Source: an uncultured Romboutsia sp. (GTDB lineage Bacteria > Bacillota > Clostridia > Peptostreptococcales > Peptostreptococcaceae). From it: DNA of 64,000 nt. The DNA lies in contig CAJFPU010000012.1 in NCBI GenBank assembly GCA_904418825.1, positions 1 to 64,000 of the forward strand, in the 5' to 3' direction. A program made the position numbers and the translations under genes. Below the pieces are notes generated by a model, which searched no databases, was not told the DNA's origin, and saw nothing but the letters and a program-made list of their open reading frames with translations. Positions 1 through 64,000 of this stretch are shown piece by piece (position 1 is the stretch's first letter; the number at the start of each line of letters is the position of its first letter).

Positions 1-201
1 ATGTTCAGTAATATACAAATTAGTAGCTGTTGCTAGATTAGCAGCTGCTACATAATCTGCATTTTTTCTTGATGTTTCCTGTATATTTCCAAATCGCATA
101 AATCCTATCCCTGATAATGTTCCTAATATAGTAACAACTAAAACCATTTCTACTAACGTAAATCCTGCTCTTTTTTTCTTTTGTAAATTTTTAATTTTCA
201 T
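1..201 (-). CDS. Type IV prepilin-like protein, N-terminal part (runs off the window)
   Basis: Reverse translation gives MKIKNLQKKKRAGFTLVEMVLVVTILGTLSGIGFM..., a type III signal peptide/prepilin motif; directly follows pilB and pilC. Confidence 0.85.
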   Translation of the reverse strand, partial: MKIKNLQKKKRAGFTLVEMVLVVTILGTLSGIGFMRFGNIQETSRKNADYVAAANLATATNLYITEH

Positions 202-233
202 AATTATTCTCCTTAAAATATTTATTTTTTATA

Positions 234-1334
234 TTATTGGATTGAATTTATTGCATCAAACATAGGTATAACCATAGCAATTATAAAAAATCCTATAACT
301 AATCCTACAATTACTGTTACTATAGGCTCTGCTAGTTTCATAGTTTTTTCAATTTTTATATTCAATTCTTCACTGTAAAAATCATCAGTTACTCTTAAAG
401 TATTATCTAAATTACCACTTTCTTCTCCTATTCTTAACATTGATATAAATGAATTTTGAAAAACTCCTGATTTACTTATAGAGTAGCTTATATTATTGCC
501 TCTTCTTATGTAATCCCTTGATATTGAAAGTTTTTCATATACTATAGCATTATCTACGACTTTAGATGATATATCTATAGCATCTACAATATGAACACCA
601 CTTTTAACTAATATACTTAATGCTCTACAAAATCTAGTTGTAATTAACAATATTATCATTTGATTTATAAATGGAATTTTTAATTTTAATTTATCTTTAA
701 TGTATTTTGCTCTTGGGTTATATTTGATTATATAATAAATCGATAATATTGAAATTAAAGATAAAAAAGCTATATAAACATACTTTTCTCTAATAAAAAT
801 TGATGCATTTATTAATATCTTTGTTATCAATGGTGGATTTATTCCATTAGATTGAAATATCATTTCAAAATTTGGAATAATAAATACTAATATAAATAGA
901 CCTGACACCAAAGACATTATTATTAATAATATTGGATATATTGATATGTTAATAATTTTAGACTTAAGTTTTTCTTCATTATCATAATATTTAGCTAAAT
1001 CATTCATTATTTCATCTAAGTTTCCACTTAACTCTCCTGCTCTTAGCATATTTATAAAAAAATTTGAAAATAAATTTGTTTTTTCAAATGATTCAGTTAT
1101 GTTATTTCCATTTTGAATATTTATGGAGACTTTTTCTATTGCATTTTTTAATTTTTTACTAGATTGTTCATGAATTATATTTAATATTTTTATGATTTCA
1201 CATCCTGATTTGAGTAATATGCTCATTTGCTTGCATAATACTTTTAATTCTTTAGATTTTATTTTTTGATTAGATATTTTTGAATTTGTTTTAACTTTAG
1301 CATTATGTTGATTTGTATATTTAGTTTCTTGCAT
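234..1334 (-). CDS. pilC: Type IV pilus inner membrane assembly protein (PilC/GspF family)
   Basis: Two T2SSF-like repeats with SGxLDE / GEESGNLD motifs and TM segments; adjacent to PilB. Confidence 0.9.
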   Translation of the reverse strand: MQETKYTNQHNAKVKTNSKISNQKIKSKELKVLCKQMSILLKSGCEIIKILNIIHEQSSKKLKNAIEKVSINIQNGNNITESFEKTNLFSNFFINMLRAGELSGNLDEIMNDLAKYYDNEEKLKSKIINISIYPILLIIMSLVSGLFILVFIIPNFEMIFQSNGINPPLITKILINASIFIREKYVYIAFLSLISILSIYYIIKYNPRAKYIKDKLKLKIPFINQMIILLITTRFCRALSILVKSGVHIVDAIDISSKVVDNAIVYEKLSISRDYIRRGNNISYSISKSGVFQNSFISMLRIGEESGNLDNTLRVTDDFYSEELNIKIEKTMKLAEPIVTVIVGLVIGFFIIAMVIPMFDAINSIQ

Positions 1335-1335
1335 A

Positions 1336-2598
1336 TCATATACCCTCTAATAAGCCACATTCTTCTTGAGTAGTTATACCATTTTCTATTAAGTATGTAG
1401 CACTATCTTTAAAAGATATCATTTCACTTTTCTTTATAGTATTTGATGTATTACGACTATCCGTCCAATTATTTATTTCTTGTTTTAGACTTTCATTTAT
1501 CTCTAAAATTTCATACATAGCAGTCCTTCCATAATATCCTGTATCTTCACATTTATTACAAACTTGTATTGTATTTATTAATTTATCTAAATTATTTTTT
1601 TCAACAATATCCTTACTACAATTATTACATCTCTTCCTTACTAGTTTTTGAGATATTATTCCTATTAAAGTTGAACTTATTAGATATGTTGGTATATCCA
1701 TTTCTATGAGTCTATTAATTGATGATATAGTATCATTAGTGTGCATAGTACTTATTACTAAATGTCCTGTCGAAGCAGCTCTTATTGCTGTATTTGCAGT
1801 TTCTGTATCTCTTATTTCACCAACCATTATAATATCAGGATCTTGTCTAAGTATAGACTTAAGACCAACATCAAAAGTTAGACCTATTTTATCATTTACT
1901 TGTATTTGATTTATTCCTTTTATTTTATATTCTACTGGATCTTCTATAGTCATTATATTTTTATTACTATTTAGTAATTCTTTTAATATTGAATAAACTG
2001 TTGTCGTCTTACCACTTCCTGTTGATCCAGTTATTAGTAATATTCCTGATTTCTTATTTATTATATTTTCTATTTTTTCTATAGCTTGCTCTGAAAAACC
2101 AAGTTCAGACTTATCTTTTATAAGAGCTTGTCTATTTAATATTCTAAGTACGATCTTTTCCCCATATATTGTTGGTATAGTTGATGTTCTAATATCTACT
2201 TTAACATCTTCTATTTCTATATCCATTCTACCATCCTGAGGTAATCTTTTCTCTGTAATATTGATACCTGAATCCAATTTTATAACAGTAATTAAAAATG
2301 AATAAGATTCTATAGCTATAGTCAACATTTTACTTAATTCACCATCTACTCTAAATCTTATTATTACCTCATCTTCAAATGGTTCTATATGTATATCACT
2401 TGCATCTTTACAAATAGCTTTACTTAAAATATCTTTAAATTGAATTCTTGCATAATCTTCATATGAATTAGAAGTAATAGTACTATGTATTTCATTTTTT
2501 ACCAAATCAAAGTTTTTTTCTATATTTTTTATACTTAATAGTTTATTCTTCTTTAATAACTTTTCATTCTTTAAAATAGGTAATGTATTTTTCTCCAA
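1336..2598 (-). CDS. pilB: Type IV pilus assembly ATPase (PilB/GspE family)
   Basis: Walker A GSTGSGKTTT, RQDPDIIMVGEIRD, tetracysteine CNNCSKD...CNKCEDTGYYGR. Confidence 0.92.
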   Translation of the reverse strand: MEKNTLPILKNEKLLKKNKLLSIKNIEKNFDLVKNEIHSTITSNSYEDYARIQFKDILSKAICKDASDIHIEPFEDEVIIRFRVDGELSKMLTIAIESYSFLITVIKLDSGINITEKRLPQDGRMDIEIEDVKVDIRTSTIPTIYGEKIVLRILNRQALIKDKSELGFSEQAIEKIENIINKKSGILLITGSTGSGKTTTVYSILKELLNSNKNIMTIEDPVEYKIKGINQIQVNDKIGLTFDVGLKSILRQDPDIIMVGEIRDTETANTAIRAASTGHLVISTMHTNDTISSINRLIEMDIPTYLISSTLIGIISQKLVRKRCNNCSKDIVEKNNLDKLINTIQVCNKCEDTGYYGRTAMYEILEINESLKQEINNWTDSRNTSNTIKKSEMISFKDSATYLIENGITTQEECGLLEGI

Positions 2599-2929
2599 TA
2601 TAATATTATCCTCTCATCTATATTTTTTATTTATTGTATTCAAATTTCATACAATCATATCGTTTTAAATATTGGTTTAAATATTAATTTATAACTAATC
2701 TCTATAATATTTTGATATTTATGTCTTTATTCTAAGATTATCTTTATTTCTAATATATAGTCTTTAATTAAAATTTCAATTAATACTTAATACTATAAGT
2801 ATTATAGACATATAATTCCTTTTCATACTTTATATATTGAATTCTATTTTTCTTATTTAATATTTTATTTTTAGGTGTTAAATATAAAACTAAAAAAATA
2901 TTTTTATAGTTATTATTTTATAAAATTAT

Positions 2930-2970
2930 AAAAAGCTATGTAAAAACTTATTTCACATAGCTCTTTATAA
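2930..2970 (-). terminator. Stem-loop terminator downstream of the 3008-4081 ATPase gene
   Basis: agctatgtaaaaac...ttcacatagct inverted repeat. Confidence 0.55.
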
Positions 2971-3007
2971 TTTTATTATATTCTTTAATTTATATTCTAA
3001 TTATTAA

Positions 3008-4081
3008 CTATTTTTCATATTTTAATATTCTTTTTACTAATTCTGCTCTTAGTTTTTCCATTTCATCAAAATTCATATTTGGTACATAACATGCTTCGAT
3101 TATATCATGCTTAGCTTTAGCTCTTTTTAAGTTTGATATTGCATAATTTATTAATTCATTAAAAATCTTTTTATCAAAATCTATTTCTTCTTTGTATTTA
3201 GATAACTTATCTTCATCTATAAATTGATTAAGATCTATTTTTTCTTTATCTTCAAATATACTACTTACTGTTATAGCAATGTCTAAATCTTTTATTATTA
3301 TAGTTTCTAATTTTTCTTTAATTAATGGATAATGATATACTTCTACATTCATACCTTTTTGTACTGCCTTCTCATATACCTTTGTTAAGAATGTAGTTTT
3401 TCCAGTACCTATCTCTCCGTCTAAATAGTATATTTTTTTAACTTGACTTAATATGCTATCTGTATAATCTATATGACCAATTGGTGTTATCGCTGTTCCA
3501 AATAGATGTCTTTCTTTTTTATATTGACTTGAATTAGAAGTTTCTTTAAATAAATTTTCTATAAATTCATCTAATAATAAATTAAATTCTCCAATATTCA
3601 TAGCATTACTATATTTTTCTTCTATATCAAAATATATTGGCTCTGCAGCTTTTAAAAATTTATATGCTCTTCTAAAAGATGAACTAATATCTTTTCCAAC
3701 TTCTATTATTTCATCTTTATTTTTTTCTAAATCATCCACATTCCAAAATTCACCTAGATTAACTATTTCATCAATAGCCCCTGGATCTTTTGGATCTACA
3801 ACATGAGGTGATGTTCCATCTAATAAAACTACTCCTAATTTTTGTATCAATATAGCATCTAATGAGCTTGGATCTGATGGACAATAATGTAATTCAACAT
3901 CATATCCTTTACCTATAAATTCTTGTGCAATTTTTCTCATTAATGAAGATTTTCCTACACCTGGACCACCTTTTAAGCAAAATATTCTATTTATATCATG
4001 TTGAATTATATTGTCAAAAAAATTAAATGAACCATTAGCTGTATTAGCTCCAGGAAATATTTTTCTTATTTTACCTTCCAT
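3008..4081 (-). CDS. Protein with two P-loop ATPase-like domains (PRK06851-like)
   Basis: Two Walker A motifs in one chain: GGPGVGKSS and GEIGTGKTT. Confidence 0.7.
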   Translation of the reverse strand: MEGKIRKIFPGANTANGSFNFFDNIIQHDINRIFCLKGGPGVGKSSLMRKIAQEFIGKGYDVELHYCPSDPSSLDAILIQKLGVVLLDGTSPHVVDPKDPGAIDEIVNLGEFWNVDDLEKNKDEIIEVGKDISSSFRRAYKFLKAAEPIYFDIEEKYSNAMNIGEFNLLLDEFIENLFKETSNSSQYKKERHLFGTAITPIGHIDYTDSILSQVKKIYYLDGEIGTGKTTFLTKVYEKAVQKGMNVEVYHYPLIKEKLETIIIKDLDIAITVSSIFEDKEKIDLNQFIDEDKLSKYKEEIDFDKKIFNELINYAISNLKRAKAKHDIIEACYVPNMNFDEMEKLRAELVKRILKYEK

Positions 4082-4288
4082 ATATAAACCTCCTAAATTT
4101 CTATCTACTCTAAAATATTAAATATAATATAAATTTGTTACTCATATTATATATTTATTAATTATTTTAAATTGATAAATATTCTCATGATAATGTATTT
4201 TTATATTTGAATACGTATTTAAAAATGAAATTTCTAAGGATGTAAAATATTATGATAAAACAATAGTATCAATATTTAAAATAAAAAA

Positions 4289-4335
4289 TAAAAAGAGTAC
4301 CTTTAATATGAAAATATTATAAGGTACTCTTTTTA
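4289..4335. terminator. Intrinsic terminator downstream of APC permease 1
   Basis: aaaaagagtacctt...aaggtactcttttta perfect stem with T-tract. Confidence 0.8.
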
Positions 4336-4337
4336 TT

Positions 4338-5669
4338 TTAATTTGTATTCTTTTTCTTCATGTATTCATAAACAGGTAATCCTATTAATGTTATTATTAA
4401 TCCTACTATAGAATTACTCGGCTGTGTTATTAAAGTACTTAAAACTACAAATATACCTCCTAAAATAGCAATTATAGGAATTATAGGATATAGTGGAACT
4501 TTATACGGTCTTTCCATTTGCGGTTTTATTTTTCTTAATCTCATTACTCCTATAAATAGCATTGTATAGAATATCCATATAACAAATATAGCTAAGTCAG
4601 TTAATAAATTAAATTGACCAGATAATGAGTATAAAATTGATAATCCTACAATCAACCATGTTCCATTTAATGGAACTCCATTATTATTTAATTTACTAAA
4701 TGTTTTAGAAAAAGGTATTCTATTTTTACTTGCCATGGTATATGGTATTCTTCCTCCTGTTAATATAAATCCATTTAATGTTCCAAATACAGAAATTAAT
4801 ATTCCTAAACTTATTAATTTTGCTCCCGATATACCAAATAACTTATTCGCAACTAATGTAGCCGGTGCACTTACTACTGCCATTTCAGATGCTGTTACTA
4901 CTCTTAAGTATGCCACATTTATTATAAGATAAACTATCATAACTATAGATATACCACCGACAATTGCCATAGGTAAGTGTTTAGATGGTTTTTTCATCTC
5001 TCCAGCTAATAATCCAACATATATCCATCCATCATATGCAAATAAAGTTGCTATAAGAACTTGAGATAATGCTGTTACAATATTGATTCCTTCTCCTACT
5101 AAAGGAGTTACCATAGATGATGATGAATCTCCTTTTATAAATCCAAATATGATTATAACTATTAAAGGTAATAATTTACATAAAGTAGATATAGTTTGAA
5201 TTGCTCCTCCAAACTTTGCTCCTAAAGAATTTAATACTGCAATAAAAACTATTACTCCTATAGCAATAGCTATAACATATAAGTTATTGTTTATATTTAG
5301 TAAATTAGCACATTCTTGTGCAAATATAATACCTAATGCTGCAACTATTGCTGGTACAAATAATATTACTTGCATCCAACCTGTTAAAAATCCTATTCTT
5401 TCTCCATATATTTCTTCTAAATATACCATAATACCACCTGGTTTTATTATACTAGCTGATATCTCTGCTGCAGTTAATCCTGCCGTAATTGTTATAAGCC
5501 CCCCTATTAACCATGCTAATAGACCTAATCCTGGTCCTCCATTTGTTGCATCATATATAGCTTGTGGTTTAAAAAATACACCTGAACCTATTAATATACC
5601 AACTACAGTAGATACTGCTGCACTAAGTCCTATACTTTTTCTTAATTGTTGATTAGAGTTTTGACTCAT
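4338..5669 (-). CDS. APC-superfamily amino acid permease
   Basis: VVGILIGSGVFFKP N-terminal consensus, 12-TM profile, PYKVPLYPIIPI. Confidence 0.88.
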   Translation of the reverse strand: MSQNSNQQLRKSIGLSAAVSTVVGILIGSGVFFKPQAIYDATNGGPGLGLLAWLIGGLITITAGLTAAEISASIIKPGGIMVYLEEIYGERIGFLTGWMQVILFVPAIVAALGIIFAQECANLLNINNNLYVIAIAIGVIVFIAVLNSLGAKFGGAIQTISTLCKLLPLIVIIIFGFIKGDSSSSMVTPLVGEGINIVTALSQVLIATLFAYDGWIYVGLLAGEMKKPSKHLPMAIVGGISIVMIVYLIINVAYLRVVTASEMAVVSAPATLVANKLFGISGAKLISLGILISVFGTLNGFILTGGRIPYTMASKNRIPFSKTFSKLNNNGVPLNGTWLIVGLSILYSLSGQFNLLTDLAIFVIWIFYTMLFIGVMRLRKIKPQMERPYKVPLYPIIPIIAILGGIFVVLSTLITQPSNSIVGLIITLIGLPVYEYMKKKNTN

Positions 5670-6146
5670 CTAATACACCTCCTTTAATTTACGATAAATT
5701 ATTCTTATTTGTTTTACATATTTTACTATTATATTAATAAAATTTCAATATTATTTATTAAATTTTTTTAATTTTTAAACTTTTTAATAAATTTTAATTT
5801 ATAATATTCATTACTTTAATTTAAAATTCTTATTTATAATAATTTTATTAATAATTTATATATGTTTTACAAAAGTTATTACATTTTTTAGAGTATTCTC
5901 TCTATAAAGATATGTATTCGATGATTTATATATATTAGGATTCTTATTTAAAATATATATATAATATAATCATATACTATACATAAAATTAACTCTATTT
6001 AATCAACGTGACAATGAAACAATTCATGTCACCAACAACTTCATCAGTTGCTAAAAATATTATTTAATCTCAAAGTCAATACATTAATATAACTTTATTT
6101 GCAAACTTATTCATAAGCATTAGAGTAATATAATTTGCTTAATTAT

Positions 6147-6178
6147 AAAAAAGAGTAGTAAAATACTACTCTTTTAAT
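6147..6178. terminator. Intrinsic terminator of the engB/lon unit
   Basis: aaaaaagagtagtaaaatactactctttta. Confidence 0.75.
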
Positions 6179-6790
6179 TTAATCAACTGTTATATCATAG
6201 CCATGTTCTCTATATTGACTTATTATTTCATTCCATACTTCTTCTACTCCAGTTTTCTTTAAAGAAGATATAGGTATTATTTTTTCATCTTTTTCTAATT
6301 GTAACTTCTTTCTTATAATACTAAAATGCTTTTGATATTGACCTCTAGATATTTTGTCTGCTTTAGTTGCTATTACAACACAGTTATATCCAAAATGCTT
6401 TATCCATTCATACATCATAACATCGTCATTAGTAGGTTCATGTCTTATATCTACAAGCAAGAATATAGCACATAATTCTGGTCTATCTTGTAAATATCTT
6501 TCCATTATAACTCCCCATTTGTCTTTTTCTGACTTGGCTATTTTTGCATATCCATAACCAGGAAGGTCTACAAAGAAAAATTCTTTATTTATAAGATAAA
6601 AGTTTATAGTTCTAGTCTTACCAGGAGTTTGACTTGTTCTTGCAAAGTTTCTTCTATTTAATAATGTATTTACTGTAGAAGATTTTCCAACATTAGATCT
6701 TCCAACTAATGCTATCTCAGGTATTCCATCAGATGGATATTGAGATCTATTTATTGCACTCATTGTTATTTCTGAGCTTCTTATTTTCAT
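6179..6790 (-). CDS. engB: Ribosome biogenesis GTPase YsxC/EngB
   Basis: [25 protein letters not shown] GTPase motifs. Confidence 0.95.
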
Positions 6791-9153
6791 TATTTTTCAC
6801 CATTCCTTAATAATGCATGTTCTAACACTTCATCCATATGTTCAACAAGCACAAATTCCATTTGTTCTTTTACATTTTGAGGTATTTCTTCTAAATCTGC
6901 TTCACATTCTTTAGGAAGTAATACTTTTGTTATTCCAGCTCTATGGGCAGCTAATAATTTTTCTTTTATACCACCTACTGCTAATACCCTTCCTCTTAAA
7001 GTTATTTCTCCAGTCATTGCAACATTATTTCTTACTGGTATATTAGTTAATGCTGAAAGTACTGCTAGAGCCATAGTTATACCTGCTGATGGTCCATCTT
7101 TTGGTACTGCACCTTCTGGAAGATGTATATGTATATCATTTTTAGTATAAAAATCAGGATCTATATTAAATTTATCTGCTATAGATCTTATATATGATAT
7201 ACCAGTTTGAGCAGATTCCTTCATAACATCGCCTAACTTACCTGTTAAAACAACTTGTCCTTTTCCTTTTAAAACATTAACCTCTGTAGTTAACGTTTCT
7301 CCACCTACAGCTGTCCACGCAAGGCCTGTTACAATACCAACTTCTGGTTTAGTACCTGCTAATTGGTGTCTATATCTATTTTTACCTAAATATTCATCTA
7401 AATCAGCTTTAGTTACAACTACATCTTCTAAAGAAGGATTTTCAACATATTTTTTAGCTACTTTTCTGCATATTTTTGCTATAGTTCTTTCTAAATTTCT
7501 TACTCCAGCTTCTCTTGTATATGAATTTATTATATCTATTATAACTTCATCATCCATTTTTATAAAATCTTCTGTTAATGCATGTTCTTTTATTTGCTTT
7601 GGAAGTAAGTATTTTTTAGCTATATTTAATTTTTCTTGTTCTATATATCCAGATACTTCTATTATTTCCATTCTATCTAATAATGGTCTTGGTATCGTAC
7701 TTAAACTATTTGCAGTTGTTACAAATAATATTTTTGATAAATCAAAAGGTATTTCTAAGTAATGATCTACAAAGTCCTTATTTTGTTCTGGATCTAACAC
7801 TTCTAGCATTGCTGCTGCTGGATCTCCTTTATAATCAGAAGACATCTTATCTATTTCATCTAATAAAAATACTGGATTTTTTGTTTGTGCTTCTTTTAAT
7901 CCATTTACTATTCTACCTGGTATAGATCCAACATAAGTTCTTCTATGACCTCTTATCTCAGCTTCATCTCTAACTCCACCTAAAGAAATTCTTACAAATT
8001 TTCTCCCTAAGGAATCTGCTATTGATTTTGCTATTGATGTTTTACCTACACCTGGAGGACCAACTAAACATATTATAGGTCCTTTTAAAGACTTAGATAA
8101 TTTTCTTATAGCTAAATATTCTAGTATTCTTTCTTTAACTTTTTCTAAACCGTAGTGTTCATTATCTAATATTTCCTTAGCTTTTTCTAAATCAAGCTTG
8201 TCTCTAGTTTCTTTGTTCCATGGTAATGAAAATACTGTGTCTAAGTATGCTCTACTTACAGAAACATCAGGAGACATAGGAGATACTTTAGAAAATTTAT
8301 TTATTTCTTTTTCTATTTTTTCTTTTGTTTCTTTAGGAGCTTTTATTTTATTAAGCTTTTCTCTATATTCATCAGCTTCAGAATTTATATCATCTTCTTC
8401 TCCTAATTCTTTTTGTATAGCTTTTAATTGTTCTCTTAAATAATAGTCCTTTTGTACCTTATTCATTTGTTTTTTAACTCTTAAAGTTATTTTCTTTTCT
8501 ATCTTTAATATTTCTATCTCTTCTAATAAGATTGTATATATTAACTCTAATCTTTTCTTAACATCAAATTCTTCTAGTATTGATTGCTTTTGATCTGGCT
8601 TTAAGTATATATTTGCAGCTATAGTATCTATAAAGCGATCCACATTATCTATATCTGCTAAAGATATTAATATTTCTGGAGAAACTCTATTTCCTATATT
8701 TATGTACTCTTCAAAAGAATCAAAAACATTTCTTACAAATGCTTCAACCTCAACATCTTCATCTGCATTTTCCGAATCATATGCAACTTCTTCTATAACA
8801 GCTTTAAAGTAACCTTCTTCTTCATTCATTGCTACTTCTTTTATTTTACCTCTTGAGATACCTTCTACTAATACACGAACTGTATCTCCTGGTAATTTAA
8901 TCATTTGTTTAATTTTACAAATTGTTCCTACATGATAAAAATCATCTGTAGTAGGTTCATCTGTTTCAGCTTCTTTTTGAGATGTTAAAAATACTAAATC
9001 ATCATTTAATGCTCCTGCATCTAACGCTTTTAATGAAATTTCTCTACCTACGTCAAAGTTTAATATCATATATGGAAATATCGCTAATCCTCTAAGGGGA
9101 ATTAACGGTAATTCATGTTCTATTTTAGTATAATTCTGTTCCACCAATATCAC
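6790..9153 (-). CDS. lon: ATP-dependent protease La
   Basis: GPPGVGKTS Walker [17 protein letters not shown] catalytic Ser region. Confidence 0.97.
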
Positions 9154-9308
9154 TCCTTATTAAAGTGCTAGATTTTATTGCTTTATATATTATATAGTTA
9201 CAATTCTTAATTTTCAATATTAATAATAATCCATAATATATATTGCCCTTATTTTATAATGTATAAACTCTCTATTATTTATTATACACTAAATTTTAAT
9301 TTAAACAA

Positions 9309-9337
9309 ATTAATAAGCCCTCAAAGGGCTTATTAAT
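9309..9337. terminator. Stem-loop between lon and clpX
   Basis: aataagccctcaaagggcttatt. Confidence 0.6.
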
Positions 9338-9437
9338 TTATATTATATATCTATTTTATCATTTATTATAAATCATACCATAGTTATATTTATTTTATAA
9401 AATACTAATTTAATTTTTATGATTATAAGGTAATAAA

Positions 9438-9465
9438 AACAGCCTAGTTTATAGGCTGTTTTAAA
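9438..9465 (-). terminator. clpX terminator
   Basis: acagcctagtttataggctgtttt. Confidence 0.75.
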
Positions 9466-9471
9466 TAATTA

Positions 9472-10728
9472 TTATGCAGTTTCTTCTTCATCATCAGATA
9501 CTAAAATAGGTTGTTCTTTTCCTTCTACCGCTTCTTTTGTCACTATAACTTTTTTAACATCTTCTCTAGAAGGAACTTCATACATACACTCCATCATAGT
9601 ATTTTCAACTATACTTCTAAGACCTCTTGCACCAGTATTTCTTTCTATTGCTTTTTTAGCTATAGCTCTAAGAGCATCATCTCTAAACTCTAATTCAACA
9701 TCATCAAGTTCTAATAGTTTTTGATATTGTTTTACTAAAGCATTTTTAGGCTCTTTAAGAATTTTAACTAGTGCATCTTCATCTAGTAAATCTAGCGTTG
9801 CTATAACTGGTATTCTTCCTATAAACTCTGGTATTATACCAAATTTCAGTAAATCTTCTGGAAGAACTTGTGCATATATTTTACCTAAATCTATTTCTTT
9901 TTTACTTTCTATTTTAGCTCCAAAACCAAGTGTTTTCTCTCCACCACGTTTTTGAATTATTCTTTCTATTCCATCAAAAGCTCCACCTAATATAAATAAT
10001 ATATTAGTAGTATCTATTTTTAAGAATTCTTGATGCGGATGTTTTCTTCCTCCTTGTGGTGGAACATTAGCAACAGTTCCTTCTAATATTTTTAATAGAG
10101 CTTGTTGAACACCTTCTCCACTAACATCTCTAGTTATTGATGGATTTTCTGATTTTCTAGCGATTTTATCTATTTCATCTATGTATATTATTCCTCTTTC
10201 AGCTTTTTCTATATCAAAATCAGCAGCTTGAATAAGTTTTAAAAGAATATTTTCAACATCTTCTCCCACATATCCAGCTTCTGTTAATGATGTAGCATCT
10301 GCCATAGCAAAAGGTACATTTAATGTTTTTGCTAGGGTTTGAGCTAATAAAGTTTTTCCTGAACCAGTTGGACCTAATAATAATATATTACTCTTTTGTA
10401 TCTCTATATCCTTAGTGCTAGCTTTTTTATTATAAATTCTTTTGTAATGATTATATACAGCTACTGACAATGCTTTTTTAGCTTTATTTTGGCCTATAAC
10501 ATAATCATTTAATACTTCCATCATTTCCTTTGGCTTAGGTAAAGATGTAGTATCCTCTTCAACTACTTCCTCTATTTCTTCTTGTATTATTTCATCACAA
10601 AGTTCAACACACTCATCGCATATATAAACATTTGGACCCGCAATTAACCTTTTGACTTGTTCTTGGTTCTTGCCGCAGAATGAACATTTTAACTGTCTTT
10701 TGTCTTCATTTTTTGACATATTAAGCAC
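9472..10728 (-). CDS. clpX: ATP-dependent Clp protease ATP-binding subunit ClpX
   Basis: Zinc finger CSFCGKNQ...CDECVELC, Walker [16 protein letters not shown]. Confidence 0.97.
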
Positions 10729-10738
10729 CTCTTTCTAT

Positions 10739-11323
10739 CTACGGTCTATTTGTAATTACTTCATCTATTAAACCATATTCTTTAGCTTCCATTGATGACA
10801 TGAAGTTATCACGTTCAGTATCCATTTGAATTTTTTCTAATGGTTGACCTGTTCTTTCTGATAGTATTTGATTTAAAGTATCTTTCATTTTTAAGATTCT
10901 TTTAGCATGTATTTCTATATCAGTCGCCTGACCTCTTGTTCCACCTAATGGTTGGTGTATCATTATTTCACTATTTGGTAAAGCAAGTCTCTTACCCTTT
11001 GCTCCTGCTGCTAATAAGAATGCTCCCATAGATGCTGCCATTCCTATACATATAGTACTTACATCAGGTTTAATATATTGCATAGTATCGTAAATAGCCA
11101 TACCTGCTGTTATACTTCCTCCTGGTGAGTTTATATATAAATGTATATCTTTATCTGGGTCTTCTGATTCTAAAAATAATAACTGTGCTACTATAAGTCC
11201 AGCTGTAGCATCATTTACTTCATCACCTAAAAATATAATTCTATCCTTTAAAAGTTTTGAATATATATCGTAAGATCTTTCTCCTCTTCCTGTTTGCTCT
11301 ACAACTACAGGTACTAATGCCAT
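10739..11323 (-). CDS. clpP: ATP-dependent Clp protease proteolytic subunit ClpP
   Basis: [11 protein letters not shown] Ser motif, IMIHQPLGG His motif. Confidence 0.97.
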
Positions 11324-11365
11324 CTGCTATACCCCCTAAATATCTTATTTATTCTATATATAATT

Positions 11366-11392
11366 TACAGTAGCCTAAAAGGCTACTGTAAG
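11366..11392 (-). terminator. tig terminator
   Basis: cagtagcctaaaaggctactg inverted repeat. Confidence 0.65.
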
Positions 11393-11393
11393 A

Positions 11394-12680
11394 TTAAGCT
11401 ATTGTTGCATTTTCAACTAGTAAGTCTATTGTTTTTCTTATTTTTATTTGACCTTTTATATCTTCTATATCAGTTTCTCTTAATGAAGATTTTATTTTTT
11501 CAACTTCCATGTTGTACATAGCAGCCATTTTTTCTAATTCAGCATCTACATCTGCTTCATTTACTTCTACATTTTCTTTTTCAGCTATAGCTTCTAATAT
11601 TAAAGAAGATTTTACTAATCTTTCTGCATCAGCTCTTCTTTCTTCTCTTAACTCTTCTACACCTCTTCCAGTCATTTCTAATAACTGTTGTAAGTTTAAT
11701 CCTTGATATTGTAATTGATAGTTAAGTTCCATTAACATATTATCTATTTGATGTTGAATCATAGCTTCTGGTACTTCCACTTCTGTATTTGCAGAAACTT
11801 TTTCAACTAAAGCATTTCTCATTTCAGCATCTGCTGCATTTTTAGCTTGTTCTTCTAACTTAGCTTTTACGTCAGCTCTTAATTCAGCTAAAGTTTCAAA
11901 TTCAGTAGTGTCTTTAGCGAATTCATCATCTAAAGCTGGAACTTCTTTAACCTTTACATCATTTACTTTAACGTTAAATACTACTGGCTTTCCAGCTAAA
12001 TTTTCTGCATGGTAAGTTTCTGGGAAAGTAACGTTAACTTCTACTTCTTCTCCTGCTTTTTTACCAACTAATTGATCTTCAAATCCTGGTATGAAAGTGT
12101 TTGAACCTATAACTAAGTTGTAGTTTTCACCTTTTCCACCTTCGAATGCTACTCCATTTTCAAATCCTTCGAAGTCTATAACAGCTGTATCTCCATTTTC
12201 TAAAGCTTTACCTTCAACAGATATTAATCTAGCATTTTTATTTACCATTTCATTTAAGCTTAATTCTACTTCTTCTTCACTTACAGTATTGTCTACTTTA
12301 GATATTTCTATACCTTTGTAAGCTCCTAATTCAAATTCTGGTTTAACTTCAACATTTACAACCATAACTAATCCGTTATCTTTGCTTATTTCTTCTATAT
12401 CTAAGTCTGGTCTATCTATTGGATCTATATTTAATTCCTTTATAGCTTGTGGATATATTTCTGGGAATAACATATCTATAGCATCATTATAGAATACTCC
12501 CTTTCCATATTGTGTTTCTATAACTACCTTTGGAGCTTTACCTTTTCTAAATCCTGGTATATTATATTTTCCTTTAGTTTTGTTATATGCTTTATTTACT
12601 GCTTCTTCAAATTTATTATTATCTACAGTTATTTTTAAAGTAACCTTGTTACCTTCCTTTTTTACTAATTCTGCTTTCAT
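11394..12680 (-). CDS. tig: Trigger factor
   Basis: GFRKGKAPK ribosome-binding signature, PPIase FKBP domain, tig-clpP-clpX synteny. Confidence 0.96.
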   Translation of the reverse strand: MKAELVKKEGNKVTLKITVDNNKFEEAVNKAYNKTKGKYNIPGFRKGKAPKVVIETQYGKGVFYNDAIDMLFPEIYPQAIKELNIDPIDRPDLDIEEISKDNGLVMVVNVEVKPEFELGAYKGIEISKVDNTVSEEEVELSLNEMVNKNARLISVEGKALENGDTAVIDFEGFENGVAFEGGKGENYNLVIGSNTFIPGFEDQLVGKKAGEEVEVNVTFPETYHAENLAGKPVVFNVKVNDVKVKEVPALDDEFAKDTTEFETLAELRADVKAKLEEQAKNAADAEMRNALVEKVSANTEVEVPEAMIQHQIDNMLMELNYQLQYQGLNLQQLLEMTGRGVEELREERRADAERLVKSSLILEAIAEKENVEVNEADVDAELEKMAAMYNMEVEKIKSSLRETDIEDIKGQIKIRKTIDLLVENATIA

Positions 12681-12804
12681 TAGTTTATTCCTCCTATATT
12701 GTTATGTAATGATTTATATAGCTTAACTCTTTAATTATAGCACATAAGTTTTTTTATTTACAAGTGTTGGGTTAATTTCATAAACATAGTTAATTCAATA
12801 GTTT

Positions 12805-13275
12805 CTATAATATTATTTGCTCTATTTCTATATTATTATTTTCAATGTTCATTATAGAAAAACTTTTATAATCTACTTTCCTAGGTAAAGATGTACTTCC
12901 AGGATTTAGATATATAATGTTATCTTTCTTAAAATTTAACGGAATATGTGTGTGTCCAAATATAACAATATCAGCATTTATACTTTTAGCTTTTGCTTCT
13001 ATTTCATTAAGTCCATACTTTACATTATACTTATCTCCATGACATAAAAATATTACTTTATCTTCTATATCAAATATAAGTTCATCTTCAACATTATCAA
13101 AATCACAATTACCTTTTACTGCCATGATTCCAACTTTAGTCATATTATGTATATACTTAGAATCCGAAAAATTATCTCCTGCATGAATTATTAAATCACA
13201 ATTTTTTAAATAAGGTATTGTTTTATCAATACACTCTCTAACACCATGTGTATCACTTAATATACCTATTTTCAT
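12805..13275 (-). CDS. YfcE/MJ0936-family metallophosphoesterase
   Basis: SDTHG, HAGDN, GNCD, FGHTHIP metallophosphoesterase motifs. Confidence 0.88.
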   Translation of the reverse strand: MKIGILSDTHGVRECIDKTIPYLKNCDLIIHAGDNFSDSKYIHNMTKVGIMAVKGNCDFDNVEDELIFDIEDKVIFLCHGDKYNVKYGLNEIEAKAKSINADIVIFGHTHIPLNFKKDNIIYLNPGSTSLPRKVDYKSFSIMNIENNNIEIEQIIL

Positions 13276-14624
13276 TACTTACCTACCCTTTTTTTTAACT
13301 CTTCCTTCATTAAATTTAATGCATTAGCTCTGTGACTTATTGCATTTTTTATCGAAGCTGGTATTTCTGCAAATGTCTTATTATATCCATTTACTATAAA
13401 TAATGAATCATATCCAAATCCATTTTTACCTTTTTCCTCAAATCCTATATTCCCTTCACAAGTTCCTCTTACTACGAATTCTTTTCCATCTGGGAAAACA
13501 ACTGCTATAGCAGATACAAACCTTGCACCTCTTTGACTCATTGGTACATTATTTAAAGATTTAAGTAACTTTTGTCTATTTTCTTCATCAGTAGCATTCT
13601 CCCCTGCAAATCTAGCAGAATATATACCTGGTTTTTTTCCTATAGCATCAACTTCTAAACCTGAATCATCAGATATAGCTATCATCTTAGTCTTCTTAGC
13701 TATTGTTCTTGCCTTTATTAAAGCATTGTGCTCAAAAGTTTTTCCATCTTCAACAATTTCAATTCCGCCTAAGTTGACATCATTTAAAGAGTATATTTTA
13801 TAATCAAGATCATTTAATATAGCTCCTATTTCTTCTAACTTATGAGAATTATTTGTAGCTATAACAACTTCATCACCATATTCTACTCCAAGTATTTCAT
13901 CTGCAATTTCACCTAATGCTTCTCTTTGAGCTTTTATTAGTTCTTTGTTACCTTTTTCTCCAAGTTCTAATAATTTATTTAAATCTTCTCTAGAAAACGG
14001 TCTTTCTTCTCCTGTTCCTTGAACTTCAACGAATTCACCTTTATCAGTCATTATTACATTCATATCTACCTGTGCATTTGAATCTTCTTCATAACATAAA
14101 TCAAGTAAATGTTCTTTTTCAACTATACCAACACTTATAGCTGATACAAAGTTTGTTATTGGCATATGCTTTATAGTTTTTGATTTATATAGTTTATTTA
14201 TAGCATCTACTACAGCTACGAAAGCTCCTGTTATAGAAGCAGTTCTAGTTCCTCCATCTGCTTGTATTACATCACAATCTACCCATATAGTTCTTTCTCC
14301 TATTTTAGTTAAATCTACTACAGATCTTATTGCTCTACCGATTAATCTTTGTATCTCTTGTGTTCTACCATCAACTTTTCCTCTTGATGATTCTCTTACC
14401 TTCCTTTGATGCGTTGATCTTGGAAGCATTGAATACTCAGCATTTATCCAGCCTGTTCCTGTATTTCTTAAAAATGGAGGTACTTTGTCTTCAATAGATG
14501 CTGTACATATAACTTTTGTTGATCCCATCTCTATAAGCACAGATCCTTCTGCATACTTTGTATAATTTCTAGTAATTTTTATATCTCTAATTTGATCATT
14601 TTTTCTGTTATCAATTCTCGCCAT
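13275..14624 (-). CDS. rph: Fused RNase PH / XTP-dITP pyrophosphatase (RdgB/Ham1)
   Basis: N-terminal half matches RNase PH; C-terminal half has [14 protein letters not shown] and [23 protein letters not shown] RdgB/HAM1 signatures; one continuous ORF. Confidence 0.92.
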
Positions 14625-14821
14625 TTATAATACCTCACTTAAATCTATCTAATACTTTTATATATTAAATTTATATATTTTATAACTACTTTATAACTTT
14701 TATTAATATTATAGTTATAATATTATCATAAGTAGTTATGATTTTTCCATATTTAAGCATCTACATATAACATTTATTATCTTTAATATTTCGAGTCTAG
14801 TATCTATAAAACATCTAAATA

Positions 14822-16849
<2,028 letters not shown>

Positions 16850-17062
16850 TCACCTCTTATCTATAAATCTCTTTTAGTATTACCCTTTTGTTACCTTATT
16901 ATATTTTTAGTATATCATTTTAGGTTTATATTTGTAGATTTTTTTACACTTTATAAATTTATAAACTTTTAAAACAATCGTTAAATTCTAACTTTAACTT
17001 ATTTTTTTTAGTAAAATGTCTATTTCACTATTTTTTTATTGGTTATTAGTTTAAAAAATATG

Positions 17063-17090
17063 TTGAAATTTATCTGGAAATCATTATGAT
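17063..17090 (+). promoter_or_regulatory. Putative sigma-A promoter for APC permease 2 (TTGAAA-16-TATGAT)
   Basis: Hexamers 17063-17068 and 17085-17090; same arrangement upstream of the paralog at 18797-18824. Confidence 0.5.
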
Positions 17091-17142
17091 AATTGATGTA
17101 ATTATTATAACTAAAACATTAACAAAAGAAATGAATTTAAAA

Positions 17143-18492
17143 ATGGAGAATAAACAACTTCAAAAAAGCTTAGGTATCGCTGCTGCTTTATCAACAGTTG
17201 TTGGTATGGTTATAGGTGGTGGAGTATTCTTTAAACCACAAGCAGTTTACACTTTAACTGGTGGTGCTCCAGGTCTTGGAATGATAGCTTGGGTTTTAGC
17301 AGGTATAATAACAATAGCTGCTGGACTTACTGCGGCAGAAGTTTCAGCTGCAATACCTAAAACAGGTGGAATGATGGTATATATAGAAGAAATATACGGT
17401 AAGAAACTTGGTTTCTTAACAGGTTGGATGCAATCAGTATTATTCTTCCCAGCTACAATAGCTGCTTTAGCAGTTATGTTCGGACAACAATCTGCTGGAT
17501 TATTAGGAAATGAATCTTTAGTAATTCCTATAACATTAGGTGTTGTAATATTATTAGCTGTATTAAACTGTCTTGGTTCTAAAACAAGCGGTATAATACA
17601 AACTGTATCAACTGTAGGTAAATTACTTCCTCTTGTATTAATAATGATATTCGGATTTATAAAAGGTAGTGGAGATAACGCTATAATAACTCCTATGGTT
17701 GCTGAAGGTGTAAGCCCAATGGGTGTAATAGGACAATTATTAATAGCTGTATTATTCGCTTATGATGGATGGATAAACGTTGGTGCTATAGCTGGTGAAA
17801 TGAAAAATCCAGGAAAAGATTTACCAAAAGCAATAGTTGGTGGTTTATCTTTAGTTATGGCAGTATACGTAGTTATAAACTTAGCTTACCTTTGGGTATT
17901 ACCAGCTGACCAATTAATGAACTATGCATCTCCAGCTTCAGCGGTTGCAGAGCAAATATTTGGACCAATGGGTGGTAAATTTGTAACTTGTGGTATATTA
18001 GTATCTGTATTCGGATGTATAAATGGATACTTATTAACAGGGCCAAGAGTAACTTATACATTAGGTGCTCAAAAAACTTTACCAGCAGCATTAGGTAAAG
18101 TAAATAAAAATGGTGCTCCAGTTAATGCTACATTAGCAATGGCAGTATTATCATGTTTATATGCTTTATCAGGACAATTCAACTTATTAACTGACTTAGC
18201 TGTATTTGCTGTATGGGTATTCTATGTATTAACATTTATAGGTGTTATAAAATTAAGAAAAGATCAACCAAACTTACACAGACCATACAAAGTACCTATG
18301 TATCCTGTAATACCATTAGTAGCTATATTAGGTGGATTATTTGTTGTAGTAAACCAATTAGCATTCTCTGGTATGAAAAATACAGTGATAGCTTTAGGTG
18401 GAGTTATTATAACTCTTATAGGTTTACCGGTTTATTCTTATACAACTAAAAAGAACGGTAATTATAAAGAAAAAACAAAAAAATCTGCATAA
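17143..18492 (+). CDS. APC-superfamily amino acid permease (tandem copy A)
   Basis: ORF track starts at 17086, but that ATG lies inside the putative -10. The homologous start to the paralog (MENKQLQK) is at 17143. Confidence 0.85.
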   Translation: MENKQLQKSLGIAAALSTVVGMVIGGGVFFKPQAVYTLTGGAPGLGMIAWVLAGIITIAAGLTAAEVSAAIPKTGGMMVYIEEIYGKKLGFLTGWMQSVLFFPATIAALAVMFGQQSAGLLGNESLVIPITLGVVILLAVLNCLGSKTSGIIQTVSTVGKLLPLVLIMIFGFIKGSGDNAIITPMVAEGVSPMGVIGQLLIAVLFAYDGWINVGAIAGEMKNPGKDLPKAIVGGLSLVMAVYVVINLAYLWVLPADQLMNYASPASAVAEQIFGPMGGKFVTCGILVSVFGCINGYLLTGPRVTYTLGAQKTLPAALGKVNKNGAPVNATLAMAVLSCLYALSGQFNLLTDLAVFAVWVFYVLTFIGVIKLRKDQPNLHRPYKVPMYPVIPLVAILGGLFVVVNQLAFSGMKNTVIALGGVIITLIGLPVYSYTTKKNGNYKEKTKKSA

Positions 18493-18530
18493 AAAAACTA
18501 CTCACTTTTTGTGAGTATTTTTTTTATTAA
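18492..18530 (+). terminator. Intrinsic terminator of APC copy A
   Basis: ctactcactttttgtgagtattttttttatt. Confidence 0.75.
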
Positions 18531-18796
18531 TATCTATTTATTCTTTAAGTATAACTTTTAAGATTATTGCAGATAATATTAAAAATTTTTCTTATATTTT
18601 TTAATAAACATAAATTATCATAAGCTATAATTATATTATTTCTCATGTAATCTTAACTTTAAATTTATAAGAAATTTTTTACATTTATTTTATGTTAAAT
18701 CTTTTAAAATATTTGTTTAGAGCCATTTTGATTTAATTTGCTTTAATATTTAATTTTAAGATGCATATTTTTGTCGCAAAAGGCAGAAAAAAAACA

Positions 18797-18824
18797 TTGA
18801 AATTTATGTTGAAATCGTTATAAT
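18797..18824 (+). promoter_or_regulatory. Putative sigma-A promoter for APC permease 3 (TTGAAA-16-TATAAT)
   Basis: Hexamers 18797-18802 and 18819-18824. Confidence 0.6.
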
Positions 18825-18875
18825 AATTAATATGTAATAATATAAAATTTTAACAAGAGAAAGGAATCTAACTAA

Positions 18876-20219
18876 ATGGAAAACAAACAACTTCAAAAGA
18901 ATTTAGGTGTAGCTGCTGCTTTATCAACAGTTGTTGGTATGGTTATAGGTGGTGGAGTATTCTTCAAGCCTCAAGCTGTATTTACACTAACAGGTGGAGA
19001 GCCTGGACTTGGTATGATAGCATGGATTTTAGCTGGTATACTAACTATAACTGCTGGTCTTACTGCTGCTGAAGTTTCTGCTGCAATACCTAAAACAGGC
19101 GGTATGATGGTTTATATTGAAGAAATATATGGAAAGAAATTAGGATTTTTAACAGGATGGATGCAATCAGTATTATTCTTCCCTGCAACAATAGCTGCTA
19201 TATCAGTTATGTTTGGGCAACAATCTGCTTACTTAATAGGAACTAATAGCCAAACGTTCATAATAGCTATGACTGTTGGTGTTATATTATTAATTGGTGT
19301 TTTAAATACTTTTGGTTCTAAAACAAGTGGTACTATACAAACTGTATCTACTATATGTAAATTAATACCTCTTGTATTATTAATAGTATTTGGTTTCTTA
19401 AAAGGTGATACTAGCTCTCCTGTTATGCAACCATTAGTTGGAGAAGGAGTACAAGTTTCAACTGTTATAGGACAATTATTAGTTGCTATATTATTTGCTT
19501 ATGATGGATGGATAAACGTTGGTGCTATAGCTGGTGAAATGAAGAATCCAGGAAAAGATTTACCTAAAGCTATAATCGGTGGTTTATCTGTAGTTATGGC
19601 AGTTTATGTTATTATAAACATTGCTTATCTTTTAGTATTACCTGCTAGTGAATTAGCTTTACATGCTTCACCTGCTTCAGCTGTTGCTGAAAAATTATTT
19701 GGACCTATAGGTGGTAAAATAATAACTGTTGGTATATTAATATCTGTATTCGGATGTATAAATGGATACTTATTAACTGGACCTAGAATAGTTTATACTT
19801 TAGGAAAAGAAAAAAATATACCTGCTGTATTTGGACAATTAAATAAGAATGATGTTCCAGCTAATGCAACATTATTAATGGCTGTATTAGCAGCTTTATA
19901 TGCATTATCAGGTCAATTCAACTTATTAAGTGATTTATCAATGTTTGCTGTTTGGTCATTCTATGTATTAACATTCGCTGGTGTTATAAAACTTAGAAAA
20001 ACTCATCCAAATATGAATAGACCATATAAGGTACCTCTATATCCTATAATACCTTTAATAGCTATAGCTGGTGGTTTATATGTTGTAATAGATCAATTAA
20101 TGAAGAATACTTTAATATCTTTAGGTGGAGTTCTTATTACTCTTATAGGGTTACCAGTTTACTCTTATATGAATAAAAAATACTCTAATTCTAAAGATGA
20201 TATAGATAGAGCTGCTTAA
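18876..20219 (+). CDS. APC-superfamily amino acid permease (tandem copy B)
   Basis: Highly similar to copy A along its whole length; SD agaaagga. Confidence 0.9.
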   Translation: MENKQLQKNLGVAAALSTVVGMVIGGGVFFKPQAVFTLTGGEPGLGMIAWILAGILTITAGLTAAEVSAAIPKTGGMMVYIEEIYGKKLGFLTGWMQSVLFFPATIAAISVMFGQQSAYLIGTNSQTFIIAMTVGVILLIGVLNTFGSKTSGTIQTVSTICKLIPLVLLIVFGFLKGDTSSPVMQPLVGEGVQVSTVIGQLLVAILFAYDGWINVGAIAGEMKNPGKDLPKAIIGGLSVVMAVYVIINIAYLLVLPASELALHASPASAVAEKLFGPIGGKIITVGILISVFGCINGYLLTGPRIVYTLGKEKNIPAVFGQLNKNDVPANATLLMAVLAALYALSGQFNLLSDLSMFAVWSFYVLTFAGVIKLRKTHPNMNRPYKVPLYPIIPLIAIAGGLYVVIDQLMKNTLISLGGVLITLIGLPVYSYMNKKYSNSKDDIDRAA

Positions 20220-20225
20220 TATAAA

Positions 20226-20258
20226 TAAAAAACTACTCACTTCTGTGAGTAGTTTTTA
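20226..20258. terminator. Terminator between APC copy B and convergent dehydrogenase gene
   Basis: aaaaaactactcacttctgtgagtagttttt. Confidence 0.8.
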
Positions 20259-20259
20259 C

Positions 20260-21195
20260 TTAATATCCTTTAGATATATCTATCATATTTTTCAAAGGCT
20301 TATTTTCAATATAATTTTTCAGGTTATTATAAATCATATTAAAAGTTCTCTCTTCGTTTTTATCAGATACCCATGAATTATGAGGTGTTATAATTACATT
20401 ATCAAATTCCCACAACTTACTATTTTTATCTAGTGGTTCATTTTCAAATACATCTAGAGCAACTCCCCTAAACTTATTTATATATTTTATTAAATCTTTT
20501 TCATTAACAATATTTCCTCTTCCAACATTTATAAATACAGAGCCATCCTTCATAATTTTAAATTTATCTTTATTTATAATTCCTAGAGTCTTTTTCGTTG
20601 CTGGTATTGTAACTATAACCACATCACAATTTTTAAATACTTCATCCATTTTATCACTTTCAAAACACTTACCAAAATATTCTTTATCATGTCCAGTTGT
20701 ATTAACTCCCCATATTTCAACGTCAAATCCTTGTAACCTTTTAGCTGCTTCTGTAGCTAATGTCCCTGTTCCTATAAATCCAACTCTCTTCCCTCTTAAT
20801 TCTGTTATAGAAAAATTTTGCTTCCATGTTTTATTTATTTGTTGTTCGTGAAACTTTCTACTATTTTTGTATATTTCTAATATATACATAACTATCCATT
20901 CACCTATAGGTATACTGTAACACCCCTTATTATTAGATATCAAAATATCTCTATTTAATATTTTATCTATAGGTATATGATCTATACCCATAGTAATTAT
21001 CTGTATATATTTTAAATTATTCATTTTAGTTATATCTAGCGTCTGAAATGGATTATATGTAACTAATATATCAGCATTATCTACATCTTCATTATTAGTT
21101 ACTATATTCTCATCGTAATATATAATTTCATATCCTAATGACTTTATTTTATCAAATTTTTCTTTTCCATAATCCTTAGTAAATAAAACTTTCAT
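20260..21195 (-). CDS. D-isomer specific 2-hydroxyacid dehydrogenase
   Basis: GKRVGFIGTGTLATEAAKRLQGF NAD-binding motif; VFINVGRGNIVNEKDL; VALDVFENEPL; ITPHNSW. Confidence 0.88.
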   Translation of the reverse strand: MKVLFTKDYGKEKFDKIKSLGYEIIYYDENIVTNNEDVDNADILVTYNPFQTLDITKMNNLKYIQIITMGIDHIPIDKILNRDILISNNKGCYSIPIGEWIVMYILEIYKNSRKFHEQQINKTWKQNFSITELRGKRVGFIGTGTLATEAAKRLQGFDVEIWGVNTTGHDKEYFGKCFESDKMDEVFKNCDVVIVTIPATKKTLGIINKDKFKIMKDGSVFINVGRGNIVNEKDLIKYINKFRGVALDVFENEPLDKNSKLWEFDNVIITPHNSWVSDKNEERTFNMIYNNLKNYIENKPLKNMIDISKGY

Positions 21196-21250
21196 AATTT
21201 CACCCCTTATAAGGATATACTTTTAATAATTATATTATTACTATAAAAGT

Positions 21251-21281
21251 AAAAAGTCCTTCAAAATTGAAGGACTTAATC
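21251..21281. terminator. Stem-loop terminator
   Basis: agtccttcaaaattgaaggactt. Confidence 0.65.
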
Positions 21282-21378
21282 TATTTAATATAAATGTATA
21301 CTAACTATGATGATATTTAATCTGAGGTGTAAGATACATTTATTTAATAGTATTTTACCCAATTATCTGAATTAAATA

Positions 21379-21699
21379 CTATCTTTTTATATCTATTACA
21401 TTTTGAACAAGAGCTTTACATCTTCCACAAGCTGAACCTGCCCCTGTTATTTCAGCAACTTTTTCTGTAGTTTCTGCACCATTTTTAACTGCATTTACTA
21501 CATCTTCAAGAGAAACTCCGGTACATCCACATACAGATGCTAATATTTTTTCTATTTCTCCTACACATCTTCCACATCCAGTAGCTGCTCCAGTCATATC
21601 TTTTATTTCTTGTACTGTACGAGCACCTGCTATCATTGCCTTTCTTATATCTATGTAACTTACTTGTTTGCAATGACAAATTATTTTATCTCCAGCCAT
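21379..21699 (-). CDS. Tandem BFD-like [2Fe-2S]-binding protein
   Basis: Two copies of C-x-C...CGRC: CHCKQVS...GCGRC and CGCTGVS...ACGRC. Confidence 0.8.
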   Translation of the reverse strand: MAGDKIICHCKQVSYIDIRKAMIAGARTVQEIKDMTGAATGCGRCVGEIEKILASVCGCTGVSLEDVVNAVKNGAETTEKVAEITGAGSACGRCKALVQNVIDIKR

Positions 21700-21867
21700 T
21701 TTATAGTCTCCTTGTTATCTATCATTTTATAATATATATATAACCTCTTTTCAATACTTTGAAACATTTTAATTATACTTAATAGTATACTATTTAAATA
21801 TTAAATTATTAAAAGTTTCACTATATTAAATCTAAGTTTATAATTCTACTTAAATAAATATATAACT

Positions 21868-21914
21868 AAAAGACCAACTTAACCATTAAACTCAATAGTT
21901 AAGTTAGTTCTTAT
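21868..21914 (-). terminator. Probable native rlmD terminator, stranded beyond the left end of the integrated element
   Basis: Minus strand: aactaacttaac-loop-gttaagttggtcttttagtt stem-loop, 3' of the rlmD tail fragment. Confidence 0.6.
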
Positions 21915-21920
21915 AATTAA

Positions 21921-21956
21921 TTATATTCTTCTTAGTTTAGCTACTGCCTCAACGTG
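21921..21956 (-). pseudogene. rlmD: Stranded 3' fragment of rlmD (…HVEAVAKLRRI*), attL chromosomal half
   Basis: Minus translation ...HVEAVAKLRRI* aligns with the C-terminus of the intact rlmD (MFPHTMHVESCAKI...). Confidence 0.75.
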
Positions 21957-22053
21957 TCTAAAGTGTTGTGCGTAGACAATATATTAATTCTGATGTAGTA
22001 TTATTTGCCTCTTATATAACATTTGTATATAACTTTCCTTCATTATATATACG

Positions 22054-22716
22054 CTATATAAGTTTACCATCTTTTATATATATAACTCTATCAGCCATTC
22101 TAGCAATCTCTTCATTATGAGTTATCATAACTAAAGTTTGGTTATATTTTTTTATTGAGTCTTTAAGTAACTTCAATACCTCTTCTGTAGTTTTTGTATC
22201 TAGGTTTCCAGTTGGTTCATCTGCTAATATTATAGATGGCTTAGGTGCTAATGCTCTTCCTATAGCAACTCTTTGTTGTTGCCCTCCTGATAGCTGATTT
22301 GGTAGGTGCTTTTCTCTTTCTTTAAGTCCTAAAAAATTCACTATATCATCTATATATTTTTCATCAATACTTGCTTTATCTAGCATTAAGGGCATCTTGA
22401 TATTTTCTCTAACATCTAATACAGGAATTAAATTATACTGTTGAAATATAAATCCTATGTTCTTTCTTCTATATCTAGCTAACTTATTTTCGTGCATATC
22501 ACTTATATTTTGTTCTTCTATTTTAACAAATCCTTTACTAGGCTTTTCTAGTCCACCTAATAAATGTAGTAATGTAGATTTACCGCTACCGCTCGGTCCT
22601 ATAATTGCTATAAATTCTCCCTTATTTATAGTTAAGTTGACTTTATCTAAAGCTACAACCTCTATATCACCTTTTCCATATTTCTTTGTCAAATCAATAG
22701 TTTCTAATATTTTCAT
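22054..22716 (-). CDS. ABC transporter ATP-binding protein (MacB/LolD-like)
   Basis: GPSGSGKSTLLHLLGGL Walker A, LSGGQQQRVAIGRAL signature, LADEPTGNLD Walker B. Confidence 0.92.
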   Translation of the reverse strand: MKILETIDLTKKYGKGDIEVVALDKVNLTINKGEFIAIIGPSGSGKSTLLHLLGGLEKPSKGFVKIEEQNISDMHENKLARYRRKNIGFIFQQYNLIPVLDVRENIKMPLMLDKASIDEKYIDDIVNFLGLKEREKHLPNQLSGGQQQRVAIGRALAPKPSIILADEPTGNLDTKTTEEVLKLLKDSIKKYNQTLVMITHNEEIARMADRVIYIKDGKLI

Positions 22717-22730
22717 ACGCTTATCCCCTT

Positions 22731-25250
22731 TTATTCAATTGAATCTATAGATTCTACTATAGTCATATTTTTTATTTTTCTTGCTGGAAAATATGTTGCA
22801 ATTAACCCTACTAATATATTTGCAAATACTATAGCTATATATATTTTTATGTCAAAATTAAAATCATGACTTTCTAGTAAAGCAGAGAAATACTTATATA
22901 ACCCATATTGGATTAAAAATCCTACTATTACAGTTATTATGCTCGAAATTATTCCATAAAATAGTCCTTCAAACATTATCATTTCTTTAAATTCTTTATC
23001 TGTAAGACCAATAGCTCTAATCATTCCAAATTCATTAGTTCTTGATATTAAGCTATAACTTACATTGTTGACTATATTTAGAACTCCTGTCAAGAATAAT
23101 ACTGATGATATCGCATATATAAATGTATTCTTAGTATCTGAATAAGCCATTTTACTATCTCTTATATCACCTAAATCTAGCATCGTAAATCCATTTACTC
23201 TATTAGTTACATTAATAATATCCTTAGCTAATTCATCACTATTTATATCATCTTCTTTATTTATATTTATAAGCCTATAATTGTTAAAACCACTTATCTC
23301 ACTTAGCATATCGTTGGATAATACTAAATCTACTCCACCATCTCCAACTGTATACCAGTATTCTAATGTTGGAAATTCAGATTGTGTAATTATACCCCCC
23401 ACTGTTAATTCTTGTTCTATATATTCACCTTCATCTCTCATAGCATAGAATTCTTTTGACATTTTTCCATCTTTTCTAAATTCCATTTTTATTTTATCTC
23501 CAACTTTGATATCAACCATACTTTGATTTTGTTTATATGGTACTACTACTATACAAATTGGTGTATTTTTCATATTATGTAAATCTATATTTCCTTCTAA
23601 TAATTTAGAATCTAATTCTTCTAGATATTTATCTTCAAACCCCCAAATAGTACTTTGAATTATACTACTCTCTCCTTTACTTTTAATAGATGTATTATAC
23701 TCATGCTCCTCATTCTTATATTCTAAGTATCTTATAAAATTTTCATTTAATAAATTCTTCTGTATCTTAACTCTGCCATATAAAGTATTGTACGGTATTA
23801 CTTCATTAACTCCATCTAGTTCATTTAAAGCTTCAATATCCTTTTTACTTAAACCTAAGCTCATGTCTAAAGTTCCATTGATAGATGCATTATAGTCATA
23901 GTATAACTTTTCATTTTTTATACTTTCTTCAGACATTTGTTTTTTTATATCACCATAAAAAGTAGATTCAATAAATAAAATACCTCCAAATACCATTGAT
24001 ATCATTATCATAATAAATCCTTTTTTATTTCTACTCATGTTTTTGAAAGCTAATGCTATATGAAATGGTACTACTTTAACTAAACTTTCTACTCCTATTA
24101 ATCTATATTTGTCATTCTTAACCTTTTCGCTTTTGCTCTTGTATATAGCTTCTATAGGTGTTATTTTACCTATACTTCTCTTAATTTTTAAGGCTATTAT
24201 TATATCTATTAATAATATATCTATTATAGATAGCATTATTATCTTGTTATCTATTATTATATCTACTTTCTCTAAATCAAAATCTGTAAATAATTTATAG
24301 AAACTTTCACTTAAAGATTGAGCTGTAAATATACCTAAACCTATTCCTATTGGTATACTTATAACTGATATTATTATTAATTCTTGTAATATAAGTTTTA
24401 ATATATAGTTTTTAGAAGCTCCGATAGCTCTTAATATTCCATATTCACTAGTTCTTTGAAGTATAGATATATTGAATATACTGTATATAACAGTTGCTGA
24501 TATTAATGTTATCAGAACAACTAATCCAACCACTTCAAAATTTATTCTCCCCATCTGTCCCATAGCTTGTAAAAGCATTGTATTTTGGCTTGTTTTTTCT
24601 ATATCTATCTTAGCATCATATATAATGTTATCTATTGCTTTTAATATATCTATATCTTCATAAAATTCTATATATCCAATAAAGCTATTACTTTTATTTG
24701 TGTCCACTGGACCAATTATGCCTTCCATTATTCCATTAGTTTTATTTGGTACTCTGTCTTCTATAATTCCTACTAGTTTAAATTTTTTAACCTCTCCTTT
24801 ATTTACAAGTTGTAACTCTAATTCTTGATTTAACCTCGGCTCTAAATCTAAGTTCATTAAAACCCATTCTTCAAGGGCTATTTCTCCTTCGCCTTTTGGG
24901 AACCTACCTTTTATTATTGAAGCATTATCCGATTCTAAATAGTTTTCGCTACTATAGATTAAGTTTACTAACGCTTTATCCTTGTAGTTATACCCATCAT
25001 AAAATGATGTATAAGATATATTTTTTATTTCTTCACTTTGGTTTAATACATCCATTTGTTCTTTATCTAAATCATCTATTTTAAGGTGTGTGTTACCACT
25101 TGTATACTTTAATTCATCTACTTCGGCTTTTTTTACACTTTGAGAAAGCATGCCTACACCTACAATTAAAACCACACTTAAAATTATACTTAGTGCTATT
25201 GCAAAAGACCTTTTATAATACTTTTGAATATATTTTATTGCTAATTTCAT
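22731..25250 (-). CDS. ABC transporter permease, FtsX/MacB type
   Basis: Two FtsX-like domains (EYGILRAIGASKNYIL; EFGMIRAIGLTDKEF), large extracytoplasmic regions. Confidence 0.88.
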   Translation of the reverse strand: MKLAIKYIQKYYKRSFAIALSIILSVVLIVGVGMLSQSVKKAEVDELKYTSGNTHLKIDDLDKEQMDVLNQSEEIKNISYTSFYDGYNYKDKALVNLIYSSENYLESDNASIIKGRFPKGEGEIALEEWVLMNLDLEPRLNQELELQLVNKGEVKKFKLVGIIEDRVPNKTNGIMEGIIGPVDTNKSNSFIGYIEFYEDIDILKAIDNIIYDAKIDIEKTSQNTMLLQAMGQMGRINFEVVGLVVLITLISATVIYSIFNISILQRTSEYGILRAIGASKNYILKLILQELIIISVISIPIGIGLGIFTAQSLSESFYKLFTDFDLEKVDIIIDNKIIMLSIIDILLIDIIIALKIKRSIGKITPIEAIYKSKSEKVKNDKYRLIGVESLVKVVPFHIALAFKNMSRNKKGFIMIMISMVFGGILFIESTFYGDIKKQMSEESIKNEKLYYDYNASINGTLDMSLGLSKKDIEALNELDGVNEVIPYNTLYGRVKIQKNLLNENFIRYLEYKNEEHEYNTSIKSKGESSIIQSTIWGFEDKYLEELDSKLLEGNIDLHNMKNTPICIVVVPYKQNQSMVDIKVGDKIKMEFRKDGKMSKEFYAMRDEGEYIEQELTVGGIITQSEFPTLEYWYTVGDGGVDLVLSNDMLSEISGFNNYRLININKEDDINSDELAKDIINVTNRVNGFTMLDLGDIRDSKMAYSDTKNTFIYAISSVLFLTGVLNIVNNVSYSLISRTNEFGMIRAIGLTDKEFKEMIMFEGLFYGIISSIITVIVGFLIQYGLYKYFSALLESHDFNFDIKIYIAIVFANILVGLIATYFPARKIKNMTIVESIDSIE

Positions 25251-25324
25251 AATTTCATCTCCTTATCTTTATTTATACTTTTAAAATAATTCAACTTGAA
25301 ATTATGTTCAATAAATATGGTCCT

Positions 25325-25355
25325 AATGGTATTTTTTATTGCTTGAATGGTATTT
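25325..25355 (-). promoter_or_regulatory. Candidate LytTR-type operator: two 9-bp direct repeats 21 bp apart upstream of the ABC operon
   Basis: Minus strand ATACCATTC-N12-ATACCATTA, followed by TTGAAC and the permease gene. Confidence 0.45.
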
Positions 25356-25404
25356 AAAATACAAAAATAGGACTAGAAATTAACTAGCCCCTCGTATATT
25401 ATTT

Positions 25405-26754
25405 TTATTTTCTCAGTGGTATTAGTATTTTTACTATAAACCTAGTTTCCGTATAATCAACTACTGTTTCACCATTGTATTTATTTACTATCTCTCTTAC
25501 ATTTTTCAATCCTATACCATGAGCATCTTTATCTTTTTTAGTAGTAATAAAGTTACTATTTTTAGATAACACTTGATTTTCTTTGTTATTCTCTATTTTT
25601 ATCACACATACTTCTGAAATATATGCACTTTTCAATACTATTTCTTTTTCTAGATTATCAGAGTAAATATTTAAATTAGCTTCTATTGCATTATCTATTA
25701 AATTAGCAAACATACTACATACATCTGCCATATCTATGAAATCAGATTTGGAGAAGTTAACACTTACATCAAATTTAATATTATTCTCTACACATATAGA
25801 TTTTTTATTACTTAATATAGAATCTAGTATCATATTTCCACTATTAAAATTGTAACTACTATTAAAATCTATAATTTTAGACTCTATATTATCAATATAA
25901 TCTAGCAACTTTTCATCTTTAGCTTCACTCATCGCTCTGATACATATCATATGATTCTTTATATCATGATTTATTTTTCTTACCTTCTCTTGTTCTTTTT
26001 GAATCTCTAGGTAGTAGTTATAATCTTTAGCAATACTATCTCTTAAGCTTCTATTCTCTAATTTCAACTTGTAGCTTTTTATGGATTTATCAAACAAATA
26101 AAATAAGCACACATTTGATATAAATATTAATAGTGGTATCATTACTGAATTTAGATAATTTAATGCATCATTATTTTTTTCAAGAGCTGTATTCCTAAAA
26201 AATAATAGTAAACAAATTAAATTAGTTGCTATAGGTATAACCATAAATTTAATATGACTTTTATCTACCTCTGTCTTGTCTTTATACTGCTTGTACAGCA
26301 ACATAACTAAACTTATTAACATGGATTTAAATATCAATATCTGTAAAGTATGTATCTCCCCACTTATATACGTTTCACCTGTATATATTTGTATTCCATT
26401 TATATCCGTATATGAAAGTGTTAGTTTAATTAATACAGTTTCACTAAATATTCTTATACTTTGATATATTATTATCCAATAAATAGCTATAGACTTTAGC
26501 ATGTCTTTGAATTTTATTTCATAATTAAACTTACAAAGTATTATTATGAATGAAATACGTATGAATGTTTCTATAACATTGGGAATGTTTATGTACTCTA
26601 TATTATAATCTATCAATGAATATATCAATAAACTGCTCGAATTTAATGCTGGAGATGTTTTTTTCTTAAAGTTAACTGCTAAATATGTATTATAACCTAT
26701 TGCATTTACTAATTTCTCAATTGTATAAAATAAAACCCAATATCCTTTAAACAT
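25405..26754 (-). CDS. Sensor histidine kinase, GHKL/AgrC-like
   Basis: N-terminal multi-TM; KINHDIKNHMICIRAMSE H-box; MFANLIDNAIEAN N-box; HGIGLKNVREIVNKYNG G-box. Confidence 0.87.
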   Translation of the reverse strand: MFKGYWVLFYTIEKLVNAIGYNTYLAVNFKKKTSPALNSSSLLIYSLIDYNIEYINIPNVIETFIRISFIIILCKFNYEIKFKDMLKSIAIYWIIIYQSIRIFSETVLIKLTLSYTDINGIQIYTGETYISGEIHTLQILIFKSMLISLVMLLYKQYKDKTEVDKSHIKFMVIPIATNLICLLLFFRNTALEKNNDALNYLNSVMIPLLIFISNVCLFYLFDKSIKSYKLKLENRSLRDSIAKDYNYYLEIQKEQEKVRKINHDIKNHMICIRAMSEAKDEKLLDYIDNIESKIIDFNSSYNFNSGNMILDSILSNKKSICVENNIKFDVSVNFSKSDFIDMADVCSMFANLIDNAIEANLNIYSDNLEKEIVLKSAYISEVCVIKIENNKENQVLSKNSNFITTKKDKDAHGIGLKNVREIVNKYNGETVVDYTETRFIVKILIPLRK

Positions 26755-27467
26755 TACAATATATCCCCTAGCATTTTAGTCATCTTTACTTTTAATTCCT
26801 TCATTTTATATCTACTTACTAGAATTTCTTTATCATTTATCATTACACCCCCTGATGTTATTGATTTGATTTTTTCTAAATTTACTAAATAACACCTATG
26901 ACATCTATAAAATTTAAATTCCTTCAGCTCATCTTCTATCTTACTTATGTTTACTCTTGTTGTATAAATTTGTTTATCTGTATGTATAGATAGGTATCGA
27001 TTTTCAGTTTCTATATAACATATTTTACTTACAGGTACTCTAACTATTTCTCTATTATTATTTTCTTTTATAGTTATATATTTTGATTTCTTGTTTTCAA
27101 CTTCATTTATGCAAGCACTTATATGTTTTTTTAAGTCATAGTATCGTACTGGCTTTAATAAATATCTATAAGCTCGTACTTCATATCCATCTTGCATAAA
27201 GCTTGAGTCAGCTGTTATAAAAATTATATCTACATTAGTATCAAATTTTCTAATTTCTCTAGCAGTATCCATACCATTTAACCTATCCATTTGAATATCT
27301 AAAATTGCTAAATCTATATCACTTGGATACTCTTTCAATAATTTTTCCCCTGATTCAAACTCTAATAGTACATACTCTATATTTACCTCTTTACATATCT
27401 CATCTAGATATTTTTTTATTGTATTCCTCTGTTTTTTTTCGTCATCACATAAAACAACTTTTATCAT
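26754..27467 (-). CDS. LytTR-family response regulator
   Basis: REC domain (VVLCDDEKKQR, LAILDIQM) plus C-terminal LytTR (ICYIETENRYLSIHT, FYRCHRCYLVNLEKI). Confidence 0.9.
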   Translation of the reverse strand: MIKVVLCDDEKKQRNTIKKYLDEICKEVNIEYVLLEFESGEKLLKEYPSDIDLAILDIQMDRLNGMDTAREIRKFDTNVDIIFITADSSFMQDGYEVRAYRYLLKPVRYYDLKKHISACINEVENKKSKYITIKENNNREIVRVPVSKICYIETENRYLSIHTDKQIYTTRVNISKIEDELKEFKFYRCHRCYLVNLEKIKSITSGGVMINDKEILVSRYKMKELKVKMTKMLGDIL

Positions 27468-27491
27468 ATGATTCTCCCCCCCTTATTAACT

Positions 27492-28124
27492 CTATTCCAT
27501 TAGTTTGATATATTTATATATAGTATTTTTACTCAAGTTAGTTATAGCCATAAATTCTTTAAGATTTATACCTCTTCTATCTATGGGATTTTTACCTAGA
27601 TTTTTATCTGCTTGATTTATCTTATATTTGTCATAGTGCTTTAAAAATATTTGAGGTATATCATCTTTAGTAATTTGTTTACGTCCTATCCTACCGCCTT
27701 TAGAAATAGAATTAGCAATTCCGCTTTTTACACGTTTACTTATCATATTGCGTTCCATCTCAGCAAAAACTCCCATCATCTTTAACATACCTTCTGTCAT
27801 TGGGTCTAATTCACCTTTTGTACAGTCAACTATAAAACCGCCTAATACAAGTTTTAATTTTTTCTCTTGAACTAAATCTAAAATATCACATAGTTGCTTT
27901 GTACTTCTAGTAATTCTAGATACTTCCGTTGCTATAATTTGGTCCCCATTTTGAACTTGTTCTAGCAATCTATTCAATTCCACCCTATTTATTTTAGTAC
28001 CTGATTCATACTCTAAATAGATAGTTTCTTTCGTAGCTCCTAATTCTTTTAATTCTTTTATCTGTCTATCTATATTTTGCTTGGTTTCATCAGTGCTACA
28101 ACGTGCATAACCGTATATAGTCAT
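27492..28124 (-). CDS. Small serine recombinase (resolvase/invertase family)
   Basis: YGYARCSTDETKQNIDRQ catalytic Ser; EVSRITRSTKQL; C-terminal HTH. Confidence 0.9.
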   Translation of the reverse strand: MTIYGYARCSTDETKQNIDRQIKELKELGATKETIYLEYESGTKINRVELNRLLEQVQNGDQIIATEVSRITRSTKQLCDILDLVQEKKLKLVLGGFIVDCTKGELDPMTEGMLKMMGVFAEMERNMISKRVKSGIANSISKGGRIGRKQITKDDIPQIFLKHYDKYKINQADKNLGKNPIDRRGINLKEFMAITNLSKNTIYKYIKLME

Positions 28125-28358
28125 AAAATCCTCCCTATTTACTTTCTTACTATATATTTTAAATAAAGTTCAATAAAACTCCAATTATTTTCTTGAACTT
28201 TATTAATTAATTTTCTATTTCTAATTCTAGATATTTCAATAGGTATATCTAGAATCGTCTATTTGAATTTCTAATTTCTCACTTAGTATAAAAGTTCAGC
28301 TAAAGATTTGTTTAATTGAACTTATTTTTTTACTAAATTTCATTATATAACTTATAAT

Positions 28359-28679
28359 TTATCCTATGCTACCATCTGGATATAACCAGCTATATCCTGT
28401 ATTTGTCCATAATTTATATCTATTATACTTATCTTTTTCAACCTTTATTGTCAAATATTCTTCTCTAGCTAATAACCCTCCACGATTTAATAATCCATAA
28501 ATCCCTTTATTTTTTACAAATTCTCTCTCTGTATCATCAAGTAAATTTAACCCTTCTATATCTTCATCTATATCTATACCAAATATAGCCATTAAATGTA
28601 CTCTATTTGATATATTGTATTCATTTTTCTCTAATCCTAAAGCTCTATATTTATTGACTGTCCTTCTATATAAGTCCAT
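28359..28679 (-). CDS. Hypothetical protein
   Basis: ORF 106 aa; no family recognised. Confidence 0.5.
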   Translation of the reverse strand: MDLYRRTVNKYRALGLEKNEYNISNRVHLMAIFGIDIDEDIEGLNLLDDTEREFVKNKGIYGLLNRGGLLAREEYLTIKVEKDKYNRYKLWTNTGYSWLYPDGSIG

Positions 28680-28925
28680 ATTTTTTACCTTCTCTTTCTC
28701 TTTATGTATAATGCCGATTCATTCATTTCTTGAATCTAATAAAATTTTTATTATTTTTCATAGTATTGAAATATAATTATAATTCTAAAATGTATATATA
28801 TTTTTATTGGTACCAAATATTTTAATATACAATATCATATATAAAATTTATTTACAATACATGATTGTTAAGTTTGTAACACATTTGTTATCCAATTATA
28901 TTTTTATTTACAAATAAAATTAAAA

Positions 28926-28970
28926 AATAAGTATTATAAACACTAGTATTTATAATACTTATTTTTTAAT
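28926..28970 (-). terminator. Strong stem-loop terminator
   Basis: aaataagtattataaacactagtatttataatacttatttttt. Confidence 0.8.
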
Positions 28971-30052
28971 TAATTTTTATTTATAAATTTTATATTTCCT
29001 AAATATTTTTTATAAATATCTATGTGAGATATAGATATTTTTATATCATTTATATCTAATTTTAAATCTAATAATACATTTCTACCATCTACTTTATATG
29101 TACTCAATCTGCTTCTTATATAGTTATATTCTTGATTAATGCTCTTATTAGCTAAGATAGATTTTACATTTTTCTTAGCTACATTATCCCACATAATAAT
29201 TTTAAACCTAAATTCTAAGTTATCTTTTTTAAATATTTCTTTCAAAGCTATACAGGACATTATTATACTATCAATAATTCGATTAATATTTTGTGTATTA
29301 TTTACATCCATAACTACAATCTCCACTACTTTAATATCTATTAAGTCTGTTATACTCTCTATATGGATATTTGCATTTATCAGTGTATCAATAGTTATAT
29401 TATTTATTTTATTTCTTTTATTCAAAAACTTAATATTATCTCTATCTAAATTATAAAAAGATATTTCATTATCATTAAACTTCTTTTTCCTTCCGTATTC
29501 AAGATTTCTTAACATATTATCGTAATTTTCTAGACCTCTTATATAAATTTCTTGCTCATATAAGTTCAAATTATATTTACTCATAAGCATTTCGTGATAA
29601 AAAATACCCTTCGTTTTATTGTATATTAAAGTACTATTCAAATCATACATTTTGTCCAGAAAATTATTCCAATCGTACAAGTCATAAGTATCAATTACTT
29701 TTATTACTCTATCAAGCTTAAAAACACTTGTTATAGCTCTTTTATCTATAGCTTTAGGTATAGATGCAACTTGATTGCTATATTTCTTGTTCAATAAAAA
29801 TCTAATTGCAAATTTTTTAAGAATTATTACTTTATTTTTGCTATATAAAAAATTCTGTTTCTTTATTATTTGTAGCCTATCTAGCTCTGATAATACCTTT
29901 CTTGTTTTATAATCACTCCTTGATATATACAACTTTCTACATATCTCATAAAATTGTTTCTGTAGTATAACACCATTTCCAAGTGTAAATATAATTTCTA
30001 AATATACACGATATTTTCTACATATTTTAAATTTATCTTCAGTTTTAATCAT
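28970..30052 (-). CDS. Hypothetical protein with N-terminal winged-helix-like region
   Basis: ORF 360 aa with SD; family not recognised. Confidence 0.55.
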   Translation of the reverse strand: MIKTEDKFKICRKYRVYLEIIFTLGNGVILQKQFYEICRKLYISRSDYKTRKVLSELDRLQIIKKQNFLYSKNKVIILKKFAIRFLLNKKYSNQVASIPKAIDKRAITSVFKLDRVIKVIDTYDLYDWNNFLDKMYDLNSTLIYNKTKGIFYHEMLMSKYNLNLYEQEIYIRGLENYDNMLRNLEYGRKKKFNDNEISFYNLDRDNIKFLNKRNKINNITIDTLINANIHIESITDLIDIKVVEIVVMDVNNTQNINRIIDSIIMSCIALKEIFKKDNLEFRFKIIMWDNVAKKNVKSILANKSINQEYNYIRSRLSTYKVDGRNVLLDLKLDINDIKISISHIDIYKKYLGNIKFINKN

Positions 30053-30104
30053 TATATCACCTCCCTCTATAAAATCATTTCTTCGTATATTTCATTCTGT
30101 ATTT

Positions 30105-30650
30105 TTAACATTCTATAAATATAGCTTCTATACCTAATAGTCTTAAAAACTTATCTTTCTTATTTAAATCGCTCTCTCTATATGAAGGTGATATGATTTC
30201 TATACCGTATGCTACATTAGTTTCACGGTCAACTAATATTGCATCAACAGGAGAAATACTATCATAATTTAGTGCTTTTCTATTATATTTATCTAATGAA
30301 TCAATCTTATTATTTATTAAATATAAAGCTTCACTTTCTGTTATCCACTTATACCTTTGTAAATCAAGATTCAAATATATTTCTTGAAGCTTGCTACAAT
30401 GCCTTATTGACTTATACATATAACTTCTTTTTAATCCGTACATTTTAGACATAATTTTTTTAGCTTTAGATGTTAACTTATATCCTTTAATTCCATTTTG
30501 ATAAACAATATCTATCATATTGTTCGCTTTATATAAGTTAAGCTTATAGCTAGAGACATTCATGAGTTGTAATCCATATTCCGTTATAACACCACAGCAG
30601 TATAACATTTTAAAAAATTCTTCATCTTTATTTCTTATAGTTTTAATCAC
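30105..30650 (-). CDS. Hypothetical protein, possibly replication-relaxation-like (wHTH plus nuclease-like tail)
   Basis: N-terminal helical region then SPVDAILVDRETNVAYGIEI...; adjacent to Rep candidate. Confidence 0.45.
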   Translation of the reverse strand: MIKTIRNKDEEFFKMLYCCGVITEYGLQLMNVSSYKLNLYKANNMIDIVYQNGIKGYKLTSKAKKIMSKMYGLKRSYMYKSIRHCSKLQEIYLNLDLQRYKWITESEALYLINNKIDSLDKYNRKALNYDSISPVDAILVDRETNVAYGIEIISPSYRESDLNKKDKFLRLLGIEAIFIEC

Positions 30651-30675
30651 CTCCTATTCTAATATCTAGTTTTAG

Positions 30676-30712
30676 AAAGGAAGGTTCTATATCTATATTA
30701 CCTTCCTTCCCT
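30676..30712 (-). terminator. Stem-loop downstream of the Rep candidate gene, or leader attenuator
   Basis: aggaaggttc...accttcctt inverted repeat. Confidence 0.5.
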
Positions 30713-30795
30713 ATTTTAATATCTTCAATTGAAGATACTTAGTTATATTATTTTTTTATATAAATTATAAATATGAAATCATTTTTTATGTAAAT

Positions 30796-31755
30796 TTATA
30801 AATTAAATGGATTTTTTATATATGAATGTCTTTCATTATGAAAATATTCTCTACTTTTTGGAATAAGAATTGGATTTATATTAAGTTCCTCTAAAATAGA
30901 TACTGCTTTTTTAAATTTATACGGTGTATATTTCTGTTTATCGCTTTCAATAGATATTTCCTTAGCTCCTGTAATACCATTCTCAGATACATCTATAAGA
31001 AACTCTCTTATAAATTTCTTATCTCTTTCTTTCATATTACTTTTGTTTATTATCTTATCAGCTTCACGTATATTGTAATAATCCCCTTTGTATACTATTT
31101 TTTGTATATTTGATAACATATATTTTCGTTGTAATGATTCACTAAAATAGAACTTTAAATCTTTTTCTATATTGTATTTTCTTTTATTATAATTTAAATG
31201 TTTATTTAATAACTTAACTTCAAATCTTAATACACATTTCTCATAATCTTCACATTTTTTATTTTTATCTTTTCTTTCTTCTTCTTTATCATAGATTATA
31301 ATTTGCATACTCTTAGAATCGTATCTAACGCTAGTCTTATATTTATTTTTGCTTTTCTTTAACTTAAATCCATGCTTATTAATCATTTTTTTATATAAGT
31401 GGATTAGTATTAATCTCTCAGCTTTAGAACTTATATACTTATCAAATCTGTAATCTACTCTTATTAATATCAAATCTAAACTATATCCAACAAGATATTC
31501 TACTTCATTATCTATTCTTTTCTTTACCTCATCATAATCTTTTTCATATACGTTACCCCTATTTAATATTTTAGTAACGTCTGCAAATATATTAATTTGA
31601 TAGTGAAATTCTCTATTCTTTCCTGAAAATCTAATAGCTTCTCTATTACTATTTATTTCTTTCATAACTTCTTCTATACTTTTTTTAAATCTTTTTTCTA
31701 TAATTTTTTTTTCTTCAAAAGATAAATTTGCATATAATAGAACTGTATGTATCAT
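30796..31755 (-). CDS. Candidate phage/plasmid replication initiator (gene II/X-like)
   Basis: Start chosen at 31755 (MIHTVLLY) preceded by SD taggagga; LDLILIRVDYRFD and CVLRFEVKLLNKHLNY segments resemble Rep_II_X/Phage_CRI proteins. Confidence 0.45.
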   Translation of the reverse strand: MIHTVLLYANLSFEEKKIIEKRFKKSIEEVMKEINSNREAIRFSGKNREFHYQINIFADVTKILNRGNVYEKDYDEVKKRIDNEVEYLVGYSLDLILIRVDYRFDKYISSKAERLILIHLYKKMINKHGFKLKKSKNKYKTSVRYDSKSMQIIIYDKEEERKDKNKKCEDYEKCVLRFEVKLLNKHLNYNKRKYNIEKDLKFYFSESLQRKYMLSNIQKIVYKGDYYNIREADKIINKSNMKERDKKFIREFLIDVSENGITGAKEISIESDKQKYTPYKFKKAVSILEELNINPILIPKSREYFHNERHSYIKNPFNL

Positions 31756-32040
31756 AATTTTCCTCCTAATTTTTGTCAGGAAATTAAAATTTATATTAAA
31801 TAAGTGCTTAATCAATATCTAATAAATATTTTTTTCCCGAAACCGATTATATTTATTTAGTATCTAAATTCAATTTTTTAATATTAAATTTCTACAAATA
31901 ATACTAAATTTATTTTTTATCTTCAATATCAAAACGGTTTTATCTAAATATAAATAATTTTCATAATTTTTTGCATATTTTTTTTAGAATTTTAATATTT
32001 ACTATCAAAAAAATTATTATATAAATTAAGCTTTATTAAT

Positions 32041-32169
32041 TTAACTCGTTGTGCTAGTTAAATATGATTATTGAAAATACTAGAGCCGAGTAAATTATAT
32101 TTTTATAGTTCGAAAGCTTTATATAGTAATTTCAATATGTGTAGTAAAATAACTAGCACAATAGATTAA
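32041..32169. mobile_element. MITE-like non-autonomous derivative of the adjacent IS
   Basis: ~129 bp, ends ttaactcgttgtgctagttaa / aactagcacaatagattaa; no ORF; same terminal sequences as the IS at 32859-33991. Confidence 0.75.
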
Positions 32170-32210
32170 ATTAATAAATAACAATAATCATAAAAAAGGA
32201 GTAACTTAAA

Positions 32211-32858
32211 ATGACAGAAATAACTAAAGATTTATACCAATTTTCTATTAATCTTCCATTTATGGATTTTACACTACATCAGTATCTACTTGTATGTGAA
32301 AATCCAGTACTAATATCTACAGGTACAATAAATCAAGCTGAAAAAATATTACCTGAAATTAAGAAAATACTTAATGGTAAAGAATTAAAATATATTATAT
32401 TTCCTCACTTTGAATCTGATGAATGTGGTGGATTACCTGTATTTCAAAGAGAATACCCAAATGTGACTACAATATGTTCTCAACTTAGTGCACGTGAATT
32501 ACCAGGCTTTGGATATAAAGGCAAGATTGAAACTAAAAAACAAGGTGATTCTTTAGTGGATGATGGTTTTTCTTTTAAATTTATAGATTATCCATCAGAA
32601 GTACATCTTCAAAATGGTATTGTATTTTATGAAGAGACAAGAAAAATATTTTTTAGTAGTGATTTAATGTTGAGATTTGGAAATGCTAGCGGTCAAGTGA
32701 TTAATAATAGTTGGAAAGATGAAGTTGAAAGTATAAGCATTGAAACAATACCTGATGAAAACAAATTAGATACCTTAAAAAGAAATTTGCTTACTTTAGA
32801 GCCTAGTTTTATAGCTGTAGGACATGGTTACTGTGTAAATTGTAATCTAAATAAATAA
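32211..32858 (+). CDS. MBL-fold, oxygen-binding diiron protein-like (ODP family)
   Basis: HFESDECGG (HxExD), FFSSDLM, VGHGYC; SD aaaggag. Confidence 0.7.
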   Translation: MTEITKDLYQFSINLPFMDFTLHQYLLVCENPVLISTGTINQAEKILPEIKKILNGKELKYIIFPHFESDECGGLPVFQREYPNVTTICSQLSARELPGFGYKGKIETKKQGDSLVDDGFSFKFIDYPSEVHLQNGIVFYEETRKIFFSSDLMLRFGNASGQVINNSWKDEVESISIETIPDENKLDTLKRNLLTLEPSFIAVGHGYCVNCNLNK

Positions 32859-32931
32859 TTAATCTGTTGTGCTAGTTAAAATTATTTTCCAAATAAAGTA
32901 AATTGCTTTTTTCAAAAAACAATATCCAATA

Positions 32932-32972
32932 AAGATTAGTATTTGTAAATATTAACCAAATACTAATCTTTT
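32932..32972. terminator. Stem-loop at transposase 3' end
   Basis: aaagattagtatttg...caaatactaatctttt. Confidence 0.7.
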
Positions 32973-33896
32973 TATCTTAGCCATAGAATCATCATTTCTC
33001 ATCAATTTATTTATTAGAAATGAAATATTATGAGCCAAAACTTTTATTGAGGTTCTAGTTATAAATCCTAGCATCGATTTACTTTTAACCTTATTTAAAT
33101 TTAATTGTTCTGTTAATTGAGAAAAACTAGTTTCTATCCTTCTTCTAACTTTGAATAATAGTTGTCTTACTTCTTTTGGATAGTTATCTCTACTATTTGC
33201 CCTTTTTAAGAATAGTAAATCTATATCTCTTTCACTTTTTAATTCAGGCGTTAGCCTTTTGTTAATATATCCTTTATCTCCGATTATAGAGATAGATCTA
33301 TATTTATCGCATAAATCCCATACCGCATTTCTATCATCTATGTTTGCTGGAGTTATAACATAATCAGTTAAAAATCCATCTACAGTAGTAAGTGCATGAA
33401 ATTTAAATCCGAAATAAGTTTCTTTTTTAGAAGCGCATCTTCCATAGGAGGCTTCACCTTTGAAACACTTACTAAAACGAGCTCTTCCAAATTCACATAC
33501 AGGAATAGGCATACTATCTATAACTCTTACATTGTTAGAGTAAAGTTGCATAAATTCAGATATATATCCTCTTATTTTAGATATTACTAAATGTAAATTT
33601 CTTTTAGTTCTATTAAATCTAGTTCTATCTCCTAATCTTGGAAATAGTTCTTTATATTCTCTTTTTAATAAACTAAAAAACGATTTCTCTGAGTCAATAG
33701 TTAAAAGTTCTCCAACTATACTAATAGTGATTATTTCACTATCTGAAAGTTTGCTATCCTTAATATTACGTCTATTCCTTATACCAATAGGTATAATTTC
33801 ATTGTATATATCATCTATAATTACAAAAATATTTGTAAACAAATCTGTTAAATTTTCTAACTCCTGGATATAATAATTATTAAGCTCCAACATCAT
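32952..33896 (-). CDS. IS982-family transposase
   Basis: DDE-like protein with SDSEIITISIVGEL, VIDSMPIPVCEFGRARFSK, IIGDKGYI, RRRIETSFSQL. Confidence 0.88.
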   Translation of the reverse strand: MMLELNNYYIQELENLTDLFTNIFVIIDDIYNEIIPIGIRNRRNIKDSKLSDSEIITISIVGELLTIDSEKSFFSLLKREYKELFPRLGDRTRFNRTKRNLHLVISKIRGYISEFMQLYSNNVRVIDSMPIPVCEFGRARFSKCFKGEASYGRCASKKETYFGFKFHALTTVDGFLTDYVITPANIDDRNAVWDLCDKYRSISIIGDKGYINKRLTPELKSERDIDLLFLKRANSRDNYPKEVRQLLFKVRRRIETSFSQLTEQLNLNKVKSKSMLGFITRTSIKVLAHNISFLINKLMRNDDSMAKIKRLVFG

Positions 33897-34066
33897 ATAG
33901 TAAACCTCCTTTAAATTAGTATTAATAATCTTAGGTTGCTATATTTGTTGGAGTTTTATTATTGAAAAAATTAACTAGCACAACGAGTTAATTTAATAAA
34001 ATATAATATTCATAAAATTTTTTTTTATAGATGAAACTATGTCTCTTTAAAAAAAACAACGAAATG

Positions 34067-34104
34067 TATTACATTTTTAGTTGTTTATTACATTTTTAGT
34101 TGTT
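34067..34104 (+). repeat. 19-bp perfect tandem direct repeat in the leader of the recombinase operon
   Basis: tattacatttttagttgtt x2 (34067-34085, 34086-34104). Confidence 0.9.
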
Positions 34105-34124
34105 TTGGATAAGGAGATTTTTTT

Positions 34125-34262
34125 ATGGAAAAATACGAAAATAACTTAAATTGGAATGATGTTTTAAAACTATTTTTAGATGATGTTATTGATAATTGCT
34201 TAAATGAGTATTATCAAGAGCTTCTTTCAAAAAATAATTCTAATAAGGAGAATGTATTTTAA
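34125..34262 (+). CDS. Small 45-aa protein translationally coupled to recombinase 1
   Basis: SD aaggag then MEKYENNLNWNDVLKLFLDDVIDNCLNEYYQELLSKNNSNKENVF*; stop TAA overlaps ATG of the next gene (TAATG). Confidence 0.65.
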   Translation: MEKYENNLNWNDVLKLFLDDVIDNCLNEYYQELLSKNNSNKENVF

Positions 34263-35725
34263 TGAAGGCTGGAATATATATAAGAGTATCGACTGATAAA
34301 GAATTGCAAGAATCATCTTTAGAATATCAAGAAGCATGTTGCTCTGATTTTATTAAAGGTAATAATTTTGAGCTATACAATACTTATAAAGATGTCTTCA
34401 CTGGAACTAAAACTGGTAAATATAACAAAGGACCTGGATATAAAAACTTAATTAATGATGCTATAGAAGGAAAAATAGATGTTATAATAGCAAAAGACCT
34501 ATCTCGTATATCTAGAAATACCTTTGAGCTAGAAAAACTAAGAGATTTAATTCTATCAGGTAAAATACATCTTATAACTCTAGAAGGTGCGGTTGATAGT
34601 ACTAAAGGAAATATACATTATCTATCTACATATATTTTAATTTATAGTGAAGAAGCTAGAATGATTAGAGTAAGAGTTGAGCAAAGTAAAAAAACAATGG
34701 CTAAAAATGGGCTATTCATAGGCTCAATAGCTCCTTATGGATACTATTGTGTTAAAGGAAAGTTATATGTAAGAAATGATGAATCACCTAAAATAATACA
34801 ATATATATTCGATAGCTTTGTATCTGGTAAATCAGCTGAATCTATAGCTAAAGAATTAACTGAGAATAATATAGCTACACCTAGTCAATTATCTAATAAA
34901 AAAGGGGCATCTTCCAAATGGCAAGCTTCTACTATCAGAAAGATATTAAAAAATGAACACTACATTGGTAACTTAGTACAGGGAAAAACTAAATCAATTA
35001 ATAGTACAAATAAAAGTAGGGTAGAAAATAGTAATTATATTATAGTTGAAAATACTCATGAAGCTATAATATCTAAAGAGCAGTTTAATTTAGTAAAAGA
35101 TATAATTAACTCTAGAAAATCAAGTTCAAAAGTCTCAAGAAAAACACATTTACTTAGTAATCTTATATATTGTGAAACTTGTGGAAAAGCTATATCTCTT
35201 AGGAATAAAGATTACATATGCTCTGGGCGTTTAAAGTATGGTAAAAAAATGTGTTGTACTGAAAAAATAAAGCAAATTGACTTATTGAATTTATTAACTG
35301 AAAATATAATTGATAAAATTGATAATTCTGACTCAGATTTTTTACTTAATTATATAGAGGAAAGACTAAATAAAAATATAAGCAAATATAAGTCTACTTT
35401 AAATAACCTTCATATGAAAAAAAATAAACTAGAAAATAGAAAAAAAGAAGCTCTCAATATGCACTTAGATGGTTGTATTTCTAGAGATAAATATAATATA
35501 GTTGTTAATGAATCAGATAATGATATAAATGATACCTTAAAAAATATACATTCTATTGAATCTATGTTGAGCGTAAAAGATAAAATAGATTTATCACGTG
35601 ATTTTGATTTATTGAAGTCAAGAATCATCAAATCAGTATCTTTAAACCCTCAAATATTAAATTACTTTATAAAAAGAATAGAAATCACTAACTTAGGGGT
35701 ACCTAAAATCTACTATAGATTTTAG
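34262..35725 (+). CDS. Large serine recombinase 1
   Basis: GIYIRVSTDKE catalytic Ser, DLSRISRNTFE, recombinase domain, Zn ribbon CETCGKAI...CC, coiled coil. Confidence 0.93.
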   Translation: MKAGIYIRVSTDKELQESSLEYQEACCSDFIKGNNFELYNTYKDVFTGTKTGKYNKGPGYKNLINDAIEGKIDVIIAKDLSRISRNTFELEKLRDLILSGKIHLITLEGAVDSTKGNIHYLSTYILIYSEEARMIRVRVEQSKKTMAKNGLFIGSIAPYGYYCVKGKLYVRNDESPKIIQYIFDSFVSGKSAESIAKELTENNIATPSQLSNKKGASSKWQASTIRKILKNEHYIGNLVQGKTKSINSTNKSRVENSNYIIVENTHEAIISKEQFNLVKDIINSRKSSSKVSRKTHLLSNLIYCETCGKAISLRNKDYICSGRLKYGKKMCCTEKIKQIDLLNLLTENIIDKIDNSDSDFLLNYIEERLNKNISKYKSTLNNLHMKKNKLENRKKEALNMHLDGCISRDKYNIVVNESDNDINDTLKNIHSIESMLSVKDKIDLSRDFDLLKSRIIKSVSLNPQILNYFIKRIEITNLGVPKIYYRF

Positions 35726-35823
35726 GTCTTATCCTCTAATTTATATCCTATCTAGAATTCTTTTTCCAGAAATATTATAATAATTATATTAAGGTAAATA
35801 ATACTACATCTCAAATAAAGGAG

Positions 35824-37338
35824 ATGTTTATAATGAAATGTGCAATTTACATAAGAGTTTCAACTGATAAAGAAGAACAAAAAACTTCTTTACAAAATCA
35901 AAAAGACTTATTTTTTAAATATATCTCAGATAAAGGCTGGGATATTGGTAAAATGTATATCGATATAGAGTCTGGAACTAAAGATAAAAGAGAACAGTTT
36001 CAACAAATGATATCTGATGCAAAAAATAAAAAATTTGAAATTATATTAGCTAAAGAACTTTCTAGAATAGCTAGAAATGGAAAATTATCATATGAAGTAA
36101 AGTCATTAGCCGAAAATAATAATATACATATTATAACTTTAGACAATGCCATAAATACTCTTGAAGGTAATACTCATATGTTTGGCATGTATGCTTGGAT
36201 GTATGAACAAGAATCTCAAAGAATTAGCGATAGAGTTAAGTATGCATTAAAATCTAGAGCTGAAAAAGGCTTATTTAAAGGTTCTATTCCCCCATATGGT
36301 TATTACTGTAAAGATGGTAAGCTATTCATTAGAAATGATTTTACACCTGATATAGTAAAAAGAATATTTAATGAATACATAAATGGTGTCGGTTTTGATG
36401 CTATTGCTAGAGGTCTTTATAATGATGATATTCCTAGTCCTAGCCAAGTGGCAGGTATAACAAATGCATCATCCAAGTGGCATGGTTCATCTGTAAGATG
36501 TATTTTAGAAAACCCTCATTTTATAGGTGACTTAGTTCAAGGAAGAAGTACAACTAAAAATGTTACTTCTACTAAAAGAAATATTGTTTCTAATGAAGAT
36601 TTAATTATAGTCAAAAACACACATGAACCTATAATATCTAAAGATGATTTTAATGCAGTTCAACAGCTAATATCTTCTCGTAGAAGAAAGAGACCTGCTC
36701 AAAGCATTCATCTATTTAGTAATATTCTTATATGTGCAGATTGTGGTCATGGCATGCATTTTAAAAAGAATAGAAAAGGATATATTTGTGGTAACTTTAA
36801 TAAACATGGTCTTAAAGCTTGTAGCTCTCATGTAATACGTGAACAAAATCTTAAAGATATAATCATATCTGACTTAGATTTTATATGTAATTCTACAAAT
36901 AATAAATCATTTTTTAAAGCTATTAATTTCAATTTAAATATAGAATCTAAATCTAGTAAAAATAAACTAGATATTATAAATAATAAAATTTTAAAATTAA
37001 CTACAAGAAAAAATAATGCTCTTAATAAATTTATAGATGATTTTATTAGTAAAGAAGATTATGATACTATTGTAGAAAATATTAACTTAGAACTAAATGA
37101 ACTAAAAAGTAAAAAACTTTCTATTGAAAGTACTGTGAATACAAATTTAAATTCTAATATAAGCAATAGTATAAGCTATTTTAAAAGTATAGCTTATACT
37201 ATTACTGAACTAACACCTAATGTTATAAATAGATTGATAGATAAAATCGAAGTATCTGAAAATGGTACTCCAAGAGTCTATTACCGATTCTCAGAATCAT
37301 CTATATGTTTATCTGATTTTATAAATCAGACTTCTTAA
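35824..37338 (+). CDS. Large serine recombinase 2
   Basis: AIYIRVSTDKEEQKTS, ELSRIARNGKL, Zn ribbon CADCGHGM, coiled coil, C-terminal VYYRF as in recombinase 1. Confidence 0.93.
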   Translation: MFIMKCAIYIRVSTDKEEQKTSLQNQKDLFFKYISDKGWDIGKMYIDIESGTKDKREQFQQMISDAKNKKFEIILAKELSRIARNGKLSYEVKSLAENNNIHIITLDNAINTLEGNTHMFGMYAWMYEQESQRISDRVKYALKSRAEKGLFKGSIPPYGYYCKDGKLFIRNDFTPDIVKRIFNEYINGVGFDAIARGLYNDDIPSPSQVAGITNASSKWHGSSVRCILENPHFIGDLVQGRSTTKNVTSTKRNIVSNEDLIIVKNTHEPIISKDDFNAVQQLISSRRRKRPAQSIHLFSNILICADCGHGMHFKKNRKGYICGNFNKHGLKACSSHVIREQNLKDIIISDLDFICNSTNNKSFFKAINFNLNIESKSSKNKLDIINNKILKLTTRKNNALNKFIDDFISKEDYDTIVENINLELNELKSKKLSIESTVNTNLNSNISNSISYFKSIAYTITELTPNVINRLIDKIEVSENGTPRVYYRFSESSICLSDFINQTS

Positions 37339-38686
37339 CTATCTTCGCACAGCTCTCCACATGCATTGTGTGAGGGAACATATCTACAGGTTGTATTTCT
37401 ACACACTTATATCCTCTTTCATTTAAATATGCTAAATCCCTAGCTAATGTAGAAGGATTACATGAAACATAAACAACTCTATCTGGTTTCATAGATACTA
37501 TGGTATCTAATACCTTTTCATCGCATCCTTTTCTAGGAGGATCTACTACAACGACATCTGCAGTTTTACCTTCACTATACATCTTAGGAACAACTTCTTC
37601 CGCTTTTCCAACATAAAACTCTACGTTATCTAATTTATTTAATTTAGCATTAATTTTAGCATCTTTTATAGCATCTTCAATTATTTCTATACCATACACC
37701 TTAGTAGCTTTTTGTGCTAAAAATAAAGATATTGTCCCTATTCCACAATATATATCAAATACAGTATCATTTTCCTTTAACTCTGCATATTCTAATGCTT
37801 TATTATATAAAACTTCAGTTTGTATAGGATTAACTTGGAAGAACGATAATGGAGAAATTTCAAAAACTAAATCTCCTATATAATCATTTATCTTTCCATT
37901 TCCGTATATAACTTTATTTTCTTTTCCTAATATTACATTAGTTTTAGCTTTATTAATATTAAGAACTAAAGTTTTAAATCCTGGAATATTTTCTTTTAAT
38001 ACAGAAGCTAATTCATTTAAATGTGGTAAATTAGTTCCGTTGGCAACTAAAACTACCATTACTTCATTAGTTGTAAATCCAACTTTTGTAACTAAATGTC
38101 TTAAAACTCCTGTATGAGTAGTTTCATTATATAAACTTACATTGTAAGCTTGAATATAAGTTTTGATTATTTTAATTATTTTATCATTTATATCATGCTG
38201 TATTACACACATATCAGTAGGTATAACATTATGACTCTTTTTCTTATAAAACCCTATAGCAGTTTCACCATTTATATTTTGTATTGGAAATTGAGCCTTA
38301 TTTCTATATCTACAAGGATTTTTCATCCCTATAGTTTCATGTATTTCAACATTTTCTAATTTTCCTATTCTAGATATAACTTGCTTAACTTCATTTGTCT
38401 TTAATTCAAGTTGTTTATTATAATCTAACTCTTGTATCTGACAACCACCACACTCCTTTAAGTCATCACTACAAATTCTCTCAACTCTAAACGGTGATTT
38501 CTCAATTATTTTAACTATGTCTCCTACTGCATAATTCTTTTTAGATTTATTTATTCTTACTTTTACTTTATCTTGTATTAATCCGCCCTCTACAAAAACA
38601 GTAAATCCTTCATATTTTCCTATTCCAACTCCACCTTGACCTATATCAACTATATCTACAACGTACTCCTTATTTTTTGATAACAT
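37319..38686 (-). CDS. rlmD: 23S rRNA (uracil-5-)-methyltransferase RumA/RlmD; C-terminus supplied by the integrated element
   Basis: TRAM domain, C-x5-C-x2-C Fe-S motif (CSDDLKECGGC), VDPPRKGC, SCNPSTLARD. Confidence 0.93.
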   Translation of the reverse strand: MLSKNKEYVVDIVDIGQGGVGIGKYEGFTVFVEGGLIQDKVKVRINKSKKNYAVGDIVKIIEKSPFRVERICSDDLKECGGCQIQELDYNKQLELKTNEVKQVISRIGKLENVEIHETIGMKNPCRYRNKAQFPIQNINGETAIGFYKKKSHNVIPTDMCVIQHDINDKIIKIIKTYIQAYNVSLYNETTHTGVLRHLVTKVGFTTNEVMVVLVANGTNLPHLNELASVLKENIPGFKTLVLNINKAKTNVILGKENKVIYGNGKINDYIGDLVFEISPLSFFQVNPIQTEVLYNKALEYAELKENDTVFDIYCGIGTISLFLAQKATKVYGIEIIEDAIKDAKINAKLNKLDNVEFYVGKAEEVVPKMYSEGKTADVVVVDPPRKGCDEKVLDTIVSMKPDRVVYVSCNPSTLARDLAYLNERGYKCVEIQPVDMFPHTMHVESCAKIVKKSDL

Positions 38687-38828
38687 AGGTTAGTCCTCCG
38701 TACATTTATTTTTTTTATACAATATTTTATTTTATCAAAAAAATAAGAGCTTTTAAAGCCCTTATATAAATAAATCTTTACTTTTAATGTATATAATTAC
38801 AGTAATTCAAAATATATTTTTATAAAAT

Positions 38829-38863
38829 AGCCACTAGGCTTTTTTAATAAACTTAGTGGCTAT
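38829..38863 (-). terminator. pyk terminator
   Basis: agccactaggcttttttaataaacttagtggct. Confidence 0.75.
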
Positions 38864-38912
38864 TTTAATAGTCTTAAAATAGTAATATTATATAAAATTT
38901 TATTTTATTATC

Positions 38913-40673
38913 TTATAGAACTCTTGTAGAACCTCTATATACTACTCCTCTAGATGAATCTACAGTTACTATTTCTCCATCTTTTACAGATTCTAATATA
39001 TTTGTTGCAGATACTATAACTGGTTTATTTAAATTTATGCCTACTATAGCAGCATGAGATGTCATTCCACCTTCTTCAGTTATTATAGCTGCACATTTTT
39101 CTATATGAGGGTTCATTTCTATATCAGTCATAGTTGTAACTAATATATCGCCTTCATTAAATTCCTTGCAATCTTCATTGCTTTTTATAATACGAACTTT
39201 ACCTTCTACAGTTTTATTTCCTACACCTATCCCTTTTACTATTTCTTCATTTATAACGTGAACTTTTATTAGATTTGTAGTTCCGCTTATTCCAACTGGA
39301 ACTCCTGCAGTTATAACCACTAATTCACCGTTGTTTATGTATCCTGCATTTTTAGAAGTTTCTATAGCATTTTCTATAACTTCATCTGTATTATCTGCTA
39401 ATTCACATTTAACTGGATAAACTCCCCAAGTAAGAGCAAGTCTTCTCATTACTTTTTCATCATCTGTAGTAGCTATTATTGGACACTTAGGTCTAAATTT
39501 AGATACCATTCTAGCTGTATGTCCTGATGAAGTTGATGTTATTATAGCTGAAGCATTTAAATCAACTGCTGTTGTGCAAGTTGCATGACTTATAGCATCT
39601 GTAACAGTCGTGTTATTTTTAGCATTCTTTTCTAATAGGTTATCATAATTTAATGTTTCTTCAGTTCTTTTAGCTATAGTAGCCATAGTTTTTACAGCTT
39701 CTACTGGATATTTACCAGCAGCAGTTTCTCCAGATAACATTATTGCATCCGTTCCATCATATATAGCATTTGCAACATCTGTAACTTCAGCTCTTGTTGG
39801 TCTAGGATTTCTCATCATAGAGTCTAACATTTGAGTCGCTGTTATTACTGGTTTTCCTGCTTCATTACATTTTGCTATCATTAACTTTTGAACTACAGGT
39901 ATTTCTTCTGTTGGTATTTCAACCCCAAGGTCACCTCTAGCAACCATTATACCATCAGATACAGCTATTATATCGTCTAAATTATCTACACCCTCTTGAT
40001 TTTCTATCTTAGATATTATTTGAATATCTGTTGCATTATTTCTTTCTAAAACTTCTCTTATAGCTAATACATCAGAAACTTTTCTTACAAATGATGCAGC
40101 TATAAAGTCTATTCCTTGAGATATACCAAATTCTATATCACTTATATCTTTTTCAGTTAATGCTGGTAAATTTATTTTTACTCCTGGTACGTTTACACCT
40201 TTATGATTTTTTACTATACCTGAGTTTTCAACTATACAAAGTATATCATCCCCATTTACTTCTTCAACTCTAAGACCAACTAAACCATCGTCTATTAATA
40301 TAGTATCCCCAACAACTACATCATTTGCAAGTCCTTTATAGCTTACTGTACATATATCTTTATTTCCTACAACGTCTTTCATTGTTATAGTAAATTTTTG
40401 ACCTTCTTCTAATAATACTTCTGGTTGATCAAAGTTACCAGTTCTTATTTCTGGACCTTTTGTATCTAATAATATAGCTACAGGCTTATTTAACTTTTCT
40501 CTAACTTTTTTTACTAAATCCATTCTTCCTTTATGTTCTTCATGCGAACCATGAGAAAAGTTCATTCTAGTTACATTTAATCCATTTTCAATTAATGCAG
40601 TTAGTACCTCTTCTTTCTCTGATGCAGGTCCTAATGTACAAACTATTTTAGTTCTCTTAGTGTTTTTTAACAT
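38913..40673 (-). CDS. pyk: Pyruvate kinase with C-terminal PEP-utilising domain
   Basis: MNFSHGSHEEH, MVARGDLGVEI, and C-terminal ITEEGGMTSHAAIVG. Confidence 0.97.
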   Translation of the reverse strand: MLKNTKRTKIVCTLGPASEKEEVLTALIENGLNVTRMNFSHGSHEEHKGRMDLVKKVREKLNKPVAILLDTKGPEIRTGNFDQPEVLLEEGQKFTITMKDVVGNKDICTVSYKGLANDVVVGDTILIDDGLVGLRVEEVNGDDILCIVENSGIVKNHKGVNVPGVKINLPALTEKDISDIEFGISQGIDFIAASFVRKVSDVLAIREVLERNNATDIQIISKIENQEGVDNLDDIIAVSDGIMVARGDLGVEIPTEEIPVVQKLMIAKCNEAGKPVITATQMLDSMMRNPRPTRAEVTDVANAIYDGTDAIMLSGETAAGKYPVEAVKTMATIAKRTEETLNYDNLLEKNAKNNTTVTDAISHATCTTAVDLNASAIITSTSSGHTARMVSKFRPKCPIIATTDDEKVMRRLALTWGVYPVKCELADNTDEVIENAIETSKNAGYINNGELVVITAGVPVGISGTTNLIKVHVINEEIVKGIGVGNKTVEGKVRIIKSNEDCKEFNEGDILVTTMTDIEMNPHIEKCAAIITEEGGMTSHAAIVGINLNKPVIVSATNILESVKDGEIVTVDSSRGVVYRGSTRVL

Positions 40674-40689
40674 ATATATTCCTCCTAAA

Positions 40690-41676
<987 letters not shown>

Positions 41677-41863
41677 TTAACACCCCAGGGACTAAAATTG
41701 TCCCTATTATGTTTTTTTATCCCATTATAAATAAAAAAATTAGGTCTATTAAAATATCTATTTTATAACATTATAACATAATATTTACATTTTTTTCATA
41801 TTAATAATGCTATAATAATAATTTTTTTATTTTAATATCCTAATTTTTTTCTATTTACTATGA

Positions 41864-44800
41864 CTATCTTATTTTTATATTATCTTTAGGAAGTATATTA
41901 TTTAATTCATTAATTAATGTATCTGAAATATATACATTAAATCCATTATACTTATATAGCTTTTTAGTATCCTCAGCATATAAAAATATATTATCTTCTC
42001 CTGGATACTTTTTTAATATATTTGATATATTATCCATAATATTTATATTATTATATGAATCTACTTTTAAGTATAATCCTTTTTTAGATTTTTCTATATT
42101 ATTTTTACTATTATTATTTCCCGAATTATATATATCTCTACTTAACTGATAAACATTATCTATATCAACAATATCTCTTGCTACAATCTTCGGTTCTTCA
42201 CCTTCTTTTATATTTAATACACCTCTTATAAATATTATGCTATCCTCATTTAGAATTTGATTATATTTTTTTAGAGTTTGAGGAAATACTATTACTTCTA
42301 TATTTCCATATAAGTCTTCTAAGTCTAAAAATGCCATTATATCATTTCGTTTTGTGGTTTTTATTGTTTTATTTGCTATCATACCACCCATTATTACTTC
42401 TCTTTCATCTAGGCTTAGGTATGATTCTTCATCTTCTTTTAAAGCATTTAGTTTTCCATTATCTATTGATGTATTTTTAATTAAAATTTCCTTAAATTCT
42501 GATAATGGATGTCCACTTACATACATTCCTAAAACTTCTTTTTCTAAACTAAGCTTTTCTCTTTCTTGGTATTCAGGTAGTTTAGGAATTGTGCTAACTT
42601 CTTGTAAGTTACTTTCTTCACTACCTCCAAAAGCATCAAATAATGATATTTGACCTTGTACATTTTTCTTTCTATCCATAGATATACTATCTAGTACATT
42701 TTCATATCCTGCCATTAAACTAGCTCTATTTTCGCTTATTTCATCAAAAGCACCACATTTAATTAAGCTTTCTATAACTCTCTTATTAGTATCTTTTGAA
42801 TCCAATCTTTTGGCTAAATCTGAAAAATCTAAAAACTTACCATTAAGATTTCTTTCATTTATTATATTTTCTATAATATTAACACCAACATTTTTAACTG
42901 CTGCTAGTCCAAATCTTATATTATTTCCTTCAACTGAGAATTTTGAAAAACTCTTATTTATATCTGGTTTTAATACTTCTATCCCTAACGCATTACATTC
43001 TCTTATATATTCTACAACTTTATCCGTATTCCCCATTACGCTAGTTATTAAAGCCGCCATAAATTCAACTGGATAATATGCTTTTAAATATGCAGTTTGG
43101 TATGATAAAACACCATATGCTGCAGCATGAGATTTATTAAATGCATACTTAGCAAAATCTATCATATCATCAAATATCTTATTAGCTATATCTTCTGGTA
43201 CACCATTTCTTATGCATCCAGCTATCTCTATATTTCCATTTTCATCATCTTTTCCATAAACGAAGTATCTTCTTTCTTCTTCCATTACATCCATTTTTTT
43301 CTTACCCATAGCTCTTCTAACTAAGTCACTACGTCCATAAGTATATCCACCTAATTCTCTAACAACCTGCATAACCTGTTCTTGATAAACTAAACATCCA
43401 TAAGTAACTTCCATTATAGGTTTTAATTTTTCATGTAAATAGGTTACATTTTGTGGATTGGTTTTATTCTCAATATAAGTAGGTATAGAATCCATCGGAC
43501 CTGGTCTATATAAAGATATCCCTGCTACTATATCTTCAAAATTATCTGGCTTTAACTGTTTCATGAATACTCTCATACCAGCACTTTCTAATTGGAATAC
43601 ACCTAGTGTATTTCCTGAAGATAAAAGTTCAAATACTTTTGGATCATCATAATCCATCTTTGAGAAATCTATTTTTTTATTGTGTTTTTCTTCTATTAAG
43701 CTAAGTGCATCTCTTATTACCGTTAAAGTTCTAAGTCCTAAGAAATCCATCTTTAGCAAACCAAGCTCTTCTAATGTAGTCATAGTAAACTGAGTTGTTA
43801 TAGCATCTTGATGTTTATAAAGTGGAACATATTCATCTACTGGATTCTTAGATATAACTACACCTGCCGCATGAGTTGATGCATGCCTTAGCATACCTTC
43901 TATTCTCTTTGATATATCTATAACTTCTCTAGTTTCTCTATCTTGTTGATATAAATCCCTTAAGGTTGGATTAGTCTCTAATGCTTTATCAATGGTCATT
44001 CCAAGTGCAAAAGGTATTTCTTTTGCTATTTTATCAACTTTATTGTATGGTATATCCAAAACTCTTCCTACGTCTCTTATAGCAGCTTTTGCTCCCATAG
44101 TTCCAAATGTTATTATCTGAGCAACGTGGTCTTCTCCATACTTTCTTTTAACATAATCTATAACTTCTTCTCTTCTTTCATAGCAAAAGTCGATATCTAT
44201 ATCAGGCATAGATACACGTTCTGGGTTAAGGAAACGCTCAAATAGAAGAGAATACTTTATTGGATCTATGTCCGTTATCTTTAATGTATATGCAACTATA
44301 GAACCTGCTGCACTACCTCTTCCTGGACCAACCATTATATTATTTTCTTTTGAGAAATTTATAAAATCCCAAGTTATTAAGAAATATTCTACATATCCCA
44401 TCTTTTCAATTACATCTAACTCATAGTTAAGTCTATCTATAATCTCTTGGCTTGGATTATCATATCGCTCTTTGAGACCTTTAAAACATAACTCTCTTAG
44501 ATAGGTATCTGGAGTATATCCTTCTGGTACATCATATTTAGGAAGATGTATTGTATTAAAATCAAATTCTACATTACACATTTGAGCTATTTTAACAGTA
44601 TTATCTATAGCCTCTGGTGCATATGGGAATAATTGTTCCATTTCTTCTCTAGATTTTAAATAGAATTCATCACTCTCAAATCTCATTCTGTTAGGGTCAT
44701 TTACCGTTTTTCCCATTTGTATACACATTAATACATCATGTATTTTAGAATCTTCTTTATTTACATAATGGATGTCATTAGTAGCAACTAAAGGTATATT

Positions 44801-45394
44801 AATTTCCTTAGATAATTTTACTAATGCCGCATTAACTTCCTTTTGTTCTGGTAATCCATGATCCTGTATTTCTAAATAAAAATTTTCTTCTCCAAATATA
44901 TCTCTATACTGTAGAGCTATTTTTTTAGCCTTTTCATAATTTCTATCCATTAAAGCTTGAGAAATATCTCCAGCTAAACAAGCTGATAATGCTATTATTC
45001 CATCACTATATTTCTTTAGCTCGTCCATATCTACTCTTGGTTTATAATAAAATCCATCTACGTATGAAGTAGATACCATTTTAATTAAGTTTTTATATCC
45101 ATCCATATTTTTAGCCAAAAGAATCAAATGACCTTGTCTTTTATCATAATTAGGATCTTTATCTCTTAAGCTACGTGGAGCTGTATATACTTCGCAACCT
45201 ATAATTGGTTTTATTCCTTGCTTTTTTGCTTCCTTATAAAAATCTATTACACCAAACATACATCCATGATCTGTTATGGCAACAGAACTCATATTTAATT
45301 CTTTTGCTCTACTTATAAGATTTTTTACTCTAGAAAAACCATCTAATAAGCTATATTCAGTATGAACATGAAGATGTACAAAATCTTTACTCAT
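41864..45394 (-). CDS. dnaE: DNA polymerase III alpha subunit (DnaE)
   Basis: PHP FVHLHVHTEYSLLDG; MPDIDIDFCYERREEVI. Start moved to 45394 (MSKDF) with SD aggtgatg rather than 45439. Confidence 0.95.
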   Translation of the reverse strand: MSKDFVHLHVHTEYSLLDGFSRVKNLISRAKELNMSSVAITDHGCMFGVIDFYKEAKKQGIKPIIGCEVYTAPRSLRDKDPNYDKRQGHLILLAKNMDGYKNLIKMVSTSYVDGFYYKPRVDMDELKKYSDGIIALSACLAGDISQALMDRNYEKAKKIALQYRDIFGEENFYLEIQDHGLPEQKEVNAALVKLSKEINIPLVATNDIHYVNKEDSKIHDVLMCIQMGKTVNDPNRMRFESDEFYLKSREEMEQLFPYAPEAIDNTVKIAQMCNVEFDFNTIHLPKYDVPEGYTPDTYLRELCFKGLKERYDNPSQEIIDRLNYELDVIEKMGYVEYFLITWDFINFSKENNIMVGPGRGSAAGSIVAYTLKITDIDPIKYSLLFERFLNPERVSMPDIDIDFCYERREEVIDYVKRKYGEDHVAQIITFGTMGAKAAIRDVGRVLDIPYNKVDKIAKEIPFALGMTIDKALETNPTLRDLYQQDRETREVIDISKRIEGMLRHASTHAAGVVISKNPVDEYVPLYKHQDAITTQFTMTTLEELGLLKMDFLGLRTLTVIRDALSLIEEKHNKKIDFSKMDYDDPKVFELLSSGNTLGVFQLESAGMRVFMKQLKPDNFEDIVAGISLYRPGPMDSIPTYIENKTNPQNVTYLHEKLKPIMEVTYGCLVYQEQVMQVVRELGGYTYGRSDLVRRAMGKKKMDVMEEERRYFVYGKDDENGNIEIAGCIRNGVPEDIANKIFDDMIDFAKYAFNKSHAAAYGVLSYQTAYLKAYYPVEFMAALITSVMGNTDKVVEYIRECNALGIEVLKPDINKSFSKFSVEGNNIRFGLAAVKNVGVNIIENIINERNLNGKFLDFSDLAKRLDSKDTNKRVIESLIKCGAFDEISENRASLMAGYENVLDSISMDRKKNVQGQISLFDAFGGSEESNLQEVSTIPKLPEYQEREKLSLEKEVLGMYVSGHPLSEFKEILIKNTSIDNGKLNALKEDEESYLSLDEREVIMGGMIANKTIKTTKRNDIMAFLDLEDLYGNIEVIVFPQTLKKYNQILNEDSIIFIRGVLNIKEGEEPKIVARDIVDIDNVYQLSRDIYNSGNNNSKNNIEKSKKGLYLKVDSYNNINIMDNISNILKKYPGEDNIFLYAEDTKKLYKYNGFNVYISDTLINELNNILPKDNIKIR

Positions 45395-45459
45395 TCCATC
45401 ACCTCTTAGATTATCATTCAAATTTATAATAAAATTCACTTAAAGTGTAATACCCAAAA

Positions 45460-45493
45460 TAAAAGGAGATATATCAATATATCCCCCTTTTTA
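45460..45493. terminator. whiA terminator
   Basis: aaaaggagatatatcaatatatcccccttttt. Confidence 0.6.
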
Positions 45494-45494
45494 T

Positions 45495-46454
45495 TTATTC
45501 TTGATTACTTCTTAAATTATTTGCTATTTCTTCTATTTTCCTTAGTCTATGGTTAACTCCAGATTTTCCTATTGGAGGCTCTAACATTTCTCCTAATTCC
45601 TTTAAAGTCATGTCTTCACACTCTAACCTAATTCTAGCTATTTCTTGTAAATTTTCTGGTAAGCTACTTATACCTATCGTATCTTGTATAAGTTTAATAT
45701 TTTCTATCTGTCTTACAGATGCATTTACAGTTTTTGAAAGATTTGCAGTTTCACAATTAACTATACGATTTACATTATTTCTCATAGCCTTTACTATCTT
45801 TGTATTTTGTAGGCTTAAAAGTGCATTATGCGCTCCAATTATATTAAGTAAATCCGATATTTGTTCACTTTCTTTTAAGTATACTACAAAATTATTTTTT
45901 CTTGAAACTACTTTACAATTAAATCCTAATTTATTTATTAAATCTTTTAAAGATTTTGCAAAATCTTCATTATTAGTTACAAATTCCATATGATAATTTT
46001 TACCAGGGTCACTTATAGAACCTCCACCTATAAATGCACCTCTTATGAATGCTCTTATACATTCTTCATTTTTTAATAAACTTTCAGGAACTTTATTTAC
46101 AGTATAAAATCCATCTTCTTGTTCTAATATTCCAAGCTTCCTTAATAAATTTTCTGCGCCCATTTCACTTGTTACTATCAGAACATAACTATTATTTCTT
46201 TTTAACATCTGATTTTTATTTACAGATATTGTCGTATTTATACCAAAATTTTGTTTAAGTAATTTAAATACTTTTCTTGCTATAGAGTTTAATTCAGTAG
46301 TAATTTTTAAATTTAGTTTTCTATAACCTGTAATCTGTATACTTCCTGCTAATCTAACTATTGCAGCTAATTCAGTCATATTACAATAATCATCATTAGA
46401 TATAACCCTTGCTAATTCATTTTTAGTTTCAGCTGAAAAAGACATATATATCAC
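45495..46454 (-). CDS. whiA: DNA-binding protein WhiA
   Basis: LAGLIDADG-like N-terminus, C-terminal [27 protein letters not shown]. Confidence 0.95.
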
Positions 46455-46462
46455 CTATTTTG

Positions 46463-46888
46463 TTAGTTCTTTTTTAGCCTTTTTTTTATTTCTTGCAAGG
46501 CTACTTTTATTATTTCTTTTTCGTCATCATATCTAGCTAAATCAACAACTCGATCTAAATGTATAAACTTAGCATCAATGAATCCTTCTTCTTTTTGAGG
46601 AACTGTATTCATATTTTTTGCTTGCATCAAGTACCAAAAAACTGTTTTATGAACAGCTCTATTTTCATCCCAATTTTCTTTAAATGTATAATGAATTTCT
46701 CCTAAGTATTTCAATATATCTGCTTTTACTCCTGTTTCCTCTAGTACTTCTCTAAGTGCTGCTTCTTGTCTATTTTCTCCTTCTTCTACCTTTCCCTTTG
46801 GTAAAACCCAATCTCCATTGAATTTTCTAAGTAGAAGTATAGCATTACCAAATAGAACTACACCACCGGCACTAACCTCTTCTCTCAT
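46463..46888 (-). CDS. NUDIX hydrolase
   Basis: GKVEEGENRQEAALREVLEETGV Nudix box. Confidence 0.92.
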   Translation of the reverse strand: MREEVSAGGVVLFGNAILLLRKFNGDWVLPKGKVEEGENRQEAALREVLEETGVKADILKYLGEIHYTFKENWDENRAVHKTVFWYLMQAKNMNTVPQKEEGFIDAKFIHLDRVVDLARYDDEKEIIKVALQEIKKRLKKN

Positions 46889-46953
46889 AGATGTTCACTC
46901 CTTAAAACTAACATAATAATAAGGATTTCTACATAAATCTTTAAAATCCTTTT

Positions 46954-48075
46954 TTACTTATTCTTGTCATTATCATGACGTAGTGCCAAATTAATTACTA
47001 TATCAGAAATATGACCTGCATCGTGTCTAATATAATTATTTTTTATTTCAATTAGATTTTCTTCTATAGTTTTTGCCCCCATAGTTTTTAATATTTTCTT
47101 TTGTTTATCATCCAATAAAACTTGTTTTGCCCCATCTTTTTGATATCTTCTAAGCATTTCCTTAGGTAAAACTTCATTATTAGATATTATATAATCTATT
47201 ATATTTTTATTAGTATGTTTTACTATAGCATTAACATGATCTAAAACATTATAACTATCCGTTTCTCCCGGCTGAGTCATTATATTACATATATATACTT
47301 TAGGTGCTTTAGATTTTTCAATTGCATCAACAACTCCCTTTACTAATAAGTTCGGTATTATACTAGTGTATAAACTTCCAGGTCCCATAATAATTATATC
47401 TGCATTTTCTATAGAGTTAATTACTTCGTCTAAAGGTACTGCATCTTGCTCATCTAAATATACTCTTTTTATAGAAGTTTTATTATCTCTTACCTCTTTA
47501 GGTATTTTAGATTCACCTTTTACTATTTTCCCATTTTTAAGCTCTGCTATCAAGTTTATATCATTTAAAGTTACCGGTAAAACTTTGCCTGTTATAGCAA
47601 ATATTTCACTCATTTTATATAATGCAATTTCAAAGTTACCATATAATCCATTCATAGCAGCTAAAAATAAATTTCCAAAACTTTGACCTTTTAAAGCACC
47701 TTCAGTAAATCTATACTGCATAACTTCTTTCATAGTTGGTTCTATATTAGCTAAAGCCAATAAACAATTTCTTATATCTCCAGGAGGTAACATACCTAAA
47801 TCTTCTCTTAGTACCCCAGATCCTCCACCATCATCTGCAACTGTAACAATTGCAGTTATATTACGAGTTCTCTTTTTTAATCCTCTTAAGAAAACGGATT
47901 GACCTGTTCCTCCTCCAATGACTACTATATTAGGATCTGTACATTCTCTTTCATCTAGAGTAATTGACTTTAATCTCTCATCCTTCATTTTCTTATATGC
48001 ATACATAGATACTAATAAAGCAATCCATCCTGTCATCCCTATGATCATAAATATATTTGTCATTTCTTCCTCCAT
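46954..48075 (-). CDS. yvcK: YvcK/CofD-like (gluconeogenesis factor)
   Basis: IGGGTGQSVFLRGLK, TVADDGGGSGVLREDLGMLPPGDIRNCLLALA; whiA-yvcK-rapZ synteny. Confidence 0.95.
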   Translation of the reverse strand: MEEEMTNIFMIIGMTGWIALLVSMYAYKKMKDERLKSITLDERECTDPNIVVIGGGTGQSVFLRGLKKRTRNITAIVTVADDGGGSGVLREDLGMLPPGDIRNCLLALANIEPTMKEVMQYRFTEGALKGQSFGNLFLAAMNGLYGNFEIALYKMSEIFAITGKVLPVTLNDINLIAELKNGKIVKGESKIPKEVRDNKTSIKRVYLDEQDAVPLDEVINSIENADIIIMGPGSLYTSIIPNLLVKGVVDAIEKSKAPKVYICNIMTQPGETDSYNVLDHVNAIVKHTNKNIIDYIISNNEVLPKEMLRRYQKDGAKQVLLDDKQKKILKTMGAKTIEENLIEIKNNYIRHDAGHISDIVINLALRHDNDKNK

Positions 48076-48076
48076 A

Positions 48077-48934
48077 TTATCTTAACATAGAGTCTCTGTG
48101 TTTTTTTACTACTCTATAACCTCTATTAACTAAATCATCATATATAAGATTTGATATAGTAACAGATCTATGTCTTCCTCCCGTACATCCAATTCCTATT
48201 ACTAGATGTTGTTTTCCTTCTTCAACATATTGAGGAACTAAAAATTGTATCATATCAGAAAGCTTTTCATAAAATTCTTCACTGATTTTAGAATTCATAA
48301 CATAATCTCTAACTTCTTTATCATCACCAGTTTTAGGTCTTAAATCTTCAATATAATATGGATTAGGTAAGAATCTAACATCAAACATAAGGTCACAATC
48401 AGATGGTATTCCATGCTTAAATCCAAAAGATACTACTGATATTGTTAATTTAGTATTATTTTCACCTGTAGAATATAACTTTCCAACTTCCTCTTTTAAA
48501 TCTTTAGGCTTCATATTCGTTGTATCTATTACACAGCTTGCCATTTTTCTTAGAGGTTCTAGTATCTGTCTTTCCATTTTTATACCTTCTGGTATTTGTA
48601 TATTCTTAGATAATGGATGATTCCTTCTAGTCATCTTATATCTTTTTAATAAAACATCATCTGAACAATCTAAGTAAAGTATTTCATATTGATAATTTTC
48701 TTTTTCTAAATATGACAAACTTTCATAAATGGTTTCAAAAAACTTACTTCCTCTTATATCTATACCTAAAGCAACTTTATCTATACTAGAATTAGGCTGA
48801 TAACATAACTCTGCAAACTTAGTTATCAGAGCAGGTGGTAAATTATCCACACAGTAAAAACCCATATCCTCTAAAGACTTCATTGCTTCACTTTTTCCTG
48901 AACCTGATAGCCCTGTTACAATTACGAATTTCAT
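48077..48934 (-). CDS. rapZ: RNase adapter protein RapZ / nucleotide-binding protein
   Basis: VTGLSGSGKSEAMKSLED, DVRFLPNPYY, GCTGGRHRSV. Confidence 0.96.
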   Translation of the reverse strand: MKFVIVTGLSGSGKSEAMKSLEDMGFYCVDNLPPALITKFAELCYQPNSSIDKVALGIDIRGSKFFETIYESLSYLEKENYQYEILYLDCSDDVLLKRYKMTRRNHPLSKNIQIPEGIKMERQILEPLRKMASCVIDTTNMKPKDLKEEVGKLYSTGENNTKLTISVVSFGFKHGIPSDCDLMFDVRFLPNPYYIEDLRPKTGDDKEVRDYVMNSKISEEFYEKLSDMIQFLVPQYVEEGKQHLVIGIGCTGGRHRSVTISNLIYDDLVNRGYRVVKKHRDSMLR

Positions 48935-48950
48935 AATTTTCCCCTTTTAC

Positions 48951-49664
48951 TTATATTTTAATATTCTCTATTAATGATAAATCTAATTCTGATTCTTTAA
49001 TAATTTTCATAGCTAAATCAAAATTACCTACATTTTGAGGTACATGAGCATCAGAACCTATTATAAATTTATTTCCTATACTTTTTATTTTAGCTATTTG
49101 ATCACTATTTAAAAATCCATGACTGCTATTTATCTCTAACCTTGTATCTGTATTTTTTGCTACCTTTGCTATTTCTTCTATATATACATCACCCTTATCT
49201 CCTGGATGAGTTATTATAAATATATCATTATTTTTCATTGCATTTATTATAGCATTAGTATTATAATCTTTAGATTTTTCATTTTTTATAATATAATTAT
49301 TACAATGATTTAGCATGCTTCTTAATGATGTAGGCGTTGATGCAAAATGATATCCTGCCATAATATAATCACAATTTTCAATGATTTTATCATTTATATC
49401 TATATTTCCATAGATATCTAAAATATTACATTCCATACCAAGAAGAATTTCTATATTTGAATATTTTTCATTTAATTTATCTATTTCTTCTCTCATCTTG
49501 TAAATATCATTTAATTTTATACCATATGCTAAATGTTTATATCCATGGTCAGATATTCCTATTCTTTTAATACCCTTAGAAATTGCTTCTAATACATTTT
49601 CTTCTATAGTTCCTTTTCCATGACTATATTTAGTATGAGTATGATAATCTGCTAGTATTTGCAT
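48951..49664 (-). CDS. PHP-domain phosphohydrolase (YcdX-like)
   Basis: DYHTHTKYSHGKGT, ISDHGY, IGSDAHVP. Confidence 0.88.
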   Translation of the reverse strand: MQILADYHTHTKYSHGKGTIEENVLEAISKGIKRIGISDHGYKHLAYGIKLNDIYKMREEIDKLNEKYSNIEILLGMECNILDIYGNIDINDKIIENCDYIMAGYHFASTPTSLRSMLNHCNNYIIKNEKSKDYNTNAIINAMKNNDIFIITHPGDKGDVYIEEIAKVAKNTDTRLEINSSHGFLNSDQIAKIKSIGNKFIIGSDAHVPQNVGNFDLAMKIIKESELDLSLIENIKI

Positions 49665-49667
49665 TTA

Positions 49668-50582
49668 TTAATCCTCTCCAAGTATTTTGACTTCTTCCTC
49701 TAAAGTTATCCCAAACTTTGACTTTACTGTACTTTTTACTATATACATTAAATCTAAAATATCTTTAGCTGTAGCATTACCTAAGTTTACAACAAATCCA
49801 CAATGTTTTTCTGAAACTTGAGCATCTCTTAATGTAAGCCCTTTTAAACCACAATCGTCTATTAACTTAGCTGCAAAATAACCTTCTGGTCTTTTAAATG
49901 TACTTCCTGCACTTGGTAAACTTAAAGGTTGTTTTGTAACTCTTCTTTGAGTATAATCCATCATTGTTGCTTTTATATCATCATAATTTCCTTTTTCTAG
50001 TTCGACTTGTGCTGATAATACTATATAGTTTTCTCTTGAAAGTATACTTCTTCTATAAGAAAATTCCATTTGTTCATTAGTAAAATCAAGTATATTTCCA
50101 TCTTCATCCATAAGCCTAACAGACTTAACTATATCCTTCATTTCTCCTCCATAAGCACCTGCATTCATAGCTAATGCTCCTCCTAGAGTTCCTGGTATAC
50201 CAGCTGCAAATTCAAATCCTTTTAATTCCGCTCTTAACACAGCCTTTCCTACAAATGAAAGTAATGCACCTGATTGTATATTTACTATATTTCCATCTAT
50301 ATTAAAATCATTGAAGTTATTTGATATTTCTATTACTACGCCTCTAATTCCACCATCTTTAACTAAAAGATTTGATCCATTCCCAATTACAATATAAGGT
50401 ACATTTTCTTCTTTTAATAATCTTATAACTTTTGATAACTGCTCTTCAGTTCTAGGCTTTACTAATATATCAGCAGGTCCACCTACTCTAAAAGAAATAT
50501 GCTTTTTCATAGGTTCATCTAATTTTATATCTTCTTTATCTATTATATTTAACAAACATTCATATATATATTTCTTATCCAT
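49668..50582 (-). CDS. murB: UDP-N-acetylenolpyruvoylglucosamine reductase
   Basis: NGSNLLVKDGGIRGVVI, GIPGTLGGALAMNAGAYGGE, SAGSTFKRPEG. Confidence 0.97.
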   Translation of the reverse strand: MDKKYIYECLLNIIDKEDIKLDEPMKKHISFRVGGPADILVKPRTEEQLSKVIRLLKEENVPYIVIGNGSNLLVKDGGIRGVVIEISNNFNDFNIDGNIVNIQSGALLSFVGKAVLRAELKGFEFAAGIPGTLGGALAMNAGAYGGEMKDIVKSVRLMDEDGNILDFTNEQMEFSYRRSILSRENYIVLSAQVELEKGNYDDIKATMMDYTQRRVTKQPLSLPSAGSTFKRPEGYFAAKLIDDCGLKGLTLRDAQVSEKHCGFVVNLGNATAKDILDLMYIVKSTVKSKFGITLEEEVKILGED

Positions 50583-50705
50583 TAAATTTCCTCCCTAATT
50601 AAAGTATTTATTAATATTTACATTAATACTATATTATTTTTATATAATTAATATAATATAGTATTAAAAAAAAAATAACAATATATAAAGACCTTAAAAA
50701 TATTA

Positions 50706-50735
50706 AAAAACGTTGATATTGCTATATCAACGCCA
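50706..50735. terminator. Stem-loop in the murB upstream / focA-side intergenic region
   Basis: cgttgatattgctatatcaacg. Confidence 0.4.
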
Positions 50736-51180
50736 AATTTTATATAAACTATAAATTTACCTATATGATCTATCTCATTAGTAAATATAACTAATTTAAA
50801 AGTTACTAATTGTAAATGTAATTAATCGATTAAATTTATAGTTTATACTAAAAAGTAACATCTAAAAATAATATTAAGTTATTAAACTGTAATCAAATAT
50901 CTTATAATTACATATCAAATAAAATAAATTCTATTTAAAATACCTAGCGTCTAAATAATCAATCAAAATAATTTTGTATATATAATCTATTTTTATCTTT
51001 TATATACTCTTACATAAAAACTTCTATATATAGAAGTTTTTATCTTTTTTTGTTTAATGTATACAAAATGTATATTTTGGTGTATAATTGTTACTGCTGC
51101 TAAATTACTAGCCGCTATTATTTTTAAAATTATATGTCAATATTTTTATATTTTTAATAAATTTCAAGGAGGAATTATAA

Positions 51181-52050
51181 ATGGCAGATAAAAAAATGCT
51201 TATGCCTGCTGAAATAGCTGAATATACTATTGAAGCTGGTGTTAAAAAGGCTACTACGCCAAACAAAAAAGTTATAGCATCTGCATTCTTAGCTGGTGCA
51301 TATATAGCATTCGGTGCATTAGGATCAGTTGCTGCAGCTTACAACTTATTAGCAAATCCTGATACTTACGGTTTAGGTAAAATGGTTGCAGGTCTTATGT
51401 TCCCTGCAGGTCTTATATTTGTACTAATAGCTGGTGCAGACTTATTTACAGGTAATATATTAATAACTCTTGCTGCTCTAAAGAAAAGAGTAACTTGGGG
51501 ACAAGCTTTCAAAAACTGGGCTTTAGTTTGGATTGGTAACTTACTAGGAGGAGCTTTAGTAGCGTATCTTGTAAGTTTATCTGGTGTATTTGATTGGAGT
51601 AATGGTTTATATGGTGGAGTTATCGTTAAAACTGCTATAGGTAAACTTGGATTTACTTGGGTTGCTGCAATAGCTTCTGGTATATTATGTAACTGGATAG
51701 TTTGTGCTACTGTTTGGATGACTTACGCAGCTAAAGATGTAACTGGAAAAGTTTTAACTGGATTCTTCGGTATATTCTTATTCGTATGTACTGGATTTGA
51801 ACACTGTGTTGCAAACATGGCATACTTATTTGCTGGATTATTTAGTAAAGCAAACCCTGCATATTTAGAAGCGGCTCACAAAACAGCTGCTGATGCTGCT
51901 GTTATAAACATACCTAATATATTTATGAATAACTTAATACCTGTTACTATAGGTAATATATTAGGTGGTGCAATATTTGTTGCAGGAGTTTACTACTTCC
52001 TATTTGTTAATAAAAAAGAAGATTCTATAGCTGAAAAGAAAACAGCATAG
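51181..52050 (+). CDS. Formate/nitrite transporter family protein (FocA/NirC)
   Basis: FNT motifs: AFLAGAYIAFGALGS, LFTGNI, GNLLGGALVA, CNWIVC, GFEHCVANM. Confidence 0.92.
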   Translation: MADKKMLMPAEIAEYTIEAGVKKATTPNKKVIASAFLAGAYIAFGALGSVAAAYNLLANPDTYGLGKMVAGLMFPAGLIFVLIAGADLFTGNILITLAALKKRVTWGQAFKNWALVWIGNLLGGALVAYLVSLSGVFDWSNGLYGGVIVKTAIGKLGFTWVAAIASGILCNWIVCATVWMTYAAKDVTGKVLTGFFGIFLFVCTGFEHCVANMAYLFAGLFSKANPAYLEAAHKTAADAAVINIPNIFMNNLIPVTIGNILGGAIFVAGVYYFLFVNKKEDSIAEKKTA

Positions 52051-52064
52051 TCTTTAGTAATACA

Positions 52065-52112
52065 TTTTTTAAAAGAGGTTGTTCTATAAGTTTAGTTCAA
52101 CCTCTTTATTTA
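52065..52112 (+). terminator. Terminator of focA-like gene
   Basis: aaagaggttgttctataagtttagttcaacctcttt. Confidence 0.75.
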
Positions 52113-52166
52113 TATTACATTAATATTTATACTATATATACAAACTATATGTAATATATTATATAA

Positions 52167-53687
52167 ATGGAGGTTTTAATTATGCATAGCTTTGTTAAAG
52201 AATCTTGGTATGAAATATTAGTTACCACGATATATATAATCAACTTCTTAGCAATTATAAATTTAATCTTTAGAGAGAAAAGAAGTATCGAAGCTACTGT
52301 CGCTTGGGTTCTTGTTTTAACTACAGCTCCAGCTATAGGTTGTACTACAGCTCCAGCTATAGGTTGTATATTATACATAGCTTTTGGTAGAGGTATTTCT
52401 AAAAATAATATGTTTAAAATAAAAGAAGCTGAAGATAAAATTTTAAAAGAAAATATAATAGATACTCAAATCAAATTAAACCATAATGATAACTTTGAAC
52501 CAGATTTAATTGAGTATAAAGATATGATATATACTTTAGCTAATTCAAATAATTCACATTTTTCAACTAATAATGATGTAGAAATTTTTCCAGAATCAAA
52601 TGATTTCTTTGAATCTTTATTAGAAGAATTAAAGAAAGCTGAACACCATATAAATATACAATTTTACATTTTTAAAGATGATGAAATAGGAAATAAAATA
52701 ATAGATATTTTAATAAATAAAGCTCAAAACGGAGTTAAAGTAAGACTTTTGTATGATGCTGTAGGTAGTAGATTATTCAGTGATAAATCTATTTATAAAC
52801 TTAAAAAAGCAGGTGTAAAAGTAGGCGTATTCTTCCCTTCTTTTATGAAAATTATAAATATAAATCTTAACTATAGAAATCATAGAAAAATAGTTGTAAT
52901 AGATGGAAAAGTCGGCTTTATCGGTGGAAATAACATTGGAGATGAATATCTAGGTAAAAACCCTAAATTTGGATATTGGAGAGATACTCACTTAAAACTT
53001 ACTGGAGATTCTGTAAAGGATCTTAATATAAGATTTATACTTGATTGGAGATATACAACTAAAGAAGACTTAAATTTAGATAAATACTTTAACATTAAAA
53101 GTTCAAGAATCTCTAACTCTAAAGCATGTAAAAATGTCGGCATACAAATAGTATCTAGTGGTCCTGATAGTACCGAGCTAGATGAGATTAAGTATGGTTA
53201 TTTAAAAATGATACAAAAAGCAAAAAAATATATTTATATACAGACACCTTATTTTATTTTAGATAGAACGCTTACAGACACATTAAAAATTGCGTGTTTT
53301 TCAGGAGTTGATGTAAGAATAATGATTCCATCTAAACCTGATCATCCTTTTGTTTATTGGGCATCTTCTTCATATGCAGGTGAACTTCTTAAGTATGGTG
53401 CTAAACTTTATAATTATGATCATAACGCATTTTTACATGCTAAAACTATAGTAGTAGATGACTGTGTATGTTCTATAGGAACTGCAAACATGGATATCAG
53501 AAGTTTTGAACTTAATTTTGAAATAAATGCATTTATGTATTCTTCACAGGTTGCAAAAAAACAAAGGGCTATATTTGAAAATGACATTTTAAAATCTAAA
53601 GAAATAACATTAGATATTTATAATTCTAGATCTCGTCATATGAGAGTTAAAGAATCTATTTCTAGATTACTTTCTCCTATATTATAG
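52167..53687 (+). CDS. cls: Cardiolipin synthase (two PLD motifs)
   Basis: HRKIVVIDGKVGFIGGNNIGDEY and HAKTIVVDDCVCSIGTANMDIRSF HKD motifs. Confidence 0.94.
   Translation: MEVLIMHSFVKESWYEILVTTIYIINFLAIINLIFREKRSIEATVAWVLVLTTAPAIGCTTAPAIGCILYIAFGRGISKNNMFKIKEAEDKILKENIIDTQIKLNHNDNFEPDLIEYKDMIYTLANSNNSHFSTNNDVEIFPESNDFFESLLEELKKAEHHINIQFYIFKDDEIGNKIIDILINKAQNGVKVRLLYDAVGSRLFSDKSIYKLKKAGVKVGVFFPSFMKIININLNYRNHRKIVVIDGKVGFIGGNNIGDEYLGKNPKFGYWRDTHLKLTGDSVKDLNIRFILDWRYTTKEDLNLDKYFNIKSSRISNSKACKNVGIQIVSSGPDSTELDEIKYGYLKMIQKAKKYIYIQTPYFILDRTLTDTLKIACFSGVDVRIMIPSKPDHPFVYWASSSYAGELLKYGAKLYNYDHNAFLHAKTIVVDDCVCSIGTANMDIRSFELNFEINAFMYSSQVAKKQRAIFENDILKSKEITLDIYNSRSRHMRVKESISRLLSPIL
52320..52367 (+). repeat. 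24-bp perfect in-frame tandem duplication inside cls
   Basis: actacagctccagctataggttgt x2, encoding TTAPAIGC-TTAPAIGC. Confidence 0.95.
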
Positions 53688-53762
53688 AAAAAATAATAAA
53701 GGAGTTACTCTTAAAAAACTATTATTCTTAAAATTAGTTCTATAATTAAAAGGAGGATTTAT

Positions 53763-54263
53763 ATGTATAATTTCTCTTCGCATAACAAATATTTATTTAA
53801 ACAATTAGATACTTTTATTAATTCAATAAAAAATAAAGAAGATTCTTTAATTCAAATATTACATTATGCTCAAGATATATTTGGATATATTCCTAAAGAA
53901 GTTCAAATTTATATATCTGAGAAATTAAATATTTCATTAACTGAGATTTATGATATTATAAACTTTTATTCTTATTTTACTACTGATCCTAAAGGTAAAT
54001 ATAAAATAAATATATGCTTAGGTAAAGTTTGCTATGCTAAAGGAGCTAGCGAAATATTAGCTGAATTTGAAAAACAACTTGGAATAAAATCCGGACAAAC
54101 ATCTAAAGATTTTTTATTTTCATTAAATGGAATAAGATGTATTGGAGCATGTGGTCTCGCACCAGTTGTCGTTGTAAATGATAAAGTATATGGACGATTT
54201 AAATTAGAACAAGTTAGTGAAGTTTTAGAGTATTATAAATCTTTAGAAAATACTACTATATAA
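53763..54263 (+). CDS. NuoE/HydA-associated 24-kDa-like [2Fe-2S] thioredoxin-fold protein
   Basis: ICLGKVCYAKGA...GIRCIGACGLAPVVVVND (C-x4-C...C-x3-C). Confidence 0.85.
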   Translation: MYNFSSHNKYLFKQLDTFINSIKNKEDSLIQILHYAQDIFGYIPKEVQIYISEKLNISLTEIYDIINFYSYFTTDPKGKYKINICLGKVCYAKGASEILAEFEKQLGIKSGQTSKDFLFSLNGIRCIGACGLAPVVVVNDKVYGRFKLEQVSEVLEYYKSLENTTI

Positions 54264-54315
54264 ATTTTAAATTATATATTCAAAATATTAGTTTTATAAA
54301 TATATACTAATATAA

Positions 54316-54356
54316 ATGCCTGTAAATAAACCACTTTTTATTTACAGGCATTATTA
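54316..54356. terminator. Bidirectional terminator
   Basis: aatgcctgtaaataaaccactttttatttacaggcatt. Confidence 0.8.
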
Positions 54357-54359
54357 GTT

Positions 54360-55289
54360 TTATTTTTTATCTATTAATTGAGCCAATTTTTTAGTAAATT
54401 CATGTGCTGAATCATATCCCATTCCTCTTTGTCTATAATTCATAGCTGCAACTTCTAAAACCATAGCTGTATTTCTTCCCGGTTTAACAGGAACCACAAG
54501 TTTTTCTATATTAACACCTAATATTTGTTCATACTCTCTATCTAAACCTAATCTATCATAATATTGATTTTCATCCCATCCTTCTAAATGAATAACTAAA
54601 TCTATCATTTTAGTTGTTTTAGTAGCTCCTACTCCATATAAACTTTTTACATCTATAATTCCTAATCCTCTAATTTCCATAAAGTGTCTTAATACCTCTG
54701 GAGCTTGACCTGTTAGTACACTATCATCTAATTTTCTAATCTCTACAGCATCATCAGCAACAAGTCTATGTCCTCTTTGAATAAGCTCTAATGCAGTTTC
54801 TGATTTACCTATACTACTTTCACCTTTTATAAGTACTCCAATTCCATATATATCAACTAAAACACCATGTATAGTAGTCTGTGGAGCTAATTTATTATCT
54901 AAATAATTTGATAATCTATTTATAAGTCTTGTTGTATTTCTTCTTGTACTTAAAACTATTCTATCATATTTCTTTGCAAATTCTATTACATCTGGTTTTA
55001 CTTCTAAGTCTCTAGATACTATTAATACAGGTATTTCATGTGCAAAAAACTTATCTAATACTTCTCTTCTTTTTTGTTCATCTATATAGCTAAAATAATT
55101 ATATTCCGTTTTACCAACTATTTGTATTCTTTCATAGGCAAAGTCTTCAAAATATCCCGCAAATTGCAGTCCTGGTCTATTTATATCTTGAGAATAAACA
55201 TAATAGTCTCTATTCTCAGGCATATGTACTACTTTTAAATCTAAATCTCTTACTATTTCTTTTATAGATACTCTTTCACTTGAATTCAT
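54360..55289 (-). CDS. hprK: HPr kinase/phosphorylase
   Basis: GESSIGKSETALELIQRGHRLVADDAVEI, LRHFMEIRGLGIIDV. Confidence 0.97.
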   Translation of the reverse strand: MNSSERVSIKEIVRDLDLKVVHMPENRDYYVYSQDINRPGLQFAGYFEDFAYERIQIVGKTEYNYFSYIDEQKRREVLDKFFAHEIPVLIVSRDLEVKPDVIEFAKKYDRIVLSTRRNTTRLINRLSNYLDNKLAPQTTIHGVLVDIYGIGVLIKGESSIGKSETALELIQRGHRLVADDAVEIRKLDDSVLTGQAPEVLRHFMEIRGLGIIDVKSLYGVGATKTTKMIDLVIHLEGWDENQYYDRLGLDREYEQILGVNIEKLVVPVKPGRNTAMVLEVAAMNYRQRGMGYDSAHEFTKKLAQLIDKK

Positions 55290-55297
55290 GTTTTATT

Positions 55298-57112
55298 TCA
55301 CTTTCCCTTTCTAAAATATTCATAAACACTTTCACTAGATGATTTATTCATACTCTCTACTTCTAATAATTCTTCAAAAGTTGCATTTTTTATAGCTTCT
55401 ATATCTTTAAAGTGATTTAACAGTGCTTTTTTCCTTTTTTCCCCTATACCTTGTATATCATCTAATTCAGATTTTGTCAAAGATTTATTTCTAAGACTTC
55501 TATGATACGATATAGCATAATTATGCACTTCTTCTTGAATACTTGCGACAAATCTATACAAATTAGAAGTTCTATCTAGTTCTATCTCCTTTTCCTGGGA
55601 AATAAGTCCCTTAGTTCTATGTTTATCGTCTTTATACATTCCCCAAAGAGGTATTTCTACATTATACTTATCTAAAACCTTCTTTACTGAACTAACTTGA
55701 CCTTTTCCTCCATCTAATAACATTAAATCAGGAAAATCTCCATATTTTAATCTTCTCTCAACTATTTCAGCCATAGAATCATAATCATTAGGACCTATTA
55801 CTGTTTTTATTTTATATCGTCTATACTCTTTTTTATCTTTCTTTCCATTAGTAAAAACAACCATAGAACCAATAGAATCAACACCTTGTATGTTTGATAT
55901 ATCAAAAGATTCTATTCTCTTTGGTATACTTTCTAGATTTAAAATTTGTTTTAGTTCTTCTAAAGCACCTATACTCTTTTCATACTTTCTCTTATTAATA
56001 TCTGAAAACTTCTCTAAATATTCTATAGCATTTTTACGTACCATTTCAATTAAGCTTTTCTTTTCACCTTTTTGAGGTACTCTTATAATTACTTTTTGAC
56101 CTTTTTTTGCCGATAACCATTCTTCAAGTATAAAACTATCTTCTATTTCATCTTCTATTATTATTTCCTTAGGTATATATTCTTGCTCCATATAAAATTG
56201 TTTGACAAATGAGCCAAGTATTGATTCTCTTGTACTATCCATAACACCTTCTAATATAAAATGTTCTCTTCCTACTATCTTTCCATTTCTTACAAAGAAT
56301 ACTTGAACACAAGCTTCATCATGTGCTCTCGCCATTGCAATAATATCTTGATTTAAGTCTGATGTAGATGCATCTATCTTTTGTTTTTCCATCATATCTT
56401 CTAAACTTTTTATCTTATCTCTATATACTGCGGCTTCTTCAAAATTAAAATCCATTGCGCATTTATTCATTTTTTCTTTTAATATATCAATTAATTTTTC
56501 TTCTTTTCCAGATAGAAATAGCAATATTTCTTCTATCATTTTATTATACTCTTCTTTAGTAATATTTCCTGCACATGGACCTACGCATCTTTTTATATGT
56601 AAATTTAAACAAGGTCTCATGTTAGTTTTTATAGCTTTCTCTATGTCTATATTACAAGTTCTTATTGGATATATGCTTTTTATTATATCTAACGTATCAT
56701 TAACTGCAGTTGTGTTAGTATATGGTCCAAAATATTTTGCTTTATCTTTTAAAACCTTTCTAACTTTTAAAACTCTAGGAAAATCTTCATTTGTTGTAAC
56801 TTTTATATATGGATATGTTTTATCATCCCTTAATAAAACATTATATTTAGGCTTATATTTCTTTATTAAATTGCATTCTAATATCAATGCTTCTAGTTCT
56901 GAATCTGTTATTATGTATTCAAATCTATCAATATTTTTTACCATAGACTTTACTTTAGAAGAATGATTCTTTGAAGATTGAAAATATTGTCTTACTCTAT
57001 TCTTTAGTACTTTTGCTTTTCCTACATATATTATATTATTGAATTTATCTTTCATTAAGTAAACACCTGGTTCTGATGGTAATTGCTTTAAATGCTCCTG
57101 TATATCAAACAA
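55298..57112 (-). CDS. uvrC: Excinuclease ABC subunit C
   Basis: GIY-YIG N-terminus (PGVYLMKDKFNNIIYVGKAKVLKNRVRQYF), UVR motif, ESFDISNIQG, LLDGGKGQ. Confidence 0.97.
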   Translation of the reverse strand: MFDIQEHLKQLPSEPGVYLMKDKFNNIIYVGKAKVLKNRVRQYFQSSKNHSSKVKSMVKNIDRFEYIITDSELEALILECNLIKKYKPKYNVLLRDDKTYPYIKVTTNEDFPRVLKVRKVLKDKAKYFGPYTNTTAVNDTLDIIKSIYPIRTCNIDIEKAIKTNMRPCLNLHIKRCVGPCAGNITKEEYNKMIEEILLFLSGKEEKLIDILKEKMNKCAMDFNFEEAAVYRDKIKSLEDMMEKQKIDASTSDLNQDIIAMARAHDEACVQVFFVRNGKIVGREHFILEGVMDSTRESILGSFVKQFYMEQEYIPKEIIIEDEIEDSFILEEWLSAKKGQKVIIRVPQKGEKKSLIEMVRKNAIEYLEKFSDINKRKYEKSIGALEELKQILNLESIPKRIESFDISNIQGVDSIGSMVVFTNGKKDKKEYRRYKIKTVIGPNDYDSMAEIVERRLKYGDFPDLMLLDGGKGQVSSVKKVLDKYNVEIPLWGMYKDDKHRTKGLISQEKEIELDRTSNLYRFVASIQEEVHNYAISYHRSLRNKSLTKSELDDIQGIGEKRKKALLNHFKDIEAIKNATFEELLEVESMNKSSSESVYEYFRKGK

Positions 57113-57202
57113 TCATTTTTCCTCCATTCTTACATTTTATAATTTAATTATACCCATAATTATCTAAAATTTATAAATTTAAATGTTGTATATACTAAAA
57201 AA

Positions 57203-57243
57203 AGATATCTCAAAGTATAAATTTTATACTTGAGATATCTCAT
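57203..57243 (-). terminator. Terminator of the peptide-binding protein gene
   Basis: agatatctcaaagtataaattttatacttgagatatct. Confidence 0.8.
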
Positions 57244-57260
57244 ATTTTTACTTACTAGTA

Positions 57261-58916
57261 TTATTTATTATTTCCACCATTTATTTGTAACATGAATACA
57301 CTTGCTGCTTCTCTAGTTTTAAATTCTTTGCTATCTTTATATTTATCAACATAATCAGAACTTAGTGCAGCTCTATCTATTTCACCATTTTCATATAAAC
57401 TAACTTCTGCTCCTGTATCTTTAACAACTTTAGTATTTATTTTATTTAATTTAACATTAGCAGCATCCCAATAGTTAGGATTTTTTTCCATTGAGAATTG
57501 GTCTTCCATTTTCCAACTAGTTAAAGTAAATGGTCCATTGTATATTTGCTTATCAGCAGCAGAACCATATGCATCTCCACAAGACTCAACAAATGCTTGG
57601 TTTTGAGGGAAGAATACTTGGAATGACATTAATTCTGCAAAATAAGCTACCGGTCTATTTAATTTAACTTCTAAAGTGTAATCATCTAAAGCTTTTACTC
57701 CTACACCATCTACTCCATTAGCTTCTATCTCTTTTATGCTAGCTCCTACTATATCAGCCATTATATATGAATATTCTGATGCTGTTTCAGGAGTTAAAGT
57801 TCTCTTCCAAGAATATTCAAAATCTTTAGCAGTTACAGGTGTTCCATTTGACCAAGTTGAATTCTTTCTTAGTTTAAATGTCCAAGTTAATCCATCTTCT
57901 GAAACTTCCCAAGATTCAGCTACTCCTGGTTTAACTTTTCCATCTCCATCTATTCTTGTTAAACCTTCCATTGTACTATTCATAGTTTGGAAAGATTGTT
58001 GGTCTGTTGATTTACTTACATCTAAAGACGGTATATCTGATGATGTTGCTAAATTAAGAACTTTATCATCTTTATTTACATCCGCATATGTGTATGTAAA
58101 ATCAGCCCCCCAAGAGTTATTCACTATACCTGATACATAATCTTTTTCTAAGTATGCACCTGCTTTTTGATATATAGGAGCTAAATATCCATCTTCAATC
58201 ATTAATTTTTCTGCTTCTGCATATTTAGCAAATCCTTCTGATGTAGGAAGTTTCATAGCTTCTTCAACTAATTTATTATAATCTTCACTATTATATCCAA
58301 CTTGTTTAGCAAATTGGTTTCCAGTTTGCATTGTTGATAAATATGTTAGTGGATCTGGATAATCTGCTCCCCACCCTGAAAATGCTAAGTCAAATTCTCC
58401 ATTAGTTTCTCTTTCTAGTTTTTGTTCAAACGGTAAATTTGAAACTTTTGCCGTTAATCCTTCTAAATCTCCTAATTCTGATTGTATAAATTCACCAGTT
58501 CTTTTACCTGTATCATGATCAAATGTTAATATTTCTATTTCAACTGTATCAAATCCAACTTCTTCTTTAGCCTTAGCCCAAAGCTCTTTAGCTTTTTCTT
58601 CATTATACTCATAACCCATACCTTTAGTTAAATCTGTATAATCTTTTCCATTATCAAATGCTAATCCTTTTGGTGTAAATGTAGACGTTGGTATTGAACC
58701 ATTATTTAATATAACATCACAATAAGCTTGCTTATCTATTATCATAGATATAGCAGCTCTTGCATTTTTATTGGCAAGTACTTCTGCTGCAGTTGCAGTT
58801 CCTCCACCATTACTTCCTCCATTTGAACTTCCCCCTGAACTACTGCATCCAGCAAGTAAACTTGTGCTTAATAATGCAACTGTTGCCATTACTGTTAATT
58901 TTCTTCTTAAAAACAT
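57261..58916 (-). CDS. Oligopeptide ABC transporter substrate-binding lipoprotein, apparently circularly permuted
   Basis: Lipobox LLAGC; canonical C-terminal half (aa ~46-281) precedes canonical N-terminal half (aa ~283-551). Confidence 0.88.
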   Translation of the reverse strand: MFLRRKLTVMATVALLSTSLLAGCSSSGGSSNGGSNGGGTATAAEVLANKNARAAISMIIDKQAYCDVILNNGSIPTSTFTPKGLAFDNGKDYTDLTKGMGYEYNEEKAKELWAKAKEEVGFDTVEIEILTFDHDTGKRTGEFIQSELGDLEGLTAKVSNLPFEQKLERETNGEFDLAFSGWGADYPDPLTYLSTMQTGNQFAKQVGYNSEDYNKLVEEAMKLPTSEGFAKYAEAEKLMIEDGYLAPIYQKAGAYLEKDYVSGIVNNSWGADFTYTYADVNKDDKVLNLATSSDIPSLDVSKSTDQQSFQTMNSTMEGLTRIDGDGKVKPGVAESWEVSEDGLTWTFKLRKNSTWSNGTPVTAKDFEYSWKRTLTPETASEYSYIMADIVGASIKEIEANGVDGVGVKALDDYTLEVKLNRPVAYFAELMSFQVFFPQNQAFVESCGDAYGSAADKQIYNGPFTLTSWKMEDQFSMEKNPNYWDAANVKLNKINTKVVKDTGAEVSLYENGEIDRAALSSDYVDKYKDSKEFKTREAASVFMLQINGGNNK

Positions 58917-59131
58917 AATAAAATTCCCCCCTATTAATCTATTTTATATTTCTAAAATATTTATTTAAAATTAATTATATAACACTAATTAAAAAAAATC
59001 ATTTGTTTTTTAAAATTTTCTGAATTTTGAATTGTATGTAAATTTTTTTATTAAAATTATTTATTTTTTATTGCAAATACTTGTTGATGCTACTACAATA
59101 TCTAATAAACTTATCTTAAAGGGGTGAGAAA

Positions 59132-59497
59132 ATTGAATTTTTTTATATTCTACTTGCAATTAACTTACTAATTAGTTCATTTTATGATATTATATCAAAA
59201 AATTCTAGTAATTTTGCCTTTATAAATTGTTCTTTTATTATAGGAATGTTCTATTTTCTAGCAGGCGCCTTATGTTATGTGTGGGAAAAAGGATTTTTTA
59301 ATATAACTTTATTTTCATTTAACAAAATAAATAAAGAAATACAAAAAAGAAAGGGATTCTTAATAGATGAATACAATGTTACTTTAGATGATTACATATA
59401 TAAAAAAAATAAATTTTTCTTAACTAATAACTTACTAATCTGTGGAGGATTGATATCAAGTTTGTGTATTATAATAAGTTTTTATACATATAAATAA
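59132..59497 (+). CDS. Small membrane protein, DUF3899-like
   Basis: Frame open from 59132 (ATT) after SD ggggtgag; ORF track starts only at internal ATG 59246. Confidence 0.55.
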   Translation: MEFFYILLAINLLISSFYDIISKNSSNFAFINCSFIIGMFYFLAGALCYVWEKGFFNITLFSFNKINKEIQKRKGFLIDEYNVTLDDYIYKKNKFFLTNNLLICGGLISSLCIIISFYTYK

Positions 59498-59516
59498 ATA
59501 AAAAAAGGGGAATATT

Positions 59517-60458
59517 ATGTTTCGCTATATAATGAAACGTATCAGTTATATGTTTATAACTTTATTTATTGTCATCTCAGTAGTATTCTTTTTAGTTAGA
59601 CTTCTTCCAGGTACTCCATTTAATGAACAAAAACTAAATGCAGAACAAATCGCTCAACTTCAAGCTCAATATGGATTAGATGATCCTGTTCCTGTTCAAT
59701 ATGTAAGGTATTTAACTGGAGTATTCCAAGGTAAATTAGGTATTTCATTTAAACAATCAGGTCAAACTGTTGAGGGTATTATAAAGCTTCGTATAGGACC
59801 ATCTGCTATGCTTGGTGCACAAGCTTTAGTATTAGGTTCAGTTGTTGGACTTATACTAGGTATAATTGCTGCACTTAAAAGAAATTCAATTTGGGATTAT
59901 TTATGTACTATATTATGTGTACTCGGTGTATCTGTTCCATCCTTTGTTGTTGCTGCAACATTACAATTATACTTAGGAGCAAAATTTAAACTTTTCCCAA
60001 TAACTTGGGGTGTTCCATTAGGTTCTGATTTTAGATATATATGGACGATTTTACCATCAATAGCATTATCATTCTTTACTATAGCTAGTGTCGCTCGTTT
60101 CACTAGAACTGAATTAGTTGAAGTTTTAAATTCAGAATATATAGTTACAGCTAAAGCAAAAGGGTTAAGTAAATCTACAGTAATATTAAAACATGCTCTT
60201 AGGAATGCTTTAATACCTGTTATAACTGTTTTAGGACCATTAGCTGCAGGTCTTTTAACTGGTTCATTAGTTGTTGAAAAAGTTTTTGCTGTACCTGGTA
60301 TAGGTGATTTATTAGTTAATGCAATAAATACTAATGACTTATTTATAATTTCAGGTGTAGCTATAGTCTATAGTGCATTCTATATAACAGTTATATTAAT
60401 TGTAGATATACTTTATGGAATTATAGATCCTAGAATACGTTTGACAGGGGGTAATTAA
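59517..60458 (+). CDS. oppB: Oligopeptide ABC transporter permease (OppB/AppB)
   Basis: BPD_transp_1 EAA motif: YIVTAKAKGLSKSTVILKHALRNALIPVITVLG. Confidence 0.93.
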   Translation: MFRYIMKRISYMFITLFIVISVVFFLVRLLPGTPFNEQKLNAEQIAQLQAQYGLDDPVPVQYVRYLTGVFQGKLGISFKQSGQTVEGIIKLRIGPSAMLGAQALVLGSVVGLILGIIAALKRNSIWDYLCTILCVLGVSVPSFVVAATLQLYLGAKFKLFPITWGVPLGSDFRYIWTILPSIALSFFTIASVARFTRTELVEVLNSEYIVTAKAKGLSKSTVILKHALRNALIPVITVLGPLAAGLLTGSLVVEKVFAVPGIGDLLVNAINTNDLFIISGVAIVYSAFYITVILIVDILYGIIDPRIRLTGGN

Positions 60459-60459
60459 G

Positions 60460-61491
60460 ATGTTTGATAAAGTTATGATTGATGGACAACAAGTTGAACT
60501 AACTAAAGATATGTTTGAAATGACTCCTGCAAATTTTGGAGATAATGAAGCTATTTCTAGACCAAGTTTAACTTTTTGGCAAGATGCAAGAAAAAGATTA
60601 TTTAAAAATCCTGGTGCTGTTGCTGGATTAGTAATATTATGTTGTATTATTTTAATGGCAATATTTGCACCTATGTTTTCTAAATTTGATTATAAAACTC
60701 AAAATATAAGACATACAAAAGTTCCACCAAAGATGCCTATAGTCTCTTCTCTAGGCATTATGGATGGAAAAAATTCAGATGGTGTTGATGTGTATGAAGA
60801 AAAAGGAATTGAAGAAACTTATCTATTCGGTACTGATGCTCTAGGTCGTGATATATGGACTCGTACTTGGACTGGTGCAAGAGTTTCTTTATTTATAGCT
60901 CTACTTGCTGCTGTATTTGATCTTCTTATAGGAGTTACATATGGTGGTGTATCTGCTTACTATGGTGGTAGAGTGGATATTATCATGCAGCGTATTATAG
61001 AAATAATATCAGGTATTCCAAGCCTTGTTATTGTTACACTGTTTATAATGGTATTTGAGCCTGGTATTATGTCTATATCTATGGCTATGGCAGTATCTGG
61101 CTGGACTGGAATGGCTAGAATTGTTCGTTCTCATGTATTAAGACTTAAAAATCAAGAATTCGTTTTAGCTTCAAAAACTTTAGGTTCTTCTGATGTTAGA
61201 ATTATACTAAAGCACCTTTTCCCTAATATTGTTGGAAATATAGTTGTTGCAACAATGTTCTCATTACCTAGTGCAATATTCTATGAAGCATTCTTAAGTT
61301 TTATAGGTTTAGGTCTTCAACCACCTTATGCATCTCTTGGAGTTCTTATAAATGAAGGATTCCAAGCATTACAAAACTATCCATATATGATGTTTATACC
61401 ATCTATTGTAGTTTGTTTATTAATATTCAGTTTAAACTTACTAGCAGATGGTCTAAGAGATGCTGTTGACCCTAAAATGCGTAATCAATAA
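60460..61491 (+). CDS. oppC: Oligopeptide ABC transporter permease (OppC/AppC)
   Basis: FVLASKTLGSSDVRIILKHLFPN; GTDALGRDIWTRTWTGARVSL. Confidence 0.93.
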   Translation: MFDKVMIDGQQVELTKDMFEMTPANFGDNEAISRPSLTFWQDARKRLFKNPGAVAGLVILCCIILMAIFAPMFSKFDYKTQNIRHTKVPPKMPIVSSLGIMDGKNSDGVDVYEEKGIEETYLFGTDALGRDIWTRTWTGARVSLFIALLAAVFDLLIGVTYGGVSAYYGGRVDIIMQRIIEIISGIPSLVIVTLFIMVFEPGIMSISMAMAVSGWTGMARIVRSHVLRLKNQEFVLASKTLGSSDVRIILKHLFPNIVGNIVVATMFSLPSAIFYEAFLSFIGLGLQPPYASLGVLINEGFQALQNYPYMMFIPSIVVCLLIFSLNLLADGLRDAVDPKMRNQ

Positions 61492-61511
61492 TAAGTAAGG
61501 GGGAGAGTTTA

Positions 61512-62537
61512 TTGGAAAAATTACTTGAGGTAAAAAATTTATGTGTTAATTTTGGTACTTACGGTGGAGAGGTTCAAGCTGTAAGAGGAGTTACATTCGA
61601 TTTACATAAAGGAGAAACACTAGCTATAGTTGGTGAATCTGGTTCTGGTAAATCTGTTGCTTGTAAAACTATAATGAGAATACTTTCATCAAATGGATAT
61701 ATAAAAAATGGTCAAATATTATTTGATGGTAAAGATTTAACTAAAATAAGTGAAAAAGATATGGAAAAAGTTAGAGGTAAAGATATTGCAATGATATTCC
61801 AGGACCCTATGACTTCTCTAAATCCTACTATGACTATAGGGAAACAAATAATGGAACCTATTATAAAGCATCAAGGCTTTAGTAAAGAAGATGCTAAAAA
61901 AAGAGCAATAGAACTTATTGAATTAGTTGGAATATCTGATGCAGAAAAAAGATTTAAGCAATATCCCCATCAATTTTCTGGTGGTATGAGACAACGTATT
62001 GTAATAGCTATATCTTTGGCTTGTAACCCAAAAGTATTAATTGCCGATGAACCTACTACTGCTCTTGATGTTACAATTCAAGCTCAAATATTAGAACTTA
62101 TAAAAGATTTACAAGAAAAAACTGGTGTAGCAGTTATCTTCATAACTCATGACCTTGGAGTAGTTGCTAATGTGGCTGATAGAGTTGCAGTTATGTATGC
62201 TGGAAAAATTATAGAATACGGAACTTCTGATGATATATTCTATGACCCTAAACATCCTTATACTTGGGGACTTTTAGGATCAATGCCTACATTAGACATA
62301 TGAGATAATGATTTATATAATATACCTGGAACACCTCCAGACTTAATGAATCCACCTAAAGGAGATGCATTTGCACTTCGTAGTGCATATGCTATGAAAC
62401 TAGATCATTTAGTAGAACCTCCTATGTTCAAGGTTAGTGATACTCACTATGCTGCTACATGGCTTTTACATCCATTGGCTCCGAAAGTTGAGAAACCTAT
62501 AAACATAGGAAGAAAGATGGTGAATATAAATGAGTAG
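61512..62537 (+). pseudogene. oppD: Oligopeptide ABC transporter ATP-binding protein (OppD/AppD), interrupted by in-frame TGA at 62301-62303
   Basis: TTG start; full ATPase domain to LLGSMPTLDI*; same frame continues DNDLYNIPGTPPDLMNPPKGDAFALRSAYAMKLDHLVEPP... to 62537. Confidence 0.85.
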
Positions 62538-63483
62538 AAAAATATTATTAGAAGTTAAAAATTTAAAGCAATACTTTCCTTTAGGTAGAAAAGGTGTTGT
62601 AAAAGCAATAGATGATGTATCTTTTCATATATATGAAGGTGAAACATTTGGATTAGTTGGAGAATCTGGTTCTGGTAAATCTACTACTGGACGAACTATA
62701 ATACGCTTATATAACCCAACTAGCGGGGAAGTTATATTTGATGATAAAGTAATATCTCATAAAAAACTTCCTAAAGATGATAAATTATATGTTAATAAAA
62801 ATATGCAAATGATATTTCAAGATCCAATGGCATGTTTAAATCCACGTATGACTGTTATGGACATAATAGCCGAAGGTCTAGATATACACGGTATATATAA
62901 AACTAAAGAAGAAAGAACTAAGAGAGTCTATGAATTATTAAAAACTGTTGGACTTAATGAACAGCACGCTAATCGATATCCACATGAATTCTCTGGTGGC
63001 CAAAGACAACGTATAGGTATTGCTCGTGCATTAGCTGTTGAGCCTAAGTTTATAATAGCTGATGAACCTATTTCAGCTCTTGATGTTTCTATACAAGCTC
63101 AAGTTGTTAATCTTCTTAGAAAATTACAAAAAGAAAATGGTCTTACATACTTATTTATAGCTCATGACCTTTCAATGGTTAAGTATATAAGTGATCGTAT
63201 AGGTGTTATGTATAAGGGTAAATTAGTTGAATTAGCATCTTCAGATGATTTATATGAAAATCCACTACATCCTTATACTAAATCACTTTTATCAGCTATA
63301 CCTCTTCCAGATCCTGATTATGAAAAAACTAGAAAACGTATAAAATATAACCCTAGTATTCATAACTATTCTACTGAAAGTCCTGAGTGGATTGAAATAA
63401 GACCTGGTCATTTTATATATGCATCTAAATCAGAGTTAATTAATTATGAAAAAGAATTAAGTGCTAATGAATCAAATGCTTAA
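62530..63483 (+). CDS. oppF: Oligopeptide ABC transporter ATP-binding protein (OppF/AppF)
   Basis: GESGSGKSTTGRTIIRL, FSGGQRQRIGIARAL, HPYTKSLLSAIP. Confidence 0.94.
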   Translation: MSRKILLEVKNLKQYFPLGRKGVVKAIDDVSFHIYEGETFGLVGESGSGKSTTGRTIIRLYNPTSGEVIFDDKVISHKKLPKDDKLYVNKNMQMIFQDPMACLNPRMTVMDIIAEGLDIHGIYKTKEERTKRVYELLKTVGLNEQHANRYPHEFSGGQRQRIGIARALAVEPKFIIADEPISALDVSIQAQVVNLLRKLQKENGLTYLFIAHDLSMVKYISDRIGVMYKGKLVELASSDDLYENPLHPYTKSLLSAIPLPDPDYEKTRKRIKYNPSIHNYSTESPEWIEIRPGHFIYASKSELINYEKELSANESNA

Positions 63484-63493
63484 TATATATAAA

Positions 63494-63528
63494 TAAAAGC
63501 CATATCTAATTATTAGATATGGCTTCTT
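63494..63528. terminator. Bidirectional terminator between oppF and uvrA
   Basis: aagccatatctaattattagatatggctt. Confidence 0.8.
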
Positions 63529-63532
63529 AAAT

Positions 63533-64000
63533 TTATTCAAAATATTTTTTTAAGAATTTTCCAGTATAAGAACCTTCAACTTTAGAAACTTGTTCAGGCG
63601 TTCCAGTAGCAATTATTTTTCCTCCGTTATCTCCACCTTCTGGACCTAAATCAATTATATAATCACAAGTTTTTATCACATCTAAGTTATGTTCTATAAC
63701 TACTATACTGTTACCTGTATCAGCTAGTTTTTGAAGAACATGAATTAACTTATCTACATCAGCCATATGAAGACCTGTTGTTGGTTCGTCTAGTATATAT
63801 AAAGTTTTTCCAGTTGGTCTTTTGCTAAGCTCTGTAGCTAACTTTATTCTTTGTGCTTCTCCCCCTGATAACTGTGTTGATGGTTGTCCTAACTTAATAT
63901 ATGAAAGCCCAACATCCATTAATGTTTCTAATTTTCTTTTTATATTTGGTATGTTTTCAAAGAATTTAAGGGCTTCTTCTACATTCATATCTAATACATC
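63533..64000 (-). CDS. uvrA: Excinuclease ABC subunit A, C-terminal part (runs off the window)
   Basis: [42 protein letters not shown]. Confidence 0.95.

Follow-up and report, generated by a model that had tools for sequence, protein, structure and literature searches.

The window, by which we mean the whole stretch of 64,000 nucleotides analysed here, comes from a gut bacterium and carries a gene for an OppA-like cluster C lipoprotein (SBP) whose two halves stand in reversed order, C-terminal half before N-terminal half, with the cut at the first lobe-to-lobe crossover. The initial annotation of this DNA had proposed an OppA-type lipoprotein that is circularly permuted and has its anchor relocated to an inter-lobe crossover, and this is supported by the sequence and its relatives, by synteny and trees, and by the predicted structure. 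The gene product is very probably a membrane-anchored peptide-binding protein of cluster C (OppA/DppA), permuted at the first of the two inter-lobe crossovers. At least five independent permutations were found in the SBP_bac_5 family.

Swapped order of the homologous segments

PF00496 (SBP_bac_5) was the single Pfam family found, with 281.5 bits distributed over two stretches, as was expected for a permuted protein. The best stretch aligns residues 327-547 with positions 1-208 of the profile. With phmmer, the window SBP matched solved OppA proteins strongly in two segments that do not overlap and whose order is swapped. For the B. anthracis protein (6npo), query residues 285-546 match chain residues 34-296 (E 3e-69) and residues 47-281 match 306-544 (E 6e-41), and for the L. 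monocytogenes protein (5kzt) residues 283-546 match 13-278 and residues 45-278 match 286-524. Expressed in 5kzt numbering, the QIN at residue 546 falls on 278 and the VLANKN at residue 46 on 287, so the present C-terminus joins the present N-terminus in the canonical order.

Since homology to PF00496 spans both lobes, the protein belongs with cluster C by homology. Its C half precedes its N half, at variance with the canonical N-to-C domain order I-II-I-III-I, and this reversal makes it a circularly permuted relative rather than a canonical member of the cluster. A continuous colinear full-length SBP_bac_5 alignment had been named beforehand as evidence that would speak against a permutation; no colinear full-length match of the window SBP to canonical SBP_bac_5 or OppA proteins was found. 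NCBIfam gave only sub-threshold scores, far below the equivalog cut-offs, and Pfam gives the ordinary family name, so that permutants can pass as plain OppA and their topology be overlooked.

The coordinates are listed in Table 1. The signal peptide and the lipobox cysteine identify the product as a bacterial lipoprotein, and Cys24 is invariant in 26 permuted homologues. Signal peptide, lipobox and linker are N-terminal as in ordinary SBP lipoproteins; what follows the linker is the canonically C-terminal segment, and the canonically N-terminal one comes second. Residues 46-281 comprise lobe 2 (domain III) and the C-terminal part of domain I, including the motif GWGADYPDP. At the new junction the old termini are fused directly, without an added linker, and residues 282-547 stop just past the crossover strand from lobe 1 to lobe 2 (VFMLQIN). 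The OppA proteins 6npo and 5kzt thus share with the window SBP homology of both halves over their length, the lipoprotein anchor and the adjoining oppBCDF genes, but differ from it in the order of the halves, in the position of the termini, which in the window SBP lie at the crossover from lobe 1 to lobe 2, and in the fusion of the old termini.

Table 1. Positions of the permuted gene, its parts and its neighbours in the window, with members of two further permuted groups
Feature	Position	Strand	Remarks
Permuted OppA-like SBP gene	57261..58916	-	551 aa; ORF, Pfam, phmmer
Signal peptide, lipobox (LLAGC, Cys24) and Ser/Gly-rich linker	58782..58916	-	residues 1-45
Canonical C-terminal half, now first	58074..58781	-	residues 46-281; homology to solved OppA
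New junction, old C-terminus/old N-terminus (TYADVN/KDDKVL)	58059..58088	-	about residues 277-286
Canonical N-terminal half, now second	57276..58073	-	residues 282-547; homology to solved OppA
DUF3899 small membrane protein	59246..59497	+	syntenic across genera; between permuted SBP and oppB
oppB permease	59517..60458	+	divergent from SBP gene; conserved neighbour
oppC permease	60460..61491	+	conserved synteny
oppD ATPase	61512..62303	+	in-frame stop in this assembly
oppF ATPase	62530..63483	+	conserved synteny
P2 members	L163-L165, L168, L200, L202, L206-L208, L210, L211		OppA-like SBPs
P3 examples	L041:5782-7488, L039:5183-6964	+	DppA/HbpA-like SBP

Predicted structure and binding site

AlphaFold2 was run on the native permuted order with an input alignment of permuted relatives only. 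The fold was confident (pLDDT 89.0, pTM 0.83), with pLDDT 95-96 at the new junction and 96-98 at the new N-terminus; residues 1-37 have low pLDDT, and a strand is predicted at 532-545. Foldseek, which aligns in chain order, matched no more than about 250 columns of OppA structures (rmsd 1.4-2.0, TM about 0.44), with 41-46% identity to 6npo and 5kzt in the half that was aligned. A colinear match that covers only about half of the protein is the signature expected from a permuted fold.

In cluster C, lobe 1 is made of domain I (in three pieces) and domain II, while lobe 2 is domain III; the domains of AliD cover residues 29-63, 191-296 and 583-617 (I), 64-190 (II) and 297-582 (III) (PMC11192437). 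Two strands make up the inter-lobe hinge in EppA (PMC7312458). The OppA domain boundaries used for placing the cut in the window SBP were mapped approximately, via homologues. A cut at the first crossover from lobe 1 to lobe 2 means that lobe 2 would come first in the mature chain, where the lipid tether ends, and that, within the approximate boundary mapping, only the second lobe connection would stay covalent. The chain would run from lipid anchor and linker through lobe 2 (domain III) and the C-terminal part of domain I to the fusion of the old termini, and then through the rest of lobe 1. Each lobe would be less broken up along the chain, and the cut would open one covalent hinge strand out of two, the lipid tether starting at that point; we infer these effects on hinge and tether from the position of the cut.

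The peptide-amine-site motif GWxxDYxDP is retained as GWGADYPDP, and its W182, D185 and D188 do not vary among 26 homologues. In domain III of pneumococcal AliD, W498 and D501 bind the N-terminus of the peptide (PMC11192437), and by homology with these two residues GWGADYPDP is a putative peptide-amine site.

Opp locus and distribution of the permuted order

The gene order uvrA-oppFDCB-DUF3899-SBP-uvrC-hprK is kept across many of the carrier genera, and in some cases a second permuted SBP stands in tandem with the first; the linkage of the SBP gene to oppBCDF is that of a component of an OppABCDF importer. Fold, motif, lipobox, selection and linkage point to peptide capture for OppBCDF: the permuted SBP most likely still shuts on oligopeptides in the manner of a Venus fly-trap, and it would hand them to the neighbouring importer.

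Elsewhere in the window, a cardiolipin-synthase-like gene (52167-53687, forward strand) contains TTAPAIGC twice, as a short direct repeat that stays in frame.

The R. timonensis orthologue has the same permuted order at 91% identity, and the order was also found in R. sedimentorum, R. maritimum and further named records, which were checked half by half. Permuted full-length copies are present in 20 of the 72 genomes and 10 of the 23 genera of Peptostreptococcaceae, several genomes having three or more paralogues, and an order-level survey counting full-length matches gave 29 of 298 genomes from three families. The permutation goes back to the ancestor of a clade that spans several genera and has paralogues, and it is not peculiar to this gene or genome. 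One locus from a distant family (L153, G186:C13:51510-59330) carries a run of four permuted SBP genes, which suggests tandem amplification after the permutation.

As to the origin, the initial annotation had suggested tandem duplication followed by truncation. According to general models of permutation, tandem copies would have been fused in frame and the outer halves then lost. An origin from fused tandem copies with trimming is plausible because tandem SBPs are common in these genomes, but no fused N-C-N-C or partial-repeat intermediates were found among the ORFs of the fetched loci. Of the suggestion, the permutation itself is borne out and the duplication step stays at the level of plausibility.

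Repeated permutation in the family

Proteins were de-permuted by segment profiles before the trees were calculated, and the groups were named by type of cut before the trees were seen. The canonical order is near-universal in the SBP family and was for this reason taken as ancestral. There are at least five independent permutations in the SBP_bac_5 family (P1-A, P1-B, P2, P2-L168 and P3), using three distinct cut sites: P1 at the lobe crossover (two events), P2 in lobe 2 (two events) and P3 in lobe 1 (one event).

P1-A is the clade of the window SBP and is placed near canonical OppA of Bacilli. Its monophyly appears in the best tree with weak support (78/83; 96/89 with fewer rows). P1-B (A3; L155-L161, families f2 and f12) is cut as P1-A is, yet it is nested among other canonical proteins, and of the solved structures B. 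subtilis OppA 8are is the closest to it. P2 is cut inside lobe 2, between residues 364 and 367 of 8are (about 366 in 5kzt). If L168 is set aside, the remaining P2 may form one clade (p 0.36); the L168 event is represented by one genome. A P2 clade consisting of L200, L202, L206, L208 and L211 has a signal peptide without a lipobox. The P2 model reached pLDDT 79 and pTM 0.76 from a thin alignment. P3 comes from Acidimicrobiia MAGs; its cut lies within lobe 1 (between residues 120 and 128 of 3m8u), and it is nearest to DppA/HbpA. It occurs in 50 of the 138 genomes of one Acidimicrobiia order, with a full-length match in most of these 50; in P3 the permuted SBP sequence comes after a lipobox and a Thr-rich linker, and oppB/oppC/oppD-like genes adjoin.

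Comparison with known systems

A lipoprotein SBP that is naturally permuted and serves an ABC importer has been described in MglB-2 (Tp0684) of T. pallidum, for which the class 'Type Ic / Cluster Bc' was proposed; relatives of MglB-2 are found both in Gram-positives and in treponemes and are mostly tethered (PMC4990184). MglB-2 and the window SBP have in common the natural circular permutation and the lipoprotein of an ABC importer. MglB-2 differs in its Type I/cluster B sugar-binding fold, where N-terminal strands have moved to the C-terminal end and a fourth crossover has been added. The window SBP, although permuted, falls outside 'Cluster Bc', as its best matches in both structure and sequence are cluster C OppA proteins. 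In the domain-swapped dimer of pneumococcal AliC (8qlh, PMC11192437) the connection between lobe 1 and lobe 2 is opened by 3D domain swap around residues 290-294. Unlike the window SBP, AliC has the canonical sequence order, and the correspondence of its loop to our cut is approximate and inferred. No permutants of cluster C or OppA in print were found in the open-licence literature, where cluster B MglB-2 was the only case, which is weak evidence of absence. Natural SBP permutation is known from cluster B, and its recurrence in cluster C is without a precedent found in that literature.

Alternative explanations

One further reading would add to a working, permuted OppA-like SBP rather than replace it, namely that the permutation was adaptive: moving the tether off lobe 1 and opening a hinge strand would have altered opening, closing or docking to OppBC. 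We regard this as possible but doubtful. The same crossover was hit in two independent clades, most permutants are lipoproteins, and the authors of the MglB-2 study suggested tethering as a driver (PMC4990184). On the other hand, one P2 clade has no lipobox, the P2 and P3 cuts leave the lobe crossover intact, and neutral tolerance of permutation would equally yield recurrence.

It is very unlikely that the gene is a decaying or non-functional relic, although two observations at the locus lean that way. The oppD gene of the window (61512-62530, forward strand) has one in-frame stop after 263 codons, while the R. timonensis gene is intact with 341 aa; the importer of this strain may be impaired, or the stop may be an assembly error. 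Moreover, two genomes of the same genus (L130 in G002 and L131 in G001) have lost oppBCDF and the SBP gene between uvrA and uvrC, and keep a degraded 3' SBP remnant just upstream of uvrC. The remnant ends at the permuted C-terminus, so their ancestor was already permuted. Against decay, the comparison of the window SBP with that of R. timonensis gave dN 0.045 and dS 0.37 (dN/dS about 0.12), and constraint acts on the junction as well as on both halves; the lipid-bearing cysteine and the binding-site residues are invariant over the 26 diverse homologues, and paralogues have expanded in several genera.

A single ancient permutation scattered by transfer is highly improbable. The P1-A and P1-B cuts do agree to within a few residues, but placing all P1 in one clade was rejected (AU p about 1e-58), as was placing all P2 in one clade (AU p 6e-46, with the four P2 then known). 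The N-half and C-half trees each separate P1-B and set it among other canonical proteins, and P2 and P3 are cut elsewhere.

An assembly artefact, for which the tandem SBP paralogues of relatives could be cited, would have merged a tandem pair of SBP genes, by collapse or as a chimera, in a draft of 177 contigs and 83.5% completeness (G000, the genome of the window). It is ruled out, because independent isolates and nearly closed genomes among the 20 carriers show the same permuted order, as do unrelated assemblies in one or few contigs (G053, G033, G030, G059), and the gene is under purifying selection.

Significance

Natural circular permutations have usually been reported as single curiosities, and here at least five are found in one of the commonest families of bacterial import proteins. 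For SBP-based biosensors, the permuted sites amount to a catalogue of positions at which a cut is tolerated. For the family itself, the recurrence amounts to a natural experiment that asks whether SBP function depends on the order of the chain, the continuity of the hinge and the position of the tether, and it raises the question of why these SBPs tolerate or favour re-cutting. As a tentative answer, to which we give less credence than to its opposite, cluster C SBPs may be a permutation hot spot because re-cutting the hinge or relocating the tether would selectably alter closing or docking to the importer.
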